From the NCBI RefSeq assembly GCF_000744095.1, contig NZ_JQLI01000008.1:1550001-1614000 (forward strand): DNA of 64,000 nt, given 5' to 3'. Shown piece by piece: positions 1 through 64,000 of this stretch (position 1 is its first letter; every line of letters begins with the position of its first letter). The translations under genes were made by a program, and so were the position numbers. The notes under the pieces are model-generated. The model saw only the letters and a program-made list of their open reading frames with translations. It was not told where the DNA came from and ran no database searches. This DNA comes from Cupriavidus necator A5-1. GTDB taxonomy: Bacteria > Pseudomonadota > Gammaproteobacteria > Burkholderiales > Burkholderiaceae.

Positions 1-1
1 T

Positions 2-856
2 GCCTATTGCGCGGCGAACGCGCTGCAATGGATCGAAGATCCCTCCAATACCGATGCCCGTTACGCGCGCAATGCCTTGCGCTTGCACCTGCCCGCGCTG
101 GTGTCGGCCTTCCCGGCGCTGCGCGCCAACGTGATCCAGGCCGCGGCGCATTTCGCGCAGGCCAGCCAACTGATCGAGCACCTGGCAGGCACGGCGCTGT
201 CGCAACTGGCCCGTCCCGGCCGCGATGCCGACACGCTCTCCGAACTCGACCTGAACGGGCTGCGCACGCTCTCCGCAGCCCACGCCGACGCCGTGCTGCG
301 CCTGTGGCTGCGTGACCTGGGCGTGCGCGCGCCGTCCACCACGCGGCTGGCGGCGATGCGCGAGCAACTGGTGACGCATGATGGTGGCGAGCCTGCGATT
401 GCGCACGACGGCCTGGTGCTGCGCCGCTTCCGCGACCGGGTACTGGCCTGCACCCCGCCCCCGGCGGCGCCGCCCGCGCCCGTGAAACTGGACTGGCGCG
501 GCGAGGACCGCATCGTCGTGCCGGCGTGGCGGGGCGAGTTGCGCTTTTTCCGCGACGACACCTTCGGCGTGCCCGAAGCGGTGCTGCGCCAGCCCTTGCG
601 CCTGGCCGCCCGCGCCGGCGGCGAGCGCATCGTGCTGCGCCCCGGCGGCCCCGCGCGCGCGCTCAAACAGGCGTGCCAGGAGGCCGGCATTCCGGCTTGG
701 CGCCGGGGCTGGCTGCCGCTGCTGTGGTCCGGTGACACACTGGTGATGGCTGCGGGGCTCGGCATGCACCGGCGCTGGCCGGCTGAGCCGGCTGCGCCGC
801 GCTGGCGCGTTGAATGGCTGCCGCAGCCGCCGGTCGGTGCCAGGCCGCCGCACTAA
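2..856 (+). CDS. tilS: tRNA(Ile)-lysidine synthase, 3' part only
   Basis: This is the C-terminal part of TilS, which attaches lysine to C34 of tRNA-Ile(CAU) in an ATP-dependent reaction so that AUA is read as Ile. The frame is open from base 2 and its first residues carry the TilS signature WIEDPSN followed by RNALR. The remainder fits the TilS substrate-binding and C-terminal domains. The N-terminal PP-loop ATPase lies before the window start, so the true start is not visible. It stands about 120 bp before lysC on the same strand, a core-genome pairing typical of Cupriavidus and Ralstonia. Identity is fairly secure from the motif; the C-terminal domain is poorly conserved in general. Confidence 0.88.
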   Translation, partial: AYCAANALQWIEDPSNTDARYARNALRLHLPALVSAFPALRANVIQAAAHFAQASQLIEHLAGTALSQLARPGRDADTLSELDLNGLRTLSAAHADAVLRLWLRDLGVRAPSTTRLAAMREQLVTHDGGEPAIAHDGLVLRRFRDRVLACTPPPAAPPAPVKLDWRGEDRIVVPAWRGELRFFRDDTFGVPEAVLRQPLRLAARAGGERIVLRPGGPARALKQACQEAGIPAWRRGWLPLLWSGDTLVMAAGLGMHRRWPAEPAAPRWRVEWLPQPPVGARPPH

Positions 857-978
857 GGTCAGCGAGCTGGCGCGCGCGTCACATCGAATCGACCCCGCAA
901 CGCCCGTGCCGCCTTGCCTGACAGGGCATGTTCGTGTATTTTCAAGGGCTTTGCACAATCGCTGGCGTCGACAAGAAG

Positions 979-2229
979 ATGGCTCTCATCGTTCACAAAT
1001 ACGGCGGCACTTCGATGGGTTCCACGGAACGCATCAAGAATGTCGCCAAGCGCGTGGCCAAATGGCACCGCGCCGGTCACCGCGTAGTCGTGGTGCCTTC
1101 GGCCATGTCGGGCGAGACCAATCGCCTGCTGGGACTCGCCAAGGAAATTTCGCCGCAGCCGGATCCGCGTGAACTGGACATGCTCGCCTCCACCGGCGAA
1201 CAGGCCAGCGTGGCACTGCTGGCGATCGCGCTGCACGGCGAGAACATCGACGCGGTCAGCTACACCGGCTGGCAAGTGCCGGTGAAGACCGATTCGTCGT
1301 ACACCAAGGCCCGCATCGAATCGATCGACGACGAGCGCATCCTGGGCGACCTCGACGCCGGCCGCGTGGTCGTGATCACCGGCTTCCAGGGCATCGACGA
1401 CGACGGCAACATCACCACGCTCGGCCGTGGCGGCTCGGACACCTCGGCCGTGGCCATCGCCGCTGCGATCGAAGCCGATGAGTGCCTGATCTACACCGAC
1501 GTGGATGGTGTGTACACGACTGACCCGCGCGTGGTGGAAGACGCCCGCCGCCTGGACCAGATCACCTTCGAAGAAATGCTGGAAATGGCCAGCCTCGGCT
1601 CCAAGGTGCTGCAGATCCGCTCCGTGGAGTTCGCCGGCAAGTACCGCGTGAAGACCCGCGTGCTGTCGTCGCTGACCGACCCGCTTATGCCGCTCGAGCA
1701 GGAAATGCATTCGGGCACGCTGATTACTTTTGAGGAAGAGTCTGAAATGGAAGCAGCCGTCATCTCCGGCATCGCCTTTGCCCGTGACGAGGCGAAGATC
1801 ACTGTTCTGGGCGTGCCGGACAAGCCAGGTATCGCCTACCAGATCCTGGGCCCGATCGCCGACGCCAACATCGACGTCGACATGATCATCCAGAACCAGT
1901 CTGTCGACGGCAAGACCGACTTCACCTTCACCGTGCCGCGCGCCGACTACCAGCGCGCGCTGGCGATTCTGAACGACGGCGTCAAGTCGCATATCGGCGC
2001 CGGCAGCGTCTCGGGCGACCCGAAGGTGTCCAAGGTGTCGGTGGTCGGCGTCGGCATGCGCTCACACGTGGGCATCGCCAGCAAGATGTTCCGCACGCTG
2101 TCGGAAGAGGGCATCAACATCCAGATGATCTCCACCTCGGAAATCAAGATCTCGGTCCTGATCGACGAAAAGTACATGGAACTGGCCGTGCGCGCCCTGC
2201 ACAAGGCCTTCGAACTGGAACAGGCGTGA
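979..2229 (+). CDS. lysC: aspartate kinase
   Basis: Aspartokinase phosphorylates L-aspartate, the first step toward Lys, Met, Thr and diaminopimelate. The protein has 416 residues. It begins with the amino-acid-kinase motif KYGGTS near residue 7, has a GRGGSD motif in mid-protein, and ends in two ACT domains that normally bind feedback effectors (around residues 265–415). I chose the ATG at 979 because the family starts [10 protein letters not shown]; an in-frame ATG at 928 would add 17 unconserved residues. An internal start for a separate beta subunit is possible but not marked by a clear ribosome site. It is a core housekeeping gene, outside the island. Confidence 0.96.
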
Positions 2230-2288
2230 TCCGTTCGTGAACACTTCTGGCGGCACTGCAAATTTTGTGTTGTGTCATCGATTTTTCG

Positions 2289-2317
2289 TTGACCAACCCG
2301 CGCAGCGCCGCTAAAAT
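2289..2317 (+). promoter_or_regulatory. sigma-70 promoter of the tRNA-Ser gene
   Basis: A TTGACC -35 box (2289–2294) and a TAAAAT -10 box (2312–2317) are separated by exactly 17 bp, about 40 bp before the mature tRNA. This is an almost ideal housekeeping promoter and shows that the tRNA is transcribed independently of lysC. Confidence 0.75.
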
Positions 2318-2358
2318 ACGCGCTTCGTTGTGTGGCTCCCTCACACAACGCAAGTTTG

Positions 2359-2452
2359 GGAGACGTGGCCGAGAGGTCGAAGGCACTCCCCTGCTAAGGG
2401 AGCATCTGGGCCAAAACCTGGATCGAGGGTTCGAATCCCTCCGTCTCCGCCA
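2359..2452 (+). tRNA. tRNA-Ser (anticodon GCU)
   Basis: The acceptor arm pairs GGAGACG (2359–2365) with CGTCTCC (2442–2448). A discriminator G and an encoded CCA end at 2452. The anticodon stem CTCCC/GGGAG frames the loop CTGCTAA, giving anticodon GCU for AGC/AGU codons. A long variable arm and the T-arm GGGTTCGAATCCC are present, as in class II serine tRNAs. The gene is intact and is the attachment site of the adjacent genomic island; the T-arm 3' strand onward is duplicated at 46961. Confidence 0.97.
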
Positions 2453-2503
2453 GCAACGGCGGCGAACCCCGGAAGATCGCGGTCTTCCGGGGTTTTGTTT
2501 TTT
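2436..2503 (+). repeat. left attachment site (attL), 68-bp direct repeat
   Basis: Positions 2436–2503 are identical over 68 bp to 46961–47028. The repeat starts within the 3' strand of the tRNA T-stem and covers the acceptor 3' strand, the CCA and the following terminator. Such duplication of a tRNA 3' end is the usual footprint of tyrosine-recombinase integration. The integrase remnant starts 60 bp further on, which is the expected order at an attL end. Confidence 0.93.
2465..2503 (+). terminator. rho-independent terminator of tRNA-Ser
   Basis: A 12-bp inverted repeat (2465–2476 with 2483–2494, loop TCGCGG) is followed by TTTGTTTTTT. It terminates the tRNA transcript and was carried along in the att duplication, so a second copy lies at 46990–47028. 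Confidence 0.88.
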
Positions 2504-2562
2504 GTGCTCCGGATTTCCGCTGGCTGGCGCGTGTGTACCTTACACAAGCGACTGGAGCCAGC

Positions 2563-2889
2563 ATGTACCTCACCCGCCGAGACGGCATCTACTACCTGCG
2601 CAAGCGGGTGCCGGTTGACCTCATTGCCGTCTATGGCAAGCGAGAAATCCTGCGCAGCCTGAGGGTCAAAGACAGAGGCGCCGCCGTCCGTCTCGCTCTA
2701 CGCGCTGTCGTTGCGCTGGACGATGAATTTGCACAGAGGCGTGACCTGACCCCGCCTTCTGTTGAACGGGCGCAAGCCTCGCAGCCCACCCCATCCATGT
2801 CGGCCCGGCCACCGAGCCAATCCGCTCTTCCAAATCTAAGCAAGCCTACGCATCGCTGATGGCGACGTCTTTGCAGATTTGGACGCGCG
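2563..2889 (+). pseudogene. island integrase, N-terminal part (broken)
   Basis: This is the start of a tyrosine recombinase of the type that opens MYLTRRDGIYYLRKRVP and targets tRNA genes; the N-terminal part is a DNA-arm-binding domain. The frame from 2563 stops at 2859. The likely homologous continuation (ASLMATSLQIW at about 2850–2882) lies in another frame, so a frameshift falls in the linker around 2770–2830. An IS607-family element then interrupts the gene near 2889/2890. The remainder resumes at about 5040. Its position directly after attL identifies it as the integrase of this island. It can no longer make a full protein. Confidence 0.85.
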
Positions 2890-4377
2890 GTCACCAACCC
2901 GAGCGCGCGGTAACGCGCGCATTCGCTGCCGGTACTCCGGCAGGCGCATTGAATTCACATTGGCGCCCCCTCTCGGGACTCCCGTCCATCCTTGCGGATG
3001 GAATCGCCAATCACACCGCCCGATAGTCTGAACGGGGCCCGAGCAGGGCAGATGGGAGCAGTCCACAGCGTCGCCGACTTGCGTCAGCAGCCGCCGCAGA
3101 CCGTTTTGACAGGCATTCTCGTCGCGCAGGTGGCAGGTGCCGCAGCCCGGGCAATCCCACTCCCGAATTGCGGGCGCTATCCCGCCCTCGACAACGTGAC
3201 CACACGCATGGCACGTTCGCGTGGTGCCGGTTTCATCCAGCACCAGCGCATGCTTTCTGGAGCGCGTCGCGACCCACGAGACAATGTCCTTGAATGCACC
3301 GTGCATCGTTCTGTTTCTTACCGCGCGGTTGTATTTGCGGCCCTTGCCGTGGTTGGTGTTCTCCGGCACGTAGTTGCCGATCCCAATCACGTCGTAGTGC
3401 CTGCAGAGCTGGTTCGCCAGCGAATACATGAAGTGCTTTTTCTGTTCTCGCACTTTGGTTTGCATTCGCTCCACAGCGTCGTCCAAACTCTTCCAGCGGC
3501 GACTGGGACGCCAATGCGTCGACACCGTGCCATCGCCGTGGACGGTATCTACCCACAGCGACTTTGCTATGCACCGGTCACGCAGACTCGTTAGCCGATC
3601 GAGAATGCGCTCCGACTCCTTCAACTTCTCAAGATTGGACAATTCGAAGGCGCGCCCCTCAGTATCCAGAGCGTAGCCAAAGTTCTTCAGGTTCGGATCG
3701 ATGTAGACCACGCGCGTGCCGCGTTGCCTGGCCTTCTTCTGCCCCTTGAACGTGAACACAGCGAAATAGCGGTCGCGGCCCTCGCGGACGATCCGGCAAG
3801 TGCGAGCGCTCGCGATCTCCTTGGGTGTCTTCTCCATCTTCAGGCGCAGCGACAGCCGCTGTCCTTGCGCGTTCGCGCCGAACGACAGGTTGAGCCAACC
3901 GAACTGGGAAACATTCCAGCCTTTGCCTGGCTCGTCGTATTCCAGGCTCATCCAGTGCTTGGCCCATGCCTTGTACTTGACCCAGCCCACGTCTGGGCCG
4001 CAGCGCTGTCCGTTCTTCGACTTTCGATGCGAGGCAATGGCCTTGGCCATGCGCAGCGCGACATTCTTCAGCGGTGAAGAAAACACGCAGCGCAAGAACG
4101 GATGACGCTCCTTGAGCGGCGGCACGAGGTTGCGAAGCCCGATCTCGGAATAGACCTCCGACAGGAGCTTCTTGGTTCGCGCCTCATCAAGATAGCCATA
4201 GCCGCCGACGATGGACAACTCCGCCATGCGCGTCTCGACTTCGTCCTTGAGTCGATTCCATAGCCAGTTGCAGATTTTGGATTGCCCGTCGAGCTTGCCC
4301 GCAGCATCAGCGTCCACCACCAGACGGACCTTCCTCGCGAACTGGATAGTGGTGGGATCAGCCCTCTTGAATGGCAT
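2836..4377 (-). CDS. tnpB: TnpB RNA-guided nuclease of IS607 element
   Basis: A 513-residue TnpB protein, the transposon nuclease related to Cas12. RuvC-I aspartate is D227 in VVYIDPNLKNFG. RuvC-III aspartate is D419 in LRDENACQNG. A zinc finger is formed by C389/C392 and C409/C412. At the RuvC-II site the sequence is IGIGNYVPEN, with Gly334 where most family members have the catalytic Glu; Glu382 before the zinc finger could substitute, as proposed for TnpBs with a rearranged site. The start overlaps the tnpA stop by 20 bp. The last ~60 codons coincide with the hairpin array and run about 18 codons past the inferred element end, so the C-terminal tail is probably not conserved. It keeps donor sites occupied by cutting empty sites; activity here is unproven. 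Confidence 0.88.
   Translation of the reverse strand: MPFKRADPTTIQFARKVRLVVDADAAGKLDGQSKICNWLWNRLKDEVETRMAELSIVGGYGYLDEARTKKLLSEVYSEIGLRNLVPPLKERHPFLRCVFSSPLKNVALRMAKAIASHRKSKNGQRCGPDVGWVKYKAWAKHWMSLEYDEPGKGWNVSQFGWLNLSFGANAQGQRLSLRLKMEKTPKEIASARTCRIVREGRDRYFAVFTFKGQKKARQRGTRVVYIDPNLKNFGYALDTEGRAFELSNLEKLKESERILDRLTSLRDRCIAKSLWVDTVHGDGTVSTHWRPSRRWKSLDDAVERMQTKVREQKKHFMYSLANQLCRHYDVIGIGNYVPENTNHGKGRKYNRAVRNRTMHGAFKDIVSWVATRSRKHALVLDETGTTRTCHACGHVVEGGIAPAIREWDCPGCGTCHLRDENACQNGLRRLLTQVGDAVDCSHLPCSGPVQTIGRCDWRFHPQGWTGVPRGGANVNSMRLPEYRQRMRALPRARVGDRASKSAKTSPSAMRRLA
2890..3060 (-). ncRNA. probable omega-RNA scaffold of the IS607 TnpB
   Basis: Read on the minus strand, three consecutive 18-nt hairpins with 7-bp perfect stems and tetraloops occur at 3002–2985 (loop GCAA, a GNRA type), 2943–2926 (loop AGTA) and 2920–2903 (loop TTAC). 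They lie inside the 3' end of tnpB and stop just before the inferred element end, where the guide segment of a TnpB omega-RNA should begin. In TnpB systems the guide RNA overlaps the 3' end of tnpB and reads into flanking DNA; here the guide would come from the integrase sequence below 2890. The 5' limit is a guess. Confidence 0.6.
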
Positions 4378-4999
4378 CTGCAGCCTCTTTCAGGGCTTTC
4401 ATGGCGTGACGATTCTTGTGGGAACGGCTGCCATAGAGGCGCGCCGAAAAGACGGTAATGATCTCAAGCACGTCGCAGGCAAGATCCTCCTCATACGTCG
4501 AATCGCCTTTGGCATTGATGATGACGACTTCCGTTCCGAATTGCTCGCACAGAGCAAAAACGAGCTCTGCACCAAATCGCAAGAGCCGGTCCTTGTGTGT
4601 GATGACAAGCCGATCAACGCCTCCGGCACAGATACGTTTGAGCAGTTGCTTGAGGCCCTTCTTCTCATAGTTCATGCCGGAGCCGAGATCCCGGATGAGT
4701 TCGAAGGGCCATCCCTTCGCAGCGCAGAACGACTCCAGCACCTGGCACTGACGCTCCAGATCGGCCTTCTGGTCGTGGCTGGAAACGCGCGCATAGGCGA
4801 GCGTAGTACGCCCGCGCTCTGCTTCCTCGACCTTCTTGCCGGCCAACTCCATTAGAGCGGTCAAATTATAGCGACGATGACCACCCGGAGTCCGATCGGC
4901 GGAGATCTTCCCGTCGAGCTCCCATCGGCGAAGCGTGCCAGGGTGGATGCCCAGCATCGCGCACGCCTCCTTCATCGTAACTTTAGCAAGTATGCTCAT
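4358..4999 (-). CDS. tnpA: IS607-type serine recombinase transposase
   Basis: A small serine recombinase of 213 residues that moves the element. The N-terminus is a MerR-like helix-turn-helix (MKEACAMLGIHPGTLRRWE, then TPGGHRRY). The catalytic domain follows with YARVSS (nucleophilic serine around residue 73) and a conserved RLLRFG patch. I chose the ATG at 4999; an in-frame ATG at 5017 would add six residues. It overlaps tnpB, so the two are co-translated. Intact as far as can be seen. Confidence 0.92.
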   Translation of the reverse strand: MSILAKVTMKEACAMLGIHPGTLRRWELDGKISADRTPGGHRRYNLTALMELAGKKVEEAERGRTTLAYARVSSHDQKADLERQCQVLESFCAAKGWPFELIRDLGSGMNYEKKGLKQLLKRICAGGVDRLVITHKDRLLRFGAELVFALCEQFGTEVVIINAKGDSTYEEDLACDVLEIITVFSARLYGSRSHKNRHAMKALKEAADAIQEG

Positions 5000-5039
5000 G
5001 GGGGATAATAATTGCACACCTATAAGCAGTTTACAAGGG

Positions 5040-5479
5040 GCTGCTCACTTGCCCCACCGACAAGACCGCTGACGCGGTAGCCCGCGCCGTAGCCGAGGTC
5101 GGGAACCCTCATGTAGCGACGCTAACTCGCACAACTGTGGCCGGGATGCGGGACATCTGGCTGGAGAAGGGCAACAGCGCTGCTACCGTGTCGAAGAAGG
5201 TCGGCTTTATCCGCCTGCTGCTGACCGTGGCGCGCAATCGCGGTCTTATAGACACCAACCCAGCCGAGGGAATGGAGTTGCGCCCCGACCCCATTGAACT
5301 GCGGCAACCGTTCTCGCCGGAACAGACACAATCCATCCTCGCCGCAACGGCGAAGTACCGGGACACCGAGCCCGTCAAGTATTGGGTTCCCCGGCTAGGC
5401 CATCTCACAGGCGCTCGCTTGAATGAACTGTGCTAGCTTCGCACCTCAGACATCATCGTCCGTGAGGGTAGCTTCGAGT
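5040..5479 (+). pseudogene. island integrase, central part (broken)
   Basis: The tyrosine recombinase resumes after the IS607 element. The core-binding domain (TADAVARAVAEVGN through DTNPAEGMELRP) is followed by the start of the catalytic domain, including the first catalytic arginine in LTGARLNELC. A TAG codon at 5434–5436 interrupts the frame; homology-like sequence continues beyond it (LRTSDIIVREG), so it is a nonsense mutation, probably from CAG. The frame then runs into the truncated benE sequence near 5480. The HxxR and Tyr catalytic residues are missing altogether, so the protein cannot recombine DNA. Confidence 0.85.
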
Positions 5480-5783
5480 CCTTTTGCCACGCGCGAACGT
5501 GCGAGGGCGAGGCTGCGTCCGGGGCCGACCAGGCAGTGATGATGGGTTGCTTCAGCAGCCAGCTAAGCGTCAGTCCCGAAACTGCGGCGCCCATCGAAAT
5601 CGACCATACCCACGAGGCCACCACGTCATTGCCGACATTGGCGGCATGCGCTGCCTGGAAGAAGATGGCCAGTGGGCCGGCATAAGAGATGATGACGGCG
5701 AGCAGCCCCGCCGTAACTGCTGACACGGACCAGGTGCCTTTGGCAGTCACGGAATCCAACGTGTCGTTCGCGTCCCGACTCAT
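5433..5783 (-). pseudogene. benE: benzoate transporter BenE, truncated
   Basis: This is the N-terminal fragment of a BenE-family benzoate/proton symporter. The residues SVSAVTAGLLAVIISYAG, two to three membrane segments and the family motif ITAWSAPDAA can be seen. About 100 of the usual ~390 residues remain. After the AWSAPDAA motif the frame passes into the integrase remnant and stops at 5433. The ATG at 5783 is the first plausible in-frame start. A much stronger ribosome site (AGGAGGAG) stands before an out-of-frame ATG at 5878, whose 32-codon frame ends by overlapping the ATG at 5783. It follows catB on the same strand. Benzoate uptake must therefore rely on benK or elsewhere. Confidence 0.82.
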
Positions 5784-5940
5784 GGCGTCGCCGGCGTCAT
5801 CAACGTCGACGACGGATGACGTGCGAGCGGCGTTACCTGCATCGTCAGGTATGGATGGGTTCTTACGAGATACAGCATGTCTCCTCCTGAGGCGCGACGC
5901 TCCTCCTGCGGGTGGGAGGAGCGCCAAAACAGGTAGGCGT

Positions 5941-7068
5941 TTAGGCTCGCTTGTCGCGACGGTAGAACGCGAGCTTCTCTTCGTCGATTTGAAGTCCGAG
6001 GCCTGGACCTTCGGGGATATGCAGATCGAAGTCGCGATACTGCGGACGGGCCATCACAATGTCATCCTTGAGCAGCAGCGGCCCAAATAGCTCCGTTCCC
6101 CACGCCAGTTGCGGAAGCGCGCTGAATCCGTGTGCGGAAGCAATGGAGCCGATACTACCTTCGAGCATCGTCCCGCCGTAGAGAAGAACGCCCGCTGCAT
6201 CTGCAATAGCCGCCGTGCGCATCATTCCGAAGATCCCGCCGGACTTCGCGATCTTGAGCGCAAACACGTCGGCGCAGGCGTCCCGCACGAGTTCGATAGC
6301 GTCCTCAGGGCCGGTAATGCCTTCGTCGGCCATGATGGGAACAGTGAATCGTGCTGCGAGCCGGGCAAGCGCTCCGCGGTGCTCTCGCGGCGTTGGTTGT
6401 TCGATGAGATCGATGCCAGCCGCCTCCAGCGCTTCGATGCCCAAAGCTGCATCGACTTCGTTCCATGCCTGATTGACGTCCACGGTAACTTTCGCTCGGT
6501 CACCCAGTGCGGCTTTGATTTTGGAAACGTGAGCCACGTCGTCACGCACGCTGCGACGGCCAATTTTGAGCTTGAAGACATTGTGGCGACGTTCGGCGAG
6601 CAGCATTTCGGCCTCCTCGATGTCGCGGTGGGTATCACCGCTGGCGAGCGTCCAAAGCACAGGGAGCGTCTTGCGGACGGCGCCACCAAGCAGTGCCGAG
6701 ACGGGAACGCCAAGGCGTTTGCCTTGTGCGTCCAGCAAAGCCGTCTCGATCCCTGACTTGGCGAAACGATTGCCGCGAGCGACCTTGTTCAGCTTGAGCA
6801 TGGCCGCGTTGATGCTGGTCGCATCTTGTCCAACCAACGCCGGGGCCAAGTAGGTGTCGATGGTCAGTTTGATGCCCTCGGGACTTTCTTCCCCATAGGA
6901 AAGACCACCGATGGTCGTGGCTTCGCCAATGCCTTCAATGCCGTCGCTCGAGCGCAGGCGAATGATGACCATAGTTTGCTGTTGCATCGTCGCCATGGAA
7001 AGCTGATGCGCGCGAATGGTCGGAAGATCGACCAGAATCGCTTCGACGGATGTAATTTGGGCGTTCAT
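5941..7068 (-). CDS. catB: muconate cycloisomerase
   Basis: CatB turns cis,cis-muconate into muconolactone in the catechol branch of the beta-ketoadipate pathway. It is an enolase-superfamily enzyme of 375 residues. The active-site pattern is complete: KLK with Lys167/Lys169, metal ligands Asp197, Glu223 and Asp248, and Lys272 in ALKIAKSGG. It lies downstream of the LysR regulator gene on the same strand with a 100-bp gap and before the benE fragment. CatC, the next enzyme, is not in the window. Intact and of normal length. Confidence 0.95.
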   Translation of the reverse strand: MNAQITSVEAILVDLPTIRAHQLSMATMQQQTMVIIRLRSSDGIEGIGEATTIGGLSYGEESPEGIKLTIDTYLAPALVGQDATSINAAMLKLNKVARGNRFAKSGIETALLDAQGKRLGVPVSALLGGAVRKTLPVLWTLASGDTHRDIEEAEMLLAERRHNVFKLKIGRRSVRDDVAHVSKIKAALGDRAKVTVDVNQAWNEVDAALGIEALEAAGIDLIEQPTPREHRGALARLAARFTVPIMADEGITGPEDAIELVRDACADVFALKIAKSGGIFGMMRTAAIADAAGVLLYGGTMLEGSIGSIASAHGFSALPQLAWGTELFGPLLLKDDIVMARPQYRDFDLHIPEGPGLGLQIDEEKLAFYRRDKRA

Positions 7069-7168
7069 ACCTAGAATGACGAAGTGGGAGCTTTCAGTAT
7101 TGCGTCGGCAATATTCGTCTGTCCAAGACCATCGACGTCTAGGGCCATACCCCCGGGGTATGATCGTA

Positions 7169-8092
7169 TTACTCTCCCTTGTCCGTGCGAGGTACGTAGG
7201 GAATCCGCTCTTCCTCGTACAGCCGATAGATCAATTCCAGCATTTCCTTGATGTCACGCGACTCGTCCATCGCCCGCATGCTCATGATGATTGGAGACGT
7301 GAGGGTTGGGTCATCCAGCTCCATGTAGCTCACGTCGTCGCGCTTCAGCCCATAGACGCTGCTCGGAACGACTGAAATCCCTTCTCCCGCTGCGACAAGC
7401 CCCAATGCAATCTGCAACTCGCGCACGTCATAGATACGCCGAGGCGTAAGCGCTCGCTCCTGGAAAGCCGAGAGAACCTGGTCCGCGTAGCTTGGCCTCG
7501 GTGCCTTAGGAAAAACAATGAGTGTTTCGTAGATGAGATCCCTAAGCGCGAGCACCGGCTTCGACATAGAGAGCGGATGACCGACGGGAAGTGCAACAAT
7601 CATTTTCTCCTCGCGGAGAATCACCCGGCGAATGTTCGCGTCCTCGTGTCGAATCCGACCGAACCCCACATCGATACGTCCGTCCTTGAGCGCGCGAATC
7701 TGGTCCATCGTCGACATCTCGTGGAGGCTGAGCTCGACCGACTTGTTCTCGTCCCGGAATCGCCGAATGATCTTTGGCAGCATGCCGTAGAGCGTGGAAC
7801 CCACAAAGCCGACGGACAGACTGCGCTCGATGTTGCCAACGCGCCTTGTCATCGATTCCAACTCGTTTGTCTGTGCAATTAGCTGCACCGCGTGCGAGTA
7901 AAAAAACTTGCCCGTCTCGGTGAGCTTAAGGGGACGCGAGCTCCGTTCGAATAGCTGCACCCCCAGCGCCTCTTCGAGTTGCTGTATTTGGCGGCTTAAC
8001 GGCGGCTGCGCGATGTGGAGCCGCTTGGCTGCGCGCGTGAAGTTGCGTTCTTCTGCAACCGCTACAAAGTAGCGGAGATGTCGCAGCTCCAT
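7169..8092 (-). CDS. LysR-type regulator of ben/cat genes (CatR/BenM type)
   Basis: A LysR-family activator of 307 residues, very probably responding to muconate and/or benzoate. The N-terminal winged HTH has the CatR/BenM/CatM sequence HLRYFVAVAEERNFTRAA and AQPPLSRQIQQLEE. The effector-binding half has family features (GFVGSTLYGMLP). It is divergent from catA across 176 bp containing two imperfect LysR boxes, and runs toward catB, so it should control catB–benE on one side and catA–benABCD on the other, besides itself. CatR, CatM and BenM cannot be told apart from sequence alone, so no symbol is given. Confidence 0.9.
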   Translation of the reverse strand: MELRHLRYFVAVAEERNFTRAAKRLHIAQPPLSRQIQQLEEALGVQLFERSSRPLKLTETGKFFYSHAVQLIAQTNELESMTRRVGNIERSLSVGFVGSTLYGMLPKIIRRFRDENKSVELSLHEMSTMDQIRALKDGRIDVGFGRIRHEDANIRRVILREEKMIVALPVGHPLSMSKPVLALRDLIYETLIVFPKAPRPSYADQVLSAFQERALTPRRIYDVRELQIALGLVAAGEGISVVPSSVYGLKRDDVSYMELDDPTLTSPIIMSMRAMDESRDIKEMLELIYRLYEEERIPYVPRTDKGE

Positions 8093-8095
8093 ACA

Positions 8096-8131
8096 ATACC
8101 TCCAAGATATAGCTCAATACTAAAACGGTGT
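8096..8131. promoter_or_regulatory. two LysR (BenM/CatM-like) operator boxes
   Basis: The BenM/CatM consensus is ATAC-N7-GTAT. Here ATAC-N7-ATAT lies at 8096–8110 and ATAC-N7-GTGT at 8117–8131, each with one mismatch. Their starts are 21 bp apart, two helical turns, so a LysR tetramer would contact both on one DNA face. They are next to the regulator's own start, as expected for autoregulation, and about 140 bp before catA. Confidence 0.55.
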
Positions 8132-8268
8132 TGGACTGAGCCGTTTGCCGTCCTCTATTCTGCTTTCACGCTCTGTTTCAACGCCGCATTATACCTTCTG
8201 AGTGCCATTCAGATCGGCCTGAAACGAGGGTTTACCCCACCAAAAACACAGAAAGTTTAGGAGCAGAC

Positions 8269-9204
8269 ATGAGTGCCAAGGTATTCGAATCGAAGGAAGT
8301 GCAGGACCTGCTGAAGGCCGCTGCCAATCTGGGAAGGCAAGATGGCAACGCTCGCACCAAGCAGATTACTCATCGTCTGCTGAGCGACCTTTTCAAGGCC
8401 ATCGACGACCTGGACATGACGCCCGACGAAATCTGGGACGGCGTGAATTACTTCAACAAGCTCGGACAAGACGGTGAGGCGGCACTCCTGGCCGCGGGCC
8501 TGGGTCTCGAAAAGTATCTCGATATCCGCATGGATGCAGCGGACCGAGAAGCCGACATCCACGGCGGCACTCCGCGCACGATCGAGGGCCCGCTGTATGT
8601 TGCCGGCGCCCCGGTGCGTGATGGCGTCTCCAAGATTGACCTCAATGCCGATGAGGACGCGGGCCCACTCGTCATCCGTGGCACGGTGACCGGACCGGAC
8701 GGCAAGCCTGTGGTCGATGCGGTCGTCGAATGCTGGCACGCCAACTCCAAGGGCTTCTACTCGCACTTCGACCCGACCGGCGCGCAAGATGACTTCAACC
8801 TTCGTGGCGCAGTGAAGACAGGAGCTGACGGCAAGTACGAGTTCCGCACGCTGATGCCGGTTGGCTACGGCTGCCCGCCGCAAGGTGCCACGCAACAACT
8901 GCTTGACGCGATGGCCCGCCACGGCAACCGTCCGGCGCACGTGCACTTCTTCGTGACGAGCGACAAGACTCGCAAGCTTACGACGCAGATCAACATCGAA
9001 GGCGACCCGCTGATCTGGGACGACTTTGCGTACGCGACGCGCGAAGAGCTCGTACCGCACGTAGTCGAGAAGACCGGCGGCGCTGCGCTCGGTCTCAAGG
9101 ACGACGCGTACAAGGAAATCGAATTCAACATCGCGCTGACACCGCTGGTGCAAGGCAAGGACAACCAGCTCGTGAATCGCCCGCGCGTATCCGCCGCGGC
9201 GTAA
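8269..9204 (+). CDS. catA: catechol 1,2-dioxygenase
   Basis: CatA is an intradiol ring-cleaving non-haem Fe(III) dioxygenase that converts catechol plus O2 to cis,cis-muconate. The protein has 311 residues. The four iron ligands fall at the classical positions Tyr164, Tyr200, His224 and His226 (RPAHVHFF). The N-terminal helical dimerisation domain is present. The ATG at 8269 is preceded by GGAG. It is the first gene of the rightward catA–benABCD series and divergent from the LysR gene. Intact. Confidence 0.97.
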   Translation: MSAKVFESKEVQDLLKAAANLGRQDGNARTKQITHRLLSDLFKAIDDLDMTPDEIWDGVNYFNKLGQDGEAALLAAGLGLEKYLDIRMDAADREADIHGGTPRTIEGPLYVAGAPVRDGVSKIDLNADEDAGPLVIRGTVTGPDGKPVVDAVVECWHANSKGFYSHFDPTGAQDDFNLRGAVKTGADGKYEFRTLMPVGYGCPPQGATQQLLDAMARHGNRPAHVHFFVTSDKTRKLTTQINIEGDPLIWDDFAYATREELVPHVVEKTGGAALGLKDDAYKEIEFNIALTPLVQGKDNQLVNRPRVSAAA

Positions 9205-9214
9205 CTCCCGCACG

Positions 9215-9236
9215 GCGGCCTGCCTGGCCAGGCCGC
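9215..9236 (+). other. hairpin between catA and benA
   Basis: A perfect 8-bp inverted repeat (9215–9222 with 9229–9236, six-base loop) lies just after catA. No T-run follows, so it is not a classical terminator. It could stabilise the catA 3' end or attenuate read-through into benA. Confidence 0.4.
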
Positions 9237-9309
9237 TAACCTCTCCGCACGAACAATCTGCACCAATGCCACAGGGCTTGACCACGAAGCCTGCATAGGG
9301 AGACGACTC

Positions 9310-10668
9310 ATGTCCGCAACTATCGATAAAGCACGACAACTGGACGATTTGCTGAGCAACGCCGTTCAGGATGACAAGGAAAATGGCGTCTTCCGCTGCC
9401 GCCGCGACATCTTTACGAACGCCGATCTGTACGAACTCGAGATGAAGCACATCTTCGAGAGCAACTGGGTCTACCTGGCGCACGAAAGCCAGGTTCCCAA
9501 CAACAACGACTACTACACCACGTGGATTGGTCGCCAGCCAATTGTCATCACGCGTGACAAGACCGGCGAGCTGCACGCGGTGATAAACGCGTGCGCACAC
9601 AAGGGCGCCATGCTGTGCCGCCGCAAGCACGGTAACAAGGGCAGTTTTACCTGTCCGTTCCACGGCTGGACGTTCTCGAACGCCGGCAAGCTTCTGAAAG
9701 TAAAGGACGAGAAGACCACCGAATACCCGGTGCAGTTCAACAAGCAGGGTTCGCACGACCTGAAGAAGGTCGCGCGCTTCCAGAACTATCGCGGATTCCT
9801 GTTCGGCAGCCTGAGTGAAGACGTGATGCCGCTCGAGGACTACCTCGGCGAGACGAAGGTCATCATTGACCAGATCGTTTCGCAAGCGCCGGAAGGTCTC
9901 GAAGTGCTGCGCGGTAACTCTTCGTACATCTACGACGGCAACTGGAAGATGCAGATGGAGAACGGCTGCGATGGCTATCACGTCAGCACCGTGCACTGGA
10001 ACTACGCCGCGACGATGGGCCGCCGCAAGGTCGAAGGCACCAAGGCCGTCGATGCGAACGGCTGGAGCAAGTCGATTGCGGGTGTGTATGGTTTCGAGCA
10101 TGGCCATATCCTGCTCTGGACCAACACGATGAATCCGGAAGTGCGTCCGGTCTATCAACGCCGCGATGAGATCGCTGCTCGTGTCGGGGAAGACAAGGCG
10201 AACTACATCATAAATCAGACGCGCAACCTGTGTCTGTACCCGAACGTGTTCCTGATGGACCAGTTCAGTACTCAGATTCGGGTGGTCCGTCCCATCAGTG
10301 TCGACAAGACCGAAGTCAGCATCTTCTGCTTCGCGCCGAAGGGCGAAAGCGCAGAAAACCGTGCCATCCGCATTCGCCAGTACGAAGACTTCTTCAACGT
10401 CTCTGGCATGGGAACCAGCGACGACCTCGAAGAGTTCCGTGCGTGCCAAGCGGGCTATGCCAGCACGACGTCGATGTGGAACGACATGTCGCGTGGTGCA
10501 CCGTTGTGGGTCCACGGCCCCGACGCGAACGCCAAGGGCATGGGGTTGAATCCGCTCATCTCGGGCGAGCGCAGCGAAGACGAAGGTCTCTTCGTGGTGC
10601 AACACGAATACTGGATGCAGGTGATGCGCGAAGCCCTGCGTAAAGAACAAGCAGAGGCGGCCGTATGA
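9310..10668 (+). CDS. benA: benzoate 1,2-dioxygenase, alpha subunit
   Basis: The large oxygenase subunit adds O2 to benzoate to form the 1,2-cis-diol carboxylate. It has 452 residues. The Rieske [2Fe-2S] centre is bound by Cys95, His97, Cys115 and His118 (CAHKG and CPFHGW). The mononuclear Fe site is in the motif [10 protein letters not shown], with His224 and His229 as ligands and Asp221 as the bridging aspartate. GGGAGA precedes the ATG. The stop overlaps the benB start (ATGA), so subunits are translationally coupled. Intact; the benzoate rather than anthranilate or toluate assignment comes from linkage to benD and catA. Confidence 0.95.
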
Positions 10669-11153
10669 CCATCGACTATCAAAAAATCTGTCAGGCGCTC
10701 TACCAGGAGGCGCGCTTTCTTGATGACCGCCAGTGGGACGAGTGGCTGGCTTGCTACGCAGATGACGTCACCTACTGGATGCCGGCCTGGGACGACGATG
10801 ACAGGCTCACCGAAGACCCACAAAGCGAAATTTCGCTGATGTACTACCCGGACCGCGGCGGCCTGGAAGACCGGGTGTTTCGTATCAGAACCGAGCGCAG
10901 CAGCGCGTCGATGCCGGAACCGCGCACCAGCCACAACGTTACCAATGTCGAAGTGCTGGCGGAGCGCGATAACGAAGTCGACGTTCGCTACAACTTCAAC
11001 ACGCTGAGCCATCGCTACAAGGTGACAGACCAGTTCTTCGGCACCGTCTACCTCACCCTTCGCAAGGTTGACGAACGCTTGCTGATCTCGAGCAAGAAGA
11101 TTGCGCTCAAGAATGACTACATCCGCCAGGTGCTCGACGTCTACCACGTCTGA
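10665..11153 (+). CDS. benB: benzoate 1,2-dioxygenase, beta subunit
   Basis: The small structural subunit of the ring-hydroxylating oxygenase, 162 residues, with an NTF2-like fold and typical family stretches ([27 protein letters not shown]). It forms the alpha3beta3 hexamer with BenA and carries no cofactor. It overlaps benA by four bases and precedes benC by about 40 bp. Confidence 0.95.
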
Positions 11154-11191
11154 TGCCACAGGTCGGAATGAGAACGGACGCAGGAGGCAAC

Positions 11192-12214
11192 ATGTCCAGC
11201 TACAACATCGCACTGAATTTTGAAGACGGCGTGACCCGCTTCGTCGAATGCAAGGCCGGCGAAAAGGTCCTCGATGCCGCATTTCGCGCCAAGATCAACC
11301 TGCCGATGGATTGTTCCGACGGCGTGTGTGGCACCTGCAAGTGCCGCGCCGAGAGTGGCAGCTACGACCTGGGCGACGACTACATTGAGGATGCACTGAG
11401 CGAGGACGAGAAGGATAGTGGTCTCGTGCTCACGTGCCAGATGGTGCCGCAAAGCGACTGCGTCATCGCCGTTCCGGCATCGTCGACGGTGTGCAAGACC
11501 GAGCAAAGCAAGTTCGCTGCGACGGTCACGAAAGTCGAACAGCACAATGATGCGGCGGTCGTCCTTGAGTTGGACGTTGACAGCATTCCTCCGGTCTTCC
11601 TGGCTGGCCAGTACGTGAACATCGATGTTCCGGGCAGCGGGCAGCATCGCTCGTATTCGTTTTCGTCCGCGCCGGGCGCATCGAAGATCAGCTTCCTGAT
11701 CAAGAAAATTCCTGGCGGCGTGATGAGCACGTGGCTGGAATCGGCCCAGCCGGGCCACAAGGTGCAACTGACCGGCCCCTTGGGCAGCTTCTATCTTCGG
11801 GCAGTGGAACGTCCATTGCTGTTTTTGGCCGGCGGCACGGGCTTGGCTCCTTTCCTGTCGATGCTGGAAGTCCTGGTTCGTGCGAACTCGCCGCAGAAGG
11901 CACATCTGATCTACGGCGTGACGCGAGATCTCGACCTGGTCCAGGTTGAGGCGATTGAGGCATACGTCGCCAAGTTGCCCAACTTTACGTTCAGCACCGT
12001 GGTCGCGGAAGCGGAATCGAGCCACCCTCGCAAGGGCTGGGTGACCCAGCATATGCCGGCGGATTGTCTGAACGACGGTGACGTTGACGTGTACCTGTGC
12101 GGACCGCCACCGATGGTCGACGCCGTGCGCAAGTACTTCGACGAAAACGGCGTGAGGCCCAACAACTTCCATTACGAGAAGTTCACGCCCAACGCGGCCC
12201 CGGTGACGCCATGA
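11192..12214 (+). CDS. benC: benzoate 1,2-dioxygenase electron-transfer reductase
   Basis: An NADH-dependent reductase that supplies electrons to BenAB. The domain order is N-terminal plant-type [2Fe-2S] ferredoxin (Cys41, Cys46, Cys49, Cys82), FAD-binding domain (RSYSFSSA) and NAD-binding domain (GGTGLAPF, CGPPPMV); 340 residues in all. The ATG at 11192 is chosen because GGAGG lies eight bases upstream; an earlier in-frame ATG at 11153 lacks support. The stop overlaps the benD ATG. Confidence 0.95.
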   Translation: MSSYNIALNFEDGVTRFVECKAGEKVLDAAFRAKINLPMDCSDGVCGTCKCRAESGSYDLGDDYIEDALSEDEKDSGLVLTCQMVPQSDCVIAVPASSTVCKTEQSKFAATVTKVEQHNDAAVVLELDVDSIPPVFLAGQYVNIDVPGSGQHRSYSFSSAPGASKISFLIKKIPGGVMSTWLESAQPGHKVQLTGPLGSFYLRAVERPLLFLAGGTGLAPFLSMLEVLVRANSPQKAHLIYGVTRDLDLVQVEAIEAYVAKLPNFTFSTVVAEAESSHPRKGWVTQHMPADCLNDGDVDVYLCGPPPMVDAVRKYFDENGVRPNNFHYEKFTPNAAPVTP

Positions 12215-12987
12215 GCGCCCAGAGATTCGAGGGCAAGGTGATGGTGGTTACGGGTGCCGCCCAAGGTATCGGCCGTGGTGTCGCACTGCGCGCAGCGGCG
12301 GAGGGTGCGAAGGTCCTGTTTGTCGACCGCGCCGACTTCGTTTCCGAGGTCGCTGCCGAAGCAGCGGGGGGCGACACCGCCGGCTTCATTGCCGACCTCG
12401 AGACCTATGAAGGCGCAGCCGCCACCATGGCGTTCGCGGTAAAGATCTTTGGTCGAATCGACATCCTGGTCAACGGCGTGGGCGGCGCCATCCGGATGCG
12501 GCCCTTTGCCGAATTCGAACCGGCTCAGATTGACGCGGAGATTCGTCGTTCGCTCATGCCCACCCTGTACGCCTGCCACGCGGTGCTTCCGCATATGCTC
12601 GCGCGAGGTCGCGGAACGATCGTGAACGTCTCCTCAAATGCAACGCGCGGTATCCGCCGCGTGCCGTATTCGGCTGCGAAGGGTGGCGTCAACGCGATGA
12701 CGCAGTCGCTGGCGATGGAGTATGGCGAGCACAACATTCGCGTGGTCGCGGCCGCACCCGGCGGAACCGAGGCGCCTCCGCGACGCGTGCCGCGCAACGC
12801 GGCTGGGGATAACGAACAAGAGAAGGCCTGGATGAGCGAGGCGGTGACGCAGGTGACCGAGTCGACGTTCCTCAAGCGATACGGAACACTCGACGAACAA
12901 ATCGCGCCGATTCTCTTCCTCGCCTCTGACGAAGCTGGCTACATCACTGGCGCCGTTCTGCCGGTTGCAGGCGGCGACAACGGCTAG
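12211..12987 (+). CDS. benD: benzoate cis-diol dehydrogenase
   Basis: A short-chain dehydrogenase of 258 residues that oxidises and decarboxylates benzoate cis-1,2-diol carboxylate to catechol with NAD. The cofactor motif TGAAQGIG starts at residue 14, and the catalytic YSAAK is present. ATGA overlap with benC makes it the fourth gene of a coupled operon. Together with CatA and CatB it takes benzoate to muconolactone. Confidence 0.95.
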   Translation: MSAQRFEGKVMVVTGAAQGIGRGVALRAAAEGAKVLFVDRADFVSEVAAEAAGGDTAGFIADLETYEGAAATMAFAVKIFGRIDILVNGVGGAIRMRPFAEFEPAQIDAEIRRSLMPTLYACHAVLPHMLARGRGTIVNVSSNATRGIRRVPYSAAKGGVNAMTQSLAMEYGEHNIRVVAAAPGGTEAPPRRVPRNAAGDNEQEKAWMSEAVTQVTESTFLKRYGTLDEQIAPILFLASDEAGYITGAVLPVAGGDNG

Positions 12988-13016
12988 AACTTGTCGAAGA
13001 TTGCGTCGCGTAGGGA

Positions 13017-13207
13017 TGGAGGCGGTCCAAGAGATCCTGCGCGCAATCTGTGAATGCGCCCAACCGGATTCGTCGAGACACGAAGCAAAGCTGAAGAGCC
13101 GCGTGAAGGACCGCCTCGCCCGCTACAAGTATCCGCGCACCATCGCATCCCCGCCCGCGCTGCGCAAGACGGCGACTGGCAAATTCAACGTTTTCAAGCT
13201 CGGATAG
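13017..13207 (+). pseudogene. C-terminal remnant of an AMP-forming acyl-CoA ligase
   Basis: The end of this frame reads VKDRLARYKYPRTI then LRKTATGKFNVFKL. This is the C-terminal signature of benzoate-CoA ligase and related AMP-dependent enzymes, where the Lys in TATGK is catalytic. Only about 45–60 residues remain; the adenylation domain is gone. It lies between benD and benK. It suggests that an aromatic CoA ligase gene was lost when this cluster was assembled. Confidence 0.7.
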
Positions 13208-13284
13208 CCGCTGCCTACCCACGCAAGCTGCAGACGCCGCGGGGGATGTCGCGGCCATTCCTAAAAAAACGGAGGAGACAAATC

Positions 13285-14670
13285 ATGCGTCACATTGACG
13301 TTCACAAGCTTGCGGACGACGCGCGCTTCAACCGGTTTCATGCCGGACTACTGTTCTGGTGCGCGATCATCATCATCTTCGATGGCTATGACCTCGCCGT
13401 TGTGGGCATTGCCCTCCCGTCCATCATGAAAGACATGGGCGTCGACGCAACACGTGCCGGCTTTATGGTCAGTTCCGCGCTATTCGGCATGATGTTCGGC
13501 GCTGTCATCATGGGAACCATTGCCGATCGCATTGGTCGGCCCAAGGCCATTGCTATCTGCATCGCACTGTTCAGCGTCTTTACTGCTGCCGCGGGAATGA
13601 CTCATGATCCGATTTCGTTCAGCGTGACGCGCTTTCTTGCCGGACTGGGGATCGGCGGTGTGATGCCTAACGTCGTCGCTCAGATGACAGAGTTCTCGCC
13701 GCGCAAGATACGCGGAACGATGGTCACGCTCATGTTTAGCGGGTATTCCGTAGGCGGGATGCTCGCAGCATTGATGGGCAAATCACTGATCGAGACGTAC
13801 GGCTGGCAATCGGTGTTCCTGGCGGCGAGCGTTCCCGTGCTGATCATCCCTACTGTGTTGAAGCTGATGCCGGAATCGCTACCGTTCCTGATCCAGCGAA
13901 ATCGTCTGGACACTCTCCGAGCAGTACTCCTCCAGATGGATCCGTCCTACCGTGCCCAGGCGACAGACCGGTTCGACCTGCCGCAGGCCAAGAAGGGTGC
14001 CAGTGCTCCCATCAGCATGCTGTTCCGTGATGGCCGTGGATTCAGTACCGTGATGCTGTGGATTGCCTTCTTCATGTGCCTGTTCATGGTCTATGCATTG
14101 AGCTCGTGGCTCACGAAACTCATGGCTGGCGCGGGCTATAGCCTCGGGTCGGCACTGACGTTCGTTCTGGTGCTGAACTTTGGCGCGATGGCTGGCGCAA
14201 TCGGCGGCGGTTGGCTGGCAGACAAGTTCAATATCAAACACGTCCTGGTTGGCATGTACGCGCTTGCCGCAATTTCCATCACCCTGCTTGGCTACAAGAT
14301 GCCGGCCGAAGCCTTGTTCTTCGTGGTCGCACTTGCCGGCGCGTCCACCATTGGTACGCAGATCGTGACTTATGCGTATGCAGGTCAGTTTTATCCAGCG
14401 ACCGTCCGGGGAACTGGTATTGGCTGGGCCTCCGGTGTCGGGAGAAGCGGTGCAATTCTCGCACCCATTGTCATCGGCGTGCTGGTGAGCATGTCCCTGC
14501 CGCTGCAGCAGAATTTCGTCGCAATGGCAGTGCCTGCTGTCATCGCGGTGCTGGCTGTGCTCCTGATCGACCATCAGCGATCGGCGTCGGTGATCGACAG
14601 CAAGTCGAGCCAAGGCGCAGCGGATGCCGAACATACCGCCGTTCTGCGCGCCCAACACCGTCGGTCATGA
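13285..14670 (+). CDS. benK: MFS aromatic acid:H+ symporter, benzoate type
   Basis: A 12-TM major facilitator transporter of 461 residues in the aromatic acid/H+ symporter family. The TM1 signature DGYDLAVVGIALP and the loop 2-3 motif GTIADRIGRPK are present. GGAGGA lies before the ATG at 13285; the longer open frame upstream is only read-through of the ligase remnant. Linkage to benABCD makes benzoate (or a close analogue such as 4-hydroxybenzoate) the likely substrate. It probably covers uptake, since benE is truncated. Confidence 0.88.
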   Translation: MRHIDVHKLADDARFNRFHAGLLFWCAIIIIFDGYDLAVVGIALPSIMKDMGVDATRAGFMVSSALFGMMFGAVIMGTIADRIGRPKAIAICIALFSVFTAAAGMTHDPISFSVTRFLAGLGIGGVMPNVVAQMTEFSPRKIRGTMVTLMFSGYSVGGMLAALMGKSLIETYGWQSVFLAASVPVLIIPTVLKLMPESLPFLIQRNRLDTLRAVLLQMDPSYRAQATDRFDLPQAKKGASAPISMLFRDGRGFSTVMLWIAFFMCLFMVYALSSWLTKLMAGAGYSLGSALTFVLVLNFGAMAGAIGGGWLADKFNIKHVLVGMYALAAISITLLGYKMPAEALFFVVALAGASTIGTQIVTYAYAGQFYPATVRGTGIGWASGVGRSGAILAPIVIGVLVSMSLPLQQNFVAMAVPAVIAVLAVLLIDHQRSASVIDSKSSQGAADAEHTAVLRAQHRRS

Positions 14671-14721
14671 CGTTGGGTATCCACCTACCGTGATGCTCGC
14701 GTAGCTCCCCATGGCACTCTC

Positions 14722-14994
14722 TTACTGAGAGACTTCGGCGAGATCCATCTGCTGCACAGGCAGAGGAGCCATGAACTTCTTGAGCTCCTCTTGTTGCTCC
14801 AGCAGGAAGGGAGCATCCTTGACGCGGCTATGCAGGTTGAGGAGGCGCTTCTCGGCTCTGACCAAGATGGTGTCATAGAGCATGGGGTAGATCTTTACCT
14901 CTTCACCATGCGCGTTCACCTCGTTCTCGCCAGGCTCAATCTTGTCGCCGAGGACGAAGCCATCCACCTTGGTGTGCTTTCGGATGAGCATCAT
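14722..14994 (-). CDS. hypothetical 90-residue protein
   Basis: Not recognised. An acidic-basic soluble protein of 90 residues without membrane segments or cysteines. A good ribosome site (GAAGGAC) stands before tandem ATG codons at 14994. It converges on benK with only about 50 bp between the stops. It might be a fragment of a larger gene, but there is no obvious homologous continuation. Confidence 0.45.
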   Translation of the reverse strand: MMLIRKHTKVDGFVLGDKIEPGENEVNAHGEEVKIYPMLYDTILVRAEKRLLNLHSRVKDAPFLLEQQEELKKFMAPLPVQQMDLAEVSQ

Positions 14995-15336
14995 TTGTCC
15001 TTCGCTGCGACAATCCTATCAGGCCGCGGTTGCCAGCTCTGAGCCGGCAATTCTCAGTGAAAATCCGGGGCAGATCCAGCAAGCATCAGAGGCTGTACAG
15101 CGAGCCGGAGCACAAATAGCAAAGTATCGGTGCGAGTGAGCAGGTCAATCCACAGCAAGATCGCACCGGAGTCCTGCGCGGACGCTGCAGTTCGATAGGC
15201 GACGGCCGAACCCGTTTCGGTCATTTGAACTCCGTCGACTCAGCGACCGCTGCCGGATCCATTGGAGCCATCCACGATCGGCCATAACGTAGACCGGACG
15301 GAACTACTCAGGGTCGCCAGAGGGCGCGCGCGCAGG
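14995..15336. other. intergenic, no gene seen
   Basis: About 340 bp between the hypothetical gene and the flavin oxidoreductase. The short open frames here show no family motif or convincing start. Nothing recognised. Confidence 0.5.
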
Positions 15337-16461
15337 TCATTGGGGCGCGAAGGGCGGATAGTCAGCGTAACCGTTGAGCCCGCCGCCGTAGTAGGTGTCG
15401 CGGTCCGGAGTTGCTAGCGGCAGGCTTTGCTCAAGGCGGCGAACCAGATCCGGGTTCGAGATGAATGGCTGCCCGAAAGCGGCAAGATCGATGAGGCCGT
15501 CGCCGACGAGATTTTTTGCGCGGTCCAGCGTCATGCCGCCTGCGAGAATAATCGAGGTCTTGCCCGAGGCTACTTTGATTCTTCGAAGTAGTTCCAACGT
15601 GCGTTCTTCAGAGGCGTGGGCGTCCTTGGGCGCCATTGAAAAGTTCGTCTGATCCATGATGTGGATGTAGGCGATCCCACGCTGACCGAGTTCCGCAGAA
15701 AGCGCCTCGTACGTTTTGAGGATATCCGGATAGTGCGGCATATCGAAAAGTTGACCGTATGGCGAGATACGGATGCCGACCTTGCTGGCCCCAATTTTTG
15801 TCACGATGGCATCGACAACTTCAAGCGTGAACCGAAGCCTGTTCTCCGCGCTGGCCGAGTAGCGATCTGTACGATCGTTTACCAGCGGATTGAGAAACTG
15901 CTCAAACAGATATCCGTTCGCGGCGTGGATTTCAATGCCGTCGAAACCGGCTGCGACGGCATTGGCCGCTGCGGTGACAAAGTCTTGTACCACGCGCTCG
16001 ACCTCTTCAGTGGACAAAGGCATCGGCTCAGAGGCTGGGAGGAATCCGGGTTCACCATCCTCATCGTATCCGAAAGCGACTGCCCCTTGCGCGACCCTCG
16101 AGCTCGCACTTCTGGGCGCCGCACCGCCGGGCTGGATTGTCGTGTGCGAGACGCGTCCGACGTGCCAGAATTGTGCAAAGATTTTTCCACCGATTGCGTG
16201 TACGGAATCCGTCGTGAGTTTCCACCCACGAACTTGCGCGTCGGTATAGATTCCAGGGTTAAAGAGATGCCCTTGGCCTTCCCGCGAAATGGGCGTGCCT
16301 TCGCTGACGATCAGGCCCGCCGTTGCGCGTTGCGCGTAGTAAAGCGTCGTCCGCTCATCTGCGACGTCATCGGGTGCGCGGGACCGAGTCATTGGCGCCA
16401 TGACGATTCGGTTTGCCAGTTTGGCGTCGCCGAGGCTGTACGGCTTGAAGAGTTCAGTCAT
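15337..16461 (-). CDS. Old Yellow Enzyme family NADH:flavin oxidoreductase
   Basis: An FMN-dependent ene-reductase of 374 residues, close to N-ethylmaleimide reductase and xenobiotic reductase. It has the beta/alpha barrel start FKPYSLGDAKLANRIVMAPMTRSRA, the substrate-binding HAANGYLFEQFL (His-Asn pair) and the C-terminal FMN phosphate site FGQPFISNPDL. It would reduce activated C=C bonds or nitro groups of electrophiles with NAD(P)H. AAAGGAG precedes the ATG. It is a lone gene; physiological substrate unknown. Confidence 0.9.
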   Translation of the reverse strand: MTELFKPYSLGDAKLANRIVMAPMTRSRAPDDVADERTTLYYAQRATAGLIVSEGTPISREGQGHLFNPGIYTDAQVRGWKLTTDSVHAIGGKIFAQFWHVGRVSHTTIQPGGAAPRSASSRVAQGAVAFGYDEDGEPGFLPASEPMPLSTEEVERVVQDFVTAAANAVAAGFDGIEIHAANGYLFEQFLNPLVNDRTDRYSASAENRLRFTLEVVDAIVTKIGASKVGIRISPYGQLFDMPHYPDILKTYEALSAELGQRGIAYIHIMDQTNFSMAPKDAHASEERTLELLRRIKVASGKTSIILAGGMTLDRAKNLVGDGLIDLAAFGQPFISNPDLVRRLEQSLPLATPDRDTYYGGGLNGYADYPPFAPQ

Positions 16462-16736
16462 CGTTGACTCCTTTTTCGGGTGAGGAAATAAAATTACGGA
16501 CCGGCCTCACGTTGAGCCGGCGCTGATGGCAATGTAGGAGCGGAAGCCCTGCCAGAGCTGGCAGGGCGACCAATGCGCCGGACATAGTCGCTGTAGAAAG
16601 CGCGTCTAGGCGCCACTCTCTGACTTGAAATGAGGTATCACGTGTGCCCAAGCTCTTCGATGATGTCTGCCGAGACTCGACGCGTGGGCTTGAGGTTTAA
16701 AGCAACGTGATTGATGACGGTCCGTCTCTTGAGACT

Positions 16737-17024
16737 TCAAGAATTCGACCTGGGCGTGGCGACCGCCGCGCAAGACGGGGCCGGTTGATAACGGTGCATC
16801 CGCATTGGCATCAAGATCGAAAAAGATTCCGTAGCCGAAAGGTTTGAAGCCGTGGTCAGCGGTCGCAGTCCGCCAGCGCGCGGCGTGCTCGCTAAACAGT
16901 TGCGCATCAGGGTCGTGCCAGATCCAGTCATCCGTATTGGCACGATGAACCCCAGCGTCATTTTGCCCGCCTCAAACACCTTGCCGAAGCCCGGACGGTG
17001 CGGGGGGTGCTCAGTAATGGGCAT
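16737..17024 (-). pseudogene. luciferase-like monooxygenase remnant
   Basis: The start resembles LLM-class flavin monooxygenases: MPITEHPPHRPGF, then FEAGKMTLGFIVPI, with GGTAGGA before the ATG at 17024. After VPI the frame becomes non-homologous. Other reading frames below it hold protein-like stretches (FSEHAARWRTATADHG and FKPFGYGIFFDLD), so the gene is frameshifted and joined to another fragment. Tentative family call; surely non-functional. Confidence 0.45.
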
Positions 17025-17642
17025 TCCTACCGCGATCGTGGGATGCTGCCATTGCGAGCAGAAGGGGGCCATTCTGTACGACTTCCCCGCAAATCGTTGC
17101 GTCGACCGGTTGAATCCGCAGTATTGCAGCCATTGGGTTCGCCGGATCGCTGCGCGTCGACCAGTGTGCGGCTGCAATCATCACCCTGATGACCAGCCTC
17201 CGTGCAGAGTTGAGCCAGGAAGCCAAGATGTCAGGGCGCTCCATCCGGATAACCGCTGGCCACACGCACTCGCTGACATTTCTCCCCAAGTGGCTGAACC
17301 AATTTTTCACCGGCGGACCGGAGATTTCAATGCTCGCGTAGTGGCAGCCAATGTCCATGACGCAGTGGTGGCGCTTGGGCCGGCAACCGCCATTGCTAAC
17401 TCCTGAGCGAACGGGAGAGAATCCGCCGACTCGGCCATCCACCGGTGCAGCTCCCTGCTACGCTGACAGTAAATCGTCCCGGCCGTCAAGGACGGTGGCC
17501 CCGGGCCCGTTACTCACCTTGGTGGAAGGGAAGCCGATCTTCTAGCATAGATACGCTGGCCAAGAGACCGACAAGGCAGGGAGCGCCTGCTATGCCGGTT
17601 ACGAGTCAAGTGACCGTTACGAAGCTTCAGGAGGTAATGGAT
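17025..17642. other. intergenic, decayed sequence
   Basis: About 620 bp with overlapping short frames on both strands but no recognisable domain. The region looks like decayed coding DNA; nothing else supported. Confidence 0.4.
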
Positions 17643-17945
17643 ATGTCTGCCGCAAGGATTGAGATGTGCGACCACGATGGCGACGGGGTATTGACCATTC
17701 GAGATGACGGCGCCGCATTTTCAGGAGTCGCGCTTGAGCTTTCGAATCTTTTCGGTGAAGACGTGGTCGCGGATATTGACAAGCACCAGTTGCTCAAATG
17801 GTGTGAGGTGGTCGCGGCCCACCTTCGCAACCAAGGCGTTTCGCCCAGCGAGTGCGCTCCGGAGGGCTACGTCAACAAAACTAGCCAAAGCCGGAGGAAA
17901 GAGCAGCTTGGCGTCGAGGAACTCTTGCAGTCGGCGGCATCTTGA
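17643..17945 (+). CDS. small hypothetical protein with an EF-hand-like loop
   Basis: A 100-residue acidic protein. The ATG at 17643 is chosen because AGGAGG ends eight bases before it; ATGs at 17592 and 17637 are less well placed. Near the N-terminus CDHDGDGVLTI matches the first part of a calcium-binding EF-hand loop (D-x-D-G-D-G), but the loop is not complete. No signal peptide. Function unknown and family not recognised. Confidence 0.45.
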   Translation: MSAARIEMCDHDGDGVLTIRDDGAAFSGVALELSNLFGEDVVADIDKHQLLKWCEVVAAHLRNQGVSPSECAPEGYVNKTSQSRRKEQLGVEELLQSAAS

Positions 17946-18218
17946 TTCTGACGAACGCGAGACGCTCTGCTGGTAACAGAGACCTTTTCGCTGGCGCATT
18001 GCTTGACAATCCCATCAGCCAGCGATTCCCGTCTATCTCTAGGCCTGGCGAGATTCAGTCTTGCTCGCTTACCAGCGACGGACCGGTCGATGGCCATTCC
18101 CGACCCAAAGGCGAACTTCGTTCCGGCTCGCCAGACGGCCGGAAAGCCGGCATACAAGGGGTTAGGCGGCTGCCTGCCTGCGCGGTGATTGTCGTGCGCG
18201 CGAGCGAGCCGCCCGCCC

Positions 18219-18653
18219 TTAGCCGAGTTGCTCGGCAAGCCCGACGATGATGCCCTCAGGCCCACGAATATAGGCGAGCCGGTACGATTTCTCGTACTGC
18301 ATCTGGCCAATGAGTTCTGCGCCATGGGCCAGCATCCGCGCAACGACAGCATCGATGTCATCGACGGCAAACATGATGCGACGAAGACCTAAGGCGTTCA
18401 CTGGCGCGTCCACGGGCCCAAACCTGACTGCGTTTGGTGTGTGGAATTTGTCCAGTTCAATTCCCTGCCCATCCGGAGTCCGCAGCATCGCGAGGGTGGC
18501 TCGGACGTCTCCAAGCCCTATGAGGCTCCCGACAGAAGGCCCTTCAACCGTGGTTTGGCCCTCAAGCTCGAGGCCCAACTCGATAAAGAACGCCTTCACC
18601 GCTTCGAGATCGTCGACAACTATCAGGACGTTGTCCATTCGCTTGACTGTCAT
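18219..18653 (-). CDS. VOC (glyoxalase/dioxygenase fold) family protein
   Basis: A 144-residue protein of the vicinal oxygen chelate superfamily with two beta-alpha-beta-beta-beta modules: MDNVLIVVDDLEAVKAFFIELGL at the start, IMFAVDDIDAVVARM in the middle and a YIRGPEGIIVGLAEQL ending typical of lactoylglutathione-lyase-like members. The ATG at 18653 has AAGGAC upstream; a TTG at 18674 is the alternative. Members isomerise glutathione adducts, cleave diols or confer antibiotic binding; the substrate here cannot be read from sequence. Stands alone. Confidence 0.82.
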   Translation of the reverse strand: MTVKRMDNVLIVVDDLEAVKAFFIELGLELEGQTTVEGPSVGSLIGLGDVRATLAMLRTPDGQGIELDKFHTPNAVRFGPVDAPVNALGLRRIMFAVDDIDAVVARMLAHGAELIGQMQYEKSYRLAYIRGPEGIIVGLAEQLG

Positions 18654-19300
18654 GTCCTTCGGTCCCTCTTTCAACGGTGTCGCGTATTTGGGGGAATTGG
18701 CGTCTAGATCGAGCCGGGCGGATGATTGTACCGAGGAAACAGCCTACCCGAGAGCTGCCCTTGGCGGCTGGCTGCTTTTGGTCGGCAAGCGACTTCCGCC
18801 AGTTGCCGGCCGGTGGGCCTTTGTCGACCCTCTCCGGCCATTGGGACTGGCGCAAGCTGAATGGCGACTTCCAAAGGTCCAACGGTCGTTCTCGCGACAA
18901 TTGTTCGGCGGCAGGACGCGGCCCGGACATATCAGCCTGCGCGGCAACCTCTTCCAACTCACGCTCCTCGTTCAGGGCGCCGACGCACGTTGTAGTCGGT
19001 GTTGCGTGCCGACCGCCTGCACGATGCAACAATGGTTCAGGCAACTCCATGAACGCAAGGGGGGTGATTGCGATTGCCAACAAGCACGCCGCATGCTGTG
19101 GGTCCTGCTCGCACAGAACGAACATGAACGCTAAGATGCCGACGCATGGCAACTTCATCCCATGCATCCTTCGTCACCCCGTTACCGCATGACCCGGTAT
19201 CTCCGAAAATCAGCTAGAAATCACGCGTTTGCAAGACGGGGTCGGACGGAATACGGCGAGAACCCGACGATTCTGGTAGCGAGCCATCATTTTGCCAGGC
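18654..19300. other. intergenic, no gene seen
   Basis: About 650 bp between the VOC gene and the convergent end of the GDSL gene. Open frames occur on both strands because of high GC, but none shows a motif or ribosome site that I trust. Confidence 0.45.
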
Positions 19301-20317
19301 TCAGTGACCGAGACCGCTCTTAGCGATTTGCTGTTCCACGAACTGGGCGAAAAGTGCATGCAGACGGGTAGTCGGATGAAGGTCGTCGGCGAACAGGTAC
19401 CTCTGATCGGCATTGGCCGTCGCATAGGTACTCGGCGAGCACAGCAATGCCGTGGCACGGGGCGTTTTCGTGGGGTCGCAGGCGACGCTGGTATTGGACA
19501 CGGCGAACCCATTGGCCTGAAAGTTCGCGATGATCTGGTTCATCCAAGTGTAAGAATCGATCTGGATAACCTTGCCTTGCAGGCCATTGGCCTGCAAGGC
19601 AGCGTTCAAACTATCGTTGAAGATTTGCGATAATTGGGTCAGGTTTGCCCCGCCGTCGGGCGAGGCGATGCCTTTGGGCGATAGCCCGATATTCGGAGCA
19701 TTGACCACCACGACATGAGTGGCGCCGTTCTGGACGATTTGTCCGACGATTTGAGCCAGGGTGGTTGCCGCAGTCTGCACGGTCTGCGCCGCGGGCGGCA
19801 GCGCCCCGGCGCGAAGCACGTCGTTCGAGCCAGCCCAGACCAGCACCAGTTGATTGGAGTTGAAGCTCCCGTGAGTGGCCAAATAGCTCGAAACCTGTTG
19901 ATTGACGGGCATTTCGATATTGCCGATCAAGTCGGCAAGAAAGTCGTACAGGTTTGCCTGCGTCGCGACCGTGGCGCCGCCCTCCGCATAGCCAAGGCCG
20001 CTTTGCGCACTCAATTTATGAGTGCTGTCGATCGTAAACGCCGCGCTTAGCGTATCGCCGTAGTATTGCGCGACATCCTGAGTCCACACTTGCCCCGGAT
20101 TGGTCGTGAAACGCCCCCCGCCCACCGCGCTCGCGATCGGGGCATAGGTTCCGACGTCCGACAGGCTGTCGCCGAACGAGACAATTTGCAGATGAATGCC
20201 GCTCGCCGGGGTGGCCGCGCCACTGCCATTACTCGTGCCGCCCCCGCCGCATGCGGTAAGCAGTGAAATCAGCATGGCAGAAATTGCAGCACATACCTTG
20301 TCATTGATCCCTTGCAT
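19301..20317 (-). CDS. SGNH/GDSL-type esterase lipoprotein
   Basis: A 338-residue secreted lipase/esterase. A signal peptide ends in the lipobox LTAC, followed by a Gly-rich linker, so the mature enzyme is lipid-anchored. Block I is FGDSLSDVG with the nucleophilic Ser, block III is the WAGSNDVL region (GxND), and block V is DDLHPT with catalytic Asp and His. It resembles the phospholipase/thermolabile-haemolysin GDSL group. AGGAG lies before the ATG. Substrate unknown. Confidence 0.88.
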   Translation of the reverse strand: MQGINDKVCAAISAMLISLLTACGGGGTSNGSGAATPASGIHLQIVSFGDSLSDVGTYAPIASAVGGGRFTTNPGQVWTQDVAQYYGDTLSAAFTIDSTHKLSAQSGLGYAEGGATVATQANLYDFLADLIGNIEMPVNQQVSSYLATHGSFNSNQLVLVWAGSNDVLRAGALPPAAQTVQTAATTLAQIVGQIVQNGATHVVVVNAPNIGLSPKGIASPDGGANLTQLSQIFNDSLNAALQANGLQGKVIQIDSYTWMNQIIANFQANGFAVSNTSVACDPTKTPRATALLCSPSTYATANADQRYLFADDLHPTTRLHALFAQFVEQQIAKSGLGH

Positions 20318-20394
20318 AGCTCCTCCCCGCTGGTCGACCGGGTAGCTGCGCTGACGTGGCCGGCTTATAGCCAGCCTGCATAACGTTCTTGCGC

Positions 20395-20673
20395 CTACTC
20401 CTTCTCGAGCCGATCCAACGCCGCCTGAGACAGCCGGCCTCCCGCAAAGAAGTAAACTTTCACTCCAGTGTTGCCTATCAGGCCAGGCTCCGCGGCCCTT
20501 GCGAGGCGCTCGATGACCGTTGCGGGCGCGATGCCCGCATCTGACATCGGACCGCCGAAAGCGTCAAGCAGTTGGTCGAACGTCGCAGATGCTTGAGCCG
20601 GCAGGCTCTTCCTTGCCTCGTGGAATTGGATCGCTCTGCGGTATTCGAGTGCTGAAGAATGATCGTCACTCAT
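20395..20673 (-). pseudogene. N-terminal remnant of a PLP-dependent decarboxylase-like protein (tentative)
   Basis: A 92-residue frame with a strong ribosome site (AGGAGG, seven bases before the ATG at 20673). Its layout (FDQLLDAFGGPMSDAGIAP, VIERLARAAEPGLIGNTG) resembles the N-terminal segment of group II PLP decarboxylases or aminotransferases, in which RYFGFVIGG normally follows. Here that point reads VKVYFFAGG and the frame soon stops. The PLP lysine domain is absent. It may be a truncated gene; a separate small protein is the alternative. Confidence 0.4.
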
Positions 20674-21062
20674 GGAGAAGCCTCCTTGAAACCAAAATGC
20701 CTGCCAGGAGCGCATCGGCTTGAAGTGAACGAGGAACTCTGCCGGTTACCAGGAAGTCACCGTGCAAGACTGACGTCAGTTGCAAGACACCGGCCCAGAA
20801 AGCATATACCGCTGTTCTTCCCAAGAATAGAAGGTACACCCGGGCAAGTGCAGCGAGCGACGTGACGGTCCAGGTGCGGCCGAATTCTGAAACTCGCTGG
20901 AATGTCCCCTCCTGAACAGGAAGTTCGTCCTCGCCCGCGTCAGGCACTCCCCCGACTCTGCGTCGAACTTCCGCAACCCTTGTCGGTCCAGACGTGGCGC
21001 CTCACTTCAGCATGTACTAGCATTTAAACTTGTAGCCTTCAATGAGTTGCCGGTGAGTCTTA
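20674..21062. other. intergenic before IS630 element
   Basis: About 390 bp between the remnant and the IS630 left end. No recognisable gene, RNA or repeat. Confidence 0.45.
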
Positions 21063-22159
21063 CTCATAAGTCAGGAACTTAGCGGACAAATGGTCTATGC
21101 TTGAGCGAAAGTCATTGAAGGGAGCGCTCATGAAACGGGACGGTCGCAGCCTGGCTCACAACACGCTTGAAGAAATGCGCATCCTGGCGGTGCAACGCAT
21201 GGCCGAGGGGGAGCATCCGGATGATGTCGCGGCATCGCTTGGGATGAATCGGTCGTGGGCGTACAAGATTCGCGCCCAGGCGCGCGGCCGTGGTGTACGG
21301 GCGCTGCGCTCGACCAAAGGCACGGGTCGCCCGCGCACGCTCACGCCCGCGCAGGAGCAGCGGGTGCTGCGATGGATCAACGGCAAGAATCCGATGCAGT
21401 ACGGGTTCGATTTCGGGCTGTGGACGCGCAACCTGGTTCGCGAACTGGTGCAGCAAAAGTTCGGCGTGACGCTGAGTCTGGCCTCGATCGGCGCAATGCT
21501 GGCACGCCTGAACCTGACGCCGCAAAAGCCGCTGCAGCGCGCTTACCAACGCGATCCGGAGGCAATCGATCGCTGGCGGCACGACACGTATCCGGCCATT
21601 GCCAGGCAGGCTCGTGAGCAGAAGGCGGATATCTTCTTCTGGGACGAATCGGGCTTTCGAGCTGACTCGGTGCATGGCAAGACCTGGGCGCCGCGCGGCG
21701 AAACACCCGTAGTCGAGCGGCCGGGCCAGCGGCAAAGCATGAGCGCGGCGTCCGCCGTCAATTCGAAGGGTGCCTTCTGGTTTGCAACGTACGAAGGCGG
21801 GCTCAGCGGTGAGTTGTTCGTCACGCTGCTCAAGAAGCTGATGTTCAATCGAAAGAAGGCGGTACATCTGATCGTCGACGGATTGCCAGCGCATAAGAAA
21901 GCCATCGTCAAGGACTACGTTGCCAGTATGCAGGGCAAACTGACCTTGCATTTCCTGCCCGGTTACGCACCGGACCTCAATCCGGATGAGTTAGTGTGGA
22001 GTCACGTCAAGCGCAGCGGCGTCGCGCGCTCCCCTTTGCAAAAAGGCGAAAAGCTGGGCCCGCGAATTCATGAGCAGCTTGCACAAATTAGACGCAACCC
22101 GAAGCTCGTGCGCTCGTTCTTCAGGCACCCATCTGTGCGCTATATTTCTGACTTATGAG
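21063..22159 (+). mobile_element. IS630-family element
   Basis: The terminal inverted repeats are CTCATAAGTCAG at 21063–21074 and its complement at 22148–22159, a perfect 12-bp match. Both ends abut TA (21061–21062 and 22160–22161), the TA target duplication typical of IS630/Tc1. Length is 1097 bp with one intact transposase gene, so it may be active. Confidence 0.92.
21130..22158 (+). CDS. IS630-family transposase
   Basis: A single-frame IS630 transposase of 342 residues. An N-terminal helix-turn-helix with a Gly/Arg-rich hinge is followed by a DDE catalytic core: WDESGFR, LIVDGLPAHK and the family signature PGYAPDLNPDELVW. The ATG at 21130 is preferred over 21097 because homologues begin near MKRDGRSL. 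The stop lies in the right inverted repeat. Intact. Confidence 0.93.
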   Translation: MKRDGRSLAHNTLEEMRILAVQRMAEGEHPDDVAASLGMNRSWAYKIRAQARGRGVRALRSTKGTGRPRTLTPAQEQRVLRWINGKNPMQYGFDFGLWTRNLVRELVQQKFGVTLSLASIGAMLARLNLTPQKPLQRAYQRDPEAIDRWRHDTYPAIARQAREQKADIFFWDESGFRADSVHGKTWAPRGETPVVERPGQRQSMSAASAVNSKGAFWFATYEGGLSGELFVTLLKKLMFNRKKAVHLIVDGLPAHKKAIVKDYVASMQGKLTLHFLPGYAPDLNPDELVWSHVKRSGVARSPLQKGEKLGPRIHEQLAQIRRNPKLVRSFFRHPSVRYISDL

Positions 22160-22252
22160 TAAGTGATAATCGTTGTGAATATAAAGGTCGGTTGGTCACC
22201 AATTTGCTTGCAGCCGGCCACCCGCCTTGGCAAGTATTGACTGGGAGCCAGC

Positions 22253-22777
22253 ATGCGCGCTGCCATTATCGGCGGTTCGCTCGGTGGATTGACAGCCGCA
22301 CTGCTGCTGCGCGATCTTGGCATCCAGGTCGATGTCTACGAGCGCTCGCCCGCCGAGTTGGTCCAGCGTGGCGCTGGCATCGGCTTCCTGCCCGACGCAG
22401 CCCGCTATCTGGTTCAGCGCGCAGGCTTGGTCGTGTGCGGCGCCGCGCAGCCATTTCTGCAGGTTATTTACGATGTTGAGGTGCCACAAATGGCCTTTGA
22501 CCGCGTCTGCCTGATCGGAGACGCGGCTTTCGTGGTCAGGCCGCATGCAGCGGCCGGAACCGCCAAGGCAGCAGCCGATGCCTGGGCCCTGGCGGGCGCC
22601 TTGAAGCGTCACGGGGACGTGGTGGCTGCGCTGGCCGATTGGGAGCCGCGGCAACTTGCACTTGGACAGCAACTGCTCGAACGCACGCGGCGCATCGGCC
22701 GTCGCTCGCAGGTGGACGGCAATTGGGTTGCAGGCGACCCCGAGTTGATCTTCGGGCTGCATGGACCCGGGGCATGA
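22253..22777 (+). pseudogene. FAD-dependent monooxygenase with internal deletion
   Basis: The N-terminus has the dinucleotide motif IIGGSLGGLTAALLL and YERSP of class A flavin hydroxylases (like 2,6-dihydroxypyridine 3-hydroxylase), and the C-terminal part has CLIGDAAFVVRPH and GTAKAAADAWALA, the second FAD motif. Between them about 190–200 residues, including the substrate-binding sheet and the DG motif, are missing: the frame jumps from ARYLVQRAG to QVIYDVEVPQ. The deletion is in frame, so a 174-residue protein could be made but would not be an active hydroxylase. Confidence 0.78.
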
Positions 22778-22941
22778 ACGTGCACCCAACCCGCCAGAGC
22801 TGGCTACCACGACAGCGGCAGTATTGCGCATTGCGCCTCTCGCTCATTGCGCGGCTCTTCTCGTGCCACCATAGTCCGCGCTCGCAAGCACAGAACCCAC
22901 ACTGATGTCAGTGTCGGCCATGGACTTCCCCGGACAGCTGA

Positions 22942-24237
22942 CTAGTGGTATCCGGCCACGCCCACGGCAGCGCGCCGCACGGGCCGGCGGTCGATCAGCG
23001 CCCGCGCGGCATCGGGCCGTCCGTCCTTGATATAAGCGGCAACCAGCGTCAGTTCTACGAGGTCGCGCTGCGCGCGGCTACCGCCGATGCGGACGGTCTC
23101 GGGCAATGCCAGCTCTAGTGCGTGAATCGCCCTGTCCCAATCTTCTGCCGCATAAGCGGCAAAGCCTTCGGCGATGCCGATCACCACGTCGCTGGCGGGG
23201 TATTTGTTCACAGCGAGCTTATCGCGGATCTCCGCCAATCGCGTCTGAAGCGCTTCGAAGTCTTCCTCAACTATGCACGCAATCAGAGCATGCACATCCG
23301 CATAGCCCAGCCCGGCCTTGGGGAAGCAGCGCAGCGCGTGATCGTGCACCACGCCCCATGCCGTGGCATCGCGAGGGTGGCCTGCAAGTTCCGCGCGCCA
23401 GAGGAACGACGCCGAATCGGTGACCACGTTGATGGGCGGCCCCCACGCGCCGCCCGGGCAAACGCTGGTACGGTAGGCGTCCCATGCGCGTTCCAGGCGA
23501 CCCACAGCCAACGCCGCCAGCGCCACGTGCCAAGACAGATGGCAATGGGTCAGGCTGCGCTTGTCGTGCTGCGGCATCCAGCCTTCGAGAAAATCGACGA
23601 TCTCTGCCGACTCGCCTCGTTCGTACATCACGTGCACGCGGAAATGGGCTGCGTGGGCATGGCTGGGATTGGCGGCGAGGGCGCGCTCAATTAGTGTCCA
23701 TGCCTCGTCGAGCCGGCCTGTCTCGCAGGCGGCAAATCCGTACACTGTCTCAAACCACCAGTCGCGGCCATAGGCAGGCGCAAGCGATGCCAGCAGTTGA
23801 TAGAGTTGTTCCTCGTGATCCGGGTCGCCGCTGAAACCATACAGGCCGAACACGCTGGTGGCAGGGGCCAGCACCATTGCGTCTCGCGGCCAGGTCTTGA
23901 GGTGTTCGTGCATCGCCTGCATCGCCTGCACAGGCCTGCCTTCCACGCCGAGCGCCACCACGCTCACGTGGCTTTGCTCACGCGGCGTGGCGGATGCCAC
24001 CATTTGCCGCGCCTTTGCGGCCAGCCCACGGGCGGGTAGCACGTCGGCATCGAGAAACATGCCCCGTGCCAACGCGATGTGTGCAAGGGCAAAGGCAGGG
24101 TCGGCCTTCAGGGCCGCGGCCAGATACTCCCGGTATCCAGCCACGCCGGAGATCACACTGTCGACGCCAGCCACGTAGGCGTCGCGTGCCGCCTGCGACG
24201 GGGTCGACAGCGGCAATCCATATCGGTCTTCCAGCAC
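22942..24237 (-). CDS. tetratricopeptide-repeat protein
   Basis: A 431-residue soluble all-helical protein with TPR-like pairs throughout (AYREYLAAALKADPAFALAH style helices; DEAWTLIERALAANPSHAHA is a clear TPR). The overall arrangement resembles bacterial TTC38-like proteins. The start is a GTG at 24237 with GGGAG upstream. No catalytic motif is seen; such proteins usually mediate protein contacts. It stands alone. No signal peptide. Confidence 0.75.
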   Translation of the reverse strand: MLEDRYGLPLSTPSQAARDAYVAGVDSVISGVAGYREYLAAALKADPAFALAHIALARGMFLDADVLPARGLAAKARQMVASATPREQSHVSVVALGVEGRPVQAMQAMHEHLKTWPRDAMVLAPATSVFGLYGFSGDPDHEEQLYQLLASLAPAYGRDWWFETVYGFAACETGRLDEAWTLIERALAANPSHAHAAHFRVHVMYERGESAEIVDFLEGWMPQHDKRSLTHCHLSWHVALAALAVGRLERAWDAYRTSVCPGGAWGPPINVVTDSASFLWRAELAGHPRDATAWGVVHDHALRCFPKAGLGYADVHALIACIVEEDFEALQTRLAEIRDKLAVNKYPASDVVIGIAEGFAAYAAEDWDRAIHALELALPETVRIGGSRAQRDLVELTLVAAYIKDGRPDAARALIDRRPVRRAAVGVAGYH

Positions 24238-24720
24238 GGCACACTCCCGTGAGCAGGGCGATTAGTACACATTTTGAAGTGGGCCGGCGCGCCCGGCGTT
24301 GGCCGTGTCCGTTATTTATAGTGCACGTGACGTTCCGCCGCCGCTCCGCCAACGTCTCTTGTTCGGCCAACTCGGTCATCGAAAGTCTGGGATCGACTGA
24401 CTCAACCTGGTCTCGGCCGGATGCCCACCGCCAGGCCACGGCTGTCTCTGACCGACCCGATGGAGCCGCTCGAACTGGATTTACGACTGTCCGCTCCGTA
24501 GCGACATGAGAAGATCGCGCATGACGCTTCGGCCCACCGCTCGTCGGCCATCACAAAACGTGGCGGATCGCTAACGCAGTCCATCGTAGCGCGACACGAC
24601 GGAGTGATTCCAAAAACGTTGGGAGCGCCCCCAACCGATGCGGACGCGCCCGTTGACTTGCAGCGGGCACCTCGTCGGCGACCCACAAAACTTGAGTTCC
24701 GGAGAACAGGCCTGTTAGCC
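24238..24720. other. intergenic with dispersed 49-bp repeat
   Basis: About 480 bp between the TPR gene and the HxlR gene. It contains one copy of a 49-bp sequence repeated at 43438. No credible gene is seen in the rest. Confidence 0.5.
24410..24458 (+). repeat. dispersed 49-bp repeat, copy 1
   Basis: Identical over 49 bp to 43438–43486, both in gene-poor DNA of the island. It is not near a transposase and has no evident terminal symmetry. It may be an intergenic repeat family of this genus or the remains of one duplicated locus. Confidence 0.8.
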
Positions 24721-25083
24721 TCAGGCACGCACGCTCGACGCAGCAGATGGAAAGTCTTCGCGGCGCTCCGCCCATTTCAGAATCGCATCCAGTGCCGGGC
24801 ACAGCGCCTGGCCCCAATCGGTCAGGCGGTAGTCCACCTTCGGCGGCACCTGGTGATAGACCGTACGCGTCACGATGCCGTCCTCTTCGAGGCGGCGTAG
24901 CTGCTGGGCAAGCATCTTCTGCGTGATGCCGGGGATCAGCCTCTCGAGGTCCGAAAAGCGCTGCACCTGGCCACCGAAAAGGTGAAACAGGATCACCAGC
25001 TTCCAGCGCCCTTCCAGCAGCTTGAATGCGGCTTCGACATCGATTGCGGCGGTCGCGGGGGTGTACTTTTTTCGGTTAGCCAA
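24721..25083 (-). CDS. HxlR-family transcriptional regulator
   Basis: A 120-residue winged-helix protein with the HxlR pattern: LLEGRWKLVILFHLFGG, RFSDLERLIPGITQKMLAQQLRRLEEDGIVTR and YRLTDWGQAL. Start is a TTG at 25083. It is divergent from the NTF2-like/SDR pair over about 90 bp, so it most likely represses that pair. HxlR members often sense electrophiles or quinones; no cysteine near the N-terminus is seen here, so the signal is open. Confidence 0.9.
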   Translation of the reverse strand: MANRKKYTPATAAIDVEAAFKLLEGRWKLVILFHLFGGQVQRFSDLERLIPGITQKMLAQQLRRLEEDGIVTRTVYHQVPPKVDYRLTDWGQALCPALDAILKWAERREDFPSAASSVRA

Positions 25084-25173
25084 GGCCTGCTTACTTTTTA
25101 GTGCGTTCTTGCGATGTGGTAACTATAGCGCCATCATTGGGACATGCGAACGCTGACGTTCAGGAAGGACCAC

Positions 25174-25506
25174 ATGATGAATGTGACACTGCCGCCGCCA
25201 CTGGATGCCTATCTGAACGCGGAAGCCACGACCGACACCGCCTCTCTCGCGGACTGCTTTACTGCCGATGCCGTCGTGCGCGACGAAGGCCGCACGATCG
25301 AGGGGCTGGACGCCATCCAGGCCTGGAAGAAAGACAGCAAAACCAAGTACCAGTACAGCGTCGAGCCGTTGGGCGTGTCCCAGGACGGCGCCGCCGTGAC
25401 GATGCACGCACGGCTCACGGGCGCCTTCCCCGGTAGCCCGGTCGAGCTGACCTACACGTTCGTCCTAACCGGGGGCAAGATCGCGTCTCTGGAGATCCGC
25501 CGATGA
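25174..25506 (+). CDS. NTF2-like (SnoaL-like) small protein
   Basis: A 110-residue member of the NTF2-like superfamily: [41 protein letters not shown], then alternating strands. Start is the first of tandem ATGs with GGAAGGAC upstream. It overlaps the SDR gene by four bases, so they form an operon opposite the HxlR regulator. Such proteins act as small isomerases, dehydratases or ligand binders; specific role unknown. Confidence 0.85.
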
Positions 25507-26282
25507 GCGACGCACTCGAACTTCAGGGGCTTAGGGCGCTCGTCACGGGCGGCACCAAAGGCGTCGGCAAAGCCGTTGTCGCACACCTCTGCAGGGCGGG
25601 CGCGAACGTCGTTACGACGGCGCGTTCGCGTCCCGATGACCTTGCCGAAGGATGGTTTATCGGAGCGGACATCACGACGGCCGAGGGCTGTAAAACCATT
25701 GTCGACGCCGTGCTCGAACGGCTCGGCGGCGTCGATATAATCGTGCACGTCGTGGGCGGCTCATCTGCGCCGGCGGGTGGCTTCAGCGTGCTCGACGACG
25801 ACGAATGGAACAAGGCATTGAGCCTGAACCTGTTCCCGGCAGTGCGCATCGATCGCGCGCTTTTGCCCTCGATGGTCGCGCAGCGCTCGGGCGTCATCAT
25901 CCACGTCACGTCGATCCAGAGGCAGTTACCGTTGCCGGAGGCCACGATTGCTTATGCTGCCGCCAAGGCTGCCCTGTCGAACTACAGCAAAGCCTTGTCC
26001 AAGGAAGTCAGTCCGAAGGGCGTTCGCGTCGTGCGTGTCTCCCCCGGCTGGGTCGAGACGGATGCCGCCGCGGGTCTCGTTGCTGAGATCGCCCGGCAGA
26101 ACGGCATCGATACGGAAGGCGCCCGCAAGATCATCATGGATTCGCTCGGCGGCATTCCTCTCGGCCGGCCGTGCTCGCCCCGGGAGGTGGCCGAGCTCAT
26201 TGGTTTCCTCGTCTCCGCGCGGGCCAGCGCAATCACCGGCACTGAGTACGTTATCGACGGAGGAACTGTTCCGACTGCGTGA
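25503..26282 (+). CDS. short-chain dehydrogenase/reductase
   Basis: A classical SDR of 259 residues. [11 protein letters not shown] is the cofactor motif, HVVGGSS fits the NAG position, the catalytic serine is in HVTSIQR and YAAAK provides Tyr and Lys. The conserved C-terminal [10 protein letters not shown] is present. It probably uses NADP(H) to oxidise or reduce a small carbonyl. ATGA overlap with the NTF2-like gene shows co-translation. Confidence 0.9.
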
Positions 26283-26482
26283 TCAGCGCCGCTTGCCCTG
26301 CCGCTTCGGTGCCGATCGCTCCTGCAGGCAGCCGGATAGCCGCGACCACGCCTCGTTTGCGCTGCCATATCATGCCCTGTTAGTCGTCGGGACCGAGTGG
26401 CAAGGACCTACGCTAAGTCAAGCTTCACCTAGAACACTCCATCACCTATGTTGGTTTCTTAGGAATGGTTGGCAATGGCCGC

Positions 26483-27829
26483 TTAGCAGGCTGCTGAAAT
26501 ACCTAGCCCGAAGTCAGCGCGGTAGCGTGCCAAAGCGTTGATTACCGGACACCACTCCATCCGAGATTCATGCGCGGCGCCGACACCTTCACCGAAAGCC
26601 TGTTCACCATGCGGCGACTCGAAGATTTCGTGCCGCAATCGCATCCGTTGCGCCCGATCCGCACCATGGTCAACCAGGCCTTGGCGAAGATGAATCGGCT
26701 GTTCGCAAGCATGTACGAAGCCGATATCAAGGGCGGACGCCCGAGCATTGCGCCGGAGAAGCTGCTGCGCGCGATGCTGCTGCAGGTTCTGTATAGCATC
26801 CGGTCTGAACGCCAACTGATGGAGCAAACGCAGTACAACTTGCTGTTCCGATGGTTCATCGGCCTGTCGATGGACGACGCAGTCTGGGTGCCAACGGTGT
26901 TCACCAAGAACCGTGCACGGCTGATCCAGCACGATGCAGTGATCACGTTCTTCAACGAGGTGCTGGCCATCGCGCACAAGCGCAACTTGCTGTCGGGCGA
27001 GCACTTCAGCGTGGATGGCACGATGATTAAGGCCTGGGCCGGCCACAAGAGCTTCGTACGCAAGGACGGCGGCGATGGCGCTGACAGCGACAGCGGTGGC
27101 ACCGGCGGCTTCCAAGGAGAGAAGCGCAGCAACGAGACGCATCAGTCCAAGACTGATCCGGACGCCAAGCTCTATCGCAAGGGCAAGACCGCCAGTGAGC
27201 TGCGCTATATGGGTCACACCTTGAGCGACAACCGCCACGGCCTGGTGGTAAGCGCGGTGGTGACCCAAGCCGACGGATATGCTGAGCGCGAGGCCGCGAA
27301 GGCCATGCTCAACGACGCCCGGCAGGTCGCTAACGAGCCGGGCGTCGAAGTTACCGTGGGCGCGGACAAGGGCTACGACGCCGAGGAGTTCGTTCAAGCC
27401 TGCCTTGATATGAAGGTGACTCCGCACGTGGCGCAAAACACTTCAGGGCGACGCTCGGCGGTGCCCGATGAGATTGCCCGCAGCGTCGGCTATGCCATCT
27501 CGCAGCAGAAGCGCAAGCTGATCGAACAGGGCTTCGGCTGGGTCAAGACGGTCGGGCGCATGCGTCAGGTGATGGTGCGCGGCTTGAAGAAGGTCGACCA
27601 GATGTTTGTACTTAGCATGGCCGCTTACAACCTCGTGCGGATGCGATCGCTAGGACAAGTCCGTCCGCAGGGCCTGTAATGGGAGCAAGGAAGCCAAAAA
27701 TGGGCATCAAACCGCGTGAAAATCGATGAAATGACGCCCGGCTTCCGGATTATGAAAAATACGAGGCATGTGCGTCGCGCAGGGGGAAGCTTTGCCCTGT
27801 CTGCAGCGAGTACTTCAGCGGCCTGTTAG
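26483..27829 (+). mobile_element. IS5-family element with TTAG target duplication
   Basis: Left inverted repeat 26487–26502 and right inverted repeat 27810–27825 match at 14 of 16 positions. Both ends are flanked by TTAG (26483–26486 and 27826–27829), which fits the YTAR target of the IS5 group. The element proper is 1339 bp with an intact transposase. Confidence 0.9.
26570..27679 (+). CDS. IS5-family transposase
   Basis: A 369-residue DDE transposase. It has the DUF772-type N-terminus (GGRPSIAPEKLLRAMLLQVLYSI), the first Asp in FSVDGTMIKAWA, the second in TVGADKGYD and the Glu helix near KLIEQGFGWVKTVG. The ATG at 26570 starts MRGADTFTESLF. Single frame, intact, potentially active. Confidence 0.93.
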   Translation: MRGADTFTESLFTMRRLEDFVPQSHPLRPIRTMVNQALAKMNRLFASMYEADIKGGRPSIAPEKLLRAMLLQVLYSIRSERQLMEQTQYNLLFRWFIGLSMDDAVWVPTVFTKNRARLIQHDAVITFFNEVLAIAHKRNLLSGEHFSVDGTMIKAWAGHKSFVRKDGGDGADSDSGGTGGFQGEKRSNETHQSKTDPDAKLYRKGKTASELRYMGHTLSDNRHGLVVSAVVTQADGYAEREAAKAMLNDARQVANEPGVEVTVGADKGYDAEEFVQACLDMKVTPHVAQNTSGRRSAVPDEIARSVGYAISQQKRKLIEQGFGWVKTVGRMRQVMVRGLKKVDQMFVLSMAAYNLVRMRSLGQVRPQGL

Positions 27830-28152
27830 GTCGGATGGCGCGAGTTGAATTGCAGAGCCAAAAGAAAAAATCGGCGAGACAGGGCATGTTCGCGACCGTC
27901 CGCAGGGGGCGGCGAGCCTAAGGTCAAAGCATCATTGGCGACCGTCTCTTCTCGGGGCGGAAACGGACGGCCGAAAATCGTGTTTGAGTGACTCAAGCTG
28001 GCCGACTTCTGCCTATCGGGTCCGGCGGAAGGCGACCCCGGAGTAGCCGTTCGGACCGGGCTTGCGGTTCACCGCTTCAGGCTGACATGAGACAGCGCCC
28101 TCGCATACGAATTCAGCCTTTTGCTCCGCGGATGTGGTACCAGCACGACTCA
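27830..28152. other. intergenic, nothing recognised
   Basis: About 320 bp between the IS5 element and the TRAP remnant. The minus-strand frames here have no family motif. Confidence 0.45.
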
Positions 28153-28800
28153 CTATTGGTCCGGGATTCGGTCGCCCGGGGACTCCTTTACCTTCGCGGC
28201 TGCCTGGGAAATCCGGTCTCGGACGACGCCGATCGCCTGCTTGAGGGCGTAGACATCCTGGAAGTAGCGCTGCGGCAGCCGTATCTGGCTGGCGTGCGCA
28301 TCGATGTTCTCGATCTCGTCGCGCCATTGCGCCACCTGTTCTATGGTCGGCTCGCCGTTTCTCCAGATTTCATCTTCCAGCGCCTTGATCTCCTGGTACC
28401 AGACTACAAGCCGGTTCTTGTACCGCGCCTCCATCATGCGCGGCAATGCCTGCAGCAAGCCGAGCAGCAAAGCCATGAAGGGCAGCAGGATTAGCAGGCG
28501 CCGCTCGATGAAGCTGCCGAGCCAGAAAGGCAGGTAGCGCTGCAGGAAGGGGCGTCCGGACTTGAAGTAGCGCGTGCTTTCGTCCGAGATCGGAAACTCG
28601 CTCGTATTCAGGTTGGGAAAATGCCCAGCCGCGTGAAGTAGTCCTCGCCGCCATGCACGGACCTGGTTGCCTCCAGCAACAGGTAGACCAGGGCGGGGTG
28701 GAGGGCGTCTGGAGACCAGCAGGGCCGTGGCGGCCAGCAGCGTGACATCCGCCTGCGGAAGATCCTTGGCGATGCTGGTCGATGAGCGCGGGAATGTGAG
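28153..28800 (-). pseudogene. TAXI-type TRAP transporter solute-binding protein, remnant
   Basis: The C-terminal half of a TAXI-family TRAP-linked binding protein, read across frames. In order: KLTFPRSSTSIAKDLPQADV, HPALVYLLLEATRSVHGG, then FPNLNTSEFPISDEST, YFKSGRPFLQRYLPFWLGSF, and a C-terminal membrane segment with MMEARYKNRLVVWYQEIKALE. At least one frameshift falls near 28700, and the N-terminal ligand domain is missing. The C-terminal frame (28153–28476) is still open. No TRAP permease gene remains nearby. Confidence 0.72.
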
Positions 28801-29021
28801 CTTGGAGAGAGAGGGAAACCTCTGCGCCTGGGCGAACGCCTGCGCAGGCCGATGGCGCTACGCGATCATCTCGTGAAGGCGGCGAACATCCCGTCCGGCA
28901 AAATCCATCCATATCTGGTGAGTTTCGGGCAAACTGGGCTCGTCGCCCGGGACCCGCATTGTCCGCAGATCGACTTGCGGCTATTCGTCTTTCGGGAAGA
29001 AGGGCTGCCCCGCGAGGCAAC

Positions 29022-30053
29022 TCAGCGATCCGCGCTGCGTGCCAGCGACTCCCGACGAACAACCGACGGTGGCTTCCCGAACCAGCGCTGACAGGCCCGT
29101 GTCAGCACGGACTGGTCCGCGAAGTCCAGCAACTGCGCCACCAGTGAAAGACCGATGTCCGCTTGCGCGAGCAGTTGGCCGGCGAGTTCGCGTCGCGCCG
29201 TGTCCTTGAGCATTTCGAAGGTCTGCCCGTCCTCCTGGAGCCGTCGTTGCAGGGTGCGCGGATGCAGGCGCAGCACGCGCGCGACGACCACGAGGTTGAC
29301 CGGTGCCAGCCTCATCTGGGTGCGCAAGGTCTGCAGCACCTGCTCGGTCAGCGAAGCCTTTGCCCGCGGCGCCGCCGCGACGAGGTAGCGCTCCACGAAG
29401 GCCTGGAGCTGATCGTTCTGTCGGGGAAGCCGTCTGCGCCACGCGACCGATTCCACCAGGATGCCGTCGAACGTTGACCGGAAGCAGGGGACCAGTCCCA
29501 GGTGTTCCCGGTACTGGCGGTTGCTGCCCGCTTGCGCGTGGCGGAAGTGAACCTCCGCGGGGCCGACCTCCGCGTCCGACAGTACGCGAACTACCTTGCA
29601 GATATGGCTCACTGCGTGCTCGGTTGCCTGAGGCAGCAGCGGCAGGTCCGGCAGCAGAAAGCGCAATTCGACCTGCTCGTGCGACGACCCATGGGCCTCG
29701 CGCACCTCAATGGCAATACCCGGCGCATGGTAGTGCATGTGCCGGGCCGCCATCAACATGCCGTCCCGAACGCTGCGGGCCGACTGGATGGCCAGCCATA
29801 GCACGCCCAGAAAGCTGGGGTCTTTCGCATCGGAAAGACGCAGTCCGAAGTCGGGCACGCCCAACTCCATGGCGCCGATCTCGACGGCCTGCAACACGTT
29901 TCGATAGGGCAGGTATCGATCCGGGTCGTCGAGCGAGCTCGCGTCGAGGCCTGCCTTGGCGAGCAGCGCGTGCGGATCTCCGCCGAGCGACTGCACCAAG
30001 GGCGAGTAACTCTCCAATGCCGCGGCACGAACGAGGTTGTGATGAACTGTCAT
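29022..30053 (-). CDS. AraC-family transcriptional regulator
   Basis: A 343-residue regulator of the OruR/ArgR-like AraC group: an N-terminal Arabinose_bd-type sensor domain (about residues 20–210), then a C-terminal double HTH (VARVLRLHPRTLQRRLQEDG, then VAQLLDFADQSVLTRACQRWFGKPPS). The ATG at 30053 fits the usual N-terminus (MTVHHNLVRAAALESYS) rather than the far upstream ATG. It is divergent from the hydroxyacid dehydrogenase operon with about 170 bp between, so it is the probable activator of that operon. Confidence 0.9.
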   Translation of the reverse strand: MTVHHNLVRAAALESYSPLVQSLGGDPHALLAKAGLDASSLDDPDRYLPYRNVLQAVEIGAMELGVPDFGLRLSDAKDPSFLGVLWLAIQSARSVRDGMLMAARHMHYHAPGIAIEVREAHGSSHEQVELRFLLPDLPLLPQATEHAVSHICKVVRVLSDAEVGPAEVHFRHAQAGSNRQYREHLGLVPCFRSTFDGILVESVAWRRRLPRQNDQLQAFVERYLVAAAPRAKASLTEQVLQTLRTQMRLAPVNLVVVARVLRLHPRTLQRRLQEDGQTFEMLKDTARRELAGQLLAQADIGLSLVAQLLDFADQSVLTRACQRWFGKPPSVVRRESLARSADR

Positions 30054-30226
30054 CCTCGCAGTGTCGCATGGAATCAAGGAATTGTCATGCAGAATCAAGC
30101 CAGTGGGTGGGAATGCGCCTATCGTTGTCCTCACTCCAGCGCTATCCATTACACGAAGGAGGCAACGATGCATTCCGAAGCCACTGTCACCCGGCCTCAA
30201 CAGACCCGCCCGGGAAAGGACTTGAA

Positions 30227-31228
30227 ATGAACGCTGGCACGACCACCGCATACAAGCCCCTCATCGCCCTGTCGCGGCGTATCCCTGACGCCTCGCTGGC
30301 GATCCTGCGCGAACTCGGCGAGGTCCGTATGCCTGCCGAGCGCGAGGAAGGCGGCGACCTGGCCCCGCTGTTCGAGCATGCCGACTGCGCGCTCGTCATC
30401 CCCGGCGATTGCATCGATGCCAAGCTGCTCGCGTCGTGCCCGCGGCTGCGACTCGTCATCACGATCAGCGCGGGCTTCGACCACATCGACCTGCAGGCAT
30501 GCACCGCGCGCGGAATCCGGGTGGCCCACACGCCCGGCGCGGTGTGCGCCGCCACTGCCGACATGGCCTTCGGCCTGCTGCTTGCAGCTTCGCGCCGCAT
30601 CGTGGAGGCGGACGCCTTCGTGCGTGCCGGCCGCTGGGTCGGGCAACTCTCGCCGCTGCCCGGCCAGGACGTTCACCACACGCGCATGGGCATCATCGGC
30701 CTCGGCCGCATCGGCGCGCTGCTGGCCCGGCGCGCCCGGGGCTTCGACATGGACGTGTGCTACCACAGCCGGCGGCCCGTAAGCGAGCAGGAGGAAGCAG
30801 CGCTCGGCGTGCGCTGGCTGCCGCTCGACGAACTGCTCACCCAAAGCGACGCGGTGATGGTGCAGGTGCCCTATGGCCCCGCTACGCACCACCTGGTCGG
30901 CACTCGCGAGCTGTCGTTGATGAAAAAGACTGCCGTGCTGGTCAATACCGCACGCGGCGGCGTCGTCGACGACGCCGCCCTGGCCGCCGCCCTGCGCGAG
31001 GGCCGCATTGCCGCCGCCGGGCTCGACGTGACCGAGGGGGAACCGAAGGTGTACCCCGAATTGCTGGCGTTGCCCAACGTCGTGCTGACACCTCACCTCG
31101 GCGCTGCCACGCACGAGACACACCGGCAAATGGCGCGCGAGGCTTTCCAGAACCTGGTTGGTGCGCTGCGCGGCGCGCCGTTGGCCAATTGCCTCAACCC
31201 CGAGGCACAGGCGCCGGCTCAATCCTGA
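30227..31228 (+). CDS. D-2-hydroxyacid dehydrogenase, NAD(P)-dependent
   Basis: A 333-residue D-isomer-specific 2-hydroxyacid dehydrogenase, of the hydroxypyruvate/glyoxylate reductase type. It contains the nucleotide motif GLGRIGALLARRARG, the substrate Arg in NTARGGVVDD, the catalytic Glu in DVTEGEP and His in TPHLGAAT. It interconverts a 2-keto and a D-2-hydroxy acid. First gene of a catabolic series with an aldolase, an HD hydrolase and a BASS transporter, under the divergent AraC gene. AAAGGA precedes the ATG at 30227. Confidence 0.92.
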   Translation: MNAGTTTAYKPLIALSRRIPDASLAILRELGEVRMPAEREEGGDLAPLFEHADCALVIPGDCIDAKLLASCPRLRLVITISAGFDHIDLQACTARGIRVAHTPGAVCAATADMAFGLLLAASRRIVEADAFVRAGRWVGQLSPLPGQDVHHTRMGIIGLGRIGALLARRARGFDMDVCYHSRRPVSEQEEAALGVRWLPLDELLTQSDAVMVQVPYGPATHHLVGTRELSLMKKTAVLVNTARGGVVDDAALAAALREGRIAAAGLDVTEGEPKVYPELLALPNVVLTPHLGAATHETHRQMAREAFQNLVGALRGAPLANCLNPEAQAPAQS

Positions 31229-31265
31229 TGTGTACTGCTCATCAACTCAACTGTCTGGACCCAAC

Positions 31266-32021
31266 ATGAACATCCCTTCGCTCCAAGCCCACACCAGCCC
31301 CGAAGAGTGGCAACTGCGCGTCGAACTCGCCGCGCTCTACCGCGCGACAGCCCTCTACGGCTGGACAGACCTGGTCTTCACCCACATCAGTGCGCGGGTG
31401 CCCGGTAAGGACCATCACTTCCTGATCAATCCCTACGGGCTGATGTTCGACGAGATCACCGCTTCGTCGCTGATCAAGGTGGATGCGCAATGCAACAAGC
31501 TCCACGAGTCGTCGTTTCCGGTCAACCCCGCCGGGTTCATGATCCACAGTTGCGTCCACGAAGCGCGCCACGAAGTGCAATGCGTGATGCATACGCACAC
31601 CCGCGCCGGTGTCGCAGTGAGCGCCCAGCGCGAAGGCCTGCTGCCGATCTCCCAGCAATCCACGCTGTTGTTGCACAGCCTGGGGTACCACGACTATGAA
31701 GGCATTGCCCTGCGCCCCGACGAGCAGCCCAGGCTCCAGGCCGATCTGGGCGACAACAACTACCTCATCCTGCGCAACCACGGCCTGCTGACAGTGGGCG
31801 CCAGCGTGGCGGAGACGTTCCTGGCCATGTACTTCCTCGAGACCTGCTGCCAGATCCAGATCTCGGCACAGGCCGGCGGCGAGCTGATTCGCGTCGACCC
31901 GAACATTCAGCGCGACGTAAAGGAAGTGATCCGCACGGGTACCTCCGGGGAGGGTGCACAGATCGCCTGGCCGGCAGTGCTGCGCAAGCTGGACCGGATC
32001 GACCCCAGCTACAGGACCTGA
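31266..32021 (+). CDS. class II aldolase/adducin family protein
   Basis: A 251-residue zinc aldolase or epimerase of the fuculose-aldolase family. LVFTHISARVPG is near the N-terminus, HTHTRAGVAVSA carries two metal His residues, and LRNHGLLTVG holds the third. Members of this shape also include adducin-like decarboxylases of ketoacids. It starts 37 bp after the dehydrogenase and is followed by the HD gene, suggesting retro-aldol cleavage of the dehydrogenase product. Substrate unknown. Confidence 0.9.
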   Translation: MNIPSLQAHTSPEEWQLRVELAALYRATALYGWTDLVFTHISARVPGKDHHFLINPYGLMFDEITASSLIKVDAQCNKLHESSFPVNPAGFMIHSCVHEARHEVQCVMHTHTRAGVAVSAQREGLLPISQQSTLLLHSLGYHDYEGIALRPDEQPRLQADLGDNNYLILRNHGLLTVGASVAETFLAMYFLETCCQIQISAQAGGELIRVDPNIQRDVKEVIRTGTSGEGAQIAWPAVLRKLDRIDPSYRT

Positions 32022-32038
32022 GCACTCGGGAGACAACG

Positions 32039-32643
32039 ATGAGCGTGAACCCCACTCAAAGCAGCCGCTTCACGCGGCTGGACCAAAGCACTCGCGAAGA
32101 CTGGCAGAGCATCGCCGGCGAGTTCCGTCAGCTCGCGGCCGGCCTGCCCGACCGCATCCTGGCCCACCTGAAGTTGCTCGACGGTGAATTCGGCGGCTTT
32201 CCGGTGGACCGCTACACCACTCGTTGCAGACCGCCACGCTAGCCTTGCGCGATGGCCTCGACGAGGAATACGTGGTCTGCGCCCTGCTCCACGACATCGG
32301 CGACACGCTGGGCACTTTCAACCACCCCGACGTGGCCGCGACGCTGCTGCAGCCGTTCGTGAGCGAGGAAAACCACTGGATGGTCAAGCACCACGGCATC
32401 TTCCAGGGGTACTTCTTCTTCCACCACCTCGGCATGGACCGCGACCTGCGCGACCACTTCAAGGCCCACCCTTGCTACGAGCGCACCGCGGAGTTCTGCG
32501 CCCTGTATGACAACCCCGCGTTCGACCCGCACGGCGAAACGCTGCCGATCAGCGAGTTCGAGCCAATGGTGCGCCGCGTGTTCGCCCGGCCGCGCAACGG
32601 TGTCTACAAGGCAGCGATGGACACGAACCAGGCCGCTCGATAA
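32039..32643 (+). pseudogene. HD-domain hydrolase/oxygenase, frameshifted
   Basis: An HD-superfamily protein of about 200 residues in the PhnZ/MIOX-like size class. The first 60 residues are in one frame (from ATG 32039, ending PVDRYTTRC), and the rest continues in another from about 32220: LQTATLALRDG, then VVCALLHDIGDTLG with the HD pair and MVKHHGIFQGYFFFHH. The change fits loss of one C in the CACC run near 32214–32218 (expected RYTHSLQTA). The lost frame contains the first metal His, so the product is probably inactive unless this is a sequencing error. Same operon as the dehydrogenase and aldolase. Confidence 0.85.
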
Positions 32644-32681
32644 CGCAGGCCCGGCTACATAACGATACCCAGGAGACACTC

Positions 32682-33584
32682 ATGCAAGATAACGCGCTGT
32701 CCACGATCGCACTCCCGGTGGCCTTGGCCATCATCATGCTGGGCTTGGGCCTGCACCTGCGCCTTGAAGATTTCAAGCGCATCCTCGTCCAGCCCAAGGC
32801 CATCACCATGGGGCTGCTGGCGCAGGCGCTGCTGCTGCCTGCACTGTGCTTCTTCATCTGCAAGGCCTTCGGACTTTCGGCCGAGCTGTCGGTGGGCCTG
32901 ATGCTGCTGGCCGCATCGCCAGGCGGCACCACGGCCAACCTGTTCTCGCATCTGTTCAAGGGCGACGTTGCGCTGAACATCTCGCTAACGGCCATCAACA
33001 GCGTGCTGGCTATCGTGACGATCCCGACCATCGTCAACTTCGCACTCAGCCAGTTCATGGAAGGTCAGGCCTACATCCCGCTGCAGTTCCAGAAGACGAT
33101 AGAAGTCATCGTGATGGTACTCGCCCCGGTGACCATCGGCATGTTCATCCATGCGAAGCTGCCGGGCTTCTCGAAAATGATGGACAAGCCGGTCAAGATC
33201 GCATCGTCGTTGATCCTGGTGCTGCTGATCGTGTCGATCGTGGTGAAGGAATGGGTTGTGATCTCCACCAACTTCCGGATCGTGGGCGCAGCGTGCCTGG
33301 TCTTCAACCTGGCGAGCCTGCTGGTTGGCTACCTTATCGGCAAGACTGTCCGCCTGACCGAAGGGCAGAACCGCGCCATCGCGTTCGAGATCGGCGTCCA
33401 CAACGGCGCGCTCGCAATCTACCTGGCGCTGGTCGTGCTCAAGAACGGCACGATGTCGCTGCCGGCTGCGGTCTACAGCCTGTTGATGTATTTCACCGCG
33501 GCGGCGTTCGGCTGGTGGGTGGTGCGCAAGGGCGCCGGTAGCGCTGTGGTCGCGAAGGGCGCGCTTCCGGCAAGTCGGCAGTGA
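32682..33584 (+). CDS. BASS (bile acid:sodium symporter) family transporter
   Basis: A 300-residue membrane protein with about 9–10 helices in the bile-acid:Na+ symporter family. It starts with LGLHLRLEDFKRIL, then has AASPGGTTANLFSHLFKGDVALN (the sodium-binding crossover segment) and EIGVHNGALAIYLAL, the second crossover. Bacterial members carry organic anions such as pantoate or ketoacids. AGGAGACACTC before the ATG and its place after the HD gene suggest that it imports the substrate of the module. Confidence 0.9.
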   Translation: MQDNALSTIALPVALAIIMLGLGLHLRLEDFKRILVQPKAITMGLLAQALLLPALCFFICKAFGLSAELSVGLMLLAASPGGTTANLFSHLFKGDVALNISLTAINSVLAIVTIPTIVNFALSQFMEGQAYIPLQFQKTIEVIVMVLAPVTIGMFIHAKLPGFSKMMDKPVKIASSLILVLLIVSIVVKEWVVISTNFRIVGAACLVFNLASLLVGYLIGKTVRLTEGQNRAIAFEIGVHNGALAIYLALVVLKNGTMSLPAAVYSLLMYFTAAAFGWWVVRKGAGSAVVAKGALPASRQ

Positions 33585-33715
33585 TAATCGCGCGGCTGTC
33601 GGCAAACGACAAGATTCTGACGTGATGTGACAAGGGACAGGAGACTGAAAGCAACATGAAGCAAAGACTGTGGCTCGCCAGCTATCAAAGCACGGGCGGA
33701 CGCCAGTGGCCGAAC

Positions 33716-33901
33716 CCGGGAGGCAGAGATCGATCTTGCGCTGGCGTCTCAGTCGGTGAAGAAGCTCGTCGATATGGAAGGAATCGCCGCCCTCGCTGCG
33801 TTTCTCTGCGGTGACCTGGGCTCTGCCATCTCGGGACAGGCGATCGCGATCGACTGCGATGCCAAAATTCCGACCCTCCCTTTGCGTCATTCCGGGGCGT
33901 A
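33716..33901 (+). pseudogene. C-terminal remnant of a short-chain dehydrogenase
   Basis: The frame reads VKKLVDMEGIAALAAFLCGDLGSAISGQAIAIDCDAK and stops at 33901. It resembles the C-terminus of SDRs of the 3-hydroxybutyrate dehydrogenase type (pattern ALFLCSD–SGQ–IDG). The Rossmann motif and active site are missing. It lies between the transporter and the BKACE gene and suggests that the operon once had another dehydrogenase. Confidence 0.6.
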
Positions 33902-33972
33902 GTTGTTGCGATTGAGCCTGCCCTCGTAGAGAGCGGCGGCTATTTATACATTCTTAGAAAGAGACATCAATC

Positions 33973-34902
33973 ATGCGTAAAGTCATTATCAGTTGCGCCG
34001 TGACTGGCTCGGTTCACACACCGTCCATGTCCCCGCATCTTCCGGTGACCCCGGCTGAAATTGCCCAGCAGGCCATCGACGCGGCCAAGGCTGGCGCGGC
34101 AATTCTCCACCTCCATGCACGCAATCCCGTCGACGGCCGTCCTGCCTTCGAGCCGGAGGTTTATCGTCAGTTTCTTGCTCCGATACACGCGTCGACCGAC
34201 GCGGTGATCAACATCACCTCGGGGGGCACGTTCTCGATGACCCTGGACCAGCGGCTTGCTGGTGCGTTGGATATCTCGGCAGAGATGGCGTCGTGCAACA
34301 TGGGGACGATGAACTTCGCCATTTATCCAGTCCTGGAGAAAATGAAGGAATTCAAGTACGAGTGGGAGCGGGACTTCATCGAGGGAACCCGGCGGAGCAT
34401 TTTCCGCAACACGTTCGCCGATATCGAGGAAGTGCTTGACCGGCTCGGCAACGCTCACCAAACGCGCTTCGAGTTTGAGTGCTATGACGTCAGCCACCTC
34501 TACAACCTGAAGCACTTTGTGGATCGTGGCGTCGTGACCGGCCCGCTGTTCCTGCAGTTTGTCCTGGGTGTGCTCGGGGGCATCGGGGCCGACACCGAGA
34601 ATCTGGTGCACATGAAGCGCATCGCCGACAAGCTGTTCGGCGATGGCTACCAGTGGTCGGTCCTGGGTGCTGGTCGCCATCAGACGCCGTTGGTCACGCA
34701 AGCGGCCTTGATGGGGGGGAACGTTCGCGTGGGGCTCGAGGACTCGCTGACTGTCGGTGCTGGGCAGCTTGCAAAGTCGAACGCGGAACAGGTCTCGAGA
34801 ATTCGCGACGTGCTGGAGAGGCTTGGCTTCGAGATCGCGACCCCGGCCGAGGCGAGGCAGATGCTTGGCCTTAAAGGCAAGGACAAAGTACTGCTCGGCT
34901 GA
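33973..34902 (+). CDS. BKACE-family beta-keto acid cleavage enzyme
   Basis: A 309-residue protein of the beta-keto acid cleavage family (first known as 3-keto-5-aminohexanoate cleavage enzyme, Kce). Members condense a beta-keto acid with acetyl-CoA to give acetoacetate and a new acyl-CoA. MRKVIISCAVTGSVHTPSMSP is typical, ILHLHARNP holds two zinc His residues, and GAGRHQTPLVTQAALMGGNVRVGLEDSL is the C-terminal active-site block. Broken into short motifs it matches the family throughout. Last gene of the accessory catabolic module; exact keto acid unknown. Confidence 0.92.
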   Translation: MRKVIISCAVTGSVHTPSMSPHLPVTPAEIAQQAIDAAKAGAAILHLHARNPVDGRPAFEPEVYRQFLAPIHASTDAVINITSGGTFSMTLDQRLAGALDISAEMASCNMGTMNFAIYPVLEKMKEFKYEWERDFIEGTRRSIFRNTFADIEEVLDRLGNAHQTRFEFECYDVSHLYNLKHFVDRGVVTGPLFLQFVLGVLGGIGADTENLVHMKRIADKLFGDGYQWSVLGAGRHQTPLVTQAALMGGNVRVGLEDSLTVGAGQLAKSNAEQVSRIRDVLERLGFEIATPAEARQMLGLKGKDKVLLG

Positions 34903-35244
34903 GGTAGTGGGAGATCACGGCTTGAGCACGGACTACGACAGACCTGCCTGGCTCCCTGCGCCCGAAGACGGGCGGCGATGGAATGGCGCCTCGTCATGGA
35001 TGAACAGATCGCTATCAGGCAAGCGTATGTTCGGGGCGCTCGATCGTGGCGAATGGCGGCTTTCTCGGACCGGACACTCACTGACACTCCGCGAATGTCG
35101 TCGCCTCCCTCGGGCCGAACGGCGGCAATTCGGCCAGCCCTGCCCGTGAGCCAGGTGGCACCGGCCAGCACCACGCGTCGGCGCTGCGCGGCCTGGACCG
35201 GCGGCGCCGAGAATCGGTCGGCCGCACCTGGCTTCCGCCCGTGC
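34903..35244. other. intergenic, nothing recognised
   Basis: About 340 bp after the BKACE gene. Only shadow frames; no motif. Confidence 0.4.
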
Positions 35245-35409
35245 TCACACATCCAGAACGAGTTCCGCACACTTCGCGCGTGAAACGCAGATCAGGATCG
35301 ACTTGTTCGCAACTCGCTCCTCCTCGCTCAACACGTAGTCTCGATGATCGGGTGTCCCGGATGCCAGCGGGAATTCGCAGCTTCGGCACAGTCCCTCGCG
35401 ACACGCCGA
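35245..35409 (-). pseudogene. ferredoxin-domain remnant of a phthalate-dioxygenase-type reductase
   Basis: About 55 residues with the plant-type [2Fe-2S] pattern CREGLCRSC, then GTPDHRDYVLSEEER and ICVSRAKC with the fourth cysteine, ending LVLDV. This is the C-terminal end of the VanB/PDR-type oxygenase reductases (FMN–NAD–ferredoxin order). The FMN and NAD domains are missing and no partner oxygenase is nearby. A clear gene fossil. Confidence 0.8.
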
Positions 35410-35525
35410 GCGCAAAAGGGGACAGCGCAAAAGGGGACGGATCTATTTCTGCTCTAGATCTTGAAATAGTTCTGTCCCTGTTCTCCGGTCCCGAAATAGT
35501 TCTGTCCCTATTCTCCGTTCTCCTG
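35408..35525. repeat. short tandem REP-like sequences
   Basis: Two adjacent copies of CGCAAAAGGGGAC (35410–35422 and 35425–35437) are followed by two copies of GAAATAGTTCTGTCCCT-like units about 33 bp apart (from about 35462 and 35495). These units resemble the repeats that accompany RAYT-type (REP-associated) transposases in Burkholderiales. No RAYT gene is present in the window. Confidence 0.45.
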
Positions 35526-35837
35526 TTCTCCAGCGGGCGTACGCAGGTGCTGGGGCGCGTTGGGGTGACGACAGCGTTTTAGCGATCCGCCTGGTCGGGC
35601 CTTCGGCTGATGCTCCGGAAAACGACCTACGTTTCACCTTCACCCGGTCGTCGCATCCCGACCCATTGAGACGTTCAGCGTTGCGAAACAGTACGTCCGT
35701 TAGCGGGCCGACATCGGTCATTGTGCGGGATGGCTCCGTCTTGCCAGAGATGGACCGAATGGCCGTAGGAAGCCCGGATAGTGCCGGAATGGACCGGTCG
35801 GGAGCGCGCGCGAAGTGCAAGTGCTATAGGAAACCGG

Positions 35838-35876
35838 TAACAAAAGCCCCGCGAGCGCGCAAGCGCGGCGGGGTTG
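35838..35876 (-). terminator. probable terminator of the nitrilase–hydrolase operon
   Basis: A GC-rich hairpin (outer stem CCCCG/CGGGG, inner stem CGCGC/GCGCG) is followed on the minus strand by CTTTTGTT. It lies about 220 bp after the stop of the alpha/beta hydrolase at 36098 and would end that minus-strand transcript. Confidence 0.5.
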
Positions 35877-36097
35877 TATGTCCAACGTCCTACAGCCGAA
35901 GGGTTGCAGCGGCGGCTACTTGGAACTCTTTGCGCCGTCAGTGTAAGGGTCAGGATTGCCAGCGCGAGCGCCGTCAGTATAGGGGTCCGGCTTCGCGCCT
36001 GGCGCGAGGTCCGAGCGCCTCGCCTGCTTGGTGCCGTCGCCTGCCGGTTTTTCTCCCAGGCGGCGCGCTGTCGCTTGGTGACCGGGGTCGGCGAATC

Positions 36098-37147
36098 CTA
36101 TTGACGATCACGCTCCAGGAATTCGGTAATCGCTTTTGCGACGAGCTCGGGACGTTCTTCGTGGACGAAGTGGCCAGTGCCTTCCAGGTTCACGGTAGTC
36201 AGGTTGGACGCCTTTGGCGGAATCACCTTGCTCATCCAGCGGTAGGCGGGACCGCCCATCGCCAGAACGGGCACTTCCAGCTTCCCGTATGTCTTGCTGT
36301 CGGCGATGTCCTGCGTGAAGGTCTGATACCAGCCGTTGCTGGCGCGAATGGCTTCCGCACTGTTGTAAGCGCGCTCATACACGGCGCGGTCGCGGGCATC
36401 GATGGCGTTCTCGTCGACAAGGAAGTACTTGAACAGCCAGTCCTGCTCGATCCGGACGCGTCCGGCAAGCAGCTTCTCCGGCAGTCCCTGGACCTGGTTG
36501 AATGCAAACCACCACAGGTACGGGTGCGCGAAATCGAGTTTGTCGCCAAAGGTGCCATGGGCAGGCAGCAACTGGAACGTCAGCAGGCTTTCGTCCGGAT
36601 GCGGAAACTCCAGCATCACCAGCCGGTCGGTGGCCTGCGGGAAGTTCGCGGCATACGAGAACGCCACGGCCGAGCCGATGTCGTGGCCCGCGACGCTGGC
36701 CTTTTCATAGCCAAGCGATTTCGCCAGCGCGTGGATGTCGCGCGCCATTGTCTTCTTGTCGTATCCATCGGCGGGCTTGGACGATCCGCCCATCCCGCGC
36801 AGGTCCACGGCAATGACGGTGTGGTGTTCGGCAAGGGTTGGCATGATCTTGTGGAACGTCCACCATGTCTCCGGCCAGCCCGGCAGCAGTACCAGCGGAT
36901 CGCCCTTGCCGCCGACGACGTAGTGCAGCCGTACGCCGTTGACTTCGGCGCTGCCATTGCGGAAGCCCGGTAGCGATTTCACCAGCGCGGCGTCGGAGAT
37001 ATCGGCCTTACGCATCGGCGCAGCCTTGTGGGCGGTGTGCGATGCAGGCGGGGCCGTATCGAGCGGCCAGGCCACGCCAGGCAGCGCTGCCGTCATCAGG
37101 ACGGCCAGCGTGACGCCGGCAAATGCGAACTTGGCAGGAGTATTCAA
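36098..37147 (-). CDS. exported alpha/beta hydrolase (epoxide-hydrolase-like)
   Basis: A 349-residue protein with a signal peptide (about residues 1–30, hydrophobic core FAGVTLAVLMTAAL). Hydrolase core: LLPGWPETWWTFH is the HGxP-like oxyanion motif, AGHDIGSAVA carries the nucleophilic Asp typical of epoxide hydrolases and haloalkane dehalogenases, and GTGHFVHEE the catalytic His. I chose the TTG at 37147, seven bases after GGAG, because it begins exactly at the signal peptide; the ATG at 37192 overlaps the nitrilase. It follows the nitrilase by 28 bp, so they are one operon. A periplasmic location for this fold is unusual. Confidence 0.86.
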   Translation of the reverse strand: MNTPAKFAFAGVTLAVLMTAALPGVAWPLDTAPPASHTAHKAAPMRKADISDAALVKSLPGFRNGSAEVNGVRLHYVVGGKGDPLVLLPGWPETWWTFHKIMPTLAEHHTVIAVDLRGMGGSSKPADGYDKKTMARDIHALAKSLGYEKASVAGHDIGSAVAFSYAANFPQATDRLVMLEFPHPDESLLTFQLLPAHGTFGDKLDFAHPYLWWFAFNQVQGLPEKLLAGRVRIEQDWLFKYFLVDENAIDARDRAVYERAYNSAEAIRASNGWYQTFTQDIADSKTYGKLEVPVLAMGGPAYRWMSKVIPPKASNLTTVNLEGTGHFVHEERPELVAKAITEFLERDRQ

Positions 37148-37175
37148 CGTATTTCTCCAGGAGATCGGGAGCGGT

Positions 37176-38168
37176 TCAAACAAGCGTGGCACGCGGGTCG
37201 TCGGCGCCTTGATCGATGGGGGAAGTGGGAAACGCCGTGCGTTCGTGGATGTTCGCCGTCGGACGGCGGTCGATCATGAGACTGAGCAACTCCGGTCGGT
37301 TGTAATGGCCGGCCGCGTCCATCAGCGTCTTGCGGCGGGCGATCTGCGAGAAATCGAGGTCGGCGATGACCTCACCCTCGCCCGAGCGCAGCGGCTCCCC
37401 AATCAGCATGCCATCGGGTGCCACAATCGTCGTGAAGCAGCCGCCCGAAATCGGACCGATTGCGCAGCCCGTATCCTTCATGATCTGCGCCTGCTGGTCG
37501 GCATCGAGCCAGGCCGTGGCATTCACGACGAAGGCGCCGGACTCCAGGGCATGCTGGCGGATGTTGATCTCCATGCGTTGGGCAAAGCCCTCGCCGAAGG
37601 CCGATCCCGGATACATGGCCGAATGGATCTCCTCGCCGTCCGCAATCATCGCGTAGCGCGCCAGTGGGTTGTTGTGCTCGAAGCAGGCGAGCTGGCCAAT
37701 GCGTCCTACCTTGCTGTCGACGGCACGCAGGCCCGATCCGTCCCCCTGGCCCCAGATCATGCGCTCGAAATGGGTCGGAGTGATCTTGCGGCGTCGCTGG
37801 ATCAGCGTGCCATCGGCATCGAACAGCAACTGGGTGTTATAGATGGTGCCACCGTCGCGCTCGTTGACGCCGATGGATACCACCATTCCCGCCTTGCGGG
37901 CAGCCTCGCCGATTGCGTCGGTGGCTGCTGACGGCACCGTCACGGATTGGTCGAGCAACCGCAGATGCTCGTCACCGAACAGCAACTGGATCGGTGTCTG
38001 CACCGCGGAGAAATACGGGTAGTACGGCACCACGGTTTCGGGGAACGTGGCGAACTGCACGCCCTTCTGGCCAAGCTCGAGAATCTTCCTGACCACCTTC
38101 TCGACGGTGGCTTCGCGGCTATAAAGCACGGGACTGAACTGGACTGCGGCGGCTTTCACGACTTTCAT
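37176..38168 (-). CDS. nitrilase
   Basis: A 330-residue carbon-nitrogen hydrolase of the nitrilase branch, converting R-CN to the carboxylic acid and ammonia. Catalytic triad: Glu in FPETVVPYYPYF, Lys in RRRKITPTHFE and Cys in LACFEHNNPLARYA. The usual CWE at the cysteine is CFE here. The C-terminal half has NIRQHALESGAFVVNAT, typical of nitrilase and cyanide hydratase relatives. The ATG at 38168 is the family start (MKVVKAAAVQFSP). A TTGCATATGCAA palindrome lies 55 bp upstream. Operon with the exported hydrolase; divergent-side control by the adjacent MarR gene is likely. Confidence 0.9.
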   Translation of the reverse strand: MKVVKAAAVQFSPVLYSREATVEKVVRKILELGQKGVQFATFPETVVPYYPYFSAVQTPIQLLFGDEHLRLLDQSVTVPSAATDAIGEAARKAGMVVSIGVNERDGGTIYNTQLLFDADGTLIQRRRKITPTHFERMIWGQGDGSGLRAVDSKVGRIGQLACFEHNNPLARYAMIADGEEIHSAMYPGSAFGEGFAQRMEINIRQHALESGAFVVNATAWLDADQQAQIMKDTGCAIGPISGGCFTTIVAPDGMLIGEPLRSGEGEVIADLDFSQIARRKTLMDAAGHYNRPELLSLMIDRRPTANIHERTAFPTSPIDQGADDPRATLV

Positions 38169-38222
38169 GACTACTTCCTTTGCGACGACATGTGGTGACG
38201 ACAATCCTCGGCCATGTTGATA

Positions 38223-38234
38223 TTGCATATGCAA
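38223..38234. promoter_or_regulatory. palindromic operator before nitrilase gene
   Basis: TTGCATATGCAA, a perfect 12-bp palindrome, 55 bp upstream of the nitrilase ATG. The core TGCATATGCA recurs before the marR-like gene and before the second hydrolase gene. Confidence 0.7.
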
Positions 38235-38280
38235 CATTGGCGAGAAAAAACTGGGACTGGGCATCGTGGCAGTGCACGAT

Positions 38281-38745
38281 CTACGGGTGTCTGGGCAGCC
38301 GGCGGCCAATATCCATGATGGCTTCCGCGTTTGACTCGCCCAACATTGCGGTGGCTTTGGCCTGTGCGGTGGACCATGCGGGAGCGGCATCGCACAGCAG
38401 CCTCCGGCCCAGACCCGTGACGGCAAGCGGCCGTGTCCGGCCATCCTCGTCCGGAGGCCCTTCGACGATCCATCCCTGTGCCAGCAGCGGCTGCAGGTTC
38501 CTGGTGAGCGTGGAGCGGTCGTGATGGTTGCGGCGGCCAAGGGCCGCGCGGCCGATCGGTCCCAGTTCATGAATCATCACAAGCAGCGTGAACTGCGGTG
38601 CATTGATTCCGAATGGTCTGAGAGCGTCGTCATAGAGCGCAGTCAGGACGCGTGATAACTGGCGGGTACGAGTAAGCAGGCAGCTCCGCAGGATTTCGCC
38701 GCCTGCGCTGGCCTTTGTTGGGGTGCGAGAGTCAGAGGTCTTCAT
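38281..38745 (-). CDS. MarR-family transcriptional regulator
   Basis: A 154-residue winged-helix regulator: ILRSCLLTRTRQLSRVLTALYDDALRPFGINAPQFTLL style N-terminal dimer helix, recognition region HHDRSTLTRNLQPLLAQGWIVE, and wing DEDGRTRPLAVTGLGRRLL. The ATG at 38745 is followed upstream by a TTGCATATGCAG palindrome within 11–22 bp, so it almost surely represses itself. Its neighbours carry the same palindrome, which defines a small regulon of nitrilase and hydrolase genes. Ligand unknown, plausibly a nitrile or aromatic acid. Confidence 0.9.
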   Translation of the reverse strand: MKTSDSRTPTKASAGGEILRSCLLTRTRQLSRVLTALYDDALRPFGINAPQFTLLVMIHELGPIGRAALGRRNHHDRSTLTRNLQPLLAQGWIVEGPPDEDGRTRPLAVTGLGRRLLCDAAPAWSTAQAKATAMLGESNAEAIMDIGRRLPRHP

Positions 38746-38755
38746 GGTGATCGTG

Positions 38756-38767
38756 TTGCATATGCAG
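38756..38767. promoter_or_regulatory. palindromic operator before the MarR gene
   Basis: TTGCATATGCAG, differing by one base from the copy at 38223. It lies directly before the MarR start codon, where bound protein would block transcription or initiation. Confidence 0.7.
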
Positions 38768-38910
38768 CCATTTCGGCGGTCACGATCCCAAAGGCATCGC
38801 GTCAGCACCCATTTAAGGCGGGGCTTGTATCCCGTCCGCATGGCGCCTTGCGTGGATTTGTCATGAAACATGTCAATGCCGGCGCGCGATACAGACGGGT
38901 ACAAATTTCT

Positions 38911-39390
38911 TCAATGCTGATGTGATGCGGAGGGCGCTGCCGAGCCCGAGACCTTCAGGTCGGGGACCGTGACGGCCACAACCTCGGTGGCCAGGATCTT
39001 GTGGCTCGGGTCGGCCAGCTCCAGGCGAAGCTTGTGCGGTCCCGGCGTGAGCCCGACAACGATGATCGGGTCCTCACTCGTATGGGCCCAGGTGCCATGG
39101 GCATCGTCTACCGTCACATGCAGGTGTCCCATACGAGGCGAGATGTCGACGGCAGGCTTACCGAATACCGGCATGACACGAAAATTCTCGGTTCGAAACT
39201 GGATGATGACCACGCCGCGCGCAAGCGGCTCGGGCAGCGCCGCGTACGGGATCAGCTTTGGCGCGGGCTCGCTACTGAGAGGAAGGATGGCAGGCGGGCG
39301 GATGGCATTCTGCGCGACTTGCGCTGACGCGCTCGCGCAGAATGCCGTCGCAACGGCAGCAGCCGACAGGTACTTGAGGATGGGGTGCAT
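38911..39390 (-). CDS. secreted DUF6130-like protein
   Basis: A 159-residue exported protein: signal peptide (AAAVATAFCASASAQ), then one beta-rich domain with MGHLHVTVDD and GLTPGPHKLRLELADPSHK, as in the DUF6130 family, and a His-containing tail (SHQH). The ATG is at 39390. Its role is unknown; the sandwich-like fold with conserved His suggests ligand or metal binding in the periplasm. It stands divergent from the second hydrolase gene and next to the MarR gene. Confidence 0.75.
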   Translation of the reverse strand: MHPILKYLSAAAVATAFCASASAQVAQNAIRPPAILPLSSEPAPKLIPYAALPEPLARGVVIIQFRTENFRVMPVFGKPAVDISPRMGHLHVTVDDAHGTWAHTSEDPIIVVGLTPGPHKLRLELADPSHKILATEVVAVTVPDLKVSGSAAPSASHQH

Positions 39391-39591
39391 GGTGTTGTCC
39401 TTCTATGCAGACACGCACATCCACAGCGGATGTGGCGTGCAACTTGAGCATAGGCGTTGCATCTGAGCACACGTCTGCGGCGCACAGTCGGGATTTTTGT
39501 ATGACAACGTACCGGCGCACGCAGCCGATACGAATCAATACATTAAGAGCCGTTGTCCGCTACAGTCAGGATACATGTCCATCCTTCAATG

Positions 39592-39603
39592 CTGCATATG
39601 CAA
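39592..39603. promoter_or_regulatory. palindromic operator before second hydrolase gene
   Basis: CTGCATATGCAA, the third copy of the TGCATATGCA palindrome, 58 bp before the hydrolase ATG, a spacing almost equal to that before the nitrilase gene. Confidence 0.7.
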
Positions 39604-39661
39604 CAGCTACCCGCCGCATTGGTTGGGATGCCTGCAGACCATCAAGCAAAAGGTAGATGAC

Positions 39662-40642
39662 ATGACGACGAAAACCACAGTTCGCAACGCGCTCCGATTC
39701 ACGGCTGCCGCAGGTGCGGCGGCGCTGGCTGCCACGCTGCTCATTGGCACCGCGCACGCGGCGGCACCGCAACCCGAAGCACCGGAGATTGGCTTCGTCC
39801 AGGTCAACCCCGATATCAAGCTGAGGCGCCTGGTTGTACACAACGCCGCCGCGAAGGGCACCGTGCTGTTCCTGCATGGATTCCCCGAGACGCTGTATGC
39901 GTGGAAAGACATCGCGTCCTCGCTGGGCCAGAACTATGAAGTTCACGCGTTCGACTGGCCAGGCTATGGCGAGTCATCGCGTCCCCCCGCCGACAGGTTT
40001 TCCTACGCTCCCAGCGACTACGCAAAGGTGCTGAAGGACTACATCGCTATTGCGGGAATCGACAAGCAGCATCTGGTGATCTACGCGACGGACATTGGCG
40101 CGCTGCCGGCCCTGCTGGCGGCCATCGACGACCCGGCCATTGCAAAGCGCATCGTCGTCGGCGACTTCGCGCCGTTCAACCGGCCGCAGTTCATGCAGGA
40201 GCGTCTGCAGGGGCTCAAGGATCCCGTGACGGCCGAGGCGGTCCATGCCGCGTTCAACCGCACACGCGACGAGATCCTGCAGAACGCCTTTACCCGTGGG
40301 CTTCCCGAGTCTTCACGCTATGAAGTGACACCGGAATTCAAGGCAGACATCGCCCATGGATGGCAAAACGGCGCGCTGACGTCTGCCGACTCGTTCTATC
40401 ACTACTACTCTCACTTCACGCGTGACCAGGACTATTTCGAAGCCAACCTGGGCAAGCTGAAGACTCCCGTCAGCGTCATCTGGGGCGAGAAGGACATCTA
40501 TATTCGAAAGGAAATGGGTCAGGAGCTGGCCAATCGCGCGGGACTGGATTTTCACGTCCTTCCGAATATTGGCCACTATCCGCATCTGCAGGACAAGGCC
40601 GCAACCATTGCCGAAGTAAGGGCCGCATTCGACGCCAAATGA
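39662..40642 (+). CDS. exported alpha/beta hydrolase
   Basis: A 326-residue protein with a signal peptide (AALAATLLIGTAHAAAP). The hydrolase fold shows LFLHGFPETLYAW (HGFP oxyanion motif), YATDIGALPALLA at the nucleophile elbow with Asp rather than Ser, WGEKDIYI for the acid and NIGHYPHLQ for the catalytic His. That set suits an epoxide hydrolase or dehalogenase. The ATG at 39662 directly precedes the signal peptide. It shares fold, location and operator with the enzyme at 36098 but is only distantly similar. Substrate unknown. Confidence 0.87.
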   Translation: MTTKTTVRNALRFTAAAGAAALAATLLIGTAHAAAPQPEAPEIGFVQVNPDIKLRRLVVHNAAAKGTVLFLHGFPETLYAWKDIASSLGQNYEVHAFDWPGYGESSRPPADRFSYAPSDYAKVLKDYIAIAGIDKQHLVIYATDIGALPALLAAIDDPAIAKRIVVGDFAPFNRPQFMQERLQGLKDPVTAEAVHAAFNRTRDEILQNAFTRGLPESSRYEVTPEFKADIAHGWQNGALTSADSFYHYYSHFTRDQDYFEANLGKLKTPVSVIWGEKDIYIRKEMGQELANRAGLDFHVLPNIGHYPHLQDKAATIAEVRAAFDAK

Positions 40643-40934
40643 AGCAGAGCATTCCGGCCGGTATCGCGGTGGCGCCGGCGACGCGATGAAGCCGCGTTCT
40701 CGCCTGCTCAACGGGCCATCGGGGCGTGGCCGGCTTGAGGTGGAGGCCCTCTGTTTGTCCTTCAGAAGTTAGGAGTGGGCGCGATCTTCAGCCGCTCGGT
40801 CAGGCCGGTCGCGCGACAGTGTTCGCGTGCGCCATCAAGTGCATCAGTCATTGCAAAATCCTCACTCGTGAATTGCTTGTGCCACGGTATCATCGATATA
40901 AGCGAGCGAATACTCATCACAATGTTGACGGGTC

Positions 40935-41488
40935 ATGAAGCAAAACTTCACAGTCAGGCAGGGCGCGTTGGACGGCGTGGAGGTGTTCCTGAGCGTTGCC
41001 CAGCATCGCAGTTTTCGCAAGGCGGCAGCGGAGCTCGGCGTGACGCCGTCGGCTATCAGCCAGACGGTGCGTGTACTCGAAGCGCGCATTGGCGCAGCGC
41101 TCTTCATACGCAACTCGCGCAGTGTCAGCTTGTCCGAAGCCGGCGAACCGTTTCTCGCGCGCGCAAAGCCTGCTTTCGAGGAACTGGTCGCCGCCAGTGA
41201 GGTTGCGCGTGGACTCGGCCAGCGGCCGGCCGGATTGCTGCGTCAAGGATTCGATGCCGCTGTCCGGCAGGGGCACCTCGTTGCTCCCGATATGGTCGCG
41301 GTGCCAATGACGCCACCATTTCGCCTCATCGTCGTCGGCAGCCCTGCCTACTTCGCGGAGCGCGGCCAGCCCAGACACCCGAACGACCTGCGCCAACATG
41401 CATGCTTGCGATGGCGGCGATCCAACGGCGCGCTCGCGCTATGGTCATTCAACGACAACGACCAAACGATCGAGATGGCCCTCTCATC
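40935..41488 (+). pseudogene. LysR-family regulator, 5' part (interrupted by IS)
   Basis: The HTH domain is complete (FLSVAQHRSFRKAAAELGVTPSAISQTVRVLEARIGAALF). After residue ~95 there is an internal gap: RPAGLLRQGFDAAVRQGHLVAPD joins the linker directly to mid effector domain, so roughly 60 residues are missing. Effector sequence continues to LWSFNDNDQTIEM. A frameshift precedes the IS insertion, because the downstream half matches only in another frame. The gene was thus dead before the IS arrived. Confidence 0.85.
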
Positions 41489-42970
41489 CATCTCCTTATA
41501 CAGAAGTAGAACGGCCTCCGCAGCGGGGCGGGATAGCTGATGCCGCGAAAACTCTGGGGAAAGGGGTTGTAAACATCCGCAGACTCGCGTTTACTCTCGG
41601 ATTTTCGAGCGGCAATGAGCAACGAGTCGGGGGCATGGGTGGACGAGGAATTTGAGAGTCTGGATCTTGGTGATCCGCGGCGGGATCGGCGCGCCAAGGA
41701 ATTGCTCAAGCGGTTTGCGGCCCTGCCTACGGCGAGCATTCCCGGTGCGTGCGATGACTGGTCGCAAACCATTGGGGCGTATCGGTTTCTGGGCAATGAG
41801 CAGATCGATTGGCGGGACGTGATGCAGCCCCATTGGGAGCGCACTGCAGCGAGGGCCGCGCAATTTCCGGTGGTGCTGTGCATCGCTGACACCACCGAGC
41901 TGAACTTCAATGGCCAGGAAATGGAGGGGCTGGGGCCGTTGAGCTACGAAGCCCAGCGGGGAATGTATCTCCATCCGACCTACGCGGTGACGCCAGACCG
42001 GGAGCCGCTGGGGGTGATCGATGCCTGGATGTGGGCTCGGGAACTGAAGGACGCCGATGGCCACCGCAGCGGGATCAAGGAAAGCGTGCGCTGGATCGAG
42101 GGGTACGAACGGGTGGCGGAGCAAGCCGCGCTGCTGCCCCAGACAAGGCTGGTGTATGTGACGGACCGCGAGGGTGACATCGCCGAGCTGATGGCGCGCG
42201 CCCAGGAACTTGGCCAGCCGGCTGACTGGCTGATCCGCAGCCAATACAACCGCAACCTTGCTGAGGCGGGCAAGCTGTGGGATAGCGTTGACGCCAGCCC
42301 GGTGCTTGGGGAAATTACCTTTATCTTGCCAGGGCGTGCAGGCCAGAAAGCGCGCGAGGTCAAACAGGAGCTACGTGCACAACGTGTGCAGCTGCCGGGT
42401 ACGATTGGAGCGGCGCTCACCTGTGTGGAGGCCAGGGAGATCGGAGCGCCCGCTGGCATCAAGCCAGTGGTTTGGCGCTTGTTGACGAACCGAGAAGCGC
42501 AGGACGCCGATGCTGTCATCGAACTCGTCGACTGGTACCGAGCCCGATGGGAGGTGGAGATGTTCTTCCATGTCCTGAAGACCGGCTGCAAGGTCGAAGC
42601 GCTACAGCTATCGCACATGGATCGCGTGGAGCGGGCCTTGGCGTTGTATATGGTGGTGGCGTGGCGCATTGCCCGCTTGATGCGGTTGGGCAGAACCTGC
42701 CCGGATCTGGATGCGTCACTGTTCTTCGACGCCGACGAGATTCGGGGGGCATACGTGCTCGCCAAAAAAGCCCGCCCGAAGGTACCAGTCACACTCAATC
42801 AGATGATTCGGTTGGTGGCTTCCCTGGGTGGGTTCCTTGGGCGCAAGAGCGATGGTGAGCCCGGCGCCAAGACGATCTGGATCGGCATGCAGCGAACCAT
42901 GGATGCCGCGCTCACCATTCAGGCACTGCGGGAAGAGTCATGACTTCTGTATAAGGAGATGCCTCTCATC
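41480..42970 (+). mobile_element. IS50/Tn5-like IS4-group element with 9-bp target duplication
   Basis: The element runs 41489–42961 (1473 bp). Its ends are 19-bp perfect inverted repeats beginning CATCTCCTTATACAGAAGT. CCTCTCATC flanks both sides (41480–41488 and 42962–42970), a 9-bp duplication as for IS50. The transposase gene is intact. Perfect ends and duplication mark a recent insertion, here in the LysR pseudogene. Confidence 0.93.
41615..42943 (+). CDS. IS50/Tn5-like transposase
   Basis: A 442-residue DDE transposase of the Tn5/IS50 kind. The N-terminus has WVDEEFESLDLGDPRRDRRA and the Tn5-type AYRFLGNEQIDW; the first Asp is in IADTTELNF; the second in VTDREGDIAELM; the YREK-like region is WYRARWEVEMFFHVLKTGCKVE with the catalytic Glu. 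A full-length single frame. Confidence 0.94.
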   Translation: MSNESGAWVDEEFESLDLGDPRRDRRAKELLKRFAALPTASIPGACDDWSQTIGAYRFLGNEQIDWRDVMQPHWERTAARAAQFPVVLCIADTTELNFNGQEMEGLGPLSYEAQRGMYLHPTYAVTPDREPLGVIDAWMWARELKDADGHRSGIKESVRWIEGYERVAEQAALLPQTRLVYVTDREGDIAELMARAQELGQPADWLIRSQYNRNLAEAGKLWDSVDASPVLGEITFILPGRAGQKAREVKQELRAQRVQLPGTIGAALTCVEAREIGAPAGIKPVVWRLLTNREAQDADAVIELVDWYRARWEVEMFFHVLKTGCKVEALQLSHMDRVERALALYMVVAWRIARLMRLGRTCPDLDASLFFDADEIRGAYVLAKKARPKVPVTLNQMIRLVASLGGFLGRKSDGEPGAKTIWIGMQRTMDAALTIQALREES

Positions 42971-43256
42971 GCCATTGACTTTCCCACCACGCTTGGCGCG
43001 GCGATGGAAGGCCTGGGCCTTGCCCAGCTACCTGAGCCGCTGGCAGCGGCTGGGTTGAGAGCGGGCAAAATGGTACATGTGCTGGAGGCATACGCGCCCG
43101 TGATGCCGGGGCTGTTTCTCTGCTATACAGGCCGCCGGCAGATCATGCCGAAGTTGCGCGCGTTCATCGATCATGTGAAGAGCCGCACGGCAGGCGATGG
43201 CGAGGTCCGGGTACAAGCTGAGGCGAGGCGCGCGGGGTTTCGAAAAAAAAGCTGAT
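42962..43256 (+). pseudogene. LysR-family regulator, 3' part
   Basis: The C-terminal end of the interrupted regulator: PLIAIDFPTTLGAAMEGLGLAQLPEPLA, then PGLFLCYTGRRQIMPKLRAFIDHVK, typical of the effector domain end of LysR proteins of the DsdC/PecT-like group. It follows the second copy of the 9-bp target duplication. Confidence 0.85.
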
Positions 43257-43668
43257 AGTCTGCGCGAATTCCATGCATGGGACAGCGTTCGACTCATCCC
43301 TGCTGCGTCGCTCTTTCGGGTCAGGGACAGGCTTCGGAAGCAGAAGACGCTTGAGTCGTTCAAGCCCCCCTGAATGACCGTAGACGGCCCGAACTCGGAC
43401 ACCGGTAGTCAGGGTCGTGGATGACGGCTCCTGGCCAGTCTCGGCCGGATGCCCACCGCCAGGCCACGGCTGTCTCTGACCGACCCATCTCAGCCATTCA
43501 GGTGCATCAGGCCAAGTGGCAGAAATGGCCGATAAGCGGACAAAGGGAGCGTGCCGACATTTTCCCTGTCCGCACGCAAGCGTTTGAATATTCCATGAGT
43601 GGGATAAACACTGGACTCGACGAGACAACTGTGTCTTGCATCAACATGCGTCGGAAGTCATGGAAACC
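43257..43668. other. intergenic with the second 49-bp repeat
   Basis: About 410 bp between the LysR remnant and the lipoprotein gene. It holds the second 49-bp repeat copy. No credible gene. Confidence 0.5.
43438..43486 (+). repeat. dispersed 49-bp repeat, copy 2
   Basis: Identical over 49 bp to 24410–24458 and in the same orientation, 19 kb away. Confidence 0.8.
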
Positions 43669-44751
43669 TTAATGCCGGCCGGTGACAGGAATCGTAAGCA
43701 CCGGCGCTGCGGAGCCACCCCCCGCCGGTGCGCCAGCTAGCAGTTGCAGGACCGTGAACCATTGCTTGCTTAACTCGTCGTCGTCGGCAATGTAGTACCA
43801 CCTGCCACGATACTGCGTTGCTACCCGCGCATCAGCAGGCGGAGTAGTTCCCGAGCGAATTCGCAAGCCCCGGGCCGCTGGGCCAGGAACAGGGAGACGG
43901 CCCACGCCCGACGTGTCAGGGGCCAAGTCGATAGTGGCGCCTGCTATGCGCATCATGTCGAACAGCGATCGAGTTTCGATGGCAATGCTGCCCGGATCTG
44001 GCGAGCCAACGGAGAGTTGGACGGGAATTACGATGTCGTTTCCGGCAAGTACCGGGTACTTCATGCCGAGTAACGCAAGCAGCTTCTCGACCTCATGAGT
44101 GTTCGCTGGCGAATAGCTGTGTATCACCAATCCATAGCCACTCTGACTGCCCGCGAGTTGCACCCAGTACAGCACTCCGCGCCGCTGCAGGAGGCTGGCG
44201 GTAGTTACGACTTCTTCGAACCGGGGGTCGACGGTGAGCAGCGGCGGATCCGGAAAGTCAGGGTTGCGCAAGTTGTTAATGCGTCTGACGATCATATTCC
44301 AGACCTGCTCCGGCGTGGCCGCGCTGTTCAGCATCAGGAAGGTGCGCTCCATCGACGTTTCTGCGCCGAGGTGTCGTAGAAGTTGGTCGCCCGCAAGAGG
44401 TGCGTAGGAGATGGTGGGATTCTGCTCCGCGGTGAGCATGCCGGAAATCGGAACGAGGTTGCCAGCGTAGTTGCTCGCCGACCCAAAGCCCGCCTGCACT
44501 GTCGCCGAAGCTGTGACTGAAACGTTCGCGGTCACTGAAGCCACCGCAAGAAAGCCTACACTGTCATAGAACCGAGTTCTGACGATGTTCTGCAGGAGTT
44601 GCTCGTCCCCGGTGGCGAGTATTGCGCTGTTGTAGGCCGGTCGGCCGGAGCGGATAATGTCCGGCCCGACCATGCATCCCGAAACGAGTGCCGCGCCGAC
44701 GCAGGCAAGGGCGAGTCTTGCACTGCTACGAGACTTGCCTGTGCTGAACAT
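43669..44751 (-). CDS. hypothetical lipoprotein
   Basis: A 360-residue exported protein. The signal peptide ends with the lipobox VSGC (Cys about residue 26), so it is anchored in a membrane. The mature part has no recognised domain; it includes a small-residue rich stretch (SVTANVSVTASATVQAGFGSA), a Q/N-rich middle and YRGRWYYIADDDELSKQWF near the end. AGGAGG lies before the ATG at 44751. No neighbours suggest its role. Confidence 0.7.
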   Translation of the reverse strand: MFSTGKSRSSARLALACVGAALVSGCMVGPDIIRSGRPAYNSAILATGDEQLLQNIVRTRFYDSVGFLAVASVTANVSVTASATVQAGFGSASNYAGNLVPISGMLTAEQNPTISYAPLAGDQLLRHLGAETSMERTFLMLNSAATPEQVWNMIVRRINNLRNPDFPDPPLLTVDPRFEEVVTTASLLQRRGVLYWVQLAGSQSGYGLVIHSYSPANTHEVEKLLALLGMKYPVLAGNDIVIPVQLSVGSPDPGSIAIETRSLFDMMRIAGATIDLAPDTSGVGRLPVPGPAARGLRIRSGTTPPADARVATQYRGRWYYIADDDELSKQWFTVLQLLAGAPAGGGSAAPVLTIPVTGRH

Positions 44752-45167
44752 GTCTCCTCCGCTTAGCGTGGCGAAACGCGCCAAATCATCTCGCGTAGTC
44801 CAGAATCAGCGATTGCGAATTCGGCCTGGCCGCTGGCATTTGCTCGTCAGCGCTCATCTGCTCGCTGACTGACCTTTCTGCTGGCAGATCATACCTGAAG
44901 ACCAGCGAGAGGCCATCGGTGCAGGATGGAAAGCTTGGCAGTCGTGTGGCCAAAATGGCGACCTTTAGCGTCGTGCGGCGCTGCAGCACGCCGTTCGCCC
45001 GGGCTTGCCAGATAATCCCTCGTGAATGGCCTATCCTGAAGGAGGCATATTGTCCACGGACACATACACGGATTGATCGCGCGGTGCCGAAGAAATGCAG
45101 GAAAAACGGCGAGCGATTTAATGCAGCCGCCGTTGCTCATTCCCTTATTGGATTAGGGAGGTAAATG
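44752..45167. other. intergenic, nothing recognised
   Basis: About 410 bp between two divergent genes. It must hold both promoters. No gene, RNA or repeat is recognised. Confidence 0.4.
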
Positions 45168-45968
45168 ATGTGGCTCTATCGGGTCGATGAACCTCACCTT
45201 GGAGCGCTTCGAATACGGGAATGGCGCCGTCGTGTGCGCCATACGATTGGTTTGCTGGTCTTGCTGCTCGTCGGTGCCGTCGTGGGGCTGGCGCTGCTTG
45301 ATCGATCGAACGCATCGCCTGGCACCAAAATGTTTGCAGCATTGTGGGACGGCATGAACCTTGTCACCACGCTCGGCGATTTCTCCGAATTCGATGATCG
45401 CAAGAAGGTGTTCATGCTGTTGGCCATGTTTGCGACCATGCTGGTCGGAGGCTACGCAGTTTCAAGGCTTACAGGCATGCTGTCAGGCGACGACGTGATG
45501 GCGTATCGCGAGAACAGGGCGATGGAGCGCAAGCTGGAAAGGCTTGTCAACCATGTCGTCGTGGTTGGCTTCGATGCGCTTGGTGAATTGGTGGCGGAAC
45601 GATTGCGCGAGGCAGGCGAGACAATACTGGTCTTGGTAGCGGATCGGTACGCGGCCGAGCGAGCATGCGCTCATGAGTATATGGCCTTACTTGGCTCACC
45701 TGGCGTGTTCGACGAAGTCCTCAGGCTCGCGCGGCTTGATTGCGCCAAAGCTCTTGTCGTGGCTGTCCACGATGCTGACAATAAGCTGGCTGTCACATTG
45801 ATGGCCCACACACTCAATCCTGCGCTCGCTATCGCCGTGCCCGGTGAGAATAATTTACGGAAAAACCTGCTTGAGAGCGCCGGCGCGTCGGACGTTGTGA
45901 TCGGGGACGAGCTTGTCGCGAATACCTTGGTGAGCAAGCTCTTTATCCGCATAGACGCGAGGAAATGA
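45168..45968 (+). CDS. two-TM channel-like protein with RCK/TrkA-N domain
   Basis: A 266-residue protein resembling small bacterial K+ channels: TM1 (IGLLVLLLVGAVVGLALL), a pore region ALWDGMNLVTTLGDFSEFDD, TM2 (VFMLLAMFATMLVGGYAVSRL), then a Rossmann RCK/TrkA-N domain (VVVVGFDALGELVAERL, VAVHDADNKLAVTLMAHTL). The filter normally reads TVGYG; here it is TLGDF, so potassium selectivity is doubtful. GGGAGG is six bases before the ATG at 45168; tandem ATG at 45165 is the alternative. Stands alone. A cation or proton leak or a regulatory subunit are possible roles. Confidence 0.78.
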   Translation: MWLYRVDEPHLGALRIREWRRRVRHTIGLLVLLLVGAVVGLALLDRSNASPGTKMFAALWDGMNLVTTLGDFSEFDDRKKVFMLLAMFATMLVGGYAVSRLTGMLSGDDVMAYRENRAMERKLERLVNHVVVVGFDALGELVAERLREAGETILVLVADRYAAERACAHEYMALLGSPGVFDEVLRLARLDCAKALVVAVHDADNKLAVTLMAHTLNPALAIAVPGENNLRKNLLESAGASDVVIGDELVANTLVSKLFIRIDARK

Positions 45969-46419
45969 ATTCGGCAAGGTCTTCGCAAACGATTGCCGGT
46001 GCTGGCACACTAGGGGCATTGGCGCGAGACGTCGCGGGTTCTGCGGCGTAGCAGGACAGGCGTCGGGCATGGTGCGCGGATCCTCACACAATGATAGGAC
46101 GCGTCCGGCGGAAAACTACTCCAGGCAATTTCGGCCGGGGCGGCGCTTCGGACGATGGTGCGCATGGCCACTGGCATCCCGCGCGCTCGCCGTTGCAGTG
46201 GCGTGGCAAGGGCTCCGCGTTCGCCGGGCGGCGCAGCACGTGGCAGGTCTGTTGCGGTGACCTGCAGGGTCCGCGAATGCTAGCCCTAGACAAGCGCGGG
46301 CGGGATGGGCGGCAGGTCACTGCCTGCCGCGCAGCCCATTCTCGTTGGCGTTCCAGTTCCCGGCGCCACAAGGCGCCTGAACCAATCCGCGCCGGCGACG
46401 GACTTGATACACTCATTTC
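45969..46419. other. intergenic, nothing recognised
   Basis: About 450 bp of GC-rich DNA after the channel gene. Open frames on both strands lack motifs. Confidence 0.4.
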
Positions 46420-46435
46420 ATAACAAATAAGTTAT
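46420..46435. promoter_or_regulatory. inverted repeat before the XRE pseudogene
   Basis: ATAAC-N6-GTTAT at 46420–46435 lies in an AT-rich patch about 50 bp before the pseudogene start. It looks like the operator and promoter of an autoregulated XRE/HipB-type gene. Confidence 0.45.
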
Positions 46436-46487
46436 ATTTAGGCACGAGTGCGTGAAGATTTTCCGAAGTCCTTGACGGGAGGCCACT

Positions 46488-46764
46488 ATGGGCGAAGCGG
46501 CTGTGCCGGAGCGTGCACGTCAGTGGGTCGTGATGTGCGCCTGCTGCGGCTGTCATGGAATTTGACGCAGGCCGAGCTTGCCGCGCGAGCCGGAGTCAGT
46601 CTGCGCTCCGTGAAGGACCTCGAGCGCGGCGCGGCCACACTGCGCTCGCCGTACTGCGGCGAGACGACTGGCTGGCCATGCTGGCGGTAAATTTCCCGCC
46701 TGGCCTGACCGCGGTGGTCACGCGCGTGTCAACGAAGCGGCAGCGCGCCCGGCATGCGGCCTAA
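46488..46764 (+). pseudogene. XRE/HipB-like regulator with two frameshifts
   Basis: From the ATG at 46488 (GGGAGG upstream) the frame MGEAAVPERARQ breaks; the HTH continues one frame over (VGRDVRLLRLSWNLTQAELAARAGVSLRSVKDLERG) and then again in a third frame (DDWLAMLA to TKRQRARHAA, stop 46764). This is a HipB-type HTH regulator that normally pairs with HipA kinase. No hipA is present. Dead gene close to the right island end. Confidence 0.7.
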
Positions 46765-46960
46765 TCTTGAAGCCGCCGCCGTGGCGGGCTTGCCTGGGGC
46801 CGCGACCCGATCTACGCTACAGGTGCCTGCCCCGTTGGCACAGGCGCTTGTCCCATTCACCGAGCCGTTCAGTGTGCCGGCGAGACAAGCGGCATCGTCT
46901 AAGTGCTTGATTTGTATGGGGGCGTGAGGGCGCCCGGAGAAGGGTATCAACTCCGGAGTT

Positions 46961-47028
46961 TCCCTCCGTCTCCGCCAGCAACGGCGGCGAACCCCGGAAG
47001 ATCGCGGTCTTCCGGGGTTTTGTTTTTT
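46961..47028 (+). repeat. right attachment site (attR), 68-bp direct repeat
   Basis: The identical counterpart of 2436–2503: the tRNA-Ser 3' end from the T-stem through CCA, plus the terminator (hairpin 46990–47019, then T-rich). It has no 5' tRNA half, so it is not a tRNA gene. It marks the right junction of a 44.5-kb island. Confidence 0.93.
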
Positions 47029-47092
47029 TTCCGGGCCTGGTCCGACTGCTACACAACCACGTGGGTGTTACACATGGCCGGCGGAGAGTCGG

Positions 47093-47233
47093 ATGGCAAC
47101 ACACCTGCCGCGTCGCCGCGGCGTCTACTACTCTTCGCCGCAGAATTCCCAAGACTTGATCCACGGCTTCGGTAGGCAGCAAGTCATGCTCAGCCTACGC
47201 ACGAAAGACCGGGCGGAAGGGCTGCAGAGCTGA
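47093..47233 (+). pseudogene. second integrase start, degraded
   Basis: Sixty-five bp after attR, at the same distance and orientation as the first integrase from attL. The reading is MATHLPRRRGVYY, then QDLIHGFGRQQVMLSLRTKDRAEG, stop. It parallels the first integrase (RRDGIYY, DLIAVYG, LRSLRVKDRG). The segment between YY and DLI looks out of frame by compensating indels. It implies a second element was integrated at the same site. Confidence 0.72.
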
Positions 47234-47269
47234 AGGCCTTGGCGAAGGCAACCTACATCGGTTGGACTG

Positions 47270-47524
47270 CTATAGAAAAGAGTCGCGCAGCATAGCGACG
47301 CTGATCCGGCGATCCTTCCAGAAGATGTTGTGAATGCGATCAATGAAGATGCCCAGTGTGCCTGCATCAACGGCGTCAAACCGTAGCTCGACAGCAGGCC
47401 GTGTCCCGTTTCCGGGATAATGCACGATCCCGTCACAGGGCGGCAGACCGTACTTGGCAAGGAAGGCCCGGAGTTCGTCGTCGGAGGTACCGGGATCAAT
47501 ATTGGTCAGCAGGATACAGGACAT
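47270..47524 (-). CDS. small RRM-like RNA-binding protein
   Basis: An 84-residue protein fitting a single RNA-recognition-motif fold: MSCILLTNIDPG as the RNP2-like first strand, SDDELRAFLAKYGLP as helix 1, AVELRFDAVDAGTLGIFIDRIHNIFW as strand–helix, and RRISVAML as the last strand. The ATG is at 47524. RNP1 aromatic residues are not clearly present, so RNA binding is an inference. It lies beside the integrase remnant and may be a passenger of the second island. Confidence 0.6.
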   Translation of the reverse strand: MSCILLTNIDPGTSDDELRAFLAKYGLPPCDGIVHYPGNGTRPAVELRFDAVDAGTLGIFIDRIHNIFWKDRRISVAMLRDSFL

Positions 47525-47994
47525 GGTGCAGTCTCTTCTCGATAGTTGGCGACGCGGCCTCCGTGCAATAGCGGCGTGTTGACGACGACCCGGCTCCCGT
47601 ACGCGACATGAGCCGGGTATCCTGTCAAGGCAATGCTCGCATAGCGCGCTCACATTGAGTATCGAGTTCCTCAACGATTCCGACAATCGACTTCATCTCG
47701 GGATGCCGTCAGGATTCGCTGACACGGCGGTCGGCAACATCCACTTGCTTCGCCAGGAATGGATCGCAGCGGCCTGCGTGACGTACACCGTGTCAGCGAA
47801 TGCTGACAGGGGGTTGCGACGGAATCGATTGTGGCGCGGCGCGCGACAAGCGATATTGGTGGCATGCAATACGCGCGAGCATCAGCGGTCCCGTGCACGA
47901 GCACAGCGGCAACGCTGCGACGAAGCAGGCGATGGGAATGCCACACCGGCATTTGTGCCTGTGGTTCAGCCTCTGGCCAACATTCGACCGGCCT
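47525..47994. other. intergenic, nothing recognised
   Basis: About 470 bp. It holds short frames on both strands without motifs. An inverted pair GCTGACACGG/CCGTGTCAGC (47716 and 47788 areas) can form a hairpin of unknown meaning. Confidence 0.4.
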
Positions 47995-49470
47995 TCATTC
48001 GCCTTCCCTGGTTTCGACGGCTGCGAGTGGCAACGCAACGGTCAATGCGAAGCCTTGGTCGGGTGCGGTCTTGATCCGGATGGCGCCGCCGAGGCGCGCG
48101 GCACGCTCACGCATTCCCAGCAGGCCGAAGGCGTTCGCGTTGCGTCGCGCGTCACTAGGGCAACCACTGCCGTTGTCTACGATGCGTACTATGCAATTCG
48201 TCTCCTCGCGCACGATTTCGAGCGTCACCGAGGTTGCACCCGAATGGCGCGCGACGTTTGTCAGCGCTTCCTGGACGATTCGAAACACTGCGGTGCCGCC
48301 CTCGTGATTGAAGGCAATGTCATCCGCGTCAATTCGGCGGACCACCTGTACGTCGTGGCTCGCTGAAAACTCATCAATTAGCCAGTTGACTGCTGGAGTC
48401 AGGCCAAGGTCGTCCAGCATCGTGGGGCGCAGACCTGCCGCAATCCGCCTGACCGAGCCAATGACCTGGTCGATCAGCGAGTATACTTTGCGCAAGTTTG
48501 CAAGCGGCGCGGCCGTCTCAGCAGCCATAAGATGGTCTTCGATCTTGGCGGCTTCCACTTTCAGTGTCGCCAACTGTTGCCCAAGATCGTCGTGCAGTTC
48601 GCGTGCAATACGATTCTTCTCCTCCTCCCGTACGTGCTGAATATTCGCCGACAGGCGCTGCAGTTCTTCGCGCGATTCGCGCAATGCGTCATCGGCCCGT
48701 TTTCGATCTGTAATATCCATGATCCAGCCCACCATGCGATAAGGCTGATCGGAATCGTTCCACAGTGCTTGCCCACGAGACTGAACCCACCGGAAATCGG
48801 GAGACTTGGTTCGAACTCGATACTCCACGTCGTAGACGCGCTTATGCTCCAGGTGCGCTTTTAGACTCGTGAATACCTTATCGGCGTCGTCCGGGTGAAT
48901 GGCATCCCGAATTACTCGCGCGTCGTTGGGCAGTTCGCTATCTTCATAGCCCATGGTTTCCTTGAAATAGGACGAAAGGTACATCGCACCCGTCTGCAGA
49001 TTCCAATCCCACAGTCCCGCGGTAGCGCCGCTCACAGCGAGCTGAAATCGCTCCTCACTCGCTCTAAGAGCCGCCGCGATGCGATGACGTTCGATGGCGT
49101 AACGAATTGCGCGACCCAGCTCCGACGCACGGATATCTCTTTTCAGAAGGTAGTCTTGCGCACCTTCTTGTATGGCCAGCAAGCCGGCCGATGCGTCGTC
49201 CAGACCCGTGAGAACCAGTACCGGAACATCCGGCGATAGCCGAATGAATGATCTGACTGTGTCGAGGCCCTGTGCGTCTGGCAGTCCGAGATCCAGAAGC
49301 ACGACATCGAAACGCATCGATTTTGCGCGAGCCACGCCGTCAGACAGGCGCTCGGACCGAACCAGCCGATACTCGAACTCCACCACATCCGCTAGCGCCG
49401 TTTCAATCAAAAACGCATCGCTGACGCTATCCTCAACCAGAAGAATTCTGGTTTCCTTCGATCTACTCAT
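47995..49470 (-). CDS. hybrid sensor histidine kinase (REC–PAS–HisKA_3–HATPase)
   Basis: A 491-residue cytoplasmic kinase. An N-terminal receiver domain (about 1–125: [11 protein letters not shown], phospho-Asp in [19 protein letters not shown]) is followed by a PAS/PAC pair ([16 protein letters not shown] to [13 protein letters not shown]), a NarX-type dimerisation box with the phospho-His in [21 protein letters not shown], and an ATPase domain ([31 protein letters not shown]). HisKA_3 kinases normally phosphorylate NarL/LuxR-type regulators; one lies at 51117. It overlaps the next gene by four bases, so it is in the same minus-strand operon. Confidence 0.92.
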
Positions 49471-49919
49471 GATCGGACAAGCGGCAGCGTCACAACGCCA
49501 AGCCAGAACTCACTGATGGTTCGTACGACGTCCATGAATTTGGTGAAATCAACAGGCTTCGTAATGTAGCAATTGGCATAGAGTCCGTATGATCTCGCCA
49601 CATCCTCCTCTGACTTGGAGGTGGTCAGCACGACCACTGGGATGTTCATCAGCTCCGGATCTCCTTTGACATCCTCGAGCACTTCCCGCCCGCTTTTCCG
49701 CGGTAAGTTGAGATCGAGAATGATGAGTCCGGGCCGGGGCGCGGCGCAGTGCTTTCCCTCACGCCTCAGGTATTCCATCGCCTCCACGCCGTCGTCTACC
49801 ACATCCAGCGGATTCAGCACGTTGTGATACTCAAGAGCTTCACGTGTCATCATCACGTCGGTGGGACTGTCTTCCACGAGGAGAATATGAAGGAGATCGT
49901 CGGATGCGTGGGTAACCAT
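49467..49919 (-). CDS. single-domain response regulator (Rcp1-like)
   Basis: A 150-residue stand-alone receiver: [19 protein letters not shown] with the acidic pair, [21 protein letters not shown] with the phospho-Asp, [12 protein letters not shown] and [11 protein letters not shown] with the conserved Lys. This is the Rcp1/CheY-like type paired with PAS or phytochrome-like kinases. It lies 17 bp after the kinase at 49936 and overlaps the hybrid kinase, so it may relay phosphate between the two. Confidence 0.9.
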
Positions 49920-49935
49920 GGTGGCCGTCGGTACG

Positions 49936-51069
49936 TTATCGCGACGGAATTCCGTCGTCGACCTTCGCGTGCAGAGTAAAAAAGAACGTCGTGCCCTGAT
50001 CCGGAGCGGACTCGACCCAGATGCGGCCGCCGTGCTGTTCAACGATTCGCTTGCATAGGGCCAGACCGATTCCCGTACCGGGATGTTCGGCGCGGGTATG
50101 GAGGCGCTGGAACACCAGAAAGATGCGCTCAAAGTATTGAGGCGAGATGCCGATTCCGTTGTCCTTGACCCAGAACATCCATGAATCGCCCTGACGTAGG
50201 GCACCTACATCAATCTGCACAGGACGGTCCTTGTGCCGAAACTTGATGGCGTTTCCGACCAGATTCTGAAACAGCAGCGTCAGTTGCGTGGGAGTCGCAA
50301 GCACCGTTGGCAACGCAGCGCGGTTAATCCGTGCGCCGGCCTCCTCGATCACGACGCTCAAACTCCTTAGCGCCTGAGCAAGTGATTGTCCGCAGTCAGT
50401 CGGCTGCCATGTATCTACCGATCGACCCACACGGGAATATGTGAGCAGGTCGTCGATGAGCGCCTGCATGCGGGTGGCGCCATCCACCGCATGCGCAATA
50501 TACTCATCGGCCCGTGGATCCAGTTGGCCCTGATATCGGCGTTGCAGCATTTGCAGGGAGCCGGCGACTGCACGCAGCGGCTCTTGCAGGTCATGAGAGG
50601 CGACGTAGGCAAACTGTTCAAGGTCGTGATTGGAACGGGCCAGATCATCCGTCTTTCTGAGCAGTTCCTGCTCCGCACGCTTTCGCTCTGTGATATCGAC
50701 AATCGCGCTGAGCACAAATACTTCCTCGGGCGTTCTGACCGGATTGAGTCCGATCTCGACGGGGAACTCGGAACCGTCCTTGCGCAGCGCGTAAAGCTCG
50801 CGGCCAATTCCCATTGGACGGCTCTTAAGATCCCCATAGAACGCATTGCGGTAGCCTGGGTGAGCAGCACGGAAGCGCTCGGGCACAAGCGTTTCGATGC
50901 TCTTCGCGATCAGCTCATCGCGCTCATAGCCAAACAGCTTCTCCGTCTGCGCGTTCACGAGGACGATCCGGCCATCGCGGTCCACCATCACCATGGCGTT
51001 GGGCGCCGCCTCCACCACCTGGCGGAACAGTTCGTTGGTGAGGCCACTTGATTCCTTGAGTGGGTCCAT
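49936..51069 (-). CDS. PAS-domain sensor histidine kinase
   Basis: A 377-residue soluble kinase: PAS ([34 protein letters not shown]), PAC ([15 protein letters not shown]), HisKA box with phospho-His in [19 protein letters not shown], and HATPase_c ([37 protein letters not shown]). The ATG at 51069 has GGGAGG upstream. This arrangement is found with Rcp1-like receivers, which it most likely phosphorylates. Signal not evident; PAS may bind a cofactor. Confidence 0.92.
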
Positions 51070-51116
51070 CCAGCCTCCCAACAAGATTTTCTTTGGGTTT
51101 CAGCGGAAAGCGACGC

Positions 51117-51767
51117 TTACGCGTCTTCACCTGGGACGCTGCACAGACCGTTCTTCAACGCGTACCGAATGAGGGCAATGTCGTTGTTCATCTGCATCTT
51201 TTGATGAATCCGCATTTTGTAGGTACTGACCGTTTTGGAGTTGATGCACAGCCCGTTTGCGATCTCCGAGATCGTCTCACCATTGACAAGCCGTCTGAAG
51301 ACGTCGAATTCACGATCCGATAGCTGTTCGTGCGGCAAAGCCTCAACGTCCCGGTCCAGGTTGCAGGCCACGCGCTCGGCCATGGCGGGGCTCAAGTAGA
51401 CGCCGCCGCTCGCGACTTTTGTGATCGCAGTGACCAGATCCGTCATTGCGCTCTCCTTGGTCAGATAGCCCCGCGCGCCGCACTTGAACGCACGCTCCGC
51501 GTACTGGTGCTCGCCGTGCATGGTCAACACGATCGTGCGCACGGGCACGTTCTCTTTTCTCAATTGGCGCACGACCTCGAGGCCATTGCGTCCTGGCATT
51601 GACAGGTCCACCAGCATGACCTGCGCTGGCGTGGTGCGCCCAAGGCGCAACGCCGCGGAGCCGTCGGCCGCTTCGCCTACTACGTGGAATCCGGTTGCCT
51701 TCTCAAGGATATGCCGCAGGCCCTCACGCATCAATGCGTGGTCATCGGCGATCAATACGCGAATCAT
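51117..51767 (-). CDS. NarL/LuxR-family response regulator
   Basis: A 216-residue regulator: receiver domain (VLIADDHALMREGLRHIL, phospho-Asp in VMLVDLSMPGRNGLEV, Lys in GYLTKESA) and C-terminal LuxR HTH (LSDREFDVFRRLVNGETISEIANGLCINSKTVSTYKMRIHQKM). First gene of the four-gene signalling operon (48-bp gap to the PAS kinase). The HisKA_3 hybrid kinase at 47995 is its likely partner. Targets unknown; the downstream decarboxylase or oxalate genes are possible but unproven. Confidence 0.92.
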   Translation of the reverse strand: MIRVLIADDHALMREGLRHILEKATGFHVVGEAADGSAALRLGRTTPAQVMLVDLSMPGRNGLEVVRQLRKENVPVRTIVLTMHGEHQYAERAFKCGARGYLTKESAMTDLVTAITKVASGGVYLSPAMAERVACNLDRDVEALPHEQLSDREFDVFRRLVNGETISEIANGLCINSKTVSTYKMRIHQKMQMNNDIALIRYALKNGLCSVPGEDA

Positions 51768-52633
51768 GTCTTCTCTCTCCACGTTTGTCGCAAGCGGCAA
51801 TGCAAGGGAATCCGATCTCACGTCCGCCGTTGCCAGCGTTGCATGCTTGATGCAGCGGGCCGTGGTTCGCCCGCTTCAGAGGCACATCCCATCAGCTTTA
51901 CGCGCTCAGAGCGAAGCGCGATACCGGAAAGCCTACAAGTTTGTGCTCGGCCGCGAAACTACATGTTCATGTAATTCGGGACACGGTTGCAGGTGCTTTC
52001 AAGCAATCTCCTGCCCTGCCAGAGGTCATAGCACCCATCGGTGATGGCGGGGATTTGCGAGTCGTTGACGATTAGCCCGCGAAAGGCGCTAGCGACGAAG
52101 AAATGCATTCTTCAGCACCGGCAACCGCTTGAGGGCCCGGCGATGCACGGTTGAATGATCGTTCAGCCATCTCTTCCAGGGTCCGCAGGCTTGGCGCATC
52201 GGACACACCGGCGCACGCACGTGGATCACATCCAGCCGATGGTGCAGGCGTTTGAGTGCTCGGGCCATCACCGGATTCAGCGTCTTCATCAAGCATTCTT
52301 TCGTTCCTGTCGTTCCCGGGATCGTAGCGCCCGCCTTCTGCGACAGAGCCTTGGCAAATCATCGAGAGCTGGCGCGGGAAAGTAGGCCGATCCTGACAGC
52401 GCAAGGGGACGAGATCGATAGCCGCGATTGTTACCTGCGCCAATACTCAAACCAGCCCGCCACGTTTGCAACCATAGTTATTTTCGGGAGGGATGCGTGC
52501 TCTGCCAAGGTCTGAGCGCGATGGCGAGCCTCCTCGCCTGACCGATTGATCGCATAGCCAGAGACCTGAATCGTTTTAAAAACATCGAGCTGAATTCCTG
52601 ATTCTAGAACTCCATGATTAGGGAGACGATCAA
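51768..52633. other. intergenic between signalling and decarboxylase operons
   Basis: About 870 bp between divergent operons. A 67-codon frame on the minus strand (52089–52292, MMKTLNPVMARALKRL, basic) is the only gene-like piece, but it lacks a clear ribosome site and family, so it is left uncalled. Promoters for both operons must be here. A small palindrome TACATGTTCATGTA lies near 51960. Confidence 0.4.
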
Positions 52634-54325
52634 ATGAACTGGATAGTTACGACACTGCGCAGTCATCCAGAAATAGCGATCTTTATGTCGCTTGGAATCG
52701 GATATTGGGTAGGCGGAAAAAGTTATCGGGGCTTCAGCCTTGGTGCGGTGACATCGACGCTGCTCGCTGCCATCGCGATAGGCCAGCTCGGGATACCGAT
52801 TTCCGCAAATGTTAAATCCGTGTTCTTCCTGATGTTCCTGTTTGCGGTGGGCTACGGCGTAGGACCGCAGTTCGTCCGAGGTGTTGCCAAGGATGGTCTT
52901 CCACAGGCCCTGTTCTCGGTCGTCCAATGCATCCTGTGCCTGGCTGCACCGATTGTTGCCGCCAAGCTCGCCGGGTATGGCGTAGGTTCGGCGGCCGGAC
53001 TGTTCGCGGGCTCACAGACGATATCGGCTTCGATGGGCCTCGCGACGGACGCCATCGGCCGGCTCGGTCTGCGTCCTGCACAAACCAAGGCGCTGCTCGA
53101 TTCGATGCCAACCGCGTATGCGGTCACCTATATCTTCGGGACAGTCGGCTCCGCCATCATTATTGCCCAACTCGGTCCGAAGCTCTTGCGAATCGACCTC
53201 GTCAAGGCATGCAAGGAATATGAGGCGAGCCTCGGATCCACACAGCAACTCGTCAGTGCGGGAAGCGCGTGGCACGAGTACGAACTGCGTGCCTATCGGA
53301 TTCCCAGTGAAAGTCCAGTCGTCGGCTTGACCGTCCGTCAGGTGGAGGCGATAGAGGCCAAGGGCGATCGCCTGTTCATTGAGCGCGTCAGACGAGGCAT
53401 CACAATCGAAGAGGCAAGGCTCGACTACGTCCTCGCAGGAGGTGACGTGGTGGCCGTTGCCGGACGTCGTAACGAGCTCGTGTCGGTGCTTGGGACCGAC
53501 CGCACGGAGGTCGACGACGCCGAACTCCTCGCCGTACCTGCCGAGGGGGTCGATGTCTACGTCTCGGAAAAAGCGGTGGACGGCCAGACGCTCCAGCAGC
53601 TGGCTTTGCTTCCGGCTGCGCGAGGCGTGTTCATCAGAAAAATCAAGCGCGGCCCGACGGAGACCCCGATCCCTGTGCTCCCCAGCACACAACTTCATCG
53701 GGGCGACACGATAACCCTCGTTGGGCGGACCCAGGACACCACCGCTGCAGCCAAAGTACTTGGCACGCTGGACCGGGCGACGAACGCGGCGGATATCGCC
53801 TTCATCGGGTTAGCGATAACCATAGGCGCGCTGGTCGGTGCAGTCACGATTAACGTCGGAGCAATTCCGTTGACGCTCTCTACTGCGGGAGGGGCTTTGA
53901 TCGCAGGCATCGTGTTCGGCTGGCTTCGCGCAATCCACCCGACGTTCGGACGCGTTCCCGAACCGACTATCTGGTTCATGAACTCACTCGGACTCAATGT
54001 ATTCATCGCGGTGGTAGGGATTACCGCAGGACCAGGCTTCGTCCTCGGTCTGAAGCAACTCGGCGTCAGCCTTTTTCTCTGGGGCATCTTCGCGACTGCC
54101 GTCCCGCTCATTCTCGGCATGCTGATAGGCAAGTACGTCTTCAGGTTCCATCCGGCGATTGTGCTTGGCTGTTGCGCAGGGGCCCGCACGACAACGGCTG
54201 CGTTGGGGATGGTTTGCGATGCCGCAAAGAGTCAGGTCCCCGGGCTTGGCTACACGGTGACGTATGCGGTCGGCAACACGCTGCTGACGATCTGGGGCAT
54301 GGTCGTCGTCATGCTGTTGTCATAG
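52634..54325 (+). CDS. aspT: aspartate:alanine antiporter
   Basis: A 563-residue member of the AspT/YidE/YbjL family. Two membrane halves (each with GAxxGAxxGG-like and [14 protein letters not shown] signatures, about residues 10–165 and 380–560) flank two cytosolic TrkA-C/RCK_C domains (about 205–370: [20 protein letters not shown] and further). AspT swaps L-aspartate in for L-alanine out; with aspartate 4-decarboxylase this generates a proton-motive force. GGGAGA is before the ATG. It is 54 bp before the decarboxylase gene, the classical operon order in Tetragenococcus and Comamonas. Confidence 0.93.
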
Positions 54326-54379
54326 CCGCGGTCCGCAGAGCACCTGTCTTTATTTCGCTATTCATTGGAGAGCATTCGA

Positions 54380-56035
54380 ATGACTACCAGCATCAAGACA
54401 CTCGGAAGCGACATGTCAGGAATCGGAGCGCTCAGCCCGTTCGAACTCAAGGACAGACTGATCAAGGCAGCGGGGGAAAGCGCCGTCGAGCGCCCGGCGA
54501 ACCTGGCAATGCTAAATGCGGGGCGCGGCAACCCCAACTTTCTCGCAACGCTGCCTCGGCACGGCTTCTGGCAGCTCGGGCTCTTCGCGATGCGGGAATC
54601 GGAGCGCACCTTTGCTCACCTGCACACTGGCGTCGGCGGGTTCCCGAAGAAGGAAGGCATCGAGGATAGATTCGAGATTTTCGCGCGCGAAAACCAAAAC
54701 GTGCGAGGCGTCGACTTTCTCTGCGCAGCGGTGTCCTACGTCCGGGATCAGCTGGCGCTGAATGTAGACGAGTTTCTTTACGAAATGTGCGAGGGCATTC
54801 TCGCATCGAACTACCCCGTTCCGGATCGCATGCTATGCCTGTCTGAAATCATCGTCGGGCACTACCTGCGGCGGGAAATGGTGGGCGAACACCCATTCGT
54901 AGGCGAATTCGACATTTTTGCGGTCGAGGGCGGCACAGCCGCGATGACCTACATCTTCAACACACTGCGCGAAAACTATCTGCTCAACAAAGGCGACACG
55001 ATCGCGCTGGGCACCCCGATCTTCACGCCGTACATTGAGATTCCGCATCTGCGCGACTACCAGTTGAATGTTGTCGAAATCAATGCAGATGTCGAGAGCG
55101 GCTGGCAGTACAGCAAGAAGGAGTTGGATAAGCTGCGCGACCCGCAGGTGAAAGCCTTCTTCGTGGTGAATCCCAGCAATCCCCCATCTGTCAGGATCGA
55201 CAATGAAAGCCTGCGGTACATCGCACAGATCGTGCAGGACCGTCCTGATCTGATTCTCGTGACTGACGACGTGTACGGCACCTTTGCGGAAAATTTTGTG
55301 TCGCTGTTCGCGCTTTGCCCAAGGAACACCATCCTTGTCTACTCCTACTCAAAGCATTTCGGCGCGACCGGCTGGCGCCTTGGAACCATTGCTGCCCACC
55401 AGGACAACGTGCTCGATCATCGGATTGCGCAGCTTCTGCCCGTAAAAAAGCGGGAGCTCAACGAGCGCTACAAATCTATCACGACGGACCCAGAGCATCT
55501 CAAGTTCATCGACAGACTGGTCGCCGATAGTCGGACCGTAGCGCTCAATCACACCTCAGGTCTTTCAACCCCGCAGCAGATTCAGATGGTCCTTTTCTCG
55601 CTGTTCGCGCTGATGGATACAACCGACACATACAAGAACACGTTGAGGCAATTGATTCGACGGCGCAAACAGGCGCTCTACACGGAAATCGGCGTCCGCT
55701 TCGACGCGAGCGATTCAAACGCGGTCGACTATTACACCGTCATCGATCTGGAATACCTCGGGAAGCGCGCGTATGGCCAGCCATTCGTTGACTGGCTTTT
55801 CACGAATACCCAACCGTCAGAGTTGCTGTTCCGTCTCGCCGCGGAAGCGAAAGTCGTCGTGCTTCCGGGGCGTGGCTTCGGCACGCCACATCATTCCGGC
55901 CGTGTGTCTCTCGCGAACCTGAATGAAAGCGACTACGCCAGGATCGGGCGCGCAATTCGAAGGCTACTGGCGGACTATGTCGAGCGTTACAACCTTGCCA
56001 CCGGTCAGGAGCTAGACCCCAACAAAGTCTTGTAG
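54380..56035 (+). CDS. asd: L-aspartate 4-decarboxylase
   Basis: A 551-residue PLP enzyme that converts L-aspartate to L-alanine and CO2. It belongs to the bifunctional aspartate aminotransferase/decarboxylase family: LNAGRGNPNF near the N-terminus, VVNPSNPPS, VTDDVYGTF (PLP-ring Asp and Tyr) and YSYSKHFGATGWRLG with the Schiff-base Lys. The ATG at 54380 has GGAG upstream at ten bases; the earlier one at 54365 is less likely. Acts with AspT: one proton is used per turnover and a charge is moved across the membrane. Intact. Confidence 0.94.
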   Translation: MTTSIKTLGSDMSGIGALSPFELKDRLIKAAGESAVERPANLAMLNAGRGNPNFLATLPRHGFWQLGLFAMRESERTFAHLHTGVGGFPKKEGIEDRFEIFARENQNVRGVDFLCAAVSYVRDQLALNVDEFLYEMCEGILASNYPVPDRMLCLSEIIVGHYLRREMVGEHPFVGEFDIFAVEGGTAAMTYIFNTLRENYLLNKGDTIALGTPIFTPYIEIPHLRDYQLNVVEINADVESGWQYSKKELDKLRDPQVKAFFVVNPSNPPSVRIDNESLRYIAQIVQDRPDLILVTDDVYGTFAENFVSLFALCPRNTILVYSYSKHFGATGWRLGTIAAHQDNVLDHRIAQLLPVKKRELNERYKSITTDPEHLKFIDRLVADSRTVALNHTSGLSTPQQIQMVLFSLFALMDTTDTYKNTLRQLIRRRKQALYTEIGVRFDASDSNAVDYYTVIDLEYLGKRAYGQPFVDWLFTNTQPSELLFRLAAEAKVVVLPGRGFGTPHHSGRVSLANLNESDYARIGRAIRRLLADYVERYNLATGQELDPNKVL

Positions 56036-56114
56036 CGCTCTGCGTGCAGTTGTCACACACCATGTCAGCAGCTTCACATTTATCGACACTCATGTCATCA
56101 TCAGGAGAGAGTAA

Positions 56115-57494
56115 ATGGCCACGCCAATCGCAGCAGTAACGTCTTATGACCAGTTCAACATCGAAGTGCCGGAGAACGAATTTCCGAAAACCGGCATTTC
56201 CGCGCGGGCAGCCGAGGCGCTTGTGCTGAGCCAGGAATGGACGGACACAAATCCGATGCTGAACATGTCGTCCTTCGTAACGACCTATGCGGAGCCCGAG
56301 GCAGTCGAGATAGCCAAACGCAACATGTTCAAGAACTACATCGACCATGACATGTATCCGCAGCTGTTCGCAATGGAAACACGAATGGTCAAGTGGCTGC
56401 ATCAGCTATGGAACGGACCGGATGGTGTCGAACCGTATGGCACTGCGACTATCGGATCGTCGGAAGCATGCATGCTCGCGGGCCTCGCGCACAAATGGAA
56501 CTGGCGGCAGAAGAGAGAACGGGAAGGGAAAGACGCTACGCGTCCCAATATGGTGACCGGCGGCAACGTCCAGGTTGTGTGGAAAAAATTCCTTCGCTAT
56601 TTCGACGTGGAACCGCGGATTGTCCCGCTCAAACCAGGGAACTATCGGCTTACTGCGGACGACCTGGATAAGTACGTAGACGAAAACACGATCGCCGTGG
56701 TTGCGATTGCGGGCCAGACGTTCACCGGCGAAGACGACGATATTCAGGGCATTCACGACTGGCTCGACGCGTACGAAGCAAAGACAGGCATCGCTATTCC
56801 AATGCATATCGACGGTGCATCCGGAGGCTTCGTCAATCCGTTCCTGTATCCCGACTATCGATGGGATTTCCGCCTGCCTCGCGTCTTGTCGATCAACGCG
56901 TCCGGGCACAAGTACGGCCTGACCCCGCCGGGACTTGGCTGGGTAATTTTTCGCGAACGGCAGGTATTCAACGAGGACCTGGTGTTCTACGTGAACTACC
57001 TGGGCGGAGAAATGCCGACCGCTACGTTGAACTTTAGTCGCAACGCATTTCAGATCGCCGTCCAGTACTATCAATTCTTGCGCCTTGGTTTCGACGGCTA
57101 CCAGCGGATCATGCGGCATACGCTTGACAACGCGATCGCCTTGCGCAAGACACTGGTGCAGAGTGGATATTTCAACGTCATGAACGAGCAGCAGCGCATT
57201 CCTGTCGTTGCCGTGACGCTCGACCGGCGTGTCACCAAGTTCAATGAGTTCGACGTATCGAACAAGGTGCGGGAGAAGGGATGGGTGCTGTCAGCGTATT
57301 CGATGCCAGCGAACGCCGAAGAAGTCAAGAGCCTGCGGGTGGTGGTCAGGCCTCACCTCAACCAGAACGTGACGCAGATGCTGGCGCGTGACATCATCAA
57401 TGCCTGCAAGTATCTCGAGGCGCACGGGGGGAGTGCGACCGCTCCCAAACTTCACGGGCACCCTGAGGTAAATCGATCGCCTGCCAAGTGCTAA
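56115..57494 (+). CDS. gadB: glutamate decarboxylase
   Basis: A 459-residue group II PLP decarboxylase of the GadA/GadB family that makes GABA and CO2 from glutamate with proton uptake. MSSFVTTYAEPEA, ATIGSSEACMLAGLAHKW, HIDGASGGFVNPF and ASGHKYGLTPPGLGWVIFRE (PLP lysine) are all present. The C-terminus lacks the short E. coli HKT-ending tail that closes the active site at neutral pH, so its pH response may differ. AGGAGAG precedes the ATG. It follows asd in one operon. No gadC antiporter gene is in the window. Confidence 0.93.
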   Translation: MATPIAAVTSYDQFNIEVPENEFPKTGISARAAEALVLSQEWTDTNPMLNMSSFVTTYAEPEAVEIAKRNMFKNYIDHDMYPQLFAMETRMVKWLHQLWNGPDGVEPYGTATIGSSEACMLAGLAHKWNWRQKREREGKDATRPNMVTGGNVQVVWKKFLRYFDVEPRIVPLKPGNYRLTADDLDKYVDENTIAVVAIAGQTFTGEDDDIQGIHDWLDAYEAKTGIAIPMHIDGASGGFVNPFLYPDYRWDFRLPRVLSINASGHKYGLTPPGLGWVIFRERQVFNEDLVFYVNYLGGEMPTATLNFSRNAFQIAVQYYQFLRLGFDGYQRIMRHTLDNAIALRKTLVQSGYFNVMNEQQRIPVVAVTLDRRVTKFNEFDVSNKVREKGWVLSAYSMPANAEEVKSLRVVVRPHLNQNVTQMLARDIINACKYLEAHGGSATAPKLHGHPEVNRSPAKC

Positions 57495-57529
57495 GGATGG
57501 TGTTCAAAGGAACATCTACAGGGGCGAAT

Positions 57530-57960
57530 TGAGAGGTGGGCGTTGCCAGAGGGCTTCGATGGGTCATTCATGCCGAACTTGACGCCAGTTTCGGCATGAG
57601 CGCGAGCGTTGCCGGCCGTATTTTCGGTCTTCCTTGGCGCGAATGCGCGCTTTGACTCGTTCGAGCTCATCTCGCAACTTGCCCAGTGGACTCTCCTTGT
57701 CCAACGCACGGCGCTTGCCCGGGCGCATCGCGATATGCCACTCGACCTCGAGCAGGATGCCACGGGCGCTGGCCAAACCACCGTTGCATCAGGTGCATGC
57801 GCAGCATTGCCTCTACAGGGAACGGCCGACGGCCCGTTACTTTCGCCGGTGCATGGGGCGCAATCGGCGCCAGAAGATCACGCCACGGCCGGCGCGCTCC
57901 ATCTCATCGCGCAGCATGCGTTTGCGCGTGCACCGGTTGAGCACCATCCTTAGCCAAGTC
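57530..57960 (-). pseudogene. IS5-family transposase, decayed
   Basis: Minus-strand fragments in several frames add up to an IS5 transposase: CTRKRMLRDEM near the start, then APHAPAKVTGRRPFPVEAMLR and MHLMQRWFG, then a jump to VEWHIAMRPGKRRALDKESPLG and LERVKARIRAKED. The catalytic core between is deleted and stops and frameshifts occur. Old insertion remnant between gadB and the oxalate cluster. Confidence 0.75.
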
Positions 57961-58608
57961 CGCGAGTATTGAACTTGCGGCGCCGTGGGCATCGACCGAG
58001 GCTCGCAGCCCGTCTATCCGCTTTGACAGTGTTTCCCCGCGCTGCAGCAATGCAGTTTTATTGCCGTCAGAAACATCAGGCCCGCGAATTAAGCTCTCCA
58101 ATGATTCGCCGGAGAACCACGATTTTGCGCGTTACTGTATGGAGCGCCTTCTTCTCCTTTAGTAGGCCATTTTTACGTCCTAGGAGTGCTACTTGCTGAC
58201 CGGGTAGCAAAATTAATTCCGTACGGACTCTCTGTCGGATTTACCTGACAGCATCGGTCTATCAGCCGATGCCGATAGCATTTCAAGATGAAATTGAATT
58301 GATTTCGATTTGCACGGGTTTAAATGCTTCGGTGAATCATCAAGAACGTGGTTGCGTAAGCCAATCCCTACAGGAGTCCAAGAGTGAGTTGATTTCTGAA
58401 ATTGACTGGTGCGTCAATACTGGTACCAACGATGCCGCCGCGTTTGCGACTATCGTTCAGTTTTCGGCCAGGTCCGGTTCTGTGAACATGCCAGGCATTA
58501 CGTTCAAACGAATCTTGCACTGCCGCCAATCGCAGGACTGCCACGCTACCGATCGCGGTGCAAAAAGGCCAATGAGTATCCGACCAGGCATTAATTAAGG
58601 AATCTATC
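57961..58608. other. intergenic before the oxalate cluster
   Basis: About 650 bp, somewhat more AT-rich from 58.2 kb on. It likely holds the promoter of oxc. A minus-strand frame below 58101 (SLIRGPDVSDGNKTALLQRG) may be the end of a truncated gene but is unrecognised. The inverted pair GACAGCATCGG/CCGATGC near 58250–58275 may be regulatory. Confidence 0.4.
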
Positions 58609-60381
58609 ATGCTAGACCTCAACGAAGACCAACGCGCAACCCGCAGCGCGCAATTGCAGCACTCCGCTGCAGAAGACACACTGCAACAAGAGACAGAGAT
58701 GACCGACGGGTTTCATCTCGTCATCGACGCACTGAAGGTGAACGGTATCGAGAACATCTATGGCTTGCCCGGCATCCCGGTTACCGATCTGGCGCGTCTC
58801 GCGCAGGCCGAAGGCATGCGCGTCATCAGCTTTCGTCATGAGCAGAACGCAGGCAACGCAGCCGCGATTTCCGGTTTTATCACCAAGAAGCCCGGCATTT
58901 GCTTGACCGTTTCCGCCCCTGGCTTCCTGAACGCCGTCACGGCGTTGGCCAACGCGACGACCAACTGCTTTCCGATGATCCTGATCAGCGGCTCGAGCGA
59001 GCGCGAGATCGTCGACTTGCAGCAGGGCGATTACGAAGAGATGGATCAGCTCGCCATCGCCAGGCCGCACGCAAAGGCCGCCTTCCGCGTGCTGCACGCT
59101 GAAGACATCGGCGTCGGCGTCGCGCGGGCTATTCGCGCTGCCGTATCGGGCCGTCCGGGCGGCGTCTACCTCGACCTGCCGGCGAAGTTGCTGGCCCAGG
59201 CGATCGACGCCGAAAAGGGCCGCAAGTCGCTGATCAAGGTGGTCGATCCGGCGCCGCGTCAGCTGCCCGCGCCTGACTCCATCAAGCGCGCTGTCGATCT
59301 GCTGAAAAGCGCAAAGCGTCCGCTGATCCTGCTCGGCAAGGGTGCGGCTTACGCGCAAGCCGACGCCAAGATTCATGAGCTCGTCGAAAAGACCGGAGTT
59401 CCCTATCTGCCGATGTCGATGGCCAAGGGCCTCTTGCCCGACACCCATCCGCAATCGGCGTCGGCCGCGCGTTCGTTCGTTTTGGCGGAGGCCGACGTCG
59501 TGATGCTCGTAGGCGCGCGCCTGAACTGGCTGCTCGCGCACGGCAAGGGCAAGACCTGGGGCAAGCCGAAGCAGTTCATCCAGATCGACATCGCACCGAC
59601 GGAGATCGACAGCAATGTCGCCATTGCCGCTCCAGTCATCGGTGATATCGGTTCGTGCGTCTCGGCGATGCTCGGCGAGATCGGCTCGAGCTTCCCGAAG
59701 CCCAGCGCCGAATGGCTGGGCGCCGTGGGCGAGCGCAAGGACAAGAACCTGGCGAAGATGGCAGAGACGCTCGCCAAGGATCCGACGCCAATGAGCTTCC
59801 ACAGCGCGCTTCGCGTGCTGAAGGATGTCATCGAGGCGAATCCGGGCATCTCGCTCGTGAACGAAGGTGCAAACACGCTTGATTTTGCCCGTGCCGTGAT
59901 CGACATGTACGAGCCGCGCAAGCGCCTCGACGTCGGCACGTGGGGCGTCATGGGCGTCGGGATGGGTTATGCCGTGGGCGCGGCGATCGTGACCGGCAAG
60001 CCGGTGCTGGCGGTCTGCGGCGACAGCGCGTTCGGCTTTTCCGGCATGGAGATCGAGACGATCTGCCGTTATCACCTGCCGGTTTGCACGGTCGTCTTCA
60101 ACAACAACGGCGTGTATCACGGCACGGATGTGAATCCGTCGGGAACCAAGGATGTAGCCCCGACCGTGTTCGTCAAGAATGCGCGCTACGACAAGCTGAT
60201 CGAGGCGTTCGGTGGCATCGGCTACCACGCCACGACGACGGCTGAGCTCGAAAAGGCGGTGAACGAAGCGCTCGAGCTCGGCAAGCCCGCCCTCATCAAC
60301 GCCGTCATCGATGAATCCGCTGGCACGGAAAGCGGCCGCTTGACGAACCTCAATCCGCATAGCTCGGCGAAAGCGCACTAA
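58609..60381 (+). CDS. oxc: oxalyl-CoA decarboxylase
   Basis: A 590-residue ThDP enzyme that turns oxalyl-CoA into formyl-CoA and CO2. The catalytic Glu lies in [12 protein letters not shown], the ADP/CoA-binding middle domain is present, and the ThDP motif is [21 protein letters not shown] ending NNN (broken here to stay short: GDSAFG…FNNNGVYHG). It begins with about 30 residues more than Oxalobacter Oxc; an ATG at 58699 ([12 protein letters not shown]) is a possible alternative start. It precedes frc by 45 bp; the two enzymes form a cycle that consumes a proton and yields formate. Confidence 0.95.
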
Positions 60382-60425
60382 AGCCCCCCTAAATCCCCTG
60401 ATCAACGCCCCATATTCTTCGGAGA

Positions 60426-61682
60426 ATGAAAGTGAACCTCCCACTAAAAGGAATCAAGATTATCGACTTCACGCACGTTCAGGCTGGCCCTGCCTGCACG
60501 CAAATGCTCGCCTGGTTCGGCGCCGACGTGATCAAGGTCGAGCGTCCAGGCTCGGGAGATGTGACGCGCAATCAGCTGCGGGATATCCCCGAGGCCGACG
60601 CGCTTTACTTCACCATGCTCAATAGCAACAAGCGTTCGCTGACGCTCGACACGAAGACGGCAGAAGGCAAGGAAGTCCTCGAGAAGCTGATCCGCGAATC
60701 GGACGTGCTCGTCGAGAACTTCGGTCCTGGCGCGCTCGACCGGATGGGCTTCTCGTGGGAGCGTATCAACGAGCTCAATCCGAAAATGATCGTGGCCTCG
60801 GTGAAGGGCTTTTCCGAAGGCCATCACTACTCGGATCTGAAGGTCTACGAGAACGTTGCGCAGTGCGCGGGCGGCGCCGCTTCGACGACGGGCTTCTGGG
60901 ACGGTCCGCCGACGGTGAGCGCGGCCGCGCTCGGCGACAGCAATACGGGCATGCACCTCGCGATCGGCATCCTGACGGCGCTGATCGGACGCGACAAGAC
61001 GGGCAAGGGGCAGAAGGTGGCCGTATCGATGCAAGACGCGGTGCTGAACCTGTGCCGAGTCAAGCTGCGCGACCAGCAGCGTCTCGAACGCGTAGGCTAC
61101 CTCGAGGAGTATCCGCAGTATCCGCACGGCACATTCACCGATGTCGTGCCACGCGGCGGCAACGCGGGCGGCGGCGGGCAGCCGGGCTGGGTGCTCAAGT
61201 GCAAGGGATGGGAAACCGATCCGAACGCTTATATCTACTTCACGATTCAGGGGCAGGCGTGGGAGCCGATCTGCCGCGCGCTCGGGCGTCCCGAATGGAT
61301 CAACGATCCGGACTACAAGACGGCCCAGGCGCGTCAGCCCCATATTTTCGACATCTTTGCGAAGATCGAGGCGTGGCTCGCCGACAAGACGAAGTACGAG
61401 GCCGTCGATATTCTGCGCAAGTTCGACATCCCGTGCGCTCCGGTGCTCAGCATGAAGGAGCTCGCCTACGACGAGTCGATGCGCAAGACGGGTTCGGTCG
61501 TCGAAGTGGACCACCCGGTGCGCGGCAAGTACCTGACGGTCGGCAGCCCGATCAAGTTCTCGGACATGAAGCCCGAGATCACGGCGTCGCCGCTTCTTGG
61601 CGAGCATACGGACGAGGTGCTTGCGCAACTCGGCTACACGAAGGAGCAAATCGCCAGGATGCATGAGGCCAAGGCAGTTTGA
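60426..61682 (+). CDS. frc: formyl-CoA:oxalate CoA-transferase
   Basis: A 418-residue class III CoA transferase. It moves CoA from formyl-CoA to oxalate, giving oxalyl-CoA and formate. The family start is [33 protein letters not shown]; the catalytic Asp is in [11 protein letters not shown]; the Gly-rich loop [11 protein letters not shown] that gates the active site in Oxalobacter FRC is conserved. GGAGA before the ATG. Same operon as oxc. Intact. Confidence 0.95.
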
Positions 61683-61864
61683 CTGCGATACGCGTACCGG
61701 GACTGCTGCCGTATCAGGGCGTTGTCGACGACGCGGTGTCCGAGAACGAGGCCGCGGCGCTTGCTGCCGCGCGGCGCGTTGCGATGGCGCTCGTCGGCCC
61801 CGCCAACGCTCGGCCTGATCGTTTGCGGCGCCTTCGCGCGTGGCGGTCTTCGCCATTTAGGTAG
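61679..61864 (+). CDS. short hypothetical frame after frc
   Basis: A 61-codon frame starting with TTG, four bases into the frc stop. [18 protein letters not shown] is followed by an Ala-rich helix and an Arg-rich end. No family is recognised and there is no clear ribosome site except coupling to frc. It may be the start of a gene truncated when the transporter region was inserted, or not a gene. Confidence 0.25.
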
Positions 61865-62052
61865 TAGTACAGAGCAATTGGGCCGTTGGACGGCCGACCC
61901 ACATGACGGTCCGACACCCCGCCGAGCGGATGCAGTGCCGCTCAGACAAACCAGTTTGGGAAACCGAAAGTGAGCAAGGAATTGAAGTGTCGGCCTCAAA
62001 TATGCCGGACACTGCCGATCCGATCACCAATCAAATTCTTCGCGAGGATGCC

Positions 62053-63318
62053 GTGAATAATTCGCAGAAAGTTCAACCAGCCGGTTGGCTGGAAAATCGT
62101 TGGCTTTACTTGATATTAGCTGTTTTGCTGATGTGTATGGTCTCTGGTGTCCAGTATTCCTGGACTCTGTATGCAAATCCACTGAAAGACAAGTTGGGGA
62201 TTTCGCTTGCTGCCGTGCAAACCGCATTTACGCTGTCGCAAGTCATTCAAGCAGTTTCGCAACCAGGTGGCGGCTTCTTCGTCGATAAATTCGGTCCTAA
62301 GGGCACACTGATGGTCGGCGGTGCAATGGTTTTGGTTGGTTGGGCATTCATGGGGCAAGCTGAAACTGCGCCAGCCCTGTACGCACTGTACACATTGGCT
62401 GGTGGCGGCGTTGGCGTCGTCTATGGTATCGCGATGAATACAGCTAACCGTTGGTTCCCGGACAAGCGCGGTCTGGCATCGGGATTTACAGCTGCTGGCT
62501 ACGGTCTGGGTGTTCTGCCTTTCCTGCCACTGATTAGCGGCATGTTGAAGACACGCGGCGTTGGTCCTGCATTTGAATACACCGGCTTGATCGAAGGTCT
62601 GATGATTATCGCAATCGCACTGGTCATCAAGTTCCCAGGCCAACAAAAGGGTGTCAAAGAGGCTAAAGTTGTTACTGAAAAAGACTTCACTTCGGCTCAA
62701 ATGCTGAAGACGCCGCAATTCTGGATACTGTGGGCGGCATTCTTCTCGGCAAACTTCGGCGGTCTGCTGCTGGTTGCTAATAGTGCTCCATACGGTAAGA
62801 GCCTCGGTATCGCTGCTGGCGCTATGGCGATTGCAGTTTCGATCCAAAATCTGTTCAACGGTATTTGCCGTCCATTCTGGGGCGCGGTTTCGGACAAGAT
62901 TGGTCGCTACAAGACAATGTCTATCCTATTTGGCATCAATTCGATCATCCTGTTCTCGTTCCCAACAGTCGCAGCAGTTTCGACAGCCGCCTTTATCGTT
63001 GCACTGGCATTGGCATTCTTTACTTGGGGTGGTTGCTACGCTCTGTTCCCACCGACAAACAGCGACGTTTTTGGTACGGCTTATTCGGCTGAAAACTATG
63101 GCTTCTTCTGGGCAGCTAAAGCAATTGCAGCGATCTTCGGTGGCGGTCTTGGCGCAGCGATTGCTACCAGGTTCGGCTGGAATACGGCGTTTATGATCAC
63201 AGGTGCTACATCTTTCATCGCATTCGCTCTGGCAACATTTGTCATCCCCAAGATGGGCAAGCCAGTAAAAAAGGACAGCAGAGTAGCTCCAGTTGAACAA
63301 GCCAATGTAATCCGTTGA
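62053..63318 (+). CDS. oxlT: OxlT-type oxalate:formate antiporter
   Basis: A 12-TM MFS antiporter, 421 residues from the GTG at 62053. It closely matches what I recall of Oxalobacter formigenes OxlT: LMCMVSGVQYSWTLYANP in TM1, FFVDKFGPKGTLM, NTANRWFPDKRGLASGFTAAG. The two substrate-binding basic residues are present: Arg in GICRPFWGAVSDKIGR and Lys in FFWAAKAIAAIFGGG. The GTG start aligns with the Oxalobacter N-terminus; GTG 61987 (AAGGA upstream) and ATG 62002 are alternatives. It exchanges oxalate2- for formate-, creating a membrane potential. Base and codon use are markedly more AT-rich than in oxc and frc, a sign of separate transfer. Confidence 0.9.
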   Translation: MNNSQKVQPAGWLENRWLYLILAVLLMCMVSGVQYSWTLYANPLKDKLGISLAAVQTAFTLSQVIQAVSQPGGGFFVDKFGPKGTLMVGGAMVLVGWAFMGQAETAPALYALYTLAGGGVGVVYGIAMNTANRWFPDKRGLASGFTAAGYGLGVLPFLPLISGMLKTRGVGPAFEYTGLIEGLMIIAIALVIKFPGQQKGVKEAKVVTEKDFTSAQMLKTPQFWILWAAFFSANFGGLLLVANSAPYGKSLGIAAGAMAIAVSIQNLFNGICRPFWGAVSDKIGRYKTMSILFGINSIILFSFPTVAAVSTAAFIVALALAFFTWGGCYALFPPTNSDVFGTAYSAENYGFFWAAKAIAAIFGGGLGAAIATRFGWNTAFMITGATSFIAFALATFVIPKMGKPVKKDSRVAPVEQANVIR

Positions 63319-63334
63319 TAAAGGTAGCCGAATC

Positions 63335-64000
63335 ATGTCTTCCACTCATCGCAAGAACGCCGCTGGCCCCTTTGCCGGCCTGTTGGTGATCGACCTTACG
63401 CACGTGTTGAACGGCCCGTTCGGCACGACGATCCTGTGCGACCTGGGCGCGCGCGTGATTAAGGTGGAGCCGCCGGGGCACGGCGACGACACGCGCACCT
63501 ACGGCCCGTACGTTGGCGAGCCGTATGTCGGCGACCAGTCGCTCTATTTCAGCTTCGTGAATCGCGGCAAGGAAAGCATCGTGCTCAACCTCAAAGACGA
63601 CGCAGACCGCGAGATCTTTCTGAAAATGGTCCGTAAGGCCGATGTGCTTACCGAGAATTTCCGTCCTGGCACGATGGCGCGGCTCGGTTTTTCGTACGAG
63701 GCGCTGGCCAAAATCAATCCGCGACTCGTCTACGCGTCGTCGTCGGGCTTCGGACAGACCGGGCCGCTGTCGACGCTTCCGGCGTACGACACCATCGTTC
63801 AGGCGATGAGCGGCATCATGGACGAAACGGGCTTTCCCGGCGGCCCGCCGACGCGGGTCGGCACATCGCTCTCGGATCTATGCGGCGGGGTCTTCATGTT
63901 TTGCGGCATTGCGAGTGCACTATACGCGCGCGAGCGAACCGGCAAGGGCGCGCACGTCGACATTGCGATGTTCGACGCGACGCTTTCCTTCCTCGAGCAT
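63335..64000 (+). CDS. class III CoA transferase, FRC-like, partial
   Basis: A CaiB/BaiF-family CoA transferase cut off by the window end; 222 residues visible. LLVIDLTHVLNGPFGTTILCDLGARVIKVEPPGHGDD is the family start, with VNRGKESIVLNL, ENFRPGTMARLG and SGFGQTGPL. Its catalytic Asp falls in GTSLSDLCGG. It differs clearly from frc at 60426, so it is a second transferase, possibly acetyl-CoA:oxalate CoA-transferase or one for another dicarboxylate. AAGGTAG precedes the ATG at 63335, 17 bp after oxlT; composition is again GC-rich. Confidence 0.9.
   Translation, partial: MSSTHRKNAAGPFAGLLVIDLTHVLNGPFGTTILCDLGARVIKVEPPGHGDDTRTYGPYVGEPYVGDQSLYFSFVNRGKESIVLNLKDDADREIFLKMVRKADVLTENFRPGTMARLGFSYEALAKINPRLVYASSSGFGQTGPLSTLPAYDTIVQAMSGIMDETGFPGGPPTRVGTSLSDLCGGVFMFCGIASALYARERTGKGAHVDIAMFDATLSFLEH

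What the first reader, a model, noticed from the sequence alone, without database searches (positions are those of the whole stretch)
2890..3060. Hairpin array overlapping tnpB 3' end: probable omega-RNA with guide from the integrase
Three hairpins with identical architecture (7-bp stem, tetraloop) sit in a row inside the tnpB 3' end and stop at the inferred transposon border. The first has a GNRA loop. This is the expected layout of a TnpB guide RNA, and the predicted guide is the integrase sequence running down from 2889 on the minus strand.
Basis: partly seen in the sequence, partly recalled or inferred. Interest (0 to 1): 0.65.

Follow-up and report, generated by a model that had tools for sequence, protein, structure and literature searches.

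The report
Transposon guide RNA inside nuclease gene
A mobile DNA element in a Cupriavidus-like bacterium carries what looks like the guide-RNA scaffold of its own RNA-guided DNA-cutting enzyme, written inside the last part of that enzyme's gene; the kind is known, but the element ends and the guide begins about 68 bases further on than first read.

Summary
The three 7-bp tetraloop hairpins are real (2903-2920, 2926-2943, 2985-3002): 0 of 20,000 dinucleotide shuffles and 49 of 20,000 peptide-preserving codon permutations have three or more. They lie in an IS607-type tnpA-tnpB element, and a TnpB guide (omega) RNA is the best reading. The border and guide are wrong, however. All 16 own-genome copies examined end at 2822, not 2890, so the guide should start at 2821. 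Hairpin 2926-2943 is letter-identical in the three lineages, 2985-3002 stays paired in the two that can be compared, and 2903-2920 is not conserved. Third codon positions of codons 447-484 are unusually conserved (30/38 versus 220/432), so RNA constraint probably overlies the reading frame. The TnpB has a rearranged RuvC-II site; relatives of 60% identity or more were found only in Cupriavidus. Ordinary in kind, moderately interesting as a lineage. There are no RNA or cleavage data, and covariation support is thin.

The parts
2822..5055 (-). whole IS607-type element: left end GGGGCAAGTGAGC at 5055, right end ...GGAAGAGCGG at 2822
   Evidence: 13 own-genome copies with an intact left end and all 16 examined for the right end stop at the same base, with different flanks
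4358..5017 (-). tnpA, serine recombinase transposase
   Evidence: NCBIfam NF033518 IS607 transposase, 218.6 bits against cut-off 110; Pfam Resolvase and MerR
2836..4377 (-). tnpB ORF, 513 codons, stop codon 14 bases before the element end
   Evidence: NCBIfam NF040570 guided_TnpB, 104.5 bits against cut-off 100; Pfam TNB domain. Predicted triad D227, E382 (alternative), D419 read
2923..3039 (-). codons 447-485 of tnpB: RNA-constrained core of the scaffold
   Evidence: third codon positions of codons 447-484 identical 30/38 versus 220/432 in codons 1-432, window against C39
3016..3035 (-). predicted 5' hairpin CCGUUC/GGGCGG, 8-nt loop
   Evidence: RNAalifold consensus of window and C39; one U-A/U-G change
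2959..3011 (-). predicted junction: stem AUUGGCG (3011-3005) with CGCCAAU (2965-2959), enclosing the GCAA hairpin; the inner mini-hairpin (2984-2974) is read by eye
   Evidence: outer stem paired in window and C39, one G-C/G-U change; RNAalifold places the small inner helix elsewhere
   Evidence: 7 bp in window; 6 bp in C39 with U-A changed to U-G and the outer U-A lost; this one forms in 2598 of 20,000 peptide-preserving permutations
2926..2943 (-). hairpin CUGCCGG-AGUA-CCGGCAG
   Evidence: letter-identical in window, C39 and IDO lineages; forms in 416 of 20,000 peptide-preserving permutations
2903..2920 (-). hairpin GCGCGCG-UUAC-CGCGCGC
   Evidence: real here, not conserved: a 6-bp hairpin of other sequence in C39 (1252 of 20,000 shuffles give 5 Watson-Crick bp there), nothing comparable seen by eye in IDO
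2822..2890 (-). 3' terminal stem-loop: CCGC (2890-2887) with GCGG (2825-2822), internal loop, CCAAAUCU (2882-2875) with AGAUUUGG (2837-2830)
   Evidence: same architecture in the minimum-energy folds of all three lineages; inner pair 4 is A-U, G-C, G-U
2802..2821 (-). predicted guide, first 20 nt of right flank, antisense to the interrupted integrase gene
   Evidence: first variable base after the right end; GG plus these 20 nt has no other match with up to 3 mismatches in the own genome
2533..2821 (+). 5' part of interrupted integrase gene
   Evidence: Pfam DUF6538 E 2.3e-18
5056..5436 (+). continuation of interrupted integrase gene (itself ends early)
   Evidence: Pfam Int_N E 0.0039, below its cut-off

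Best explanation
The hairpins are part of the omega-RNA (reRNA) scaffold of an IS607-family TnpB. A minus-strand transcript through tnpB would cross the element's right end at 2822 into the flank. The last ~220 nt of the element (about 3040-2822) fold into a 5' hairpin, a junction carrying the GCAA hairpin, the invariant AGUA hairpin, a variable hairpin and a terminal stem-loop that closes with the element's last bases. TnpB would bind this scaffold, probably after 5' processing of its own mRNA as shown for other TnpBs, and use the next ~16-20 nt (2821 downward) as guide. It would cut an element-free copy of the insertion site so that the element is copied back. Shown here: exact ends, copy number, hairpin excess, third-position constraint, shared structure. 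Inferred: transcription, processing, TnpB binding, guide length, cleavage.
For: Exact ends: right end identical in 16 of 16 own-genome copies examined, left end in the 13 where it is intact, flanks different. Hairpin excess over dinucleotide shuffles (0 of 20,000) and over peptide-preserving permutations (49 of 20,000). Third positions of codons 447-484 30/38 versus 220/432 (Fisher p 0.001); same codon at identical residues (M and W left out) 23/30 in codons 447-485 versus 155/293 in 1-432 (p 0.013), above the best of 393 other 39-codon windows, 0.71. AGUA hairpin identical in three lineages and terminal stem-loop of one shape in each. A stem-loop within 10 nt of the scaffold's 3' end is described as apparently the only consistently conserved omega-RNA feature (PMC10278001, section 13 read); here 8 nt separate the stem from the guide. 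The reRNA of another IS607 TnpB, ISXfa1, crosses the right end and keeps the fixed junction base as scaffold (PMC10711439, section 25 read). Catalytic residues D227, E382 and D419 are retained in window and C39; the IDO fragment covers only D227.
Against: No RNA, binding or cleavage data. Only three diverged lineages, one covering just the 3' half, so covariation is thin: on the full alignment RNAalifold found 3 double-sided changes among 67 pairs with a slightly unfavourable covariation term (+0.68), on the core 0 of 34; its full-length consensus uses partly different long-range pairs. Rfam gives no guide-RNA match. Hairpin 2903-2920 is not conserved. The core also codes for a conserved peptide, and the GCAA hairpin alone is formed by 13% of peptide-preserving permutations. 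No target-adjacent motif is visible in 18 left flanks (largest column 0.35 bits), so how the element's own right junction escapes cutting is unexplained.
Confidence: 0.87

Rival explanations
1. The conserved block is simply a conserved C-terminal peptide of TnpB (GPVQ.IGRCDWRFHPQGW...MRLPEYRQR), and the hairpins are a by-product of its codons in a G+C-rich genome.
For: 32 of 38 residues identical in codons 447-484; similar ...RR.A ending and stop position in three lineages; with the peptide kept and synonymous codons permuted, one or more such hairpins arise in 3998 of 20,000 draws, and the GCAA hairpin at its place in 2598.
Against: Three or more hairpins in only 49 of those 20,000 draws; third positions nearly as conserved as first and second there (30, 34, 34 of 38) against 51% elsewhere; the terminal stem-loop shared by three lineages lies largely in the diverged tail and past the stop codon; one C39 copy carries a frameshift downstream of the block.
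Confidence: 0.08
2. The inverted repeats are DNA sites: transposase binding or end-synapsis sites rather than RNA.
For: IS607 ends carry short directly repeated motifs (PMC6188088, passages seen); the terminal stem-loop contains TGCGTAG-type repeats whose inverted form is in the left end of C39, with shorter shared 6-mers in IDO.
Against: In the window none of the four 6-mers shared between left and right end falls in the three hairpins, which lie 81-181 bases from the right end.
Confidence: 0.04
3. The hairpins form a transcription terminator.
For: Strong G+C-rich stems at a gene end.
Against: No terminator-like site on either strand in 2700-3250; no U run; the stems lie inside the ORF.
Confidence: 0.01

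Closest known systems
IS607-family TnpB with reRNA, ISXfa1 (PMC10711439, sections 23, 25 and 26 read)
   Same: tnpA serine recombinase plus tnpB; reRNA overlapping the right end and running into the flank; fixed junction bases as last scaffold bases; several stem-loops
   Different: this TnpB lacks the canonical RuvC-II glutamate (which arrangement ISXfa1 has was not looked up); the pseudoknot shown for ISXfa1 was not established here (CCGC in the GCAA hairpin and CCGC at 2890 could both pair with the terminal GCGG)
IS607 TnpB with RAGATH-18 reRNA, ISFba1 (PMC11061315, sections 5, 6 and 10 read)
   Same: IS607 association; a scaffold of comparable length (187 nt) upstream of a 20-nt guide
   Different: no RAGATH-18 match here; the ISFba1 RNA starts 13 nt after tnpB, whereas here the scaffold lies mostly inside the ORF
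TnpBs with rearranged RuvC-II, and pro-Fanzor/Fanzor enzymes (PMC10278001, PMC10711439)
   Same: canonical glutamate replaced (G334), alternative glutamate E382 seven residues before the first zinc-finger cysteine; D-P at RuvC-I
   Different: RuvC-I is DPN, not DPG or D-hydrophobic-G; proteobacterial; no tree was built

Membership tests
IS607-family insertion sequence | MerR-type DNA-binding domain ahead of a serine recombinase domain in TnpA | tested here: met
   NF033518 218.6 bits; MerR at 14-50, Resolvase at 73-208
IS607-family insertion sequence | tnpB downstream of tnpA in one element with exact ends, GG at both | tested here: met
IS607-family insertion sequence | insertion at a GG dinucleotide with no duplication | tested here: inconclusive
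   of 14 sites searched, 6 had a spanning empty relative among the loci fetched; 4 show four bases between the flanks (GGGG/AGGG/GGGA, GCGG/CTGG, CGGG/GGGA, GGCG), 1 shows three, where GG alone was expected; L021 (17 bases) could not be aligned and was dropped
TnpB RNA-guided nuclease | RuvC D-E-D triad and zinc finger | tested here: met
   D227, E382 in the alternative position, D419, four cysteines; canonical E replaced by G334; NF040570 above cut-off, NF038280 IS607_TnpB below its cut-off. Catalysis not tested
TnpB omega-RNA | structured RNA overlapping tnpB 3' end and element right end, stem-loop within 10 nt of the guide | tested here: met
   by sequence and prediction only
TnpB omega-RNA | RNA made, bound by TnpB and guiding cleavage | not testable with these tools
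   needs RNA sequencing and nuclease assays
RAGATH-18 reRNA | match to the Rfam model | tested here: not met
   on 2780-3200 the only match up to E 5 is an unrelated viral family at E 4.2
Fanzor / pro-Fanzor lineage | DPG at RuvC-I together with alternative glutamate | tested here: not met
   alternative glutamate in window and C39, but DPN instead of DPG in all three lineages

The most novel reading that the evidence does not exclude
A Cupriavidus lineage of IS607 elements has taken up a TnpB with a rearranged RuvC-II site and a long C-terminal reading frame that runs through nearly the whole omega-RNA to 14 bases before the guide, so one DNA stretch is at once peptide code, guide-RNA scaffold and transposon end. 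Its target would be a G-rich four-base site replaced on insertion, and the element's own right junction (GCGG) would escape cutting because it lacks the G run of the target (against this, 7 of 8 empty relatives of one site read GCGG).
Probability: 0.15. Interest if true: 0.55.

Novelty: new member of a known kind. Interest (0 to 1): 0.36.

Why it matters
It gives exact ends, a guide position and a scaffold model for a TnpB lineage far from those with solved structures (by sequence only the RuvC part matches; best natural TnpB E 1.2e-11). The element is multicopy and 98.5-100% identical over its near-full copies in one genome, so probably recently active. It also corrects a guide call that would have sent a laboratory test to the wrong sequence. 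If confirmed, it is a test case for how a coding frame and a guide RNA share one sequence, and for how an IS607 element avoids cutting its own junction.

Tried and rejected
Border at 2889/2890: rejected, every copy read continues to 2822. RAGATH-18 or another Rfam RNA: no match. Terminator: none found. G220 contig-end hits at 51-55% identity: another, ordinary TnpB family, not used as relatives; the two G365 stretches likewise. TnpBs of Thiodictyon, Hydrogenophilus, Microcystis and Stanieria, whose TnpA is 58-64% identical to this one: their TnpBs are 371-424 aa and align to this one at 19-26% over 130-257 residues, so no help for the RNA. Near-DNA search of plasmids: no match. Viral contigs: nothing. 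Genome-contig scan: one partial relative. AlphaFold with two sequences: mean pLDDT 41.8, not used. Within-genome variation: the 239-nt right end has 7 distinct forms in 17 copies (G261's included) with 5 variable positions, none in the three hairpins, so no covariation there. MAFFT alignment of the terminal stem-loops did not line the stems up and was not used for counts. Literature: searches (Cupriavidus, IS607, TnpB; IS607, TnpB, Ralstonia) found 0 papers; one search (Cupriavidus, IS607) found 1, seen only in the listing. These cover the open-licence library only.

Full report
What was checked. The finding places three hairpins in the 3' end of a minus-strand tnpB and infers a transposon border at about 2890 with a guide running down from 2889. 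Three perfect 7-bp, 4-nt-loop hairpins are there, at 2903-2920, 2926-2943 and 2985-3002. In 20,000 dinucleotide shuffles of 2890-3060, none had three, 1 had two and 347 had one; 64 kb hold 8, three of them here. Because the stretch is coding, a second control kept the peptide and permuted synonymous codons within tnpB: 49 of 20,000 draws had three or more, and the three hairpins formed at their own places in 2598 (2985-3002), 416 (2926-2943) and 797 (2903-2920) draws. On the transcript strand the loops are GCAA, AGUA and UUAC in that order. The region folds better than shuffles (z -2.5).

The element and its ends. The own genome holds 17 matches to the region: 14 near-full copies, two 3' fragments, and a 37-base piece that belongs to a split copy. 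Sixteen loci were read. In 16 of 16 the right end is ...GAGCGG at the base corresponding to 2822, followed by a different flank each time; in the 13 copies with an intact left end, that end is GGGGCAAGTGAGC at 5055. So 2889-2822 belongs to the element and cannot be a guide, and the first variable base is 2821. The only match to GG plus the first 20 flank bases in the own genome, with up to 3 mismatches, is this junction. TnpA is an IS607 transposase. The element interrupts an integrase gene next to a tRNA.

The protein. TnpB scores just above the general guided-TnpB model and below the IS607-TnpB model. Against ISDra2 TnpB structures the canonical glutamate is replaced by glycine (G334), while a glutamate (E382) stands seven residues before the first zinc-finger cysteine, the alternative position described for Fanzors and some TnpBs (PMC10711439, section 23 read). 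That the ISDra2 residue aligned to G334 is its catalytic glutamate is recalled. RuvC-I reads DPN in all three lineages. The four TnpBs read next to related IS607 TnpAs outside Cupriavidus are 371-424 aa, keep the canonical glutamate, and align at 19-26% over 130-257 residues.

How widespread. At E 1e-20, 3 of 398 family genomes match, own genome included and one of them by a fragment. In the genus, 15 of 60 match at E 1e-6, but beyond those three only by short C-terminal stretches of other TnpBs. In the class, 8 genomes besides the own match at E 1e-8 among 369 searched, over at most 249 residues. Of 72,556 plasmid records 603 match, one at 60% identity or more (C. necator C39 plasmid p1, 67.6%); 7 records cover 80% of the query, the other six being archaeal at 23-25% among the rows listed. 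Genome contigs give 1 partial locus, viral contigs none, phage records 81 matches, all below 60% and none covering 80%. So close relatives were seen only in Cupriavidus.

Three lineages of the right end. C39 carries three copies, ending ...CTGGAAAGCGG. The IDO genome's element is broken over contigs; a covariance model built from window and C39 found its 3' part at the edges of two contigs (E 3.2e-4, model positions 88-122), both ending ...TTTGGAAAGCGG before different flanks. The model's strong hits elsewhere are the copies it was built from or near-identical ones (16 in the own genome, 1 in G261, 3 in C39); one further G220 match is weak (E 0.32). Over 398 family genomes, 3 have a match at E 0.01.

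RNA constraint. Between window and C39 (68% amino-acid identity) third codon positions agree at 220 of 432 in codons 1-432 but at 30 of 38 in codons 447-484 (window 3039-2926), close to first and second positions (34 and 34 of 38); codons 433-446 and 486 onward are largely diverged. Same-codon use at identical residues is 23/30 in codons 447-485 versus 155/293 (p 0.013), above any of 393 other 39-codon windows (best 0.71). The peptide is conserved too, so protein and RNA constraint overlap and are not fully separated.

Structure. Hairpin 2926-2943 is identical in all three lineages. Hairpin 2985-3002 is kept in C39 with one U-A to U-G change and loss of the outer pair (IDO not covered). Hairpin 2903-2920 is replaced by a different, weaker hairpin in C39, where 1252 of 20,000 shuffles give as many Watson-Crick pairs, and I see none comparable in IDO. 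The best-supported addition is the terminal stem-loop at 2890-2822: CCGC pairs with the last four bases GCGG, then an internal loop, then CCA...UGG. Each lineage's own minimum-energy fold has this shape (3, 1 and 5 of 500 mononucleotide shuffles fold as well), and the fourth inner pair is A-U, G-C and G-U. MAFFT did not align these stems column by column, so the comparison was made by position from the ends. RNAalifold on the full alignment gives 3 double-sided changes in 67 pairs and a covariation term of +0.68, on the core 0 of 34. This is modest support. A stem-loop within 10 nt of the scaffold's 3' end is reported as apparently the only feature consistently conserved among diverse omega-RNAs (PMC10278001, section 13 read).

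Mechanism. By analogy with ISXfa1, whose reRNA crosses the right end and keeps the fixed junction base as scaffold (PMC10711439, section 25 read), and with TnpBs that process their own mRNA (PMC10278001, passages including the abstract), the scaffold would be about 3040-2822 and the guide 2821 downward. Cutting an empty site would favour copying the element back. None of this was measured.

Open points. No target-adjacent motif shows in 18 left flanks. Fourteen sites were searched for empty relatives. Six had a spanning match among the loci fetched: four show four G-rich bases between the flanks in most relatives (L013, L014, L016, L077), L015 shows three, and L021 (17 bases) could not be aligned and was dropped; eight had none. 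GG alone was expected from IS607 work (PMC6188088, passages seen). If GG alone were the motif, the element would cut its own right junction.

Verdict. A new member of a known kind, with an unusual TnpB lineage.

Noticed in passing
L013, L014, L016, L077 (and L015) against L108-L140: Empty insertion sites carry four mostly G-rich bases (three at L015) where the occupied site suggests only GG, so two target bases seem replaced on insertion; unexpected for an IS607 element.
   Followed up: partly
L018 and L022 insertion sites: In related genomes the two flanks of these sites lie roughly 0.75-0.9 kb apart, suggesting deletions next to the element.
   Followed up: no
L024 (G000 contig C1, about 2529746-2533986): This copy's left end is split off by about 2 kb of other DNA, apparently a nested insertion.
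   Followed up: no
L080:2951-5281: One C39 copy has a one-base difference in a G run that frameshifts the tnpB tail while the element ends stay intact.
   Followed up: partly
L071-L074: A second, ordinary TnpB family is multicopy in the IDO genome; its copies share one end (...GACGGAACGG by eye) before different flanks.
   Followed up: no
window 2359-2449: A tRNA gene directly upstream of the interrupted integrase gene suggests an old integrative element at a tRNA site.
   Followed up: no
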